Origin: Pseudomonadales bacterium
GTDB taxonomy: Bacteria > Pseudomonadota > Gammaproteobacteria > Pseudomonadales > Azotimanducaceae
Reading direction: 5' to 3'
Length of the DNA: 43,972 nucleotides
NCBI GenBank assembly: GCA_028281005.1
Contig: JANQKS010000062.1
Location: forward strand, 1 to 43,972
Under the pieces are notes generated by a model. It was not told the origin of the DNA. It did not search any database and saw only the letters and a list, made by a program, of their open reading frames with translations. The translations under genes were made by a program, and so were the position numbers. Of the stretch, positions 1 through 43,972 are shown one piece after another (the first letter of the stretch is position 1; each line of letters begins with the position of its first letter).

Positions 1-360
1 GCTGATCGACAATTGAAACATGGCAAGAAGCGTGCTGCGGTAATAAGCCTGATCTGCCGTAATCGTCTTTCTTGCTTCGCTGATGAGTCCATCGAAGTAG
101 GTCATCGCGTCGTCATCCTTAACACCGCGCATGGTCTCAGAAAACTGGTCCATACTCTCAAGAGAGAGTGTTTTAAGGACCTCTTCCTTTGTCCCGACAA
201 GGTTGTATAGCGTCGGCGTAGTCACCGAAGCCGCTTTCGCTAAGCTCCGTGAACTGAGAGCGTCATAACCTTCTGAAGCGAGGATTCGTCTAGCCTCATC
301 CAAAATCCTTTGGCGCCTTTTCTCTTTGTTAACTTCTCTGGTCGAGATTGTAGCGGCCAT
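1..360 (-). CDS. TetR-family transcriptional regulator, 3' end cut by window edge
   Basis: Reading the minus strand from ATG at 360 gives an open frame to the window edge (120 codons, no stop). The N-terminus is basic (MAATISTREVNKEKRRQRIL) and runs into a helix-turn-helix of the TetR type, with SLAKAASVTTPTLYNLVGTK followed by a KEEVL helix. The C-terminal ligand-binding domain is mostly outside the window. The gene is divergent from the membrane-protein gene at 455, and a perfect 32-bp palindrome (389-420) lies between them, as expected for an autoregulating TetR repressor that also controls its neighbour. The ligand is unknown. Confidence 0.85.
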   Translation of the reverse strand, partial: MAATISTREVNKEKRRQRILDEARRILASEGYDALSSRSLAKAASVTTPTLYNLVGTKEEVLKTLSLESMDQFSETMRGVKDDDAMTYFDGLISEARKTITADQAYYRSTLLAMFQLSIS

Positions 361-388
361 AGGTACCTCGCTAGACTAGGTACTATTT

Positions 389-420
389 TTAGACATTGAC
401 TAAATTTAGTCAATGTCTAA
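389..420. promoter_or_regulatory. Perfect 32-bp palindrome, probable TetR operator
   Basis: The left half-site is TTAGACATTGACTAAA and the right half is its exact reverse complement; the centre is AAATTT. It starts 29 bp upstream of the TetR start at 360, in the divergent intergenic region. The size, perfect symmetry and position fit an operator for that TetR protein. It differs in sequence from the TCAACT-type palindromes further right, so a different regulator is implied. The first possible ATG of the plus-strand gene (413) lies inside it. Confidence 0.75.
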
Positions 421-454
421 GATAACCTTTCGCTTGCTACACCTAGATTTTCGA

Positions 455-874
455 ATGACAGATCAAGACTTTCAGACTCCTACTATTACACCTATGAAGG
501 GACGTGCTTTCTGGCTTGCATTCGGGCTTAACGCAATATGGATCAACCTTTCAGGCCTACCTAGGTACTTCCTAGTGGTAAAGCCAATGCTTCACGACGC
601 TTTTCCCGACGTAGCCAACATTGCGCCCGTTTCGATACCTGTGCTTTTGATTTGGGGCGCATGGACAGTCATTTTTGTGTTTGCTTCCACGTGTTTCTAT
701 TGGGTTTGTTTTGATCGATATGGCACAAGCATGCGGACAGCCGCAGTCGCTGCGGCCAGTTTTACTTTGGCTACCATCGGATTAACTTGGGTCGGTATAG
801 CGAATATGGGACTCGCACCTATGATCCTGGCATATGCAGCAATCCCTCTCGCTCTAGCGGAACAGCTGGTATAA
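455..874 (+). CDS. Small multi-pass membrane protein, unknown function
   Basis: A 139-residue hydrophobic protein with about four membrane segments: near the N-terminus (AFWLAFGLNAIWINLSGL), in the middle (IPVLLIWGAWTVIFVFAS) and two near the C-terminus. No family is recognised. In-frame ATG codons occur at 413, 455 and 494, none with a good Shine-Dalgarno. I prefer 455 because 413 falls inside the 32-bp operator palindrome. It is the likely target of the divergent TetR regulator at 1-360, and the GST-like gene follows 36 bp downstream in the same direction. Regulator, small membrane protein and GST together could be a stress or detoxification unit, which is inference. Confidence 0.6.
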   Translation: MTDQDFQTPTITPMKGRAFWLAFGLNAIWINLSGLPRYFLVVKPMLHDAFPDVANIAPVSIPVLLIWGAWTVIFVFASTCFYWVCFDRYGTSMRTAAVAAASFTLATIGLTWVGIANMGLAPMILAYAAIPLALAEQLV

Positions 875-910
875 GCCTGGGTTGTTAAAAGATCCATACG
901 GAAGAACTAG

Positions 911-1606
911 ATGGCGAAAATCACGATCTACGGTCCACCGGTATCCCCGTTCGTCATAAAGGTTCTTGCAGCAGCAGACTACAAGCGTTTGTCATACGAG
1001 CATGAGGCCAACCTTTCGGTTCCCGATGTATACAGGCTCAGTCCAATCACTGGGAGAATTCCTGTTGCTGCGTTCAATAACGAAATGGTGTTTGACTCTA
1101 CCTTCATCTCCCGGCGGTTTGATCAAGTGCAGCCGGAGAAACCACTGGTATCTCAAGAACCTAAGCTGGCAGCACAACAGCGGATGCTTGAAGATTGGAG
1201 CGATGAGTCGCTTTACTGGTACATGATGGGTTTGCGTTGGGTTAAGAAAAACGCTCATCGAAGCGTAGAGCAAAATAGAAAATTCCTACCACTACCGCTT
1301 AGACCATTCGCAGGTCCGATCTTCCGTAACTTTATAGGACGCCGAACGCGTGCACAGGGTTTTGGAAGACTCCCATATGATGTTTTGGTGGCTGAGCTAG
1401 GCGAACGCCTAGATGACTTAGTACAAATGCTGGGTGATCAACCTTTCTTCTTCGGCAACGATCCATGCATTGCAGATTTTGCCATCTACGGGCAGTTCAG
1501 TACCGGCATAGAGGAAGGTGTAACACCTGATTTTGCTGAACAAGTCTCACGGAGACCGGAACTTTCTGGCTGGCGTGGCCGCGTATCTGAAGCAATTCAG
1601 GAATGA
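911..1606 (+). CDS. Glutathione S-transferase-like protein
   Basis: 231 residues. The N-terminal thioredoxin-fold half has the GST pattern: beta1 ITIYGPPVSPFV, then SPITGRIPVAAF with the cis-Pro turn, then VFDSTFISRRFD, the Glu/Asp-Ser motif that binds the gamma-glutamyl group of glutathione. The helical C-terminal half contains FFFGNDPCIADFAIYGQF, the usual N-capping box region of GST-C domains. The ATG is preceded by GGAAG six bases upstream. It probably conjugates or isomerises an electrophilic intermediate; the substrate cannot be read. It likely forms a transcription unit with the membrane protein upstream. Confidence 0.8.
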   Translation: MAKITIYGPPVSPFVIKVLAAADYKRLSYEHEANLSVPDVYRLSPITGRIPVAAFNNEMVFDSTFISRRFDQVQPEKPLVSQEPKLAAQQRMLEDWSDESLYWYMMGLRWVKKNAHRSVEQNRKFLPLPLRPFAGPIFRNFIGRRTRAQGFGRLPYDVLVAELGERLDDLVQMLGDQPFFFGNDPCIADFAIYGQFSTGIEEGVTPDFAEQVSRRPELSGWRGRVSEAIQE

Positions 1607-2163
1607 TAGGTCTTTCCGATTATGGTCCAGAGCAGAAGTAAAACCTGCCAGCTGACACTAAATCAGCGGGCGGCGTCGCTCTGTCGGGTGGTCCATCAGA
1701 GTCAGGTACTAAATCCGGTATCTAAAGCTCGGCAAGTCCTGTGCAAACGTGCGTTCGCCAGCAATTCCGAGACCAATCTGTCCCGCCTTCCTGGCAGATC
1801 ATGGCAGAAACCAACATCGACCCATTCGAAATTGCATCAGCCTTGAGCGCATTCATCGCCTGACTATGAAGTTCAGGCTCGGCGATGTTGCGAGACGTTC
1901 TCTGACAAGCAACGCCTTCTACTTTCACAAAGTGCTGTGAAGAAGGCGGATTCGTCGTCACTCGAACCTGAGCCATCGCGGCCAAAGATTGTGCGTCGTA
2001 GTTAGGGACGGCACTGAACAATGCCAGGGTTTTTCCGACAGGCGAGGATTACCTGAAGTGCGGGCCACCTCGAACAAGGCTTTGCACGCGTCAAGCGCGC
2101 CCGGCTGCCTACAAATGCTCCTCGTAGATCAATCAACACTAAGTTAGTTTCCGAAAATATTTT
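1607..2163. other. Non-coding stretch, possibly decayed gene
   Basis: About 680 bp separate the GST gene from the Rieske gene, and no convincing intact gene is present. Open frames on both strands are short, lack ribosome binding sites and do not resemble known families. The minus strand at 1722-2100 has protein-like stretches in more than one frame (for example ALDACKALFEVARTSG near 2070), so this may be a frameshifted remnant of a hydrolase. I would not name it. The right end carries an AT-rich promoter region and a TCAACT palindrome, listed separately. Confidence 0.35.
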
Positions 2164-2179
2164 TCAACTATATAGTTGA
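2164..2179. promoter_or_regulatory. TCAACT-type operator, site A (Rieske gene)
   Basis: Perfect 16-bp palindrome TCAACTATATAGTTGA, 113 bp upstream of the Rieske oxygenase ATG in an AT-rich stretch. It is one of seven related sites in this cluster. A weaker, imperfect relative (TCAACACTAAGTTAG) lies about 20 bp further upstream. Confidence 0.65.
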
Positions 2180-2291
2180 TATAAATATGGCCATAGGTTA
2201 CCTTGCATCGCATGGTTGACAGCGCTTCGTTGGAAGCAATTTTCAAGCGCGGTGCCATGTTTCACGCCTAGTGACTAGGGAGGAAATTGCG

Positions 2292-3350
2292 ATGAAAGTA
2301 CGCGGTCAAGAGCTAGAACTACACAAAGACCCAATGCCGGGATGGCCTTACTCGGATTTTGCAACTGGTTGGTACCAGATCGGATACTCAGAAGATCTGG
2401 AAGTGGGAGATATCCAAGCAGCTCACTGGCTAAATCAAGAACTCGTACTCTTTCGTACTGAGTCAGGTCAACTCAAATGCCTAGACGCCTTTTGCCCACA
2501 CATGGGGGCCCATCTGGGCCAACCCGGACAATTCGGGGGTAAGGTCTGCGGAGAGAACATCCAGTGTCCCTGGCATGGCTGGCTGTGGGACGGAGAAGGA
2601 AAAAACGTAGACATCCCCTACTCAGATAAAACAGTTAACGCGACTATTCCTAATAAACACATTCGTGAAACTGATGGCTGTATTTTCATGTGGTTCGATT
2701 CTGAGGGCTCACCTCCGAGTTACGAGTTTGAAGGCTTGCCGTATATTGGAGACGAAGAAGACTACTACCCAATCGACTATACCGTCGATGGACCCCATCG
2801 CGTGAAACCGCAATTTCCCATGGAAAACAGTGCCGACCCGCATCACTTTATCTACGTTCACGGTTCTGGCCTGGATGCTGAGTTCAATGACTACACCGTT
2901 GATGGCCCGAAATGCTCCAACACTATGTACATGGAATTCGGCCACGGAAAGGAGTCAACCTGGTTAACACCCAACGGTCCGGTTACCGGCCATGTCGACA
3001 ATTTCTTCGTTGGGGCGAGTATCGGAATCGCCCGATTCAACATTGACGGGCGAGTCTGCATTCACATGACGAACCTGACACCCATTGATGACCATAACTG
3101 CATGTTCTTCAGTTCAATTCGTCACAACAAGGAGCCCGGTGATACGGGGAACGTCTCACAAGGACTAGCCAAACGAATGACGGCAGAGCAACACATCCAG
3201 ATTCGGAATGATTTTCACATATGGGCAAACATGAAGTACAAGGTAAAACCGATATTTACCGGCCCCGAAGAACAATCACGCTATGCGTTTATTCGCAGAC
3301 ATTTTGATCAGTTCTATCCCAATCCTGTGTACAAGGAAAATCGAGGTTGA
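2292..3350 (+). CDS. Rieske non-heme iron oxygenase, KshA-like terminal component
   Basis: 352 residues. The N-terminal Rieske domain has both [2Fe-2S] ligand pairs: C68-P-H70 in FCPHMGAHLG and C92-P-W-H95 in CPWHGW. The catalytic domain has ENSADPHHFIYVHG at about residues 178-191, the Asp/His/His mononuclear iron motif. Spacing and wording resemble 3-ketosteroid 9-alpha-hydroxylase oxygenase (KshA) and related ring or terpenoid hydroxylases, so it should hydroxylate a hydrophobic substrate using O2 and electrons from a reductase. No reductase gene is in the window. A GTG at 2271 is in frame, but AGGGAGGA lies seven bases before the ATG at 2292, which decides the start. TCAACT site A upstream ties it to the catabolic regulon. 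The exact substrate is unknown. Confidence 0.88.
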   Translation: MKVRGQELELHKDPMPGWPYSDFATGWYQIGYSEDLEVGDIQAAHWLNQELVLFRTESGQLKCLDAFCPHMGAHLGQPGQFGGKVCGENIQCPWHGWLWDGEGKNVDIPYSDKTVNATIPNKHIRETDGCIFMWFDSEGSPPSYEFEGLPYIGDEEDYYPIDYTVDGPHRVKPQFPMENSADPHHFIYVHGSGLDAEFNDYTVDGPKCSNTMYMEFGHGKESTWLTPNGPVTGHVDNFFVGASIGIARFNIDGRVCIHMTNLTPIDDHNCMFFSSIRHNKEPGDTGNVSQGLAKRMTAEQHIQIRNDFHIWANMKYKVKPIFTGPEEQSRYAFIRRHFDQFYPNPVYKENRG

Positions 3351-3408
3351 CTGAATCAGGCTTTCAGATCCTCTTTCTCTCTCTAGTAGTGGCTAAGCTG
3401 CCCCACCT

Positions 3409-5043
3409 TTAACCTCTTCTCTCAGTTCGAGCCACCTCGAAACCTAGTGCCTGAAAATCCCAGTCGTGATCGGGAACCTTGTCTTTAAGAACATACTTCA
3501 TCACTCTGCCGGTTGCATTTGCAGGCAGCGAGTCGACGGAGCTTATGTACCTTGGCATCGCGAAATAGGGAAGATTTTTTTTCAGGAAATTGAAGAACTC
3601 GAGAGGATCAGGCGCGATATCGTGCCAAACGATACAGGCTTTGATGTCATCCTCGCCCAGCTCTCCAGGAACATCGTGCACGGCAACTTCCTTAACGCCT
3701 TCGTGTTTTATGATTGACCTTTCTACTTCGATCGCTGATACGTTCTCACCGCGACGACGCACCGAGTCGCTCTTTCGCCCGGCGAAGAAGAGGTAACCTT
3801 CCTCATTTTCAGAAGCCAGATCGCCGGTGTGGTGCCAGAGATTTTTCCAGGCTTCGGCCGTGGCCTCAGGTTTTCCCCAATACCCCTGAAACATAACTTC
3901 CGGAAATTTGGGCCGGATGCAAACTTCTCCGACTGCGCCAATAGCTACATCCTCATCATCCTCGTCACGTATTGATACATCATAAAGAAACGTGGGTTTC
4001 CCCATTGATGCACGATGTGATCCAAATTCCTCTGGACCACACAATGTCGCCGGGTTTGCCTCCGTCTGACCATAACCCTTGCTCTGCACAGGGACATTGA
4101 ATCTCTTCTCGAATATGAGTTGGTCTGCCTCTTCCATGGGTATCACCTGAAAGAACCGTAGCCGGTGTTGAGTATCAAGTTCACTTTCAGGTGTTGCGAG
4201 CAATGCTATGCCATGAGCGGTGACCCCCAAAAAGATGGTTGCATCCGCCTCGATGACTCTTTCAATGGTCTTGCTTGCACTGAACGCTGTATCAATGTGA
4301 TAAGCCAGACCACCTTGAAGTGCATTCATCAGATAGATGACACCCGCACCTGTATGAAAGAGCGGCATAGGTGAAAAAAGTACATCGCCCTCTTCCAGCA
4401 AACCCAGTTCGTACCAACTCCATGGCACAGCAAGATAATAACCGTGACTCAACATACAGCCTTTGGGCAGGCCGGTTGTTCCGGACGTGTACATGATAGA
4501 AACGAGATCCGTAGAACGCAGGTCAACTTTAGGTGCAGGGCTATTTGCGGATACGAGATCATCCAACAAGTGAACGGTGACATCGTCGACATCTATACCT
4601 TCATCATCAACGAGCACCAGGTGAGACAGCGTGGGTAGTGACGGTAGTAGACCAAAGATAGACACTTGACCGCTTTTGTCGGTAATTATGTACTCTGCCG
4701 TGCAGTCGTTCAGTTGATAACTAAGAAACTCGCCCTTCAGATACACATTGATCGGTACTTGTATGGCGCCAAGCCTTGCCAGGGAGAGTATGACCAACAC
4801 CATTTCAAGACGGTTGGGTAGCATCACTGCGACCCTGTCCCCTTTGCTCACACCTATTGACGCTAAACCTCCTGCGATTTCCTCTACCTTCTGGTGAGTT
4901 TCGGCGAAAGTAAGCCATGGAGAACCGCAACGGAGAAAATGTGCATCAGGCGTCGTCTTAGCCCAATAGGCTAGCCTGTCAGGGATAATCCGGCTGGTTC
5001 TCAAATGTTCAGGTTTCCATTTCTTCTTTTCGGTATTCATCAT
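3409..5043 (-). CDS. AMP-forming acyl-CoA ligase (class I adenylate-forming enzyme)
   Basis: 544 residues. Adenylation motifs are in order: the P-loop YTSGTTGLPKG (about residue 187), GYGQTEANP, the hinge region WHHTGDLASENEEGYLFFAGR, RRGENVSAIEVE, and the C-terminal catalytic Lys in ATGRVMKYVL. It should activate a carboxylic acid to its acyl-AMP and then acyl-CoA in the cytosol. The overall look is closest to crotonobetaine/carnitine-CoA ligase-like enzymes. The frame is open to 5073, but AGGAAAG stands just before the ATG at 5043, which I take as the start. It lies 33 bp downstream of the molybdopterin oxidoreductase on the same strand, so the two are an operon, probably driven from the promoter near 7291. 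Confidence 0.88.
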   Translation of the reverse strand: MMNTEKKKWKPEHLRTSRIIPDRLAYWAKTTPDAHFLRCGSPWLTFAETHQKVEEIAGGLASIGVSKGDRVAVMLPNRLEMVLVILSLARLGAIQVPINVYLKGEFLSYQLNDCTAEYIITDKSGQVSIFGLLPSLPTLSHLVLVDDEGIDVDDVTVHLLDDLVSANSPAPKVDLRSTDLVSIMYTSGTTGLPKGCMLSHGYYLAVPWSWYELGLLEEGDVLFSPMPLFHTGAGVIYLMNALQGGLAYHIDTAFSASKTIERVIEADATIFLGVTAHGIALLATPESELDTQHRLRFFQVIPMEEADQLIFEKRFNVPVQSKGYGQTEANPATLCGPEEFGSHRASMGKPTFLYDVSIRDEDDEDVAIGAVGEVCIRPKFPEVMFQGYWGKPEATAEAWKNLWHHTGDLASENEEGYLFFAGRKSDSVRRRGENVSAIEVERSIIKHEGVKEVAVHDVPGELGEDDIKACIVWHDIAPDPLEFFNFLKKNLPYFAMPRYISSVDSLPANATGRVMKYVLKDKVPDHDWDFQALGFEVARTERRG

Positions 5044-5076
5044 GGATTCTTTCCTAATAAAGGTTAGATTCACCAG

Positions 5077-7200
5077 TTAGCCAGCGGCCTCGACCACGAC
5101 AGATATTCCAGTCATGTGAGCCATATTCGATAGGGGATCGTATGAACCCGGGCCGGTTGGTAACAGTTCGTTGACGTTGACGCCTGGATATTTCGCCGAA
5201 GTGGCAAGAAAAACATTATTCGCATTCCCCCAACCATGGGTCATTGCAACCACCCCACGAATAAGAGATTCATCCGCTTGTAGAGGGCAACGGATCGAAC
5301 CATGGTCCGATGTCACTTTGACCGTGCTAGCACATTCAAGTGACTTGAACTCGATGTCCTCAGGATGCATATGCAACGCATTGGTTAACGATGATGGCCT
5401 TTTAAGCGACGGCAGATTGTGCAACCAGCTGTTAACCATGTATTTCGTCCGCATCGATATCAGGAGAAAAGTATCATCGGTTGATTTTTCGGCAGAGGTA
5501 GTCTGAAACTGCTCGACACAAGACTCTAAGCCTCGACTGATAACCTCGGGAAAACAGTCCACTTTCCTATCGCTATGAACGATACCGCGTGTGAAAAGAT
5601 CTTCTGGTTCAGGTAACGGTAGTTGCAGGGTACTCCCAGGGGCAGAGGCTAGGTCATCAAACTCAATGCCACTGGCCGCCAGGGCAGCTTTAGTTTTCGC
5701 GAGCGGATCAGAGTCGGGTACACAGGCAGGTGCTTGGATCTCTTCGATGAGTTTTTTAAAGATCCACCATTCGGGTTTGCGATCAGCATACGGTGTCAGC
5801 ATCGCCTCCGTGTACTGAACATACGGTTCAAGCTGAAAACCCTGAGAGTAGTAGTTGATGTCTTCGCGTTCGAGCCAGTCAGTGGCGGGCAGCATATAAT
5901 CCGCGAAATGACCTGTTGCGCTGGGATAGATATCAATGACAACCAACAGATCGAGCTTCTGCAACGCTTTGGTCAATCTTGATTCGCCGCCAATTGACAA
6001 GACAGGGTTACCACTCATACAGACAAGCGCCTGAATCGTAGAAGATTCAATAAAATCGACGAGCCTATTGCCTGGCAGCGTTCCAGCCACTCGACGCACA
6101 GAACCGATATCAGTCTTCACGTCACGATCGACGCCACGTGGGAGTTTCTGGTTAAATCCTGGGGAATAGATGTTCCCGCCGGTTCGGCCTAGATTACCGG
6201 TGATGAGACTCAGCATGTTTAACAACCAGTAAGCAATCATTCCCTGACGACCCATATTCACGCCTGTAGACATAAAGACGGACGCGCGTTTCGCGGTCGC
6301 AAACTCACAAGCAATCTGAGCAATACGCTCCTCGGATATTCCCGTGATGACCGCTACTTCAGGCAATCTAAATGGTTCGACCGAATGCCATAGCTGTTCG
6401 ATACTTTTCCCATGCAACCTGATCCAATCCTGATCGACTAGTCCCCGCTCCTTGATCTCCCTCACAAGAGCAGCCAGAAAAAAGGCGTCGGTATCAGGTC
6501 TGATCAGAAGCGTTTCTCCTGTCTTGTTAGTAGAAGACTCACAGTTCCGTGGATTGACGTGTACAACCTTGCCACCTCGCTCAATCACTTTGCGCAGCTT
6601 GACCATAGGTTCAGGCAAATGAATAAAACTCCCATGAGAAATCGCGGGATTAGAACCCAAACTCAAAAAATAGCTGGTGTTCAACAAATCGGGAATCGGG
6701 TGGAGATATGGTGTTCCGAATATTCCACCTGAAGCTGCATATTTATTGCTGCAGTCCTGTGTCCCGGAGTTAAAGAGGTTCTGAATGTTGAGCGTGCTGA
6801 CAAATTCACGAGATGAGGTTACCGCAGTGCTGTTAAACGCAGTTGGGTTTCCGAGATAGAACGCCAAAGAGTTCGGTTTTTCTTGTCGAATGGTATTAAT
6901 GCGATCGGCGATTTCTGAGATCGCAGTTTCCCAGGATATTGCGTCATACACAGCGGTATCGGTTTTACTGCTGATGCGTTTCATCGGAGTGTTCAAACGA
7001 TCGGGGTCGGCATTCAACTCATGGGCACACAAACCCTTGTGGCAAGCAAATCCCCTAGAAACCGGGTGCGACCTATCAGGTTTTAGTCGGACAACACGAT
7101 TTTCGACAACATCTACCTCTGCAATCAGCGGACAGTGAGGTTCACACAGTCGGCAGTAGGTGTGTTTCACAGTTACAGGACTATTGCCGGTTAGTTTCAT
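5077..7200 (-). CDS. Molybdopterin-dependent oxidoreductase (DMSO reductase superfamily)
   Basis: 707 residues. The N-terminal [4Fe-4S] motif has C16-x2-C19-x3-C23-x29-C53 (TYCRLCEPHC ... FACHKG), followed by the bis-MGD binding domains typical of formate dehydrogenase/nitrate reductase-like catalytic subunits. Examples are ITGNLGRTGGNIYSPG, LVCMSGNPVLS, the ATDWLERED loop and a C-terminal cofactor domain with GVVAMTHGWG. No Tat twin-arginine signal is visible, so it is probably cytoplasmic. The region of the Mo ligand is SGTQDCSNKYAASG; I cannot assign the ligand with confidence. GGGGGA before the ATG supports the start. It is the first gene of an operon with the acyl-CoA ligase, and TCAACT site B lies 91 bp upstream. 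Redox partners are not in the window. The substrate is unknown. Confidence 0.85.
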   Translation of the reverse strand: MKLTGNSPVTVKHTYCRLCEPHCPLIAEVDVVENRVVRLKPDRSHPVSRGFACHKGLCAHELNADPDRLNTPMKRISSKTDTAVYDAISWETAISEIADRINTIRQEKPNSLAFYLGNPTAFNSTAVTSSREFVSTLNIQNLFNSGTQDCSNKYAASGGIFGTPYLHPIPDLLNTSYFLSLGSNPAISHGSFIHLPEPMVKLRKVIERGGKVVHVNPRNCESSTNKTGETLLIRPDTDAFFLAALVREIKERGLVDQDWIRLHGKSIEQLWHSVEPFRLPEVAVITGISEERIAQIACEFATAKRASVFMSTGVNMGRQGMIAYWLLNMLSLITGNLGRTGGNIYSPGFNQKLPRGVDRDVKTDIGSVRRVAGTLPGNRLVDFIESSTIQALVCMSGNPVLSIGGESRLTKALQKLDLLVVIDIYPSATGHFADYMLPATDWLEREDINYYSQGFQLEPYVQYTEAMLTPYADRKPEWWIFKKLIEEIQAPACVPDSDPLAKTKAALAASGIEFDDLASAPGSTLQLPLPEPEDLFTRGIVHSDRKVDCFPEVISRGLESCVEQFQTTSAEKSTDDTFLLISMRTKYMVNSWLHNLPSLKRPSSLTNALHMHPEDIEFKSLECASTVKVTSDHGSIRCPLQADESLIRGVVAMTHGWGNANNVFLATSAKYPGVNVNELLPTGPGSYDPLSNMAHMTGISVVVEAAG

Positions 7201-7290
7201 GTCAGTTCCCCCACATGCGGAGATTCAGGTCGCAGATATCTATTGGCGCTGAATTCGCTTGTAAATTGTGACTAATCCAACATATTTTAT

Positions 7291-7306
7291 TCAACTATAA
7301 AGTTGA
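7291..7306. promoter_or_regulatory. TCAACT-type operator, site B (molybdo-oxidoreductase operon)
   Basis: TCAACTATAAAGTTGA, a palindrome with one mismatched pair in the centre. It sits 91 bp upstream of the molybdopterin oxidoreductase start at 7200, in an AT-rich stretch suited to a promoter. Confidence 0.65.
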
Positions 7307-7375
7307 TTTTATTCATGGAAACACTACTAGAACAAAAGCACAAGAAAAAAACTCCAGGATCAGGTGGGTCAGGGT

Positions 7376-7525
7376 ATGGCACGAAAAAAGGGTGCGCACA
7401 CAATCGAAGTGCTGAGGAGTGCCGGAATATCCGAAGAAAAGATAACACTGATAACCGAGCGTCACCTCATCGAAAACTCGTGTAACCTTTGGTCATCTCA
7501 GCAAGCAAGCGTATCGACTGAATAA
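7376..7525 (+). pseudogene. Short fragment resembling the C-terminus of a family III CoA transferase
   Basis: A 49-codon frame starts at ATG 7376. Its first part, KGAHTIEVLRSAGISEEKIT, resembles the C-terminal tail of CaiB/BaiF (family III) CoA transferases, where a GEHTREVL...G(Y/F)SEAEI pattern is usual. The rest of such an enzyme is absent and there is no good ribosome binding site, so this looks like a leftover 3' end rather than a working gene. It lies between TCAACT sites B and C. The match is by eye and short; it could be chance or a real small protein. Confidence 0.35.
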
Positions 7526-7603
7526 GCCCTACTGGAGATCGCTAAACACCAGATTAACTTCAGCGATACTGCGATAAAACTCACGAGTATTCGCCAATTT
7601 ATC

Positions 7604-7619
7604 TCAACCATTCGGTTGA
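7604..7619. promoter_or_regulatory. TCAACT-type operator, site C (hydratase/dehydrogenase operon)
   Basis: TCAACCATTCGGTTGA: arms TCAACC/GGTTGA match the motif with a C for T at the sixth position, compensated on the other arm. It is 54 bp upstream of the enoyl-CoA hydratase-like start. It is the most divergent of the set, but the symmetric substitution supports a real dyad. Confidence 0.55.
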
Positions 7620-7672
7620 ATATCAATAATCGCAACTATATGATGGTGTAGTAACAATGAGAGGCGCCGGGA

Positions 7673-8515
7673 TTGAGCAAACATATCAAGACAGAAGAGC
7701 CTTCTCCAGGTGTCGTTCGAATCGTGTTAAATCGGCCTGACGTTGCGAACGCTCAAAACAACGAATTGCTCTATGAGCTGAACGCAGCACTTGATCGCGC
7801 AGCGCGAGACAATCATGTGAAGGTGATCATTCTCGCGGGTCAGGGCAAGCACTTCTCTTCAGGTCACGATCTGTCTTCGATGGATCAAAGCCTAGATGGT
7901 ATCGATCCGGTTCATCCTACTGCGGGCATCGGTATGCCTGGGGCTGAAGGTCAAATGGCATTCGAAGAAGAAGCCTACTTTGGCTTGTGCTGGCGATGGC
8001 GGAACATCCAGAAACCCACCATCGCCGAAGTTCAGGGAAAGGTGATCGCCGGTGGCCTGATGTTGATGTGGGTCTGTGATCTTATCGTGGCATCAGAGGA
8101 CGCGACCTTTCAGGATCCCGTTGTGGCATTTGGCGCCAATGGCGTCGAGTACTTCGCGCATCCATGGGAGCTAGGTGTGCGAAAGGCAAAGGAATTCCTT
8201 TTCACGGGAAGAGCCCTGACGGCGGAAAGCGCAATGGCGCTGGGTATGGTCAATCGAGTCGTGCCACGTAAAAATCTCTCAGAAGCGACCCTGGAGCTGG
8301 CGTCTGAAATTGCACGCCAACCGGCTATGGGCCTCCGACTTGCCAAGTTAAGCGTCAATGATGCGCAAGACGCGCAAGGTTTTTTGTCCGGTCTGCGAAG
8401 CGCCATGGCGTGGCAACAATTGTCTCACTCTCACAACATGCAATTACACGATGACATCGGGCATCCTGATGGCTATCAGACTGTCCGCGACATAGCGAAT
8501 CTCCCTCCCCTGTAG
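7673..8515 (+). CDS. Enoyl-CoA hydratase/isomerase-family protein with atypical active site
   Basis: 280 residues with the crotonase fold: the oxyanion-hole loops are HFSSGHDLSSM and GKVIAGG, followed by LMLMWVCDLIVAS and DPVVAFGANGVEYFAHPWELG. At the two places where enoyl-CoA hydratases carry catalytic glutamates (GGGCEL and PEI...GAGG in the classical enzyme), this protein has hydrophobic residues by eye alignment. It may therefore be another crotonase activity (hydrolase, isomerase or C-C cleaving). The start is TTG at 7673 with GAGAGG eight bases upstream; no ATG is in frame. It is 17 bp from the acyl-CoA dehydrogenase gene, so co-transcribed, with site C upstream. Confidence 0.8.
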   Translation: MSKHIKTEEPSPGVVRIVLNRPDVANAQNNELLYELNAALDRAARDNHVKVIILAGQGKHFSSGHDLSSMDQSLDGIDPVHPTAGIGMPGAEGQMAFEEEAYFGLCWRWRNIQKPTIAEVQGKVIAGGLMLMWVCDLIVASEDATFQDPVVAFGANGVEYFAHPWELGVRKAKEFLFTGRALTAESAMALGMVNRVVPRKNLSEATLELASEIARQPAMGLRLAKLSVNDAQDAQGFLSGLRSAMAWQQLSHSHNMQLHDDIGHPDGYQTVRDIANLPPL

Positions 8516-8532
8516 CTCCTCGCCAGGTAATC

Positions 8533-9684
8533 ATGACAATGAGCGATCCTCTCAAAGTTCCTGATCCATCCTATTTCAACGAGGAACTGCGTCTTTTCCG
8601 CGATATGGTTGTGAAGTTTCTCGAGAAGGAAATGGTTCCCAAAGCCGATCAATGGGAACAACAGGGCTACGTCGAACGCGATAGTTGGCGAAGAGCCGGT
8701 GAGATGGGCTTACTCGTACCTAGCTGCCCTGAATCCCTAGGAGGTGCGGGTGGCACCTTTGCGCACGAGGCAATAATCATAGAAGAGGCTTCACGATTGG
8801 GTGTGGAAGGCTTGAATCTGGCAACACACAATGTTGTTTTTTCTCGCTACCTGGTAAACCAGGCCTCCGAAGAACAGCAGGCAAAGTGGTTACCCAATCT
8901 GCTTAGTGGGGATTGGAATGGGTCTATCGCAATGACAGAGCCAGGGGCCGGTTCTGATTTGAGAGCAATGCGCACCAAGGCAAGGCGAGAAGGTAACGAA
9001 TACGTAGTTTCTGGACAGAAAACATTTATCACGCAAGGATATTCCGCAGACCTGATACTCCTGGCCTGCAAAACTGCTGAGGATGCTATATCCCTTATCT
9101 TCGTAGAGACAAAAGACCTAGAAGGGTTTAGCCGCGGAGAACCTTTCGACAAAATCGGGATGAAGGCGCACGACACGACCGAGCTATTTTTCGACGAAGT
9201 CAGAGTTCCCCGCACCAACCTGTTGGGGGAAGAGGGTAGTGGCTTCTCACAAATGATGCAGGGGTTGGTTGAGGAACGAATGGTAGTTGCGATACAAGCC
9301 GTTGGCATGATTGAACGAGCGCTCGAACTGACACTAGATCACGTCAAAGACCGAAAGGCCTTCGGAAGAACGATATTCGAATTTCAGAACACCAGGTTCA
9401 AGTTGGCTGAACTTTCAACGGAGGCAACAGTTGGCAAAGTGTTCATGCATCACTGCATCCAGAGCATATTGAATGGCTCTATAACACCGGATACAGCAGC
9501 AATGGCCAAACTTTGGCTGAGCGAACTCCAAGGCAAGGTCGTGGATGAATGCCTACAATTGTTTGGAGGCTATGGATACATCAACGAATATCCAATCGCG
9601 AGAATGTACCGAGATGCCAGAGTATCCCGAATCTACGCTGGTACAAATGAAATTATGAAACAAGTTATTTCAAAAGGTCTCTGA
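8533..9684 (+). CDS. Acyl-CoA dehydrogenase
   Basis: 383 residues, full length for the family. The N-terminal helical domain is followed by the FAD/substrate signature MTEPGAGSDL (about residue 133). The second signature is near the C-terminus, LFGGYGYINEYPIARMYRDAR, with YAGTNEIM carrying the catalytic base Glu (E373) at the short/medium-chain position. It oxidises an acyl-CoA to the trans-2-enoyl-CoA, passing electrons to ETF. It follows the crotonase gene by 17 bp in one operon, giving two consecutive beta-oxidation-type steps. An in-frame ATG two codons later is an equally possible start. Confidence 0.9.
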   Translation: MTMSDPLKVPDPSYFNEELRLFRDMVVKFLEKEMVPKADQWEQQGYVERDSWRRAGEMGLLVPSCPESLGGAGGTFAHEAIIIEEASRLGVEGLNLATHNVVFSRYLVNQASEEQQAKWLPNLLSGDWNGSIAMTEPGAGSDLRAMRTKARREGNEYVVSGQKTFITQGYSADLILLACKTAEDAISLIFVETKDLEGFSRGEPFDKIGMKAHDTTELFFDEVRVPRTNLLGEEGSGFSQMMQGLVEERMVVAIQAVGMIERALELTLDHVKDRKAFGRTIFEFQNTRFKLAELSTEATVGKVFMHHCIQSILNGSITPDTAAMAKLWLSELQGKVVDECLQLFGGYGYINEYPIARMYRDARVSRIYAGTNEIMKQVISKGL

Positions 9685-9963
9685 TAGAAGGCGCGTTTAA
9701 AAAGCGAAAAACACCAGAACTTCGACGTAACGAAAGGTGAAACTGGCGACAAACGAAGCACTCATCGATCTCCACCCGATCGGAGAAGTATGCCAATTAG
9801 AGTTAGGACTTCAGGTGAGCAAGCAGGACCGTCGCCAGTCATAATGGAATCAAACCGTCAAATCTGATTAAATCGACCACACTCAAATTGCCTCATCTAA
9901 GCTCCCATTAACGCCAAAACTAAAACGCCAAGACGCACGCCTGCAGGATCTTCCCAGGGAAAA
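9685..9963. other. Intergenic region before the TetR gene, no gene seen
   Basis: About 280 bp with stops in all frames at short intervals. No TCAACT-type palindrome and no clear promoter were found here. The TetR frame opens at 9901, just after a stop at 9898-9900. Confidence 0.5.
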
Positions 9964-10575
9964 CTGAGCGAAACCAAGAGCTCAATCATCCAGAGGAATC
10001 GAAGAAACAAGAAAGATTTCATCCTGGATACGGCTGCAGACCTCTTTGCCAGGTATGGTTTTCACGGCACGACGATGGACATGCTCTCTGAGGTGTCTGA
10101 ACTAAATAAAGGCACGCTGTACTACTACTATTCATCAAAGCCGGACATACTTTTCGACCTTTGTGTTGCAACGACGGACCGCCACTACCGGGTGGTATCC
10201 GCTGCTTCGAAGATGTCTAATCCTGTGGAGGGTCTGCGATATTTTGTAGAAACAACTGTTTTGTACATCGACGAAAACAGAGACCGTTGCAGGGTTTTTT
10301 ACCAGGAAGAACATTTCTTTGACTCAATATTCGACGCCAAACAGTTAAAAAACGTCCGACAGCAACAACGCAAGTTTATGAAGAACTTCTACGACGTTCT
10401 CTCCGAAGGCGTCTCTCAGGGTGTCTTTCGTCCCATGGACATTCGTACCGCCGGACGGCTGATCTATGGCTCTATTATGACTGCATACCGGTGGAGAGAA
10501 GAGGTTCTCGATACCGCAACGATCATCAGTGAAATTGATCGGCTTGTTCTTTCCGGCCTGCTCGTACGAAACTGA
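9964..10575 (+). CDS. TetR-family regulator with non-standard start, likely regulator of the catabolic cluster
   Basis: The C-terminal 166 codons are open from ATG 10075, but that start would remove half of the DNA-binding domain. The frame is open back to 9901 and encodes a complete TetR N-terminus: basic arm, FILDTAADLFARYGFHGTTM, then LSEVSELNKGTLYYYYSSKPDIL, the classical HTH with the YYYYxSK helix end. No ATG, GTG or TTG exists between 9901 and 10075. The best candidate is CTG at 9964 (203 residues, normal family length); ATT at 9907 is another. It is the only complete TetR gene inside the cluster and the natural candidate for the TCAACT palindromes. Acyl-CoA or the catabolic substrate is a likely ligand, by inference. 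Confidence 0.8.
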   Translation: MSETKSSIIQRNRRNKKDFILDTAADLFARYGFHGTTMDMLSEVSELNKGTLYYYYSSKPDILFDLCVATTDRHYRVVSAASKMSNPVEGLRYFVETTVLYIDENRDRCRVFYQEEHFFDSIFDAKQLKNVRQQQRKFMKNFYDVLSEGVSQGVFRPMDIRTAGRLIYGSIMTAYRWREEVLDTATIISEIDRLVLSGLLVRN

Positions 10576-10581
10576 ACGGCG

Positions 10582-10603
10582 CGCCACCCCGTGAAGGGTG
10601 GCG
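10582..10603. terminator. Hairpin between convergent TetR and TonB-receptor genes
   Basis: Eight-bp perfect stem CGCCACCC/GGGTGGCG with a six-base loop, located between the stop of the TetR gene (10575) and the stop of the minus-strand receptor gene (10613). The position suits a bidirectional terminator, but no T-run follows on either strand. Confidence 0.5.
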
Positions 10604-10612
10604 ACTGATGGA

Positions 10613-12868
10613 TTAGTTCAGGAACTCCCCCGGTTTCACTGTGAATCGCAGCATCACCGATCGAGGCTGATTCGTGGATCCGGTGATCTCCTGCCCAAAC
10701 GTGCTGTTGTTCGAAATGACCGGGTAGATCTCATTACTCAGGTTCCTGCCGATTAGAGCGACTTCCCAACCTCTCTCGTCATCAAACACGGCCAGACTCG
10801 CGTTCCAGAGGTGGTATCCATCATCCCAGTGATTGGGCGGACCAGCGGACAACTGTGTGAAGTAGTCACTGGAATACACAGCATCAAGCGTCGCTCTGAA
10901 CATCAAACCTCCGATACCCAGGCCTCTTTCCAGCTGGATTCCGACATTCGCGGTGAGATCAGGAGCCTGGATGATCTCTTTCCCCGTCAGGTCCTGGAAT
11001 GCCCCGCCAATGCAACCTGTAGCAGGTGTCTGGCCAAGGTAGCATGGCGCCTGGCGAAACTTGGTGTATTCAGCCTCGTTACGATTTAGAGCAGCGCTGA
11101 ATGAAAAACCTTCAACCTGCCCAGGGACCCACAACATCTCCAACTCGATACCCTGGACCTTCGCTTCGCCAGCGTTTGAAGTCGAAATACTGTTGAGCAC
11201 TTCATTGAAGGAACTGACCTGTAGACCGTCGTAATCGTACCTGTAAGCTGTCGCATTCAGACGCAAAGTCCTGTCCTGCCAAAAGGACTTGATACCGATT
11301 TCAACGCCATCAACGAGCTCTTCCTCAAAGTTCTGAGCACCGAACGACCCTACGGCAGTGTTAAACCCGCCAGACTTGAAGCCTTCTTTGTAGGCTGCGA
11401 ACACGGTGAGATCACTATTCGGCCGCCATGCAATCGTCACCTCGGGAGATACGTTATCAAAATCCAGTTCATCTGGCGTAAATGGCAGGGGTCCAACAAA
11501 CGGACCCAGTGAATCCGCAGAAATGCTTTTTTCCTCATCGGTGTATCGCGCACCCGCGGTTATTTCGACAGTATCTGCCAGTTCAGCAATGACCTGAGCG
11601 AATGCGGAGTAAGCCTTTCCATCTACCTCATAATCCCCACAGATAAAGAGGCCAAAGAACACCGGGCAGGGCCTGTCCGTATTGTAGGTATCGTCAACGT
11701 ATGCGCCCAACACGAAGTTGAGTCTTCCATCCAACGAGGAAACGAGACGGAACTCCTGAGATGTCGCTTCATACTTTGGTGTGTTCGACGCTGTCACAGA
11801 ATTCGTCGGCACATGAGGGCCAGCGGTTCGAGAGAACTCTTGAAAGTACTTCTGCTCACTTTTGTATCGACCCGTCAAAGACGTCAAGCTCCAGCTGTCA
11901 GAGAAGTCATACTCGATGTTAAGGGTGGCCAGGGTGATCCGATGCTCAAAGTAGGGGCTGCCATCCCTAAACGACGGGTCAATCCCGGCAAACGCAGATG
12001 CAACATGCGACCCAGACACAAACTTGTCGTTGGGTCTGCAATCATCGAGCGGCTCCTCCGCCGAGAAAGAAGCGCCTGTTGTTACCCGACAGTTGAATCG
12101 TTGCGCGCCTGCCGCCGCATCGGCGTCTATATCCGAGTAGGCGTATTTGAATGTAGCCCGCAGGTCCTCAGTCGGGTTGAAATGCAACGACAGTCTGGCA
12201 AAGAGTTCCTCACTGCCAAAAGCATTATCGTCACCTGTAACGACGTTCTCAAACGGACCCTCTTCGTCCGAATAATGAAGCACCGCCCTGTAGCCGACTT
12301 TGTCGTTCAAAGGACCTGAAACCACTGCTTCGCCGAACGCCTGTTCCGCATTCCATTCATATCCAGTTCGAACCTGAAAGAAAAACTCTTCAGTAGGATC
12401 CGCGGTTTTCAGAGAGATGACACCACCCGGACTGTTCTTTCCAAAGAACAATGCCTGTGGTCCTTTCAACACCTCTGCTCTCTCCAGGTCAATCTGTCCG
12501 AGGCGCAGCACATTGCCATTACTGATGGCCATGCCATCCAGATTAACCGAAACTGCCTGTTCGATAGTTTGGTTGAGAGCAGAACTGCCAATTCCACGAA
12601 TACTGATAAGACCCGTCTGTCCCGCCGAGTTTTCATCTATGAACAATCCAGCAACCGCCGTGGACAGCGACTCCAGGCCATCTATCCCTTTTTGATCGAT
12701 CTCATCCGCAGTCAGTGCGGTTACGGTCACGGGGACCTGTTGCAATCCCTCATCTTGCTTCCGCGCAGTCACAACTATTTCTTCTATCTCAGCGATGGCT
12801 GGTACCGGCATGGCAATTGCCGAGAAGAGACCCATGAATCCAACAATACCCAGAATACTTCTATTCAT
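10613..12868 (-). CDS. TonB-dependent outer-membrane receptor
   Basis: 751 residues. A signal peptide (MNRSILGIVGFMGLFSAIAM, cleavage near PAIAE) is followed at once by the TonB box EEIVVTARK, the plug domain (VPVTVTALTADEID, ISIRGIG, LKGPQALFFGKNSPGGVISL) and a 22-strand-type barrel with repeated DEEKSIS/VSPEVTIAWRP segments. It ends in RSVMLRFTVKPGEFLN. It imports a ligand across the outer membrane with TonB-ExbBD energy. Within a catabolic cluster the ligand is more likely the growth substrate than a siderophore, which is inference. The Shine-Dalgarno sequence GAGGGG is tandemly duplicated (12869-12902). Two TCAACT-type sites lie 123-158 bp upstream. Confidence 0.92.
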   Translation of the reverse strand: MNRSILGIVGFMGLFSAIAMPVPAIAEIEEIVVTARKQDEGLQQVPVTVTALTADEIDQKGIDGLESLSTAVAGLFIDENSAGQTGLISIRGIGSSALNQTIEQAVSVNLDGMAISNGNVLRLGQIDLERAEVLKGPQALFFGKNSPGGVISLKTADPTEEFFFQVRTGYEWNAEQAFGEAVVSGPLNDKVGYRAVLHYSDEEGPFENVVTGDDNAFGSEELFARLSLHFNPTEDLRATFKYAYSDIDADAAAGAQRFNCRVTTGASFSAEEPLDDCRPNDKFVSGSHVASAFAGIDPSFRDGSPYFEHRITLATLNIEYDFSDSWSLTSLTGRYKSEQKYFQEFSRTAGPHVPTNSVTASNTPKYEATSQEFRLVSSLDGRLNFVLGAYVDDTYNTDRPCPVFFGLFICGDYEVDGKAYSAFAQVIAELADTVEITAGARYTDEEKSISADSLGPFVGPLPFTPDELDFDNVSPEVTIAWRPNSDLTVFAAYKEGFKSGGFNTAVGSFGAQNFEEELVDGVEIGIKSFWQDRTLRLNATAYRYDYDGLQVSSFNEVLNSISTSNAGEAKVQGIELEMLWVPGQVEGFSFSAALNRNEAEYTKFRQAPCYLGQTPATGCIGGAFQDLTGKEIIQAPDLTANVGIQLERGLGIGGLMFRATLDAVYSSDYFTQLSAGPPNHWDDGYHLWNASLAVFDDERGWEVALIGRNLSNEIYPVISNNSTFGQEITGSTNQPRSVMLRFTVKPGEFLN

Positions 12869-12902
12869 TTATTCCCCTCACTCTCTTATTCCCCTCACTC
12901 TC
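12869..12902. repeat. 17-bp tandem duplication carrying the ribosome binding site
   Basis: Two exact, adjacent copies of TTATTCCCCTCACTCTC. On the coding (minus) strand each copy reads GAGAGTGAGGGGAATAA, so the receptor mRNA has two GAGGGG Shine-Dalgarno copies, one at proper distance from the ATG at 12868 and one 17 nt further upstream. Confidence 0.85.
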
Positions 12903-12990
12903 TTTTTCTTGTTCTTGAGTTAGATTTCAGACGTAACGAGCTAGACTAAAACTAAGTCCCGGCCAACATTATGCTAGGAGGGATTATTAT

Positions 12991-13026
12991 TCAACTATTT
13001 AGTTATTTTTTTAACTACAAAGTTAA
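12991..13026. promoter_or_regulatory. Two TCAACT-type operators in tandem, sites D and E (TonB receptor)
   Basis: Site D TCAACTATTTAGTTAT (12991-13006) and site E TTAACTACAAAGTTAA (13011-13026) have centres 20 bp apart, that is about two helical turns on the same DNA face. Both deviate slightly from the consensus. They lie upstream of the TonB-dependent receptor gene, and paired sites suggest cooperative binding. Confidence 0.6.
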
Positions 13027-13080
13027 CAGTCAGAGCGGGCTTTTCGGAATGTCCCTCTCCGATGGTCCCTTTAGTTCAAT

Positions 13081-13442
13081 CCATCAACATATTTGCTGGC
13101 GGTGAGCGAATGATGCAGCCCCACGTGCTGCAGGAACTTCTGAATAACGTCTGGGTCTTCAATCGATCAGTTCAACACATTGACGAATGCACGAACGGGT
13201 CCACCGCACTTTTCATACTTCTCGACTTCAATGGCGAATACACAGGCTTCTCGTGATGGCAGGTATCACAGCGTACTCGTAGAAACCCATGTTTCATGCG
13301 GCCACATTTCAAGCAGGCATCGAACTCACGAGCGGCATACCTCGGCAGTTGTTGCCTGACGCGGAAAGCATTAGTTTTAACTCAGGCCAATCGCGCTCTA
13401 CCAGTTGATACAACGCCGTTGTCTTTGGACTATGGCGGGTAG
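13081..13442 (-). pseudogene. Remnant of an IS91-family transposase
   Basis: On the minus strand, pieces of an IS91/IS801-type transposase follow each other in different frames. First comes TRHSPKTTALYQLVERDWPEL (N-terminus). Next is REFDACLKCGRMKHGFLRVR plus CDTCHHEKPVYS, the CxxC zinc-binding region that in IS91 proteins reads like FxxxLRCGxxxxGFxRVRCxxC. Last comes YEKCGGPVRAFVNVL and SIEDPDVIQKFLQHVGL, the C-terminal CxxC...IEDPxVIxKILxHLGL region. The catalytic centre is deleted and there are frameshifts, so it is dead. No IS ends are recognisable. It shows that mobile elements of this class passed through the cluster. Confidence 0.7.
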
Positions 13443-13550
13443 CGAAACTGACCCGTAGGCTGAGAAAATAGAGTCGGCGTGATGTTTACTGCGTGCTCTG
13501 CGCCTGTCTGGCCGTCGCGGCCTGGGATCATTCGATTGACCCTGCGCCGA

Positions 13551-14363
13551 TCAGTCTTGCAACTGTTCCCAATTGAAACGAAGCGGTTCCTTGTTCGCAA
13601 ACCGCTGAACCGCGTCCTTGTGATAATCGCTTTTCAAGAAGATGCCTTGGGCGGCCGCTTCCATTTCTAACAGTGCTGCGGCGTCCAGATTGAATGACTG
13701 GTTTACGATTCGCTTGGTGGCGCCGATGGCGGCCGTCGAACCCTGGCACAACCGATGCGCAAGTTTCAGTGCTTCGTCAAGTAGCTGCTCCGGTGGGTAT
13801 ATTGCGATCGCGATTCCCAGGTCCACGCATTCTTGCGGCGACAAGGCGCGATTGGTGAACATGATCTCCTTGGCGCGTTGAAGCCCGACAATGCGTGGCA
13901 GTGTGTACATGCACCCCAAGTCCGGTACCAGCCCAATCCGTGAGAATACGCAACACAAGCGAGCGCGGTCTGACAACAACACGAAGTCGCAGGCCAGTGC
14001 AAAGGCAAATCCACCTCCGTATGCGGCGCCGTCAATCGCTGCGATGACTGGAATCTCAAGATTAAACAACGGTTGGAACCAGTCGTGTACTTGGTACACG
14101 AGTCGGCGGCCGGCGGCGGCCGGGCCGTGACCGCTCACCATGCCCTTTATGTCGCCGCCGGCCGAAAACGTTCCACCGGCGGCAGTGATGACCACGGCAC
14201 CGAGGTTGGTCTCCTCTTGCAGGCTGCGGGTTAGGTGTGTCAGATCGGCCATGAGCTCCGGCGTGAACGGATTTTGTTGCGCGGGATTGTTCAACGTAAC
14301 AAGGCCGACTTCGTCGCGAACCTCGTAAGTCAAAGCGGTATAGTCATGTTCAAAATGTGTCAT
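13551..14363 (-). CDS. Enoyl-CoA hydratase/isomerase-family protein
   Basis: 270 residues from ATG 14363, which follows GAGG at the right distance; the frame is open to 14414 but lacks a ribosome site there. Crotonase motifs: oxyanion loops TFSAGGDIKGM and AIDGAAYGGGFAFALACDFVL, then FSRIGLVPDLGCMYTLPRIVG. The acidic residue in VPDLG suggests an isomerase or dienoyl-type activity rather than a classical hydratase with two Glu residues. It is divergent from the acyl-CoA ligase at 14715, with one TCAACT palindrome close to each start. Probable role: a beta-oxidation step in the island pathway. It seems GC-richer than the genes at 1-12868. Confidence 0.85.
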   Translation of the reverse strand: MTHFEHDYTALTYEVRDEVGLVTLNNPAQQNPFTPELMADLTHLTRSLQEETNLGAVVITAAGGTFSAGGDIKGMVSGHGPAAAGRRLVYQVHDWFQPLFNLEIPVIAAIDGAAYGGGFAFALACDFVLLSDRARLCCVFSRIGLVPDLGCMYTLPRIVGLQRAKEIMFTNRALSPQECVDLGIAIAIYPPEQLLDEALKLAHRLCQGSTAAIGATKRIVNQSFNLDAAALLEMEAAAQGIFLKSDYHKDAVQRFANKEPLRFNWEQLQD

Positions 14364-14429
14364 CCAGCGATCCTCGTTGCCTGCTAATGACCGAAGCCTA
14401 ACAATGGTTAGCAAGAAAAAGTACCTTTT

Positions 14430-14447
14430 TTCAACTTTAAAGTTGAA
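14430..14447. promoter_or_regulatory. TCAACT-type operator, site F (hydratase gene)
   Basis: Perfect 18-bp palindrome TTCAACTTTAAAGTTGAA, 67 bp upstream of the hydratase ATG at 14363. It is the most symmetrical member of the set and the best guide to the consensus. Confidence 0.7.
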
Positions 14448-14670
14448 TATTGGAACCCCGCCGAGTTACCTTTAGAATCCGAATTTAGCTCGATCGAAAC
14501 CGTCACCGATGCGCACAGCTGCACGGTAAGGTGCATATCGGGCCTGACGTGAGAATCTGGAACTACCGGCCAACCGCACAAATATCTGCCAATCCGTATC
14601 GCCGTGCGCACCAGCATCCAGGACGTTCTGCAAATCCGACATTTGACGCTCGGGGTTCACCAACATATAT
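14448..14670. other. Divergent intergenic region, no gene seen
   Basis: The 351 bp between the divergent hydratase and ligase genes hold TCAACT sites F and G at their ends. The middle contains only short frames without ribosome sites, such as a minus-strand frame at 14472-14666, which I cannot assign to any family. Confidence 0.5.
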
Positions 14671-14686
14671 TCAACTAAATAGTTAT
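14671..14686. promoter_or_regulatory. TCAACT-type operator, site G (acyl-CoA ligase gene)
   Basis: TCAACTAAATAGTTAT, 28 bp upstream of the ligase ATG. This is close enough to overlap the core promoter, which suits repression by steric block. Confidence 0.6.
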
Positions 14687-14714
14687 GGAAATGGTTCTAT
14701 CAACCTAGTATCAG

Positions 14715-16301
14715 ATGCAAAAAACAATTGAACTTACCACCCTCGGTGATCTGCTGGTGCACGCTGCACAGCAAGCCGGGAAAAATGACATGCTGATATT
14801 TCCAGACCGCCGCGTCAGCTACAGTGGCATGCTGGACGCGGCCTACCTCAGGGCTGCCTCCATGCGGGCACTGGGGCTCGGACCCGGCAGCCACGTCGCC
14901 ATCCTGATGGCCAACTGCATCGAATACGTGGAATACCTGCTGGCCACGCAGTTCATCGGCGGCATGGCGATCCCGGTGAACGCCCGTTACAAGGCCCCGG
15001 AACTTGCCTACGTGCTGGACAACGCCGACGTCGATCTGATTGTGACCCACGATGCCATCTCGGAGTACGCCAACTTCGAGCGGCTATTGGCAGCCGCCCT
15101 GGCGGAGAAAAGAAACGAACGAACGAAACACCTGGTTATGGTCGGTGGACCCGCTGAGGGCTACCTGACCGACGATGAGTTTCTTTCACTGGGCGCGGCC
15201 GTCACCCGGGAGGAGACTGATCAGCTCAGGCTCGGCGTCAGCGTGCGGCAACCTGCAATCATGATGTACACCTCCGGTACCACGGCCAACCCCAAGGGTT
15301 GCCCTCTGAATCACGAGGTGCTCGTGAGAAACGGTATGAACATGAACCGCTCTCGTTACTTCCTCAATATGGATGACCGGTTCTGGGTGCCGCTGCCGAT
15401 GTTCCATATGGCTGCGATTCTGCCGATGATGGCCTGTATGGACGCCGGTGCGGCCATGCTGTCAATGATGCACGTGGACGCAGGCGAGTCACTGCGGTTG
15501 ATGGAGGAGGAAAAGGTCACTGTCGCCTTTCCGTCTTTCCCGACCATTACCCTGGATCTGATCAACCACCCGGACTTCGCCACACGGGACCTTTCTCATC
15601 TCAGACGGATCAACAACATTGCACCACCGGACATGCTGGCCCAGTTCCAGGAGGCTTTTCCCCAAGCCGTTCAGACCAGCGCCTATGGGTTGACCGAAGC
15701 CGGCGGTGGGGTTGCCATCAATCACCCTGACGATCCCCTGGGAAAGCGCCTGCATACCTGTGGCCGCCCCATGCCGGGGCTGGAGGCTCGGGTCGTTGAT
15801 CCGGAAAACCTGGAACTCAGGCCGCCTGGGGAAAAGGGCGAACTCCAGCTACGGGGATATGCGGTATTTGACGGCTACTACAAGGCGCCGGACAAGAACG
15901 CTGAATCCTTTGTGGACGGCTGGTTCAGAACCGGCGACCTATGCGTGATAGACGAAGACGGTTACATCGAGTTCCACGGTCGTATCAAGGACATGTTGAA
16001 GGTGGGCGGCGAAAACGTCGCTGCTATTGAAATCGAATCACTGCTCTCTACCCACCCGGCCGTAAAACTGGCACAGGTGATCGGCGTGCCCGACGATCGT
16101 CTGTTTGAGGTCGCTTGCGCCTATATCGAGTGCAACGATGGGAGTAGTGTCACGGAAGATGAATTGATCGAGTTCTGTCGTGGGAAAATCGCCAGCTTCA
16201 AGATTCCGCGACATGTCAGGGTCGTTAGCGAGTGGCCCATGTCATCCACCAAGGTGAAAAAGTTCGTTCTGAAGGACTGGTTTCTCGAAGAAGCCGGTTA
16301 A
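14715..16301 (+). CDS. AMP-forming acyl-CoA ligase
   Basis: 528 residues with all adenylate-forming motifs: MMYTSGTTANPKGCPLNH (P-loop), SAYGLTEAGGG, WFRTGDLCVIDEDGYIEFHGR (hinge), KVGGENVAAIEIES, and the C-terminal lysine in STKVKKFVLKDWF. It should make an acyl-CoA from a carboxylic acid. It is a second ligase in the cluster, not closely similar to the one at 3409, so the two probably act on different acids or on successive intermediates. TCAACT site G is directly upstream. The gene is visibly GC-richer than the genes at 1-12868, suggesting separate recruitment. Confidence 0.9.
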   Translation: MQKTIELTTLGDLLVHAAQQAGKNDMLIFPDRRVSYSGMLDAAYLRAASMRALGLGPGSHVAILMANCIEYVEYLLATQFIGGMAIPVNARYKAPELAYVLDNADVDLIVTHDAISEYANFERLLAAALAEKRNERTKHLVMVGGPAEGYLTDDEFLSLGAAVTREETDQLRLGVSVRQPAIMMYTSGTTANPKGCPLNHEVLVRNGMNMNRSRYFLNMDDRFWVPLPMFHMAAILPMMACMDAGAAMLSMMHVDAGESLRLMEEEKVTVAFPSFPTITLDLINHPDFATRDLSHLRRINNIAPPDMLAQFQEAFPQAVQTSAYGLTEAGGGVAINHPDDPLGKRLHTCGRPMPGLEARVVDPENLELRPPGEKGELQLRGYAVFDGYYKAPDKNAESFVDGWFRTGDLCVIDEDGYIEFHGRIKDMLKVGGENVAAIEIESLLSTHPAVKLAQVIGVPDDRLFEVACAYIECNDGSSVTEDELIEFCRGKIASFKIPRHVRVVSEWPMSSTKVKKFVLKDWFLEEAG

Positions 16302-16571
16302 CTCAGTACTTCTTCGCACGAGCAACTCGCCCACTTCCCACGTCGGCGGCAGCTCGTCGTCTTCGCCACAGACGACGACGTCAAACCTGACTAGTGGCTG
16401 GCCGTAATGCCCGGGCCAGGCCCATAACTCTTCGTCATGGTCCATCATCAGAAAGTTGCCGATCTCGGTCGACCCATACGCTTCGTGGTACATCGCCGTC
16501 GGCGCTGCCTCTCGGAGGGGGTTCGATACCAGGAGTTTCCAGTGGGGGAGGCCCCGGATCGATCCGTTACG
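16302..16571 (-). pseudogene. Fragment of another AMP-forming ligase
   Basis: Minus-strand translation reads IRGLPHWKLLVSNPLREAAP, then TAMYHEAYGSTEIGNFL, then GHYGQPLVRFDVVVCGEDDE and WEVGELLVR. This is the central part of an acyl-CoA ligase, including the YGSTE core motif and the GELLVR strand. The P-loop half and the C-terminal domain are missing. The reading frame then runs into the 3' end of the plus-strand ligase, where homology is no longer convincing. It is a truncated, inactive gene. The frame is open but has no start signal of its own. Confidence 0.7.
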
Positions 16572-16889
16572 CTAATGACCTGCCGCTTGGAATTGCCCTT
16601 CTAACAGGACAAGGCGTTGCATCGCATGGTCCCAAATCACTGGGGAGGAGTAACAACCGGCCATCTGGTTCAAATCTACCCCTCGAGCAGCACACCACGA
16701 TTCAATCTGAATCCGGCACATTGATCTAGTGGCCGATGTTAACTCAGTAAGGTCTGGCCGCTGAATTTGAACCAGTGTTGTCGCGTTTCGGTCGATACAC
16801 GTTAGAAGTTCTCGCCATTCTTTTTCATTTGAGTATGCGTTAGGAATTCCTAGCGCTACGAGCAAAACGGTTACGAGTATGGTGCGCAT
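16572..16889 (-). CDS. Small secreted protein with four cysteines, unknown function
   Basis: 105 residues from ATG 16889, which follows GGGAAAAAAG. It starts with a clear Sec signal peptide (MRTILVTVLLVALGIPNAYS), and the mature part of about 85 residues has four cysteines (LLTCIDRN, SMCRIQ, SWCAARG, GCYSS) that could form two disulfides in the periplasm. Longer in-frame starts up to 16967 would bury the signal peptide. No family is recognised. It is divergent from the XRE regulator at 17012, with an 18-bp palindrome between them, and ends next to the ligase fragment. It may be cargo of the satellite-like element. Confidence 0.6.
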   Translation of the reverse strand: MRTILVTVLLVALGIPNAYSNEKEWRELLTCIDRNATTLVQIQRPDLTELTSATRSMCRIQIESWCAARGVDLNQMAGCYSSPVIWDHAMQRLVLLEGQFQAAGH

Positions 16890-16960
16890 CTTTTTTCCCA
16901 ACACTTCACATGAATATGTTCTCAGAACATCCGCAACAAGAGTGCGAGCCAATTCACAAA

Positions 16961-16978
16961 TACACACTATAGTGTGTA
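16961..16978. promoter_or_regulatory. Perfect 18-bp palindrome, probable operator of the XRE regulator
   Basis: TACACACTATAGTGTGTA lies 33 bp upstream of the XRE-type regulator start and between it and the divergent secreted-protein gene. Small XRE/Cro-like proteins commonly bind such dyads to autoregulate; the pairing here is inferred from position. Confidence 0.6.
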
Positions 16979-17011
16979 GAGCGTTTTCTCACTAAAAACG
17001 ATTCTCCGCCG

Positions 17012-17251
17012 ATGACGGAGAAAAGCAGAGAACTACAATCAGTTGCCTTGGTGGTGCGTAATCTTAGGAAAGACCTCAAGCTTTCGCAGGAAGAACTCGC
17101 GGAGCGGTCTGGCCTTCACAGAAACTTCGTCGGGTTGATTGAACGAGGTGAACGAAGCCCGACCATAGAAACCATTTTCAAGCTCGCCAACGGACTTGAA
17201 ACAACACCGACCAGACTCATTGCAGCAGTAGAAGCAAATCTAGGCCAGTGA
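17012..17251 (+). CDS. XRE/Cro-family helix-turn-helix regulator
   Basis: 79 residues, nearly all one HTH_3 domain: LRKDLKLSQEELAERSGLHRNFVGLIERGERSPTIETIFKLANGL. It has the typical Q-EELA recognition scaffold and the IERGERSP turn. Size and layout match small phage repressors and restriction-modification controller proteins, but no restriction-modification genes are nearby. It stands at the head of the satellite-like module and is probably its lysogeny or control switch, acting on the palindrome at 16961. Confidence 0.85.
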   Translation: MTEKSRELQSVALVVRNLRKDLKLSQEELAERSGLHRNFVGLIERGERSPTIETIFKLANGLETTPTRLIAAVEANLGQ

Positions 17252-17383
17252 AGTGACTTACGCATGTCCACACAAGCAGCGGAATGTCAACGAAGATAGA
17301 GAGTAGTTACACGGGCTTTTAATCGCGGGTTACGCTTACAAGGTGCATTAACGTACGGGGGAGTTCAATGAGGTAGCACCGAA

Positions 17384-17839
17384 ATGGCCCGTTTAAACGC
17401 TAAGCACCGCGAAGCCCCCAACGAAAGTCGCTTCTATTCTTTCTCCGATGTATTTCGGAACAAGCCTGGTTCACAACCCAGATATCCCTACTGGTCGAAA
17501 TCGACTGCCTATGAGGGCATCAGGAAAGGACGCTTTGTACCACCCAAGCGTGTGGCTGGGCGCATCTATTTCGAGGAGCATGACTTATTGCTCCAAGATC
17601 GATTGATTCGCTTGGCTTCCAAGTTAGTCGAAATCGATCTTCCGCCCTTGCTTGCTTCCGAAGTCCAGTGTTTCCACTTCTCACGAGAAGGGTTAGCCAA
17701 AATCGCAGACTCCGTCTCGGTAGAGAAGATCGCAGCTGAAGCGCGAGACCTAAGCCAGCAATGTACATGGCTGCTCGAAACAATGGATCAGGTTGTCAAA
17801 ACCAAGAGTTCGAGCATCGAGGCCGAAAGTGCCACTTGA
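17384..17839 (+). CDS. Putative AlpA-like/excisionase-type DNA-binding protein
   Basis: 151 residues. The central segment YWSKSTAYEGIRKGRFVPPKRVAGRIYFEEHD (about residues 36-67) looks like a winged HTH of the AlpA/excisionase class, where a helix with S-x-x-Y is followed by G-x-(F/L)-P-x-P and a basic wing. The C-terminal half is helical with no recognised domain. It is first of four overlapping genes ending in the primase-helicase. AlpA-like proteins often activate excision or replication genes in satellites and prophages. Assignment is by pattern only. Confidence 0.5.
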   Translation: MARLNAKHREAPNESRFYSFSDVFRNKPGSQPRYPYWSKSTAYEGIRKGRFVPPKRVAGRIYFEEHDLLLQDRLIRLASKLVEIDLPPLLASEVQCFHFSREGLAKIADSVSVEKIAAEARDLSQQCTWLLETMDQVVKTKSSSIEAESAT

Positions 17840-18185
17840 GGTCCTAGTTGGCGAACTAAACGCACATCGTGGCTATCAACCCAGTCCTGCAAAATTCGGT
17901 GGGTCAATGGCACTCGCCATTTGTTACTGCTATCTCACAGGCATCGAGCCGTACAAGTCCAATACCTTTCGTGTTGTCCCCCTACACAGGTTGATCGGCG
18001 AGATTCGCCGTTGGAGCGGTTTAACCGTGTCAGAGCATGATGTCACTCAAGCAGCCAACTTAGTTAAAGGGCTAAAACTCTGGCGGCCTTCGCCTTCCGA
18101 AAAATACCTGCGATTACCACGAGGGGTGTTAAACAACCCACCTGTGTGGCTACCAAACATGCTGAGAGTAGGAAGTCGATCGTGA
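17829..18185 (+). CDS. Hypothetical protein of the satellite-like module
   Basis: 118 residues if started at GTG 17829, which overlaps the end of the preceding gene by 11 bases; a TTG at 17793 is also in frame. It has no recognised domain, is mildly basic and contains a hydrophobic stretch near MALAICYCYLTG. It overlaps the next gene by the GTGA stop/start type, so translation is probably coupled along the operon. Confidence 0.55.
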   Translation: MPLEVLVGELNAHRGYQPSPAKFGGSMALAICYCYLTGIEPYKSNTFRVVPLHRLIGEIRRWSGLTVSEHDVTQAANLVKGLKLWRPSPSEKYLRLPRGVLNNPPVWLPNMLRVGSRS

Positions 18186-18580
18186 CCGGATCCGTGGCTA
18201 GGTTACGACCTTCTGATGTGTTACTCATCTGCAATGCTTTGTGCGGCCGATATGTGGCACCGACCGATAAAACACGGGATATCCTGATCGCGCACCGCCT
18301 GATGACTCCCCGTGCAATCCGTCCGAGTGAGCGAGCATTCTTGTTTTGTTTCATGAACGGCAAAATCTCTTCGGATCGCTCAAAACCCTTCGACTTTCGA
18401 GAATGGCGGTCAAACCTCGAACGAGAATTCCCAACGGCGGACCAGTTGCAGGCGCTAGACGATCTGCTAAGAATCCGCCGATCCGTGCGGAGAGAACTTC
18501 CCCCCGGCAAACGATCAAAATTCGTAGGGTTCGAGCCAAGAAGGTTCGACTATTGCCGCAGCGGTCCAGTCGAACTGTAG
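18182..18580 (+). CDS. Hypothetical basic protein of the satellite-like module
   Basis: 132 residues from GTG 18182, whose last two bases are part of the previous gene's TGA stop (GTGA overlap). The frame is open a little further upstream, to 18146. The C-terminal third is strongly basic (LRIRRSVRRELPPGKRSK), suggesting nucleic-acid contact. No family is recognised. Its TAG stop overlaps the GTG start proposed for the primase-helicase. Confidence 0.55.
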   Translation: MTGSVARLRPSDVLLICNALCGRYVAPTDKTRDILIAHRLMTPRAIRPSERAFLFCFMNGKISSDRSKPFDFREWRSNLEREFPTADQLQALDDLLRIRRSVRRELPPGKRSKFVGFEPRRFDYCRSGPVEL

Positions 18581-20721
18581 TGGAGCGGAGAAAGAAGCAG
18601 GCTCAACCTTCAAAAATCGAGAATTCGATTTTCGTTTCCATTTTTAGAAATAAATCTGGCAAGGTTTTAGACAGGGCTGAGAGATTGACTCTAGATGAAA
18701 TTGAGAAACTGATTCTCGACGAGGCTCCGGTCGCAAAGAAAGATGATCAACGGCTACTAAAGCTCGCAAAATTTGGTGATTCGCTAAGTCGTCACAAGTC
18801 AATTCGACACGATGACAATGTTGTTGAGGTGCATGGCATCGAAATCGACTACGACGGTGGTTTAGTGAACGCTTCCGAGGTTATTCAAATTCTACAATCT
18901 CGCAACATCGAAGCGCTCGCATACACAACCACTAGTAACACAACAGATAATCCTCGTTGGCGTTTGCTCGTATCTCTACAAACACCGCTCATCGGCGATA
19001 AAAACAATATCAAAGAAAAACGTAGCTACTACTGCGGAATCATAAACACGCTAATTGGTGGGATCGCCGAGAGAGAAAGTTTCACCCTCTCGCTGGCATA
19101 TTTCTTCGGGCGTCTCAATGACAAATCGCCGCCCGAAACTTACCGAAGTAGAGGCCAGTGTATTGATGAAACTGTCGACTTACCCAATCCCACGAATTCA
19201 CGCGCTCGCGGAGTAAGTGGAGCGAACACTGATTCCCCTGCGCCAGCTAGGATTAAAGGGAGCCCAATCGAGGACATTCAACAAATTGCTTCTGGCGAGC
19301 ACATACGCAGCCCCTTGCTACGGCTCACTGCGCGGTATACCTCTATGGGAGTACCCCCCGAAGAAACCAAGGTGCTGGTAAGAGCGCTACTCGAAGAACA
19401 TAAACAGGCATGGGAAAGCCGCCCGGATCTTTGGAACGAAATGTTCTCCAAAGTTGACCGCATGACAGAATCAGCTTTCAAAAAATATGGGCCAAACGAA
19501 CCGACCCGGTCAAAGCCAGAGTTATGTTTATCCAGATTTGAACGAGACCAGGTCTTGATGCCTGTTGAACCCGAGCGGTTCCTCCTCCCCGGCTTGATTC
19601 CTGTGGAAAGCTATAGCCTGATCGCGGGAGCCCTCTCGAGCTTCAAGACAACGTTCTTGCATCATCTTCTGCTAACACGCGCCACCGGATTTGATGCGCT
19701 AGGTCTCTGTGAGAACACCCTTGTGGAACCAGGTCCATGCGTTCTGCTCAACTACGAAGACAGCGATCAGCGAATTTCTCGAAGAATTAAACTGCTGATC
19801 CAGGATCAATTTCGATCTATCCAATACGCACAAGGCAACGATTCAGCAAACCGATTCCTCGAACTCATTGAAGAGAACCTGTCCTCGGTGACACTTACTG
19901 GCCAGCATAACGCAGGGATTGTCCGCAAAAACGACCGTTTCACCATCGTTCCCAATGACGAGCTCATTGAAGAGCTATTGAATAAGATCGTCGCTATCGC
20001 AGATCGCAGTGTGTTGATCGGCCTGGATCCGCTGAGATTGGCAATCACGGGATCTCAAAACGATGACGACGGGGCGGACGTCGTTGTGCACGCTCTCAAC
20101 ATGATCGCTACTTCCCTACCAGACAGCGCATTGGTGGCAACTTCTCACACGACAAAAACCCAAGCTAAAAGCGGAGCATCTAGCAGCTCGAGGATGGACG
20201 CGGCATATGCCACGTCGGGAAGCGCGCTATTTAGTCAACATGCCAGATCGAACTTCCACTTAGGAAGGATCTCGAAAAGCGAGATCGAAAGAAATTTTTT
20301 CGGAGGAGATGTCACACAAGAGGACGTTGAGCTGGAAACAATCACACGGCTGACGCACGGACGCTTAAGCAACGGGCCAGAGTCGGGCACGCGATTCTTT
20401 CAGATGAGAGGTGGCGTTCTCAGGCCGGTCAGCTACTTATCCCGCGGGCAAGTCAGCGAAGCTATTGCTGAAGATCACAAGGAAACTCTCTTAACGGAAA
20501 TTTACAAACAGAATCAGATAGGAATTTACCCGTCAAAATCGGCACTTGAAGAAGATGAGCAACTCGCTGATCAAATCGGGAGGAACAATCTGCGGAAACT
20601 GATCCTTACTGCTCTTGAGAGACAGTGGATAACAAATGTAAGCACTACGAAAAATAGAACCGCGCTTCAGGTAACAGACGTCGATGACCTGATCGAAGAA
20701 CCTGACGAGTCCGGGGATTAG
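18580..20721 (+). CDS. Primase-helicase fusion replication protein
   Basis: About 713 residues from GTG 18580, which overlaps the preceding TAG stop as TAGTG. The frame continues upstream to 18346, but that part is the Arg/Pro-rich shadow of the other frame. The N-terminal half resembles RepB-like/AEP primases: HGIEIDYDGG with metal-binding acidic residues, then ALAYTTTSNTTDNPRWRLLV. The C-terminal half is a RecA-like AAA_25/RepA-type ATPase: Walker A variant IAGALSSFKTTF (about residue 350, FKT in place of GKT), Walker B VLIGLDPLRLA (about 478), and VATSHTTK. Such fusions replicate phage satellites and mobile islands. A repeat-rich stretch directly downstream may be its origin. Confidence 0.75.
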   Translation: MERRKKQAQPSKIENSIFVSIFRNKSGKVLDRAERLTLDEIEKLILDEAPVAKKDDQRLLKLAKFGDSLSRHKSIRHDDNVVEVHGIEIDYDGGLVNASEVIQILQSRNIEALAYTTTSNTTDNPRWRLLVSLQTPLIGDKNNIKEKRSYYCGIINTLIGGIAERESFTLSLAYFFGRLNDKSPPETYRSRGQCIDETVDLPNPTNSRARGVSGANTDSPAPARIKGSPIEDIQQIASGEHIRSPLLRLTARYTSMGVPPEETKVLVRALLEEHKQAWESRPDLWNEMFSKVDRMTESAFKKYGPNEPTRSKPELCLSRFERDQVLMPVEPERFLLPGLIPVESYSLIAGALSSFKTTFLHHLLLTRATGFDALGLCENTLVEPGPCVLLNYEDSDQRISRRIKLLIQDQFRSIQYAQGNDSANRFLELIEENLSSVTLTGQHNAGIVRKNDRFTIVPNDELIEELLNKIVAIADRSVLIGLDPLRLAITGSQNDDDGADVVVHALNMIATSLPDSALVATSHTTKTQAKSGASSSSRMDAAYATSGSALFSQHARSNFHLGRISKSEIERNFFGGDVTQEDVELETITRLTHGRLSNGPESGTRFFQMRGGVLRPVSYLSRGQVSEAIAEDHKETLLTEIYKQNQIGIYPSKSALEEDEQLADQIGRNNLRKLILTALERQWITNVSTTKNRTALQVTDVDDLIEEPDESGD

Positions 20722-20722
20722 A

Positions 20723-20854
20723 AGTGCGGCTTGAAGATGATTGCAATCCCGCCGCCATATAGAGATATAGGTGGCGGCGACAAAGATCGCCGCACTACAT
20801 CTCTTAGTCTGGGGCTTTTGCGGCGTACGGCGGCGACAAGTGGCGGGTGGCGGG
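20723..20854. repeat. Nested GC-rich inverted and direct repeats, candidate replication origin
   Basis: Immediately after the primase-helicase stop are outer inverted arms AGTGCGGC (20723-20730) and GCCGCACT (20789-20796). Inside them are inner arms GCCGCCA (20751-20757) and TGGCGGC (20772-20778) around an AT-rich TATA-GAGA-TATA core. Then follow a direct repeat GGCGGCGACAA at 20773-20783 and 20829-20839, and a tandem TGGCGGG pair at 20841-20854. Iteron-like repeats beside a primase gene are usual for origins of satellites and plasmids. A terminator or attenuator is the alternative. Confidence 0.45.
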
Positions 20855-20936
20855 TTGCTCTTAGGAGCCGCGAGAATGTCGGACTGTCGCCCCGTAGAAC
20901 GGTATTTGAGGGCTAGAGAAGGACCTTAGTACAAGC

Positions 20937-21494
20937 ATGACGATCAAGTACAAGCCAGAATTCGCGCGGCAAGTAACGAAGTACGCCGAGTTAGGTGCTA
21001 CAAACCGTATGCTGGGCGCAGTTTTCGACGTACACGAAGACACCATAACTCGCTGGCGAAAGAGGTACCCTGAGTTTGGAGAGGCAATCGAAAAGGCGAA
21101 AGCTGTGGCGGATATCCAGGTTGAAGACGCCTTGTTCAAGATGGCAACCGGATATAGCTATACGGTTGAAGAAGCAAAAGTTACAAAGGATGCACAGGGA
21201 AATGAGCATCTCGAGTCTATCTCGCTGACGAAGTACGAGACACCTAAAATCCAGGCGATTCAGTTCTGGCTGAAAAACAGACGCCCGGAACTCTGGAGGG
21301 ATCGCACCGAGCTTGAACACGGCGGGCTCGATATGATCCTAGCGGAGATCATGAACACATCCAGGGGGTTACCGAGACGTCATAGCACGGCGATGAAGCA
21401 TATTGGAAGCTACGCAGAGTTAGAGCACTACCAGGTGGTGGAAGACCGTTCTGGGGGTAGCAATGGGGGTACAAATGAAGGGGCGGATGATTAA
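20937..21494 (+). CDS. Phage terminase small subunit-like protein
   Basis: 185 residues. The N-terminal half is a homeodomain-like HTH of the terminase small subunit type: KPEFARQVTKYAELGAT, then VFDVHEDTITRWRKRYPEF and AIEKAKAVADIQVEDALFK. These are followed by the family-typical MATGYSYTVEEAKV and AIQFWLKNRRPELWRD. In phages this protein recognises the packaging site with the large subunit, and satellites use their own copy to redirect packaging. No large terminase or other head gene is in the window. It ends 32 bp from the 3' end of tRNA-Glu. Confidence 0.75.
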   Translation: MTIKYKPEFARQVTKYAELGATNRMLGAVFDVHEDTITRWRKRYPEFGEAIEKAKAVADIQVEDALFKMATGYSYTVEEAKVTKDAQGNEHLESISLTKYETPKIQAIQFWLKNRRPELWRDRTELEHGGLDMILAEIMNTSRGLPRRHSTAMKHIGSYAELEHYQVVEDRSGGSNGGTNEGADD

Positions 21495-21526
21495 ACGCTT
21501 AGTAATCAACCGGTTGCTCTAAAAGA

Positions 21527-21602
<76 letters not shown>

Positions 21603-21620
21603 TAAGCGCGAGAGCGGCGC

Positions 21621-21649
21621 ATTCTATGAAGGTCATATGACAACGTCAA
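21621..21649 (-). promoter_or_regulatory. Sigma70 promoter of tRNA-Glu
   Basis: On the minus strand TTGACG (-35), a 17-bp spacer and TAGAAT (-10) stand just upstream of the tRNA. A GC-rich discriminator (GCGCCGC) follows the -10 box, as is usual for stringently controlled stable-RNA promoters. Confidence 0.8.
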
Positions 21650-21676
21650 GCGTCGCCCTCATTCGAACGGCGGCGC

Positions 21677-22681
21677 CTAAAACTTGATTCCCACACCCAA
21701 GTTATAGGTCACGTCCGTTTTGCTGTTACCCGGCGCCGGTTCGGTCTCATGATTCACATCCACCCTGGCCGTTGCGTCGATACGGTCATTTAACGCGTAG
21801 CGTACCCCGCTGGAGGATTCCAAAACTTCACCACGGTCCGAATCGGGAATAAACAAAACGGACTGCCGGTGGAAGGCTTCCATCTTCTTACTGAACAAGA
21901 AGCGCTTGTATTCCAAACCCCAACGTACCGCGGGGTTGGTTTCATCTTCACCGTCGATGTCTTCTTGGACGTAACTCACGCCGATATCGGTGGAGAGCGA
22001 GCCAAAACTGTCGTCCCAAAACTGGTAACCGATACCAGCACCCAAGGTGATGCGGCTGTCGACATCTTTAAGGGTGTCTTCAAAGTACTCAGCGTTACCC
22101 GAGGCGTACCACTTCTCTGTCAAAAACCGTTTGTACAGGTAATCCAGATCAAACTCGTCCTTGGTGGTTTCTTCCTCAGCCTTCTCGTTAGAGATCAACA
22201 AAGACACACTGTGTTGTACGTTTTCACGTTTGAGAATGCTCTCCACCAAGGCACTGTATTGCTCGGTATCAGCATTGCCGTTTTCAAATTTGGCAGCGAG
22301 GTCGGCGCGCGACGACCACTCCGGTGCCAGGCGGGTAAGCGCCAGGTTACTTTGCCCCGCGGTTTTCACCAGGGTGAGGTCAATCGGCTCCGGCGTTCGA
22401 TCGCTAATCAACTGTTGTTCGCCCCCAGTGACCGCAAAGCGGCCGTTCACTCGCCCGGCCGCGCTGAACACATCAAACTCCGCTTCTGTCTCCAACTCAG
22501 CGATCGCATCCAGCTTGATAGGCACATGCCCCGCATAGTCCGTGTTTAGCAACAGGCGGCCACCGGAGATGCTGTCCACGGTGCCCGTCATGCGGTCACC
22601 GTTTTTGAGGAGCACAGTGTCTGCCCAAGTCGGCAGGCTGACAACACAGCTGAAAATGAGGGCAAACGTTCGATACTTCAC
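21677..22681 (-). CDS. DUF481-family outer-membrane beta-barrel protein
   Basis: 334 residues from GTG 22681 (AAGGAT upstream). A signal peptide (MKYRTFALIFSCVVSLPTWA) precedes a short domain VLLKNGDRMTGTVDSISGGRLLL that is common ahead of DUF481 barrels. The C-terminal two thirds are alternating beta strands (LDYLYKRFLTEKWYASGNAEYFEDTL, RITLGAGIGYQFWDD, YNLGVGIKF) with a terminal aromatic residue, the outer-membrane insertion signal. DUF481 proteins resemble YdiY; their function is poorly known, often linked to salt or acid stress. Confidence 0.85.
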   Translation of the reverse strand: MKYRTFALIFSCVVSLPTWADTVLLKNGDRMTGTVDSISGGRLLLNTDYAGHVPIKLDAIAELETEAEFDVFSAAGRVNGRFAVTGGEQQLISDRTPEPIDLTLVKTAGQSNLALTRLAPEWSSRADLAAKFENGNADTEQYSALVESILKRENVQHSVSLLISNEKAEEETTKDEFDLDYLYKRFLTEKWYASGNAEYFEDTLKDVDSRITLGAGIGYQFWDDSFGSLSTDIGVSYVQEDIDGEDETNPAVRWGLEYKRFLFSKKMEAFHRQSVLFIPDSDRGEVLESSSGVRYALNDRIDATARVDVNHETEPAPGNSKTDVTYNLGVGIKF

Positions 22682-22722
22682 AAGTTTCTATCCTTTTTTC
22701 CTATATTTACCTTGTAGGGGTC

Positions 22723-23640
22723 TCAACCTTGTTGGTCGAGGGCAGCACGGCCAATCCAATGCCGTGCGAAATATTGTGCGGTGCGTCCGTTGCGCACGCC
22801 GCGGGCCAAAGCCCAGCGCAGGGCTTCCAACCGCAATTGTTCATCATCTAAGTCCACTTGCACTTGATGCGCCTGGGCGAGGCGGACTACCCAATGATGG
22901 ACAACTTGTAGGTAGGCTTCCTGGCGGAACGGGTAAAACGACAGCCACAGGCCAAAGCGGTCGGACAAAGATATTTTCTCCTCTACCGCTTCGGTTTCGT
23001 GGAGCTCCCCTTCCGCCACCCGCATGTGTTGGTTGTCCGCCATGTGTTCAGGCACCAAGTGGCGGCGGTTGGACGTGGCGTATATCGCCACGTTAGCAGC
23101 GGTCTTGAAAATGGAACCCTCCAAGGCACTTTTCAGCGCCTTATAAGAAGGATCGTTCACTTCAAACGAGAGGTCGTCGCAGAATACGATGAACTTATAA
23201 GGCTGCTGTGCCAGCTGTTCGACAATGTGGGCAAGGTCCGCAATTTGTTCCTTATGAACCTCTACCAACCGCAGTCCTCGCGCGGCGTATGCATTCAGAA
23301 GCGCGTGGATCAGCGAGCTTTTACCCGTGCCGCGGGCACCCCACAACAGCGCATGATTGGCGGGCAACCCCGCAAGCAGCTGCTCTGTGTTGGCCACCAG
23401 CTGATCACGCTGGTCGTCTATGTGCAGCAGGTCTTCTAAGCCGACATCATCTACTTCCGCATGGGCGACAAACCAACCATGCCAGCGGTTGGCCCGCCAT
23501 ACCGCCGCCGGTGTGTCCACCCAATGGATCGCTTGCGGGTTAGGCAGCAGCGCCAATAGCCGCTGCAACACCTGGTCTAGCAGAGAGGCATTGCCGAAAT
23601 CAGTCAAAGCAAAGGTCTCGTCGGTTCGAAGGCCGCGCAT
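22723..23640 (-). CDS. DUF815 AAA+ ATPase
   Basis: 305 residues from ATG 23640; an in-frame TTG lies three codons upstream. Walker A is LLWGARGTGKSSL, Walker B is FIVFCDDLSF, sensor 1 is IYATSNRRHL, and the lid region is in EEKISLSDRFGLWLSFYPF. This matches the DUF815 family of AAA+ ATPases, which are widespread in Gammaproteobacteria and lack a defined substrate. It is followed on the same strand by the DUF481 gene after about 40 bp. Confidence 0.88.
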   Translation of the reverse strand: MRGLRTDETFALTDFGNASLLDQVLQRLLALLPNPQAIHWVDTPAAVWRANRWHGWFVAHAEVDDVGLEDLLHIDDQRDQLVANTEQLLAGLPANHALLWGARGTGKSSLIHALLNAYAARGLRLVEVHKEQIADLAHIVEQLAQQPYKFIVFCDDLSFEVNDPSYKALKSALEGSIFKTAANVAIYATSNRRHLVPEHMADNQHMRVAEGELHETEAVEEKISLSDRFGLWLSFYPFRQEAYLQVVHHWVVRLAQAHQVQVDLDDEQLRLEALRWALARGVRNGRTAQYFARHWIGRAALDQQG

Positions 23641-23774
23641 TGTACTCAAACTGGGTAAGCGCTCAAACCGCTGGTGAAGTGAGGTTCAACCGCTTTACGC
23701 ACTAGGAGATAGGCTCAAATATGTTAAAATTTGCAGTTCGTTCGACGCACTCAAAGTGAACGCAAACGCCTGAT

Positions 23775-23927
23775 ATGTCAGCTTATCCAGGTCCTGAGAG
23801 ACGCAAAGGGGAAAAAGACCGCCGCCAGACGGGTGAAGACCGCCGGAATGAAGACCGGGTGGCCGATGATCCGTTACCACGGCGTAATCCGGAGCAGCCC
23901 GATCGGCGGGATTCAAAACACGACTAA
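23775..23927 (+). CDS. Small Arg/Asp-rich protein
   Basis: A 50-residue frame from ATG 23775 to TAA 23927: it begins MSAYPGPERRKGEKDRRQTG and continues with EDRR, PRRNPEQPDRR repeats. The GPERRxGxDRRQ pattern recurs in small uncharacterised proteobacterial proteins. The highly charged, low-complexity composition suggests disorder. The ribosome site is weak. It is convergent with the minus-strand gene ending at 23940. Function is unknown; overlapping frames on either strand look less protein-like. Confidence 0.5.
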   Translation: MSAYPGPERRKGEKDRRQTGEDRRNEDRVADDPLPRRNPEQPDRRDSKHD

Positions 23928-23939
23928 CTCCGCTACACG

Positions 23940-24368
23940 CTAGCTGGACGTATCGCGCAGCGGTACAACATTGTCCGCTGCTTTGTGTAGCACGTGGCGG
24001 ACACCTTCCGACTCCTCCAGCCCGATGTTGCCGGGTTTAAACAGATGTAGATCGAAACTCTGCTCGGCCTGCTCACTGTAAAGAATCAAGGTATGGCCGC
24101 TTAAGCGCCAGGTTCCGCGGCGTACGGTGTCACCTTGCTGCAGCGCAAAGTTGCCCCGATCCAGGGCACCGTTGAGCGTCAGTTCAAGCGGCGCCTGCCC
24201 TTCCTTCCCTTCCTTCCCTTCCTGCCCTTCATTGCGGTCAGCCTGCCACCGCCCGGGCAAATCCAACTTTTGCAGCCAGTTTTGACGGGCTTGCCGGTTC
24301 ATGCGCACATAGAGGAACACGACAAAGGCAATTGCGACGGACACCAGAACGGACACTAGACCAACCAC
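23940..24368 (-). CDS. Membrane-anchored hypothetical protein
   Basis: 142 residues: one N-terminal membrane helix (LVSVLVSVAIAFVVFLYV), then a soluble domain of lipocalin-like or META-like appearance (LPGRWQADRNEG, LELTLNGALDRGNFALQQGD, RRGTWRLSGHTLILYS), probably periplasmic. Between them is a Gly-Lys-Glu run encoded by a 9-bp repeat. It overlaps the DUF503 gene end by 13 bp and is the last of a three-gene set GNAT-DUF503-this. No family is named with confidence. Confidence 0.65.
   Translation of the reverse strand: MVGLVSVLVSVAIAFVVFLYVRMNRQARQNWLQKLDLPGRWQADRNEGQEGKEGKEGQAPLELTLNGALDRGNFALQQGDTVRRGTWRLSGHTLILYSEQAEQSFDLHLFKPGNIGLEESEGVRHVLHKAADNVVPLRDTSS
24195..24230. repeat. 9-bp tandem repeat inside a coding region
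   Basis: About three to four copies of CCCTTCCTT (coding strand GGGAAGGAA, giving Gly-Lys-Glu with Gln variants at the ends). In-frame units can expand or contract without breaking the gene at 23940-24368. Confidence 0.65.
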
Positions 24369-24640
24369 TCTCTTTCTAGGTCGAGTAATTCTGCATCTAT
24401 TGCGGTGGAAACGTAAGTTTCCACCTCACTCAAAATCTGCTGCACTACTTTGCCGGATGAAGCCGCCGCCACAAAACTCCACTCACCGCGTTTGTGGTCG
24501 TCCGGGTAGCCCGATTCGCACACCGCGACGCCGGTTTGTTTACCGAACTTGTCTCGCAAGCGACCCAGGCGTTGGCGCTTTTCCTTAAGTGATTGGCAGC
24601 CATGTAGATAAAAGGATGCGCGCAGAACCCCTACTCTCAT
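24356..24640 (-). CDS. DUF503-family protein (YlxP-like)
   Basis: 94 residues from ATG 24640. The sequence MRVGVLRASFYLHGCQSLKE followed by KRQRLGRLRDKFGKQTGVAV and the EVETYVST tail is the DUF503 pattern. Homologues include YlxP, often found near ribosome maturation genes in Firmicutes. The ATG overlaps the stop of the GNAT gene as ATGA, showing translational coupling. Its exact role is unknown. Confidence 0.8.
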   Translation of the reverse strand: MRVGVLRASFYLHGCQSLKEKRQRLGRLRDKFGKQTGVAVCESGYPDDHKRGEWSFVAAASSGKVVQQILSEVETYVSTAIDAELLDLEREWLV

Positions 24641-25173
24641 GGCAATTGACGGTATTCCTCCAACGTCAGCTCGTAGAACATGGTGTCCAACCCATGCCAC
24701 TGCCGACGCTCTTTAAAGGACATGCCCAGCCGTTGCAGGACTTGCACTGAACGTTGATTCGGCGTGTCTGTGGCCGCCACGATACGCGCAAACCCGCAAT
24801 CGTCGAAGCCTCTGCGCATCACTTCGCGGGCGCCTTCTTGGCCGTAGCCGTGCCCCCAAAACCGGGGCTGCATCCCCAGTAGCAGCTCCATTTCGCCATC
24901 GCCTTCAAATAGACGGAAGCCGCAGAAACCGACAAAGGCGCCGTCCTGTGGATGGCTGTCATCATCTAAATACATGGCATAAAAGCCAATGCCGTGCTGA
25001 TCAAAACACTGCTGGCTATCGGCAATCATCTGTTCAACTTGCTGCACCGGAATAATGTTGCCTTCAAACAGGTAACGTCGCACTTCCGGATCCACGCTGA
25101 GCTCATGCATCACGTTGACGTGGCCCGCGGCAAGCGGCACTAGCCGCAGTCTTTGCGTGCTTAACTCCCCCAT
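24637..25173 (-). CDS. GNAT-family N-acetyltransferase (RimJ/RimL type)
   Basis: 178 residues. STQRLRLVPLAAGHV, then LFEGDGEMELLLGMQPRFWGHGYGQEGAREVM carries the acetyl-CoA-binding Q/R-x-x-G-x-G/A segment (GHGYGQEGA). It is followed by ARIVAATDTPNQRSVQVLQRLGMSF, the N-x-x-S...LGF signature of GNAT_3 enzymes. The substrate is unknown; it is either a protein N-terminus or a small molecule. It is first in the coupled GNAT-DUF503-membrane protein operon. Confidence 0.85.
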   Translation of the reverse strand: MGELSTQRLRLVPLAAGHVNVMHELSVDPEVRRYLFEGNIIPVQQVEQMIADSQQCFDQHGIGFYAMYLDDDSHPQDGAFVGFCGFRLFEGDGEMELLLGMQPRFWGHGYGQEGAREVMRRGFDDCGFARIVAATDTPNQRSVQVLQRLGMSFKERRQWHGLDTMFYELTLEEYRQLP

Positions 25174-25299
25174 GTTTGGAGTTTGCCATACGCCGAGACA
25201 TAAGCGAACATCTCATAAAGCAGCAAAAAACACCGGTTAACAGGTGTGTTTGCAAAGCATCTTTGCACAGCAACTTTTCACACAGCAAGAGGGGGAACT

Positions 25300-26196
25300 A
25301 TGCGCTTCAGCTTTTGGCCAAATCCAAGCCAATCATTCACAGATGTGTTGGAACTCACCAGTCACGCTGAACAAACGGGCTGGGATGGGGTGTGGTACGC
25401 CGATCATTTTATGCCCAATGCGGAAGACACCTCCGCACCCTGGCCCGAGGCATGGACCACACTGGCGGCCCTCGGTGCGCGTACGGAAAAACTACGTCTG
25501 GGTACCTTGGTGACCGGGAACACTTACCGCCACCCGGCGGTACTCGCCAAAATGGCCGCTACCTTGGATCACATTACCGACGGCCGCGTGGTGTTGGGTC
25601 TGGGCAGCGGCTGGCAGCAGAACGAGCACCAGCAGTATGGCCTTGAGTTTTATACCGTTGCCGAACGTTTGGCCCGTCTCGATGAAGCCTGCCAAGTGAT
25701 CAAGGCGCTGTTTCACGACCAACACGCCAATTTTGCAGGCCAGTTTTATCAGTTAGACAACGCATCCCTTGAGCCGAAGCCAGTGCAACACCCGCTGCCG
25801 TTGTTGATTGGTGGCGGTGGAGAAAAGGTCACGCTGAAGATCACCGCCAAACACGCAGACGAATGGAATGTATGGGGTGATCCCGCGATTCTGCGGCAGA
25901 AGATGGAGATTCTTGACGGCCACTGCAGTGACATCGGCCGGAATCCAAAAGCAATACAGCGCAGCGCGGTGGCGCTGCTGTTTATGAGCGAAGACAACGC
26001 TTTCTTAGAACAGATGCGCAATACGGACTTGCAGCAACCTGCCATCATCGGTACGCCTGCCGAGGTGCGTGATATCGTTACCGAGTACGAATACGCCGGT
26101 GTAGACGAACTCATCGTGCCCGACTTCACCATGGGTAACAAAGAACAAAAGCTAGCCACCATGGATGTCTTCCTGAAAGAAGTGGCCGAACGCTAG
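25300..26196 (+). CDS. Luciferase-like flavin-dependent oxidoreductase (F420-type LLM family)
   Basis: 298 residues from ATG 25300, which follows AGAGGGGG; an upstream in-frame ATG at 25246 lacks such a site. The TIM-barrel pattern of bacterial-luciferase-like monooxygenases is clear: GWDGVWYADHFMP, KLRLGTLVTGNTYRHPAVLAKMAATLDHITDGRVVLGLGSGW, and LPLLIGGGGEKVTLKITAKHADEWN. Close relatives are commonly annotated as F420-dependent, but FMN use is equally possible. No F420 biosynthesis gene is visible here. It is followed by a NUDIX gene after 41 bp. Confidence 0.85.
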   Translation: MRFSFWPNPSQSFTDVLELTSHAEQTGWDGVWYADHFMPNAEDTSAPWPEAWTTLAALGARTEKLRLGTLVTGNTYRHPAVLAKMAATLDHITDGRVVLGLGSGWQQNEHQQYGLEFYTVAERLARLDEACQVIKALFHDQHANFAGQFYQLDNASLEPKPVQHPLPLLIGGGGEKVTLKITAKHADEWNVWGDPAILRQKMEILDGHCSDIGRNPKAIQRSAVALLFMSEDNAFLEQMRNTDLQQPAIIGTPAEVRDIVTEYEYAGVDELIVPDFTMGNKEQKLATMDVFLKEVAER

Positions 26197-26237
26197 CAGC
26201 GACCAGCAGAGCCAACAGAGCCAAAATAGAGAGAAAC

Positions 26238-27053
26238 ATGGGCGAACAAAATCCAGGGCCTGCTCCGGCAGTGCCCGCCGCTACCATATTGCTTTTACGC
26301 CCGGGCGCGGATGGAATGGAAGTGTTTATGGTGGTGCGCCACCATCAAATAGATTTTGCTTCGGGTGCCTTGGTGTTTCCTGGGGGCAAAGCCGACCCAC
26401 AGGACTTTGATGACGCCCTCCTCCCTTATATCGACGGCGCACCTACCGACGCCGCCACGCGCGCCATCCAGGTCAGCGCCATCCGCGAGGCATTTGAAGA
26501 GTGCGGTGTGCTCCTGGCTCGGGAACAAGCGGCCCGTGCGCAAGGCAGCCAAGACCTGGTCTCCGGCGCACGCCTGGTCAAGCTGGAACACTATCGCGAG
26601 CCCCTGAACAGCGGCGCCGTGGCATTGCTGGATTTCTTACGCGACGAACAATTGGTGTTGGCGTGCGACACCTTGGTGCATTTTGCCCACTGGATCACCC
26701 CAGAAATGATGCCTAAACGGTTTGATACCCATTTCTACCTGGCCATGGCGCCGGCAGATCATGTGGCGCTGCACGACGGTTACGAATCCGTTGACTCCGT
26801 GTGGATCAAACCGGCAGATGCGGTGGCTGAAGCCATCGCCGGAACCAAAACCGTGATTTTCCCCACGCTGCGCAACATTGAGATGCTGGCGGAGTCGGCC
26901 ACTCCGGAACAAGCCATTGCCGACGCGCAGGCACGTGACATCGTGCCGGTCCTACCGTGGATGGAGCAACGCGACGGATCTACCTTTTTGTGCATTCCCA
27001 AGGAGGCCGGATACGCCGTGAGCGAAGAAAAGATGCCGGACCGCCCGTCGTGA
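26238..27053 (+). CDS. NUDIX hydrolase (NUDT19-like)
   Basis: 271 residues. The NUDIX core is split by an insertion: VFPGGKADPQDFDDALL ... AIREAFEECGVLLA, the REUxEExGU signature with the metal-binding glutamates present. The N-terminus AATILLLRPGADGMEVFMVVRHH is the usual first strand. A long insertion before the REAFEE helix resembles NUDT19/CoA-diphosphatase-like members. Next to fatty-acid genes downstream, CoA or acyl-CoA cleavage is plausible but unproven. Confidence 0.85.
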   Translation: MGEQNPGPAPAVPAATILLLRPGADGMEVFMVVRHHQIDFASGALVFPGGKADPQDFDDALLPYIDGAPTDAATRAIQVSAIREAFEECGVLLAREQAARAQGSQDLVSGARLVKLEHYREPLNSGAVALLDFLRDEQLVLACDTLVHFAHWITPEMMPKRFDTHFYLAMAPADHVALHDGYESVDSVWIKPADAVAEAIAGTKTVIFPTLRNIEMLAESATPEQAIADAQARDIVPVLPWMEQRDGSTFLCIPKEAGYAVSEEKMPDRPS

Positions 27054-27146
27054 CTCGGCCGTGCTCGCTGCGGTCTTGGCCCTGGAAACACCGTGAGATT
27101 TGGACCCAACCCACTCTATAACCCCTCCTCAATATAAGGATTAATC

Positions 27147-27938
27147 ATGTCTGACGATGCAGTGTTGTACGACGTCACCGACCATGTCGCCACCATCACT
27201 TTTAACCGCCCGGAACAGCAGAACACCATCTCCAGCGAGATGCTGGACAGCCTCACAGAGATGCTGCTGCAAGCCGATGCCGATGTGGATGTGCGCGCCA
27301 TTGTGATCACCGGCAGCGGCAAGTTTTTCTGCGCCGGGCTGGATTTGCGCGGCAGCGACATCACCAACAATCTGAGCGAAGGCAATCGACAGCCCGCTAA
27401 TCTAGACCTGCGCAACACGCCACCCACCGTGTTACACAACCTGGACACCCCCACCATTGCCGCGATTAATGGCTCCGCTGCCGGTTACGGTATGGATCTG
27501 GCGTTGGGTTGCGACATTCGCATCATGGCCGACACCGCCAAGCTGGCAGCGGCGTTTACCGCGCGCGGCGTGGTGCCAGAATCTGGCGGCACCTGGATTC
27601 TGCCGCGACTGATTGGCTGGTCTAAGGCATCAGAAATTATCTTTACCGGCAAAACCTTAACTGCCGCCGAGTGTGAAGAAATGGGCCTGGTCTCAAGGGT
27701 AGTCAACAACAACGAAGTGTTGGCGGAGACCATCGAGATGGGTAAGGCTATTGCTAAAAACGCCCCGTTAGCGGTCCAGGCCTCCAAACGTATGATGCGC
27801 ATGGGGATGAACGAAAACTTTAACGACCACGTCCATCACGTGTTTTTGCAGCTGCTGCCTTTGTTTCAATCTGACGACTTTAAAGAAGGTATGGCGTCGT
27901 TCTTGGAGAAACGTGCACCAGATTTCAAAGGCAGATAG
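27147..27938 (+). CDS. Enoyl-CoA hydratase/isomerase
   Basis: 263 residues, with AGGA seven bases before the ATG. Crotonase motifs: KFFCAGLDLRGSD (oxyanion loop 1), IAAINGSAAGYGMDLALGCDIRIM (loop 2), RGVVPESGGTWILPRLIG with one acidic catalytic residue (VPESG). The missing first glutamate suggests isomerase or a single-Glu hydratase. It lies 75 bp upstream of the thiolase on the same strand, so it probably forms a beta-oxidation operon with it. Confidence 0.88.
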   Translation: MSDDAVLYDVTDHVATITFNRPEQQNTISSEMLDSLTEMLLQADADVDVRAIVITGSGKFFCAGLDLRGSDITNNLSEGNRQPANLDLRNTPPTVLHNLDTPTIAAINGSAAGYGMDLALGCDIRIMADTAKLAAAFTARGVVPESGGTWILPRLIGWSKASEIIFTGKTLTAAECEEMGLVSRVVNNNEVLAETIEMGKAIAKNAPLAVQASKRMMRMGMNENFNDHVHHVFLQLLPLFQSDDFKEGMASFLEKRAPDFKGR

Positions 27939-28013
27939 CGCTGTCTTTTTTCGCTAGAATGCCCGCTCGCTAAAACTGACATAGCCAATAAATTTCAATT
28001 AGAGGGACAAACC

Positions 28014-29244
<1,231 letters not shown>

Positions 29245-29252
<8 letters not shown>

Positions 29253-29982
29253 CACACCTGTTCGCTTAAATAGAGGCTTCTATGGGGCATATCGAGCATA
29301 TGGAGCCCAAATCAAAGCCACCCTTGCGGTGGCTTTGTGCTTTTTGGCCGCTGCCTGCGAAGACCAGCAGGTCAAACTTGAACAACAAAGCTTAAGTTTT
29401 GTTGGCGAATGGTTTGCCCAAGCCAGCGCCGGTGTCCGCGACGATAGCTTGTGCCACGGTCTGGGGACGTTAAAACACCCTGAAATCAGCTGTGCGGAAA
29501 TGTTGGAGCACGCCAGCCGTGTCGCAGCCGACAGCCGTGAAGTCACCTCGCTTAAACCCATGGATTGTTTCGCGGGGGTCTGCGGTGAGTTTGTGGAAAT
29601 CACCTTCAGCAGCCGCGACCAAGCCGGCAACCCACTGGATGAAACCGCCTTGCTCAAACGCGACAACGGCACCCTGCGCATGTATTGGTATCGCTCAGAC
29701 ACTTTACTGGGCCTGCTACGCAGCAACGACGAAGAAGCCATCGAGGCAAAGGAATCCATCCAGCTTGCTTATGATGAGATGACGACGCGCTACCCCAGCC
29801 TTTACAGCTACCCGCCGTGTTATCGGGTACGTCCGTCCAGCTCCACGCTAGTAGGGGAACTCATGGAAAAAGACAACATGGATGTCGCCAGTGTGGAACA
29901 ATTGGCCGACAGCTGCGGCGAGGCGTTCTGTTTTGCCTTAGTGGGCAACAAGATCGCTACGCTGTGTCCCAAATCTGATTGA
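29245..29982 (+). CDS. Lipoprotein, unknown function
   Basis: About 245 residues. The signal peptide KATLAVALCFLAAAC ends in a lipobox (LAAAC), so the mature protein is lipid-anchored at a Cys. It has many cysteines (LCHGLG, ISCAEML, MDCFAGVCGEF, PPCYRV, DSCGEAFC), suggesting disulfides. There is no ATG: the only suitable start is GTG 29245, overlapping the thiolase stop by eight bases, which leaves a long n-region of about 24 residues. A strong hairpin lies within the signal-peptide codons. No family is recognised. Confidence 0.6.
29314..29345 (+). terminator. Intrinsic terminator-like hairpin inside the lipoprotein signal region
   Basis: Nine-bp perfect stem AAAGCCACC/GGTGGCTTT with a five-base loop (CTTGC), followed four bases later by TTTTT. 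It is well placed to end the hydratase-thiolase transcript, but it lies inside the apparent signal-peptide codons of the downstream lipoprotein. Confidence 0.6.
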
Positions 29983-29994
29983 GGCGAGCCCCGG

Positions 29995-30636
29995 TTACGG
30001 CTGCAGACGTTCTATCAGCCAGCCGGCGTCTTGGGCAACGTAACAGAATCGGTCATGCAAACGCCCCTCTCGCCCCTGCCAGAATTCGAAGCGCGTAGGT
30101 GACAGGCAATAACCGCCCCACTGCTGCGGGGCCGGCACGACACCATCCGGATATTGCGCAGACAATTTAGCCACCGCTTGTTCCAGGGTTGGCCGATCAG
30201 CCACCGCGGCAGATTGGTGACTCGCCGCGGCCGCCAGCTGACTGTCCGGCGGACGCGACGCAAAGTAGTCGGCGGATTCAGCACGAGATATCTTCTCTAC
30301 CGTGCCGCTGATCCGCACCTGACGTTCGAACTCTCGCCAGTAGAACAGCAATGCTGCCTGGGGATTAGCCGCAAGGTCCGCGCCTTTAAGGCTGCGGTAG
30401 TCAGTAAACCAGGTGAAGCCGCGGTCGGAGTAGCCTTTAAGCAAAACAATGCGATTGGAAGGCATGCCCTGCGGGTCTGCCGTTGCCAGCGCCATCGCGG
30501 TGGCGTCCGTAAGCTGCGCCTCAAGCGCCGCATCTAACCATGCCTTAAACTGGTCCAGTGGATCTGCGGCAAGATCGCCGCGGCGCAGGGCGCCATGTGC
30601 GTATTCACGCCGGTTGTGGTTCTGATCTTGGCTCAC
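29995..30636 (-). CDS. pdxH: Pyridoxamine 5'-phosphate oxidase
   Basis: 213 residues, GTG start preceded by AAGGATA. PdxH pattern: REYAHGALRRGDL at the N-terminus, AMALATADPQGMPSNRIVLLKGY, FTDYRSLKGADLAANPQAALLFYW and FERQVRISGTVEKI (FMN phosphate contacts), SQLAAAASHQS, then WGGYCLSPTRFEFWQGREGRLHDRF (PLP contacts) and the C-terminal RLQP. It oxidises PNP/PMP to PLP with FMN and O2 in the cytosol. Length and all motifs are canonical. Confidence 0.97.
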   Translation of the reverse strand: MSQDQNHNRREYAHGALRRGDLAADPLDQFKAWLDAALEAQLTDATAMALATADPQGMPSNRIVLLKGYSDRGFTWFTDYRSLKGADLAANPQAALLFYWREFERQVRISGTVEKISRAESADYFASRPPDSQLAAAASHQSAAVADRPTLEQAVAKLSAQYPDGVVPAPQQWGGYCLSPTRFEFWQGREGRLHDRFCYVAQDAGWLIERLQP

Positions 30637-30674
30637 CGTGTATCCTTAAAACTACTTCGCCAACGGTACATACC

Positions 30675-31757
30675 ATGTTTCTCATCGACAGCCTATATCA
30701 AGCCAATCCCGGATTGCGTTCACGTTCCATTTGTTTTGAAAATCCCACCGGCGCCAGCGGTGCCGGAGGACAAGCCGCAAGCCCCCTAGGCCCGGGCCGC
30801 AAAGGTGATCCGGCAAGGGTGGTGGCCGCCGGTGAGGAGGTTTGTTTGGCAGACATCCAAGGACCAGGCACCCTCCGCCATATTTGGATGACAACGTTAC
30901 CCACGCGCACCCTACTGCGTGGTGTGCTGATCAGAATCTTCTGGGAAGGTGCGGACTTCCCCTCTTTGGAACTACCACTGGGCGAATTTTTTGGCTTTGC
31001 CCACGGCTCCACAGCGTCGTTTCAAACCGCTTTACACAGCGTGGGTGAGCGCTACGGCATGAACAGTTTTATACCGATGCCTTTTCTACAGCGCGCGCGT
31101 ATCGAGTTGCACAATCAAACCGCCAAACCCATGACCTTGTTTTATCAAATCGATTACACCTTGGAGGATGCACACCCACACAACGTCGGGCGCCTGCACG
31201 GGGTCTTTTCGCGCGCCAACCCCACCCAGCTGGGTGAAGATTTTGAGCTGCTGCCCAGCCGCGCGGGGAGCGGACGTTTCCTAGGTACCGTGATTGGCAT
31301 CCGGCCGTTGGCCGACGATTGGTGGGGTGAAGGCGAGATCAAATTTTATCTCGATGACGACGATGTTTTACCTACCATCGTCGGCACTGGCTCAGAAGAC
31401 TACGTGGGTTTGTCTTGGGGCATTCAACAAACACCGTTTCTGTACTTGGGCGCAAATCGCGTGGACAACCCCAGCGGCAGCCATACCGGAGCGGTCTCTA
31501 TGTACCGTTGGCACCTGCACGATCCGATCTATTGGCAAACCCAGGCACGTATCACCATGCAGCAAATTGGGCACGCCGGTGAATCCCCGAATTTACAGGC
31601 TTACAAAGAAAACTTGTTTGAACGTCAGGACGACTGGTCAGCGGCCAGTTTTTGGTACAGCGATGCATTAGCACCTCTACCGCATTGCCCTGACATCGCG
31701 GCTAGGGTGGAGCATCTGCCGCCGGTGGTTGGCTCCGGTAACGCCACACCTCCGTAA
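30675..31757 (+). CDS. DUF2961 (GH172-like) protein
   Basis: 360 residues from ATG 30675. DUF2961 features: SICFENPTGASGAGGQAA near the N-terminus, IQGPGTLRHIWMT, LELPLGEFFGFAHG, DYVGLSWGIQQTPFLYLG and VSMYRWHLHDPIYW. Characterised members of this jelly-roll family (GH172) act on fructofuranosides and arabinofuranosides; the conserved Glu residues needed for that (FENPTGAS, GTGSEDY) are visible. No signal peptide, so it is intracellular or an outlier. Its 3' end overlaps the convergent MFS gene by 56 bp. Confidence 0.8.
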   Translation: MFLIDSLYQANPGLRSRSICFENPTGASGAGGQAASPLGPGRKGDPARVVAAGEEVCLADIQGPGTLRHIWMTTLPTRTLLRGVLIRIFWEGADFPSLELPLGEFFGFAHGSTASFQTALHSVGERYGMNSFIPMPFLQRARIELHNQTAKPMTLFYQIDYTLEDAHPHNVGRLHGVFSRANPTQLGEDFELLPSRAGSGRFLGTVIGIRPLADDWWGEGEIKFYLDDDDVLPTIVGTGSEDYVGLSWGIQQTPFLYLGANRVDNPSGSHTGAVSMYRWHLHDPIYWQTQARITMQQIGHAGESPNLQAYKENLFERQDDWSAASFWYSDALAPLPHCPDIAARVEHLPPVVGSGNATPP

Positions 31758-32943
31758 ACCAGGCGCCGTAAGCACACAATAGGGCAGACAGCACCATGGC
31801 TGGCCACAGGGCGTTGAGCGTCCCAACAGTTTCAATTAGCCAGCCTAATACCACCGCGCCAATAGGGGCACTGCCGACTAAGCCGATGGTAAACACCGAC
31901 AAGATCCGGCCGCGAAACTCCGGCTGGGCAGACTCTTGCACGATGGTTCGCGCCAGATTGCTGGTAATCCCCATGTTTAAACCCCAACCAAAGGTACCGA
32001 GGATCAGCAGCCACCAATCGCCGCGCACATAAATCATCAGCAGCACCACAATGCGCGTCAGCTGCATGAGAAGAAACACGCGCCCGGGACGCACCAGCGG
32101 CATAAAACGCAACAACACCACATTCGACACTGCAGCACCGGCAAAAAACACCGCCATCAACGCTGACAGTATGAACGCATCGCCGTCATAGACGCGTTTC
32201 ACCACAAAGGGGAATACCGTCATAAAGGAACCGGCGTTAAAAATGGAAGACGCAAAGTTGATCACCAACACGTTGAAGATCACCTTGCTGCGATAAGTCG
32301 CGCGTAAGCCTTCCATGATGCCGGCCACGGCGCTGCTTGGCCCCTGGCTGGGTAACGGCGCAACTTTATGCACGCGTGTCATCGCCCAACCGGCCAAGCC
32401 GATGGCAAGCCCTTGCGCCAGCAGCACCGGCGCGATGCCGATGCGGTCCATTTGCCCGGCCAGACCCAAGGCGATCACTTGCACCACAAAGCCGGAGATC
32501 GTGGCTGCAGTGACCCCCTGTTGTACTTGGCTGCCGCTGACCCGGTTCAAAATGGCTTGTTGTGCCGGCGACGAATAGGCCTGCACAAAACTAATCCCTA
32601 AACCCCACACCACAACACTCCACACAGCAAACTGCTGGGTGTATTCCATCAGCACAAGAAACAAGGGAAAGACGGGCGCGATGAGATACAGGGTGATTAA
32701 AAAGTTACGCGGATCCGTACGATCCGCTCTGGCGCCGCCGAGTAGGATCAGCACCACACCCGGCACACCAATGAGGGCCTGGATTAAGCCCACCTGATTC
32801 GCCGGCAGCAATAAAATGCCGATGAGCATCCAGTTCAGCAGCAACTGCTGCATGGACAATCCCATGCCGGACAGCGCCGTCCCGCCAAGATAGGCTCGGA
32901 ATTGTGGAATCCGCCAAATAGAAGTTGCGGCTGTTTGCGTCAC
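31702..32943 (-). CDS. MFS transporter
   Basis: 413 residues with about twelve membrane segments. The loop motif GGARADRTDPRNFLI after the second helix and the repeated VxxxGLxxxF patterns are typical of MFS_3/enterobactin-exporter-like carriers. GTG start at 32943 with GGGGGG upstream. Its substrate is unknown; members of this subgroup are mostly drug or metabolite exporters. It is convergent with the DUF2961 gene and divergent from the pentapeptide-repeat gene. Confidence 0.85.
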   Translation of the reverse strand: MTQTAATSIWRIPQFRAYLGGTALSGMGLSMQQLLLNWMLIGILLLPANQVGLIQALIGVPGVVLILLGGARADRTDPRNFLITLYLIAPVFPLFLVLMEYTQQFAVWSVVVWGLGISFVQAYSSPAQQAILNRVSGSQVQQGVTAATISGFVVQVIALGLAGQMDRIGIAPVLLAQGLAIGLAGWAMTRVHKVAPLPSQGPSSAVAGIMEGLRATYRSKVIFNVLVINFASSIFNAGSFMTVFPFVVKRVYDGDAFILSALMAVFFAGAAVSNVVLLRFMPLVRPGRVFLLMQLTRIVVLLMIYVRGDWWLLILGTFGWGLNMGITSNLARTIVQESAQPEFRGRILSVFTIGLVGSAPIGAVVLGWLIETVGTLNALWPAMVLSALLCAYGAWFTEVWRYRSQPPAADAPP

Positions 32944-33009
32944 TGACCCCCCAAGCGGCTAGTATCCCACAAGCCGCCCGGCTTTGTGGTTTTGTGGTAT
33001 AGAAGATTC

Positions 33010-33699
33010 ATGACTACACCTGCACAACCAGTGAGCGGCGAAACCTACGACCAGCTCGACTTCAGTGGCGCTGATTTATCCGGCGCGGAGCTGAATGATT
33101 GTGTGTTTACCAATTGCCGCTTTGCCGGGACAAGTTTTCGTGCCGCAGACTTATCCCGCAGTGAGTTTGAACATTGTCAGTTCAACGATGAGCAATCTGA
33201 GCAACCCGCCGATTTTAGCCAGGCCGAGCTGCGCGAAGTGTTGTTTAGCCGTTGCAATCTCACCGTGGTGGATTTTGTGCGCGCCAAAGGTTACGAGCTG
33301 ACCTTTGAGAATTGCCAATTACAGGGCGCTGACCTGTCCAAGGCGGATTTCCGCATGCCGTTTGGCAACAGCAACGAGCTGAACGCCTTCACCATGCGCG
33401 ATTGCAACTTTTCTTTCGGTAACCTGGCGAATACTTATCTGCAAGGCTGCACGTTATGCGGCTGCCGCTTAATCGAAGCCTGTTTGGATTACTGTGATCT
33501 CAGTGAAGCTGACTTAAGCGGCAGTGAGTTGCATAACCTCCATGCCACCGGCCTCACTTTACGGGGCGCGGATTTGCGCGGCGCAACCTTTAACAATATT
33601 AATCCGCGCGAGATCGACCTGACCGGCACAAAAATCTACTTCAGCCAGCTGAGTTTGTTGTTAGAACCATTGGGCATAGAGGTGGAGGACGACCCCTGA
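33010..33699 (+). CDS. Pentapeptide-repeat protein
   Basis: 229 residues made largely of A(D/N)LXX-type pentapeptides: LDFSGADLSGAELNDCVFTN, CRFAGTSFRAADLSR, QGADLSKADF, LSEADLSGSELHNL, LTLRGADLRGATF. These fold as a right-handed quadrilateral beta-helix. Some members (Qnr, MfpA) mimic DNA and protect gyrase; most have no known role. The size and the single central break resemble Qnr-like proteins, but no functional call is possible by eye. Confidence 0.9.
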   Translation: MTTPAQPVSGETYDQLDFSGADLSGAELNDCVFTNCRFAGTSFRAADLSRSEFEHCQFNDEQSEQPADFSQAELREVLFSRCNLTVVDFVRAKGYELTFENCQLQGADLSKADFRMPFGNSNELNAFTMRDCNFSFGNLANTYLQGCTLCGCRLIEACLDYCDLSEADLSGSELHNLHATGLTLRGADLRGATFNNINPREIDLTGTKIYFSQLSLLLEPLGIEVEDDP

Positions 33700-33729
33700 G
33701 AGCGCCCTCCTCTAGAGCGTGACAGCGTG

Positions 33730-34461
33730 TTACTTAATCTCCAGTAACTCCACTTCAAAGACTAAAGTTGCGCCCGGTTTAATGTCTGCCCCAGCGCCGC
33801 GGTCCCCGTAGGCCAGTTCCGGCGGTATGACTAAGCGCCACTTTGAGCCTACTGCCATCAACTGCAATGCTTCCGTCCAACCGGAAATCACACCGTTAAC
33901 GGGAAAACTGGCGGGTTGGCCGCGATCGACCGAACTGTCGAACACAGTGCCGTCCACCAAGGTGCCATGGTAGTGGGTGCTGACGGTATCGGTGGCTTTC
34001 GGTTTCGGACCGGAGCCTTCAGTCAACACTTCGTAGAGCAAGCCCGAAGGGAGCGCAACGACCCCTGCTTTTTGTGCATACTCGGCGCGGAATTCGTCAC
34101 CGTCGCGGCGTATCCCCTCACTGGCTTCGGCGGCCTTAGCATTGATGGCATTTTGCAAAGCTTGCATCAAGCGGCCTTGATCACCGGCGGCAACCACGCT
34201 GTCCGCCCCGGCTACATAATCGGACACACCCTGCACAAAGGCTTGCATATCCAAGGCACCGGAGGTTTGTTGCGCCAAACCTTGCGCACGTTGATAACCC
34301 AGTAAGTAGCTTGCTTCTTTTATCTCTGTATCCAATTCCACGACTACCTTAGCCCCCGCTGCGGGGTCTTCGTTTTGGGCCTGGGCAGACTGGTCGCAGC
34401 CCGCCAAGACAAGTGTTAAGCAAACGCCGGCTGCAGCAAGCGAAAGAGCGTTATTTTTCAA
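33730..34461 (-). CDS. FKBP-type peptidyl-prolyl isomerase lipoprotein
   Basis: 243 residues from TTG 34461, with AAGGA eight bases upstream. This start yields a proper lipoprotein signal, LKNNALSLAAAGVCLTLVLAGC, while longer in-frame starts up to 34563 would bury it. An N-terminal FkpA/Mip-like dimerisation segment (EIKEASYLLGYQRAQGLAQQ, FVQGVSDYVAG) is followed by the FKBP domain (DTVSTHYHGTLVDGTVFDSS, INGW-like VISGWTEALQLMAVGSKWRL, IPPELAYGDRGAG, LVFEVELLEIK). It is a periplasm-facing, probably outer-membrane folding catalyst. Confidence 0.9.
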   Translation of the reverse strand: MKNNALSLAAAGVCLTLVLAGCDQSAQAQNEDPAAGAKVVVELDTEIKEASYLLGYQRAQGLAQQTSGALDMQAFVQGVSDYVAGADSVVAAGDQGRLMQALQNAINAKAAEASEGIRRDGDEFRAEYAQKAGVVALPSGLLYEVLTEGSGPKPKATDTVSTHYHGTLVDGTVFDSSVDRGQPASFPVNGVISGWTEALQLMAVGSKWRLVIPPELAYGDRGAGADIKPGATLVFEVELLEIK

Positions 34462-34764
34462 TTCACAGATCCTTAACGTCGTCTGATAGTGGGCTTCAAA
34501 TAGTGTTGAAGCATCGGTTGCGGTGGCCATTACTACCGGGTTACATTCTCCACACAGTGCCATACCATGGCTTTGGTAATCTGCTTAGGAGAGTTACTGG
34601 GGGTCTCCTTAAGCACACTGCTAGGGAACTGACACGGATTCCAACCAGTCATATATACGTGTGAGGCGCAAATGCGCGTTCACCGTGCTAGTAAGGTATG
34701 CATGGTAACAGACGGGCATACAAATAGCGGGGAATTTGTGTCGTTGAAGAGGTATCGATAAGAC

Positions 34765-37134
34765 ATGAACAGGCCGTTTATACAAAGTACAAGAGCCTAT
34801 TTAATGCTGGCCGCTGGTTTGCTGACGTTTACGTTGACCACACCCGGCATAGCCGAGCCGGGCGCAGCAACCGCCGCGGAACCTAGCCCACCCACCAGCA
34901 CCGCCGTGGCCCCCTCTGAACCGCTGGAACCCATAGCAGCACCCGTCCTCGAACCTCTAGACGTACACCCCCGCACCAGCCTCACGGTAGTGGAGCAGTT
35001 ACGCCACAACCACTTTGTGCGTAAGACACTGGATGATGGCATTTCCAGCGAAGTGTTCGACAAATACCTCGATACCTTGGATGGCGGGCGCGCTTATTTC
35101 ATGGCCGCTGACATCGAAGAATTTGAACAGTACCGCTATCAGCTGGACGACGCCCTAAAACGTGGCGATTTAGAACCCGCCTTCACCATTTTTAACCGCT
35201 ACCAGGAGCATGTTGTCGACCGGCTGCAGTACTTGATTGCGGAGATTGACAAAGGTTTAAACCATATCGATTTCACCGTGGATGAAGACATCGAAATCGA
35301 CCGGGAAAACTCACCCTGGCCCACCTCTCAAACAGAACAGAATGAGTTATGGCGCAAGCGCCTGAAAGCTGCGGTGTTGTCACAAAAACTGGGTGACAAA
35401 GAGCTGGATAAAATTGCAGAGACCTTAAGCAAGCGTTACAAAAATCGCTTAAAGCAGGCACTTCAGACAAAAAGCGAAGACGCCTTCCAGCTGTACATGA
35501 ATGCGTTTGCCACCACCTATGACCCACATACCCAATACTTTTCGCCGCGGACATCGCAGAACTTCAACATCAACATGTCGTTGTCATTGGAAGGGATTGG
35601 CGCGGTTTTGAAAAGTGAAGACGACCACACTTCCGTGGTGCGTCTCGTGCCCGCTGGCCCGGCTGACAAGTCCGGCGACTTGGAAGTGGCCGACCGTATC
35701 ATCAGCGTTGGCCAAGGTGAGAAAGGCCCCTTAATCGACGTGGTCGGTTGGCGCCTGGACGATGTAGTGGAATTAATTCGCGGACCCAAAGGCTCCACCG
35801 TACGACTGGAAGTTATCCCCGCAAAGAGTGAAGACGAAATCAGCAACGTGATTTCCATCGTCCGCAACAAAGTGCAGCTAGAAGAACAAGCCGCCCAGGC
35901 CAAACTTTTGACCCTCAATCAAGAGGGCCAGGAATACCGCATCGGTGTAATCGATGTACCCACTTTTTACATGGATTTTCGCGCCAGCCAGCAAAATGAT
36001 CCCAGTGCACGCAGCACCACGCGCGACGTGCAGCGCTTAATTACCGCGCTGAAAGAAGATGGCATTGATGGTTTGATCATCGATCTGCGTAGCAACGGCG
36101 GCGGCTCTCTGCAGGAAGCCGACACCATGACCGGCCTGTTTATTGAATCTGGTCCCACGGTGCAAGTGAAAGGCACCCGGCGCCGAGCCAATGTCTACGC
36201 CGATACGGACGACATGGTGGCGTGGGAAGGTCCGCTGGCGGTCATGGTCAATCGCTTATCCGCCTCAGCATCTGAAATTTTTGCGGGCGCCATCCAAGAC
36301 TACGGCCGCGGCGTGATCATCGGCAGCCAGACCTTCGGCAAAGGCACGGTGCAAACGCTGATTCCGCTCAACCGCGGTCAGCTTAAAATTACCGCGGCCA
36401 AGTTTTATCGGGTCTCCGGCCAAAGCACACAGCATCACGGCGTACTGCCGGACGTCTCATTCCCGGCCATGTTTGATGCCGAGCAGATTGGCGAAAGCTC
36501 CTTAGATGACGCCATGGTAGGTGACACCATCCAACCTGCCATCTACGACCACTCTGAGAGCATCCAAGCACTGCTGCCGGAGCTGCAGCGTCGCCACGAG
36601 CATCGTGTTGAAGACAATGTGGACTTCAACTATTACCGCGCCATCTCTGCAAAAAGCAAAGAAGCTTCGCAACGCACACATTTGTCTTTAAACGAGCAAA
36701 CCCGGCGCACCGAAAAAGCTGAAGACGACCAATGGCGCTTGGACCTTGAAAACTCTTTGCGCGCTGCCAAAGGCAAACCGTTGGCGGATTCTCTCGACCA
36801 CCTCGACGAATTACTGGAAGCTGAAGACGAAGCGTCCGAGCAAAGCACCGCGTCTGCAGAGACAGATGCAGCAGAGGATGCTTCCGGTGAAGAGACTGAC
36901 AACACCAGCAAAATGGCCGAAGCCAACACAAACGATGAGTCAGACGCCATCGAAACCATCGAAGCGGTGGAAGACGATGCCCTGCTCGAGGAAGCCGGCC
37001 GGGTACTGTTAGACCTCATGGGTTTGTCCATGCAAATTGCCCAGCTGGAAAACTTGCCGACCGAAACCGCCTCGGTGGACGCTCGCGTCCAATTACCGCA
37101 ACCCACCGCTGACGCAACCAACACGGACGGCTAA
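34765..37134 (+). CDS. prc: Carboxy-terminal (tail-specific) protease Prc
   Basis: 789 residues. Signal peptide at 1-30, N-terminal helical domain (VVEQLRHNHFVRKTLDDGIS, FDKYLDTLDGGRAYF), a PDZ domain around GIGAVLKSEDDHTSVVRLVP, and the S41 peptidase core LIIDLRSNGGGSL. Catalytic Ser501 is in RLSASASEIFAG, with Asp512 and Lys526 (FGKGTVQ), the Ser/Lys dyad layout of E. coli Tsp. The C-terminal part is the DUF3340-type domain, with an added acidic Glu/Ala/Ser-rich tail (about residues 690-745). It degrades periplasmic proteins from the C-terminus. Confidence 0.95.
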   Translation: MNRPFIQSTRAYLMLAAGLLTFTLTTPGIAEPGAATAAEPSPPTSTAVAPSEPLEPIAAPVLEPLDVHPRTSLTVVEQLRHNHFVRKTLDDGISSEVFDKYLDTLDGGRAYFMAADIEEFEQYRYQLDDALKRGDLEPAFTIFNRYQEHVVDRLQYLIAEIDKGLNHIDFTVDEDIEIDRENSPWPTSQTEQNELWRKRLKAAVLSQKLGDKELDKIAETLSKRYKNRLKQALQTKSEDAFQLYMNAFATTYDPHTQYFSPRTSQNFNINMSLSLEGIGAVLKSEDDHTSVVRLVPAGPADKSGDLEVADRIISVGQGEKGPLIDVVGWRLDDVVELIRGPKGSTVRLEVIPAKSEDEISNVISIVRNKVQLEEQAAQAKLLTLNQEGQEYRIGVIDVPTFYMDFRASQQNDPSARSTTRDVQRLITALKEDGIDGLIIDLRSNGGGSLQEADTMTGLFIESGPTVQVKGTRRRANVYADTDDMVAWEGPLAVMVNRLSASASEIFAGAIQDYGRGVIIGSQTFGKGTVQTLIPLNRGQLKITAAKFYRVSGQSTQHHGVLPDVSFPAMFDAEQIGESSLDDAMVGDTIQPAIYDHSESIQALLPELQRRHEHRVEDNVDFNYYRAISAKSKEASQRTHLSLNEQTRRTEKAEDDQWRLDLENSLRAAKGKPLADSLDHLDELLEAEDEASEQSTASAETDAAEDASGEETDNTSKMAEANTNDESDAIETIEAVEDDALLEEAGRVLLDLMGLSMQIAQLENLPTETASVDARVQLPQPTADATNTDG

Positions 37135-37146
37135 GTCCTGCGGCAG

Positions 37147-39039
37147 CTAAACGGCTTGTTCGGGTAACGCAAATTCTAAGCGGCGTTCGTTGATAGAGGT
37201 CAACAGCGCCGCCTCAAAAACATCCACGCTCATCGTATGCTGCTGTTTGTGGCCATAGCGGCGCAAGGTCACGGTACCCTCCGCCACTTCACGCTCACCC
37301 ACAATCAACAAGTTGGGAATCTTCTTCATCGTCGCCGCGCGAATTTTTTTCGGCAGCGTATCGTCCGAAGGCGCTAACTCACCACGCACCATACGACCAC
37401 GTAGCCGTGTCACGATGTCACGGGCATAGCCGTCAAACTGTTCTCCAACGGTGAGCACTTGTACCTGCAGCGGCGCCATCCAGGTTGGAAACGCACCGGC
37501 AAAATGTTCAATCAGAAAAGCCACAAAACGCTCGTGGGTGCTGAACGGCGCACGGTGAATACAATAAGGGGTATGCTCTTCACCGTCTGCACCTACGTAC
37601 TTGAGCCCCATGCGCGCGGGTACGGCAAAATCCAACTGCACCGTTGAAACGGTTTCTTCACGTCCCGTGACCGTGTGAAACTGGAAATCCAACTTCGGCC
37701 CATAAAACGCCGCTTCGCCGACCCCTTCCGTATAGGGCATATCCATCTCATCCAGCACTTGCGCCAGGATGGCTTCACTTTCGGCCCAGGCTACCGGATC
37801 GTCGACGTACTTTTCTTTGCCTTTAGGATCTTCAGGGTCCCAACGGGATAAGCGGATTTTGAAGTCATGCAAACCCAAGACAGCATACGCTGCTTGCGAC
37901 ATTTCGATCACCGCTTTGAATTCGTCTTTGATTTGTTCCTTGGTGCAATAGATGTGCGCATCATTCATGGCCATACCCCGCACCCGCACCAATCCGCCCA
38001 CCGCGCCGGAGTCTTCAAAGCGATAAACCTGCCCGTACTCGGCCAAGCGAAACGGTAAATCGCGGTAACTGCGCGGCTCGGCAGCAAACACCTTGTGATG
38101 GTGGGGGCAGTTCATGGGGCGTAGGCGGTAGGCTTCTTTGACACGTCGTGGCTCGCTTGGGAACTCCACAGCGCCTTGACCTTCAGACGCGGGTGCTTCC
38201 GCTTGTTCCAACACTTCCATCGAGGGGAACATATCTTCTGCGTAATAGGGTAAATGGCCGGAGGTGTGGTAAAGCGCCTCTTTCGCCAGATGTGGCGTTG
38301 CCACGCGTTGATAACCCGCCTTAAATTCAAGCTCACACGCCAGCTTCTCCAACTCGTCTCGAATGACGGTGCCGTTGGGTAACCACAGCGGTAAACCCTT
38401 GCCGATGTCGTTGTCGATGGCATAGATACCCAATTCGCGGCCAAGTTTCTTGTGGTTGCGCGCTTGCGCTGCGGCGAACGCCTGCACATGGGCATCAAGC
38501 GACGCTTGGTCTAAAAATGCCCACGCATAAATACGTGTCATCATGACGTTGTCGGAGTTACCCCGCCAATACGCCCCAGCCACGCTGCGAATTTTGAACG
38601 CATCGCGGGGAATGTCCTTGGTGGTGTGAACATGGGGACCTTCACACATGTCTACAAACGCGCCATTACGGTAAAAGGTTAAATGCGCTAAGCCGTGTTT
38701 TTCGATGAGCTCAGACGCATATTCACGCTTGTAAGGCTCTCCCATCTCGTCGATGCGCGCTAACGCGTCCGCGGCACTCAGCTCTTCCCGGTCAAAGCGT
38801 TGGCCTTTTTTGAGAATCTTCTTCATGCGCCGTTCCAACTCCGGGAAATCCTCCTCGGTGATCGGCGCCGACAGAATAAAGTCGTAGTAAAAACCGTCCG
38901 CAATGGGCGGACCAAAACCTAAAGTGCTGCCGGGACGCATTTCCAGCACTGCCTGCGCCAGGACGTGTGCGAGGCTGTGACGCACCTTATACAGCTCATC
39001 GTGTTCTTCTACTTCGCCCATGTGTTCCAAACTGGCCAT
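37147..39039 (-). CDS. thrS: Threonyl-tRNA synthetase lacking the TGS domain
   Basis: 630 residues. The protein starts almost directly at the editing domain (HSLAHVLAQAV, with the second HxxxH-type element CEGPHVHTT), then VAGAYWRGN. The catalytic core follows: RPMNCPHHHKVF with the zinc Cys, RVRGMAMNDAHIYC (zinc His), CIHRAPFSTHERF (third zinc His, motif 3), and the anticodon-binding domain (VQVLTVGEQFDGYA). The N-terminal TGS domain of E. coli ThrRS is absent. AAGGA just before the ATG and AT-rich DNA upstream show this is the true start. Insertions such as SEGQGAVEFPSEPRR before motif 2 restore the length. The usual downstream infC-rpmI-rplT is absent. Transcription seems controlled by a Thr-rich leader peptide and terminator. 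Confidence 0.95.
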   Translation of the reverse strand: MASLEHMGEVEEHDELYKVRHSLAHVLAQAVLEMRPGSTLGFGPPIADGFYYDFILSAPITEEDFPELERRMKKILKKGQRFDREELSAADALARIDEMGEPYKREYASELIEKHGLAHLTFYRNGAFVDMCEGPHVHTTKDIPRDAFKIRSVAGAYWRGNSDNVMMTRIYAWAFLDQASLDAHVQAFAAAQARNHKKLGRELGIYAIDNDIGKGLPLWLPNGTVIRDELEKLACELEFKAGYQRVATPHLAKEALYHTSGHLPYYAEDMFPSMEVLEQAEAPASEGQGAVEFPSEPRRVKEAYRLRPMNCPHHHKVFAAEPRSYRDLPFRLAEYGQVYRFEDSGAVGGLVRVRGMAMNDAHIYCTKEQIKDEFKAVIEMSQAAYAVLGLHDFKIRLSRWDPEDPKGKEKYVDDPVAWAESEAILAQVLDEMDMPYTEGVGEAAFYGPKLDFQFHTVTGREETVSTVQLDFAVPARMGLKYVGADGEEHTPYCIHRAPFSTHERFVAFLIEHFAGAFPTWMAPLQVQVLTVGEQFDGYARDIVTRLRGRMVRGELAPSDDTLPKKIRAATMKKIPNLLIVGEREVAEGTVTLRRYGHKQQHTMSVDVFEAALLTSINERRLEFALPEQAV

Positions 39040-39080
39040 TTTTTCCTTGTTCCTTTTTCCTTTTTTCTTTCCTAAAACGA

Positions 39081-39114
39081 AAAAACCCCGGAGGCGGGGC
39101 CATCCGGGGTTTTT
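39081..39114 (-). terminator. Intrinsic terminator in the thrS leader (attenuator)
   Basis: Twelve-bp stem (minus strand AAAAACCCCGGA/TCCGGGGTTTTT) with a ten-base loop and an uninterrupted T-run on the minus strand. It lies between the leader-peptide stop (39135) and the thrS start (39039), so transcripts must read through it to reach thrS. Confidence 0.88.
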
Positions 39115-39134
39115 GTTGATGCAGTATGGTTCTG

Positions 39135-39215
39135 CTACCCAAACGACGCCCTAAGCTCCCTCGGAGTGAGGGTGCTGGTCGTAGTGTTGGTAGTGACCAT
39201 GCTTTGTGGATTCAT
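39135..39215 (-). CDS. Threonine-rich leader peptide of thrS
   Basis: A 26-codon frame on the minus strand from ATG 39215 to TAG 39135; a second in-frame ATG is at 39200. The middle reads MVTTNTTTSTLT: seven threonines in ten residues, using ACT, ACC and ACG codons. It lies about 35 nt after a consensus promoter and directly upstream of the terminator that precedes thrS. By analogy with the thrABC and pheST leaders, the ribosome would stall here when charged tRNA-Thr is low and prevent termination. The ribosome site (GATAGAG) is moderate. Confidence 0.8.
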   Translation of the reverse strand: MNPQSMVTTNTTTSTLTPRELRASFG

Positions 39216-39256
39216 GGCGCGGGACTCTATCACAAGCGCAATCGTGATTTGTAGCC

Positions 39257-39285
39257 CTTATAGGCATTGTTGATGCCAAGTACAA
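39257..39285 (-). promoter_or_regulatory. Sigma70 promoter of the thrS leader
   Basis: Minus strand TTGTAC (-35, 39280-39285), 17-bp spacer, TATAAG (-10, 39257-39262). The expected start point is near 39250, giving a 5' leader of about 35 nt before the Thr-rich peptide. It overlaps the start region of the divergent MscS gene. Confidence 0.75.
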
Positions 39286-40316
39286 TGCGGTTTATGGAGG
39301 CTTTCCCAGCAGTTTTGACACAGTGGGCCGTACCGCTGACGGTCACGCTGCTGTGCCTGGCGTTTATCTACTGGCTGCTGGGCAAAACCTTCACCGACCA
39401 ACCCAACAATCGCTTGTACCGCCAGCTTGCCTATGTGGGTTTGTTTGTGGTGTCGCAAATTATCCTCGTGATTGTTCTGCCTTTTGACGACAGCACCCAA
39501 CAACAATTGCTGACTTTGTTTGGGCTAGTGCTCACCGCCATCATCGCCTTGTCTTCCACCAGTTTTGTCAGCAACGCCATGGCCGGGCTCATGCTAAAAG
39601 CCATGGGCAGCTTCCACACCGGCGACTTTATCCGCGTCGAAAACCACTTTGGTCGTGTCACAGCTAAAGCTTTGCTGCACACGGAGATTCAAAGTGAAGA
39701 TCGCGATACTGTCGCGTTGCCCAACATGTTTGTGATCAGCAACCCGGTCAAAGTCGTGGACGCCAGCGGCACTTTAATCTCCGCAGAGATTTCGATCGGC
39801 TTTGATACCCACCGGCGCAGGGTGCGTGAACTGCTGCTGGAAGCCGCGCAGACCGCCGGATTACAAGAACCTTTTGTACAAATCCTCGAGATTGGCGACT
39901 TTGCCGTACGTTATCGGATCACCGGGTTTCTTGAGGACACCAAAAACATTGTCAGCATGCGCAGCGATCTTAAAGCCAATATGTTGGACACTCTGCATCG
40001 CGCCGGTATCGAAATCATGACCCCCAACGTCATGAACCAACGCCCTATACCGGCAGACGTACCCGTCATCCCGCAGCGTGAGCTTAAGCCTGAGGTGGAC
40101 ACCGACACCGGCAAAGCGGAACGCCTGATGTTCGACAAGGCTGAGCTTGCTGCGCGCATCGAGGGATTTCGTGAACAGTGCGACACCTTGCAGCAGGAGA
40201 TAAAAAGTTTGCGCGCCGACAACGCAGAAACAAATGCCGCGGAGATCCGCTGGCGCGAACACCAGGTAGCAGCCTTAAAAGACATCATCGCGCGCTTCGA
40301 CAACGGCAATGAGTGA
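39285..40316 (+). CDS. MscS-family mechanosensitive ion channel
   Basis: 343 residues from ATG 39285; ATG 39294 is an alternative and neither has a strong ribosome site. Three N-terminal membrane segments (AVPLTVTLLCLAFIYWLLG, LAYVGLFVVSQIILVIVLPF, LLTLFGLVLTAIIALSSTSF) are followed by the pore-lining/beta-domain pattern SNAMAGLMLKAMGSFHTGDFIRVENHFGRV and VALPNMFVISNPVKV. The C-terminus is a coiled coil (AELAARIEGFREQCDTLQQE). It is an inner-membrane channel releasing solutes under tension. It overlaps the next gene by eight bases and is divergent from thrS. Confidence 0.9.
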   Translation: MRFMEAFPAVLTQWAVPLTVTLLCLAFIYWLLGKTFTDQPNNRLYRQLAYVGLFVVSQIILVIVLPFDDSTQQQLLTLFGLVLTAIIALSSTSFVSNAMAGLMLKAMGSFHTGDFIRVENHFGRVTAKALLHTEIQSEDRDTVALPNMFVISNPVKVVDASGTLISAEISIGFDTHRRRVRELLLEAAQTAGLQEPFVQILEIGDFAVRYRITGFLEDTKNIVSMRSDLKANMLDTLHRAGIEIMTPNVMNQRPIPADVPVIPQRELKPEVDTDTGKAERLMFDKAELAARIEGFREQCDTLQQEIKSLRADNAETNAAEIRWREHQVAALKDIIARFDNGNE

Positions 40317-42126
40317 ATTTCCCGACCTGCCGAATCTGCACGCCTGTGCGACGTTGCTGCTCACGGTATTGGCGCTCTATGCGTTCGCCAAAGAAAAGTG
40401 GATGCTGGAAATCACATCGTTATCGCTGCTGGTGATTCTTGTCGTCGGTTTTGCAGTGTTCCCCTATGCGGATTTTGACCCTATCGATCTATTCCTCGGC
40501 TTCGCCAACGAAGCGCTCATCGCCGTCTGTGCGTTAATGGTGTTGGGCCAAGGGTTAGTGCGCACCGGCGCGTTAGAACCCGTGGGCCGCCTGTTGGGTA
40601 GCCTTTGGGGCAAGGCGCCGTTCCTATCGCTACTGATCACCTTGGTGGTTGGGGCGTTTTTATCTGCCTTTGTCAACAACACGCCAATTGTTGTGCTGCT
40701 GTTACCTATCCTCATCAGCGTCTGCCTGCGTAACAACTCTTCGCCGGCGCGGGTACTAATGCCGATGGGGTTTGCCACGCTGGTGGGCGGCATGGCGACT
40801 ACCATTGGCACGTCAACCAACTTGTTGGTAGTTAATGTTGCGGCCGAACTCGGCATGCAGAAGTTTTCCCTGTTCCATTTTGTATTGCCGGCCTCCATCG
40901 CCGCCAGTGTTGGCATTTTGTACCTGTGGCTGGTGGCACCGCGCCTGCTGCCGGAACGCGCCAGCGAGCTGGCTGATACGTCACCGCGCTTGTTCGACGC
41001 ACGTTTGCTGCTGCCGGAAACCTCCTTGGCTGTCGGCAAAACGCTGGGCGAGGCCATTGCGCTAACCGGGGGGGACATGCGCGTGGTACGGGTCCGGCGC
41101 GGTGACAGTATCGTCATGCCGTTGCCGGACGTCATGCTGCGCACTGGTGACCGCTTGCGGGTGCGAGACACACCACAGAACTTGAAGAGCTTTGAAGAAG
41201 CGCTACGCGCAGAGCTGTACAGTGGCGAGACCAAGGTGGACGAACAGCACCCCCTATCCGCCCAAAATCAAACCCTCGCGGAAGTGGCCGTGGTGCAAGG
41301 TTCGTCCTTAGACCGCGCCAACCTGGCTTATGCGCGGTTTCTAGACCGCTACCAACTCGCGGTGATTGCCGTGCATCGTGCCGGTAAAGAAGTGTGGCGC
41401 CCCAAGGAAGAAATCCACGAGGTCATTCTACAGCCTGGAGATGTACTCCTGCTGCAAGGCGCCAAAGACCAGCTGTTGAGCCTTAAACGTTCGCCGGAAT
41501 TTCTGGTGCTCGACAGCAGTATTGAATTGCCCAGTTCCGACAAAGCCAACCTAGCGCTGGCCATTCTAAGCGCGGTGGTCCTGTTGGCCGCGACCGGCAT
41601 GATGCCGATAGCCATTGCCGCTATCGCCGGGTGCGCGGTGATGTTAATCACACGCTGCCTTTCTCTAGGTGGTGCTATACGCGCCATCAGTCCCTCAGTT
41701 TACTTTGTGGTGGCGGCCAGCCTTGCACTGGGTATGGCGCTCCAGGAGACCGGCGCGACGCAGTACATGACGGATGTGTTTTTGTTTGCCACCCAGGGTT
41801 CCGGCCCGGTGGTGGTGCTCTCGGCGCTGATGTTGCTGCTGGCCGTTCTCACCAACGTGGTGTCGAATAACGCCGCGGCGGTGATTGGGACCCCAATAGC
41901 CATCGGCATCGCCCAGGCTCTGCAGTTACCAGCTGAGCCGTTTGTGCTGGCGGTGTTGTTTGGCGCTAACATGAGTTACGCGACGCCGATGGCATATAAA
42001 ACCAATTTGCTGGTGATGAGCGCCGGCAACTATACGTTTGGCGACTTTGTCAAAGTTGGTGTGCCGCTGACCATCTTGATGTGGCTCACGCTTACCTGGG
42101 TGTTGGCGACCCTGTACCTGCAGTAA
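40309..42126 (+). CDS. SLC13/DASS-type permease with TrkA-C domains
   Basis: 605 residues. An N-terminal membrane half (AKEKWMLEITSLSLLVILVV, VGAFLSAFVNNTPIVVLLLPI with the SFVNNTP motif, TTIGTSTNLLVVNVA) and a C-terminal membrane half with the repeat NVVSNNAAAVIGTPIAI flank two soluble TrkA-C (RCK_C) domains (TLGEAIALTGGDMRVVRVRRG and TLAEVAVVQGSSLDRANL). This is the CitT/ArsB-like layout of SLC13 permeases with regulatory RCK_C insertions. It is probably a Na+-coupled anion (sulfate or dicarboxylate) transporter. ATG 40309 overlaps the MscS stop. Confidence 0.9.
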   Translation: MSEFPDLPNLHACATLLLTVLALYAFAKEKWMLEITSLSLLVILVVGFAVFPYADFDPIDLFLGFANEALIAVCALMVLGQGLVRTGALEPVGRLLGSLWGKAPFLSLLITLVVGAFLSAFVNNTPIVVLLLPILISVCLRNNSSPARVLMPMGFATLVGGMATTIGTSTNLLVVNVAAELGMQKFSLFHFVLPASIAASVGILYLWLVAPRLLPERASELADTSPRLFDARLLLPETSLAVGKTLGEAIALTGGDMRVVRVRRGDSIVMPLPDVMLRTGDRLRVRDTPQNLKSFEEALRAELYSGETKVDEQHPLSAQNQTLAEVAVVQGSSLDRANLAYARFLDRYQLAVIAVHRAGKEVWRPKEEIHEVILQPGDVLLLQGAKDQLLSLKRSPEFLVLDSSIELPSSDKANLALAILSAVVLLAATGMMPIAIAAIAGCAVMLITRCLSLGGAIRAISPSVYFVVAASLALGMALQETGATQYMTDVFLFATQGSGPVVVLSALMLLLAVLTNVVSNNAAAVIGTPIAIGIAQALQLPAEPFVLAVLFGANMSYATPMAYKTNLLVMSAGNYTFGDFVKVGVPLTILMWLTLTWVLATLYLQ

Positions 42127-42209
42127 GCAATGTGACATATTGGCGAAACTTGGCGCTGTTAGTGTATTTGCACTATGGCGCCGCGGGCTGGAGTTTTCTA
42201 GCCTATGTC

Positions 42210-42296
42210 TGTCCTGTTCCTCCCCGGCGTAACCTCTGCGTGATCCGGTCAAAAGGACAGTGAACACCAAGAACGGAATTCTAGGGGAACAGGACA
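42210..42296. repeat. Inverted repeat, 11-bp arms, REP-like
   Basis: TGTCCTGTTCC (42210-42220) and its exact reverse complement GGAACAGGACA (42286-42296) enclose 65 bp. They sit in the intergenic region after the SLC13 gene. A smaller dyad CACCTC/GAGGTG follows at 42320-42339. It could be an extragenic palindromic element or a small non-autonomous mobile element. No gene was found in 42127-42421. Confidence 0.45.
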
Positions 42297-42421
42297 CTTT
42301 ACAGACTTGAGTAGCTACCCACCTCTACGGACGGAGGTGCGTTGCCAGTGTGTATTGGACAGGCGCCTAGCTTGATTATGTTAGGCTAACGAACGGAGGC
42401 AAAGGATTGAAGGGGTTAATC

Positions 42422-42859
42422 ATGGGATGGATTGCGCGAAATTTCGGCAAGTTTCAGGTTAGCAAAGCAAGCAATAAAAACGCGGCCGCTAAAACCAACA
42501 AGGGTGCCAAGCGAACCAAAGGGGCCAAAGGGGCAAGAGGTGCAAAAGATGCAGCGGCTAGTCGTGCCAACCTCCCTTACCGCGCTGTCACCGTGTACAG
42601 CAAAGTAGAATGCTGCGCGGCCGCTCAGCGCCTTGCAGGACAAAAGTTCCTAGCTGCCCATGCCCCACAATTACCCCTTGGCGGTTGTACCCAACCCGAT
42701 ACTTGCCGGTGTCGCTATCGGCACCTGCAAGACCGCCGATCCGAAGTCCGTCGCGATACGGATCACGGGCTTCCCGCTCGATCCTATGCGGAAACGGAAC
42801 GGCGTAACCGACGCGACCGGCGTCGCATCCGGTCCACGCGAAACGCCTTAGCAGGCTAG
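42422..42859 (+). CDS. Small basic protein with a CRCRY-H-DRR motif
   Basis: 145 residues from ATG 42422, preceded by AGGGG six bases upstream. The N-terminus is Lys/Ala/Gly-rich with repeats (NKGAKRTKGAKGARGAKDAA), followed by a conserved-looking core: VECCAAAQRLAGQKFLAAHA, GCTQPDTCRCRYRHLQDRR and an Arg-rich tail. The Cys cluster (ECC, GCTQ, TCRCRY) could bind metal. Such GCxxxxCxCxYxHxxDRR proteins recur in Gammaproteobacteria without assigned function. Confidence 0.7.
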   Translation: MGWIARNFGKFQVSKASNKNAAAKTNKGAKRTKGAKGARGAKDAAASRANLPYRAVTVYSKVECCAAAQRLAGQKFLAAHAPQLPLGGCTQPDTCRCRYRHLQDRRSEVRRDTDHGLPARSYAETERRNRRDRRRIRSTRNALAG

Positions 42860-42877
42860 GAGTCTGAGACTCCTAAA

Positions 42878-43747
42878 TCAATCTAAGCGCCGAACGTCCG
42901 GGGCTTCTCCGGTACTGCCCTTGGTGACACCGGCCACCTTAGCATCGCGCGCTGAGGTGCGCGGAAACTTCTTCGACAGCTCCGGCCCCGCGGCAGTCAG
43001 GCCGCCATCCACCACCAGCGCCTCCCCGGTGACAAACTGTGCATCATCACTGGCGAGAAACAAGGCAGCACCCGCAATGTGTTTTCCCTGACCATGTTCC
43101 GGCCACGGCTGCGCTGCCGCAAACCGCTGCTCTGTTTTGCTGTCAGGTTGTCCACTGGCAGCCAGCGGCGTGGCAATAAATCCCGGGCAAATGGCGTTGA
43201 CGCGGATCCGATCTGAAGCCAACTCTACCGCAGCGGATTTGCTTAAACTGATCACCGCAGCCTTCGCCGCGGAGTACACCAGCGGCCCGCCGTCCCCGCT
43301 CAAACCCGCGATTGAGGCGGTGTTGATGATCGAGCCGCCGCGTCCCTGCGGCTGCATGATGCGCGCCGCATGTTTCATGCCCAAAAACACACCTTTGGCC
43401 AACACATCCATGGTGTAGTCCCAAGCTTCGGTAGTGGTTTCTGTTAAAGGACCAATCGCACCCCCCACACCGGCGTTGTTAAAAACAATATCCAGGCCAC
43501 CAAACTCAGCCACCGCCAAATCCAGCATGGCCTGCACATCTGCTTCACTGGCCACATCAGTTTTGATAAACCGTGTGTGGGCGGCAAAACCCATATCAGC
43601 CACTTCCGCAAGCACTGCCTCGCCGGTGAGTTCGTTGAAATCCGCCACCACCACCTTGGCGCCCTCTTCCAAGAAACGCAGCACCGTGGCTTTCCCCATG
43701 CCGCTGGCGCCGCCGGTAATCACCGCCACCTTATCTGCTAGTTGCAC
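42878..43747 (-). CDS. Short-chain dehydrogenase/reductase
   Basis: 289 residues, GTG start with GGAGAGGGTGA upstream. Classical SDR motifs: cofactor-binding TGGASGMG (residues 11-18), VVVADFNE with an acidic residue after beta2, indicating NAD(H), VFNNAGVGG, the catalytic Ser in IINTASIAGLSG, YSAAK with Tyr and Lys, and NAICPGFIATPL. The C-terminus extends about 30 residues past the usual VVDGG end. It oxidises a secondary alcohol or reduces a ketone; the substrate is unknown. Confidence 0.92.
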   Translation of the reverse strand: MQLADKVAVITGGASGMGKATVLRFLEEGAKVVVADFNELTGEAVLAEVADMGFAAHTRFIKTDVASEADVQAMLDLAVAEFGGLDIVFNNAGVGGAIGPLTETTTEAWDYTMDVLAKGVFLGMKHAARIMQPQGRGGSIINTASIAGLSGDGGPLVYSAAKAAVISLSKSAAVELASDRIRVNAICPGFIATPLAASGQPDSKTEQRFAAAQPWPEHGQGKHIAGAALFLASDDAQFVTGEALVVDGGLTAAGPELSKKFPRTSARDAKVAGVTKGSTGEAPDVRRLD

Positions 43748-43865
43748 TCACCCTCTCCTGTTGTCCCACTCTAATGCCCCACCTTAATGTCCCGTCTCGT
43801 TGTCCCACCCTGCCGTCCTCACCTGTTGTCCTCTCCTTATCCTATGACACAAACATGCGCATAGA
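43748..43865. repeat. Degenerate TGTCCCA-type repeats upstream of the SDR gene
   Basis: Low-complexity, pyrimidine-rich stretch with repeated TTGTCCCAC/ATGCCCCAC/ATGTCCCGT-like units over about 80 bp, upstream of the SDR start. It has no coding potential. Its role is unknown; it may be a slipped-strand duplication. Confidence 0.4.
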
Positions 43866-43972
43866 ATGGGTACACTAGTGCTCAAACCACTTTATAACTT
43901 AGGATCAGCGGGTTTGTGGGGTTCTTGGGCTAGACGGCGTACCGCCGGTGGGGTTGGGCCCCATCAAGGTGC
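43866..43972 (+). CDS. Start of an open frame running off the right edge
   Basis: From ATG 43866 (GTG 43878 in frame) the frame stays open to the window end: MGTLVLKPLYNLGSAGLWGS and onward. It is too short to identify. AT-rich DNA upstream (TATCCTATGA) could hold a promoter divergent from the SDR gene. Confidence 0.3.
   Translation, partial: MGTLVLKPLYNLGSAGLWGSWARRRTAGGVGPHQG

What the first reader, a model, noticed from the sequence alone, without database searches (positions are those of the whole stretch)
39040..39285. thrS preceded by a Thr-rich leader peptide and terminator: likely ribosome-mediated attenuation of a tRNA synthetase gene
Seen: a TTGTAC-17-TATAAG promoter, a 26-codon frame with seven Thr in ten codons, a 12-bp GC-rich hairpin with T-run, then thrS. 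The leader segment CCCTC/GAGGG can fold locally. Its TCCGAGGG part can instead pair with CCCCGGA of the terminator's 5' arm (six or seven pairs, one bulge). A ribosome stalled on the Thr codons would cover CCCTC and favour the second pairing. Known: E. coli thrS is controlled by translational autorepression and Bacillus thrS by T-boxes; thrABC and pheST use leader-peptide attenuation. A Thr leader for thrS is not the textbook arrangement.
Basis: partly seen in the sequence, partly recalled or inferred. Interest (0 to 1): 0.78.

Follow-up and report, generated by a model that had tools for sequence, protein, structure and literature searches.

The report
Threonine leader-peptide switch controlling thrS
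A tiny threonine-rich reading frame and a transcription stop signal sit just before the gene for the enzyme that loads threonine onto its tRNA, so the gene is probably switched on when ribosomes stall for lack of charged threonine tRNA; the mechanism is classical, but this gene and this conserved design are unusual among the relatives of E. coli.

Summary
Upstream of thrS (37147-39039, minus) lie a 26-codon leader ORF with 7 Thr in ten codons (39215-39135) and a strong terminator. In the organism's family (close relatives are MAGs titled Pseudomonadales or Gammaproteobacteria) 43 of 116 orthologous upstream regions carry both a Thr-rich short ORF and the terminator; 0 of 12 classical thrS in the family and 0 of 29 elsewhere in the class do. 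Changes at Thr codons are synonymous in 39 of 42 cases. In 17 of 27 leader clusters the RNA folds as a his-like relay (shuffles: mean 1.7, maximum 7): a ribosome stalled on Thr allows B:C and D:E (antiterminator), a ribosome at the stop leaves C:D plus the terminator. The leader ATG lies 6-10 nt after a -10 box in 23 of 27 clusters, usually without a Shine-Dalgarno, so the leader mRNA looks leaderless. The enzyme lacks the TGS domain. Prior art: a leaderless two-Thr thrL before thrS in Streptomyces lividans.

The parts
   Evidence: 3 of 6 match to TTGACA; not at the position of the promoter conserved in relatives
39257..39262 (-). distal -10-like TATAAG, 17 nt from TTGTAC
   Evidence: 5 of 6, 41 nt before the leader ATG
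39224..39232 (-). proximal extended -10, TG-A-TAGAGT, 8 nt before the leader ATG
   Evidence: a -10 at 6-10 nt before the leader ATG in 23 of 27 clusters, shuffles mean 0.83, max 4
39135..39215 (-). leader peptide ORF, 26 codons plus stop (MNPQSMVTTNTTTSTLTPRELRASFG)
   Evidence: Thr-rich short ORF also in relatives
39165..39194 (-). regulatory Thr codons (ACT ACC aac ACT ACG ACC agc ACC ctc ACT), codons 8-17
39158..39172 (-). local CCCTC/GAGGG hairpin within the leader
   Evidence: -6.9 kcal/mol
39137..39151 (-). antiterminator 5' strand GGGCGTCGTTTGGGT (last leader codons and first base of the stop)
39097..39110 (-). antiterminator 3' strand = terminator 5' arm and loop, ACCCCGGATGGCCC
39080..39114 (-). 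Rho-independent terminator, stem plus T6
   Evidence: -23.5 kcal/mol
37147..39039 (-). thrS, threonyl-tRNA synthetase, 630 aa, without TGS domain

Best explanation
A ribosome-mediated transcription attenuator that senses charged tRNA-Thr and controls thrS. Transcription starts at or close to the leader AUG, and a ribosome follows the polymerase. If Thr-tRNA is plentiful it reads to the stop codon and covers the last codons (39151-39137), so the terminator forms and transcription ends at about 39080. If Thr-tRNA is short it stalls on the Thr codons (39194-39165); the last codons stay free and pair with the terminator's 5' arm (39110-39097), and RNA polymerase continues into thrS. In most leader-bearing relatives the same decision runs through one extra hairpin (B:C plus D:E versus C:D plus E:F), as in the his operon. 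Shown by sequence comparison and folding: the ORF, the Thr run, the terminator, the alternative pairings, their recurrence in the family, and the promoter-to-ATG spacing. Inferred: translation of the leader, stalling, read-through, leaderless initiation.
For: Thr-rich short ORF (>=4 Thr in 12 codons) ending 15-130 nt before a CCCCG...CGGGG-T terminator in 43 of 116 family orthologues (36 of the 43 reach >=5). Both elements together: 0 of 12 classical-type thrS in the family and 0 of 29 classical thrS of other families in the class (29 of 52 non-self hits had loci); an ORF with >=5 Thr: 0 of 12 and 0 of 29. Thr is the outlier residue: 36 of 53 against 10 of 53 for Ala and for Arg, shuffles 0.25. 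Thr codons: 39 synonymous changes, 3 gains or losses; all codon positions 32/19/80 in 24 same-length pairs, which are not independent. Terminator half sequestered more in the stalled state than in shuffles (27 clusters, Wilcoxon p=8e-5), stall-minus-stop difference p=0.005. Relay in 17 of 27 clusters, 100 shuffle rounds mean 1.73, max 7 of 27. Window, 13-nt footprint: about 13-17 nt of the terminator half sequestered for every ribosome position from the start codon to Pro-18, just after the last Thr (P24, which numbers from an upstream start), falling to 0.2-4.7 on the last five codons and 0.6 at the stop; 1 of 60 shuffles had as large a stall-stop difference.
Against: The window's own antiterminator is not exceptional by itself: its stalled-state sequestration is reached by 13% of 60 shuffles, 62 of 100 shuffles give a direct pairing of 9 bp or more, and direct pairings overall are not enriched (5 of 27 observed, null mean 7.1). 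At equilibrium the full terminator wins in both states in the window (P=1.00), so the switch must be kinetic. 73 of 116 family orthologues lack the pair of elements under my patterns; 10 of the 53 terminator loci have no Thr ORF in range. The closest full-length orthologue, L003 at 84% identity, keeps a hairpin but no Thr ORF. 5 of 27 clusters meet neither strict definition (L025, L043, L049, L089, L097). The >=4 Thr rule is loose: in L097 it picked a 57-aa ORF that is probably not the leader, and 2 of 12 and 2 of 29 control loci have an ORF with 4 Thr but no terminator near it. Rfam Thr_leader and His_leader match only below their cut-offs. No expression data.
Confidence: 0.85

Rival explanations
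1. The window copy is a decaying attenuator: the Thr leader and terminator remain from an ancestor with the full relay, but after loss of the C and D segments it no longer switches and the terminator only lowers basal thrS expression. A second ThrRS in the genome would relax selection.
For: Leader-stop-to-terminator gap is 25 nt here against 41-58 nt in 36 of 43 leader loci; the direct antiterminator alone is not beyond chance; a second, TGS-bearing ThrRS is present in the assembly; other members of the genus have no leader under my patterns (for example L003, L006, L008).
Against: Seven Thr codons and an uninterrupted ORF remain; computed release occurs as the ribosome passes the Thr run; 1 of 60 shuffles shows an equal stall-stop difference.
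Confidence: 0.2
2. T-box riboswitch: uncharged tRNA-Thr binds the leader directly, as for Bacillus thrS.
For: T-boxes control thrS in Bacillus (recalled); one Chloroflexi ThrRS locus, L154, has a T-box hit about 830 nt upstream, its target gene not determined.
Against: No T-box hit in the window at gathering threshold, nor among 17 weak matches in 39030-39330 at E<=10; the Thr-codon ORF would be unexplained.
Confidence: 0.02
3. E. coli-like translational autorepression: ThrRS binds a tRNA-like operator in its own mRNA; the terminator hairpin is incidental.
For: ThrRS-binding operator hairpins are described for E. coli thrS (PMC3858243, passages seen).
Against: The enzyme lacks the TGS (N1) domain in 15 of 15 members scanned; that the N-terminal domain is needed in E. 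coli is recalled. A terminator and a Thr-codon run are not features of that operator. No operator search was made.
Confidence: 0.04
4. The short ORF encodes a functional small protein, and the terminator belongs to it as a separate gene.
For: Thr codons are under coding constraint.
Against: Between clusters mainly the Thr run is shared; flanking residues and length vary; the RNA switch recurs.
Confidence: 0.03

Closest known systems
his operon attenuator (Salmonella / E. coli; Rfam RF00514 His_leader)
   Same: Chain of hairpins in which a ribosome stalled early gives B:C and D:E (antiterminator) and a ribosome at the stop gives C:D and E:F (terminator); this is the layout of 17 of 27 family clusters. 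The layout of his is recalled, not read here.
   Different: Thr codons, target is a tRNA synthetase gene, probably leaderless; the Rfam model gives the window 28.6 of 49 bits.
thr operon attenuator (E. coli thrL-thrABC; Rfam RF00506 Thr_leader)
   Same: Thr-codon leader peptide and terminator.
   Different: Controls thrS, not biosynthesis; the model gives 23.5 of 55 bits; the E. coli thr leader also has Ile codons and a Shine-Dalgarno (recalled).
thrL-thrS of Streptomyces lividans TK24 (PMC8079986, passages seen)
   Same: Leader peptide with Thr before thrS; leaderless transcript.
   Different: 18 aa with only two Thr, termination called unclear in that paper, actinobacterium.
Other tRNA synthetase attenuators: pheST in gammaproteobacteria, trpS and leuS in Streptomyces (PMC1262725, passages), hisS in bacilli (PMC2965389, passages)
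   Same: Attenuator or leader peptide before a synthetase gene.
   Different: Other amino acids and genes.
Sinorhizobium meliloti trpL (PMC7298713, passages)
   Same: Transcript starts with the AUG of the leader peptide.
   Different: trpE(G), Trp; alphaproteobacterium.

Membership tests
Leader-peptide (ribosome-mediated) transcription attenuator | Short ORF with a run of codons for the amino acid of the regulated gene | tested here: met
   7 Thr in 10 codons; recurs in relatives, 36 of 53 terminator loci with >=5 of 12, shuffles 0.25 of 53
Leader-peptide (ribosome-mediated) transcription attenuator | Rho-independent terminator between leader ORF and structural gene | tested here: met
   39114-39080; pattern in 53 of 116 orthologues
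Leader-peptide (ribosome-mediated) transcription attenuator | Antiterminator exclusive with the terminator, chosen by ribosome position | tested here: met
   Computed only. Family: 17 of 27 relay, null max 7. Window: position-dependent but direct pairing alone not beyond chance
Leader-peptide (ribosome-mediated) transcription attenuator | Leader is translated | tested here: inconclusive
   Indirect only: 39 synonymous against 3 non-synonymous Thr-codon changes in 24 pairs of relatives
Leader-peptide (ribosome-mediated) transcription attenuator | Read-through rises when the cognate tRNA is uncharged | not testable with these tools
   needs reporter or term-seq
Rfam Thr_leader RF00506 | Covariance model score at or above gathering cut-off | tested here: not met
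   23.5 against 55 bits
Rfam His_leader RF00514 | Covariance model score at or above gathering cut-off | tested here: not met
   28.6 against 49 bits
T-box leader RF00230 | Match to the Rfam T-box model | tested here: not met
   no match in the window nor in 39030-39330 at E<=10
E. coli-type thrS autorepression | ThrRS with the N-terminal TGS (N1) domain | tested here: not met
   no TGS in 15 of 15 orthologues; present in the assembly's other ThrRS
E. coli-type thrS autorepression | ThrRS-binding operator hairpins at the ribosome binding site | not tested
   -
Leaderless mRNA | Transcription start at or within a few nt of the AUG | tested here: inconclusive
   Predicted only: -10 box 6-10 nt before the ATG in 23 of 27 clusters (null mean 0.83, max 4), Shine-Dalgarno-like in 1 of 27 leaders

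The most novel reading that the evidence does not exclude
One bacterial family replaced its TGS-bearing ThrRS with a TGS-less enzyme and, having lost the domain that E. coli uses for translational autorepression, took up a leaderless, his-type Thr-codon relay attenuator as its feedback control. The element also shows how attenuators change type: B and D are both complements of C, so deleting the C-D module lets B pair straight with the terminator and turns a his-like relay into a trp-like switch, as in this window.
Probability: 0.4. Interest if true: 0.62.

Novelty: new variant of a known kind. Interest (0 to 1): 0.5.

Why it matters
It adds a recurrent, clearly built Thr attenuator for a tRNA synthetase gene in gammaproteobacteria, where thrS is the textbook case of translational autorepression. 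It links an enzyme architecture (no TGS) with a change of regulatory mechanism, gives a natural series of his-like and trp-like versions of one switch, and suggests leaderless leader peptides outside rhizobia and actinobacteria. All of this is testable with simple reporters. My paper searches (open-access PMC only) showed no thrS leader peptide in proteobacteria, but subscription papers, including the 2004 survey of proteobacterial attenuation cited in PMC8079986, were not seen.

Tried and rejected
T-box and other riboswitches: the only Rfam match in the window at the gathering threshold is a tRNA gene. Equilibrium folding of the full leader: the terminator dominates both states in the window and in most of the 43 leaders (mean P 0.91 stalled, 0.98 at the stop; a few, such as L030, L049 and L095, fall to 0.5 or below when stalled), so I turned to nascent transcripts cut before the terminator's 3' arm. 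A first score that used only the six outer terminator bases gave a weak result (stall above stop by 0.2 in 11 of 43, the reverse in 2), because many antiterminators pair with the inner arm; it was replaced. Thr-rich short ORFs upstream of the 80 named loci: 7 of 77 with enough upstream DNA had >=5 Thr in 12 (L141, L142, L150, L154, L158, L160, L191; L138, L146, L204 not testable). L141 and L142 are family members with the attenuator; of the rest, L160 reads by eye as a coding segment shared with L173, L154 has a T-box hit, and none was kept. The nearest window-type enzymes outside the family with upstream DNA (L143 PVC group, L144 Bacteriovoracaceae, L145 Deltaproteobacteria, 52-60% identity) have no such ORF. 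DNA matches of the terminator region elsewhere in the genus turned out to lie before an MFS transporter gene.

Full report
What is there. On the minus strand, between the divergent mscS-like gene and thrS, lie a 26-codon ORF (39215-39135, MNPQSMVTTNTTTSTLTPRELRASFG), a GC-rich hairpin followed by six T (39114-39080), and thrS (39039-37147). The 630-aa protein has the class II core, anticodon-binding and SAD domains but no TGS domain; 15 of 15 aligned orthologues are the same. No Rfam family reaches its gathering score in this region. At relaxed thresholds the two best of 17 weak matches are His_leader (28.6 of 49 bits) and Thr_leader (23.5 of 55): a hint, not a membership.

Conservation. In a sample of 200 genomes of the same family, 185 have a ThrRS match. 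At E<=1e-170, 10 of 293 genomes sampled in the order have the window-type enzyme, all from this family. At E<=1e-160 only the window's own genome did, among 369 genomes sampled in the class and 398 in the phylum. I examined 116 window-type upstream regions: 28 of the 30 loci (L022 and L031 dropped for lack of upstream DNA) and 88 fetched ones; the match list was itself cut. Of the 116, 53 have the terminator pattern and 43 also have a Thr-rich short ORF (>=4 Thr in 12 codons; 36 reach >=5) ending 15-130 nt before it, in 14 genera. Examples: MNPIGQTTATTTTTTTRGGAP, MCDMRVMTTTTTTATSVAGSSRA, MNSQHAFLITTTTTSGWVA. Ten terminator loci have no such ORF in range, and 63 loci have no terminator pattern. 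Five further loci have an ORF with >=5 Thr but no pattern, or lie out of range (L011, L050, L058, L073, L111), and two more congeners, L224 and L225, have leaders. Controls: both elements are found together in 0 of 12 classical thrS in the family and 0 of 29 in other families of the class (L254 had only 259 nt upstream). An ORF with >=5 Thr occurs in 0 of 12 and 0 of 29; one with 4 Thr in 2 of 12 and 2 of 29, without a terminator; one of the 29 (L269) has the terminator pattern alone. Of the 12 family controls, two lie before genes that I read by eye as infC and rplT; 4 of 17 classical family copies whose downstream DNA I fetched do.

More than chance. With the >=5 of 12 rule, 36 of 53 terminator loci have a Thr run; Ala and Arg reach 10, other residues 2 or fewer; shuffled sequences give 0.25 on average. 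In 24 same-length pairs of leaders, Thr codons changed synonymously 39 times and to or from another residue 3 times; differences by codon position were 32, 19 and 80. The pairs are not independent (15 come from one cluster), but the pattern is that of a translated Thr run.

The switch. I grouped the 43 leaders into 27 clusters (80% similarity) and folded the RNA left free by a ribosome with a 13-nt downstream footprint, either at the middle Thr codon or at the stop codon, cutting the transcript before the terminator's 3' arm to mimic transcription. The terminator half is sequestered more in the stalled state than in dinucleotide shuffles (p=8e-5), and the stall-minus-stop difference exceeds that of shuffles (p=0.005); the stop state alone does not differ (p=0.37). 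The folds show a recurring relay. Segment B at the end of the leader ORF pairs with C, which frees D to pair with the terminator's 5' half E. When the ribosome covers B, C pairs with D and the terminator E:F forms. With strict criteria (C and D each sharing at least five bases between their two partners) 17 of 27 clusters have the relay against a null mean of 1.73 and maximum of 7 in 100 rounds; 5 of 27 are direct (null mean 7.1, so not enriched) and 5 meet neither definition. A looser call on one representative per cluster gave 19 relay, 6 direct, 2 other. The segment sequences differ between clusters while their complementarity stays.

The window. Its stop-to-terminator gap is 25 nt; in 36 of 43 leader loci it is 41-58. 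There is no C:D hairpin. Sliding the ribosome along the ORF, about 13-17 bases of the terminator half are sequestered for positions up to Pro-18, just past the last Thr, then the number falls to 0.2-4.7 on the last five codons and 0.6 at the stop; footprints of 9 to 17 nt give the same picture. In the fold of the untranslated leader the Thr-codon region pairs with the antiterminator strand and the terminator forms, as in trp. One of 60 shuffles has as large a stall-stop difference, but 13% reach its stalled-state value and 62 of 100 give a direct pairing of 9 bp or more. At full equilibrium the terminator wins in both states. So the window's switch rests on its family resemblance as much as on its own pairing, and must work kinetically. 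Because B and D are both complements of C, losing C and D would leave B able to pair with E; I infer that this made the window version.

Promoter. In 23 of 27 clusters a -10 box (score at least 5, an extended TG counting as one) lies 6-10 nt before the leader ATG; shuffles give 0.83 on average and 4 at most. A Shine-Dalgarno-like motif precedes the leader ATG in 1 of 27; near the thrS start one is seen in 16 of 27. The leader mRNA therefore probably starts at or near its AUG, as known for Sinorhizobium trpL (PMC7298713, passages) and reported for Streptomyces thrL (PMC8079986, passages).

Context. The assembly holds a second ThrRS, 40% identical, with a TGS domain, beside a folE2 gene; folE2 neighbours are often zinc-starvation paralogues (recalled). 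In many family members a single ThrRS match was listed, often the window type. E. coli ThrRS represses its own translation at an operator (PMC3858243, passages); that this needs the N-terminal domain is recalled. That absence of TGS and presence of the attenuator are causally linked is my inference; window-type genes without the leader are common in the family too.

Known and new. Leader-peptide attenuators for synthetase genes are known or predicted for pheST, trpS, leuS (PMC1262725, passages) and hisS (PMC2965389, passages), and S. lividans has a leaderless two-Thr thrL before thrS. New here, as far as my searches reach: a Thr-run leader before thrS in gammaproteobacteria, found over 14 genera, on a TGS-less ThrRS, with a his-like relay and a trp-like derivative. 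This is a new variant of a known kind.

Noticed in passing
L226, L227, L229, L230, L232, L233 (same genus): A gene that looks like an MFS transporter (by eye) is preceded by a very similar terminator (CCCCGAAGAGCC...GCCTTCGGGG-TTTTTTCGTTTTGGG in several) and, in L229, L230 and L232, a short ORF ending near KDF-AH-GGSDG (a variant in L233); possibly another attenuator.
   Followed up: partly
L002 / L251 (G000:C105:45963-47909, minus): Second, TGS-bearing ThrRS of the same assembly lies next to a folE2 gene; it may be a zinc-starvation paralogue or a contaminating contig.
   Followed up: partly
L011, upstream of thrS: Compared with L009, an inverted-repeat element (ends CGCGGTAGAAAT...ATTTCTACCGCG) appears inserted between leader ORF and terminator, inside the attenuator (by eye).
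   Followed up: no
   Followed up: no
L003, upstream of thrS: The closest full-length orthologue (84% identity) keeps a hairpin before thrS but has no Thr leader ORF; possibly a recent loss of the switch within the genus.
   Followed up: partly
L154 377-673: Chloroflexi (Anaerolineae) MAG with a T-box hit about 830 nt upstream of a ThrRS whose N-terminus looks TGS-less; which gene the T-box controls was not determined.
   Followed up: no
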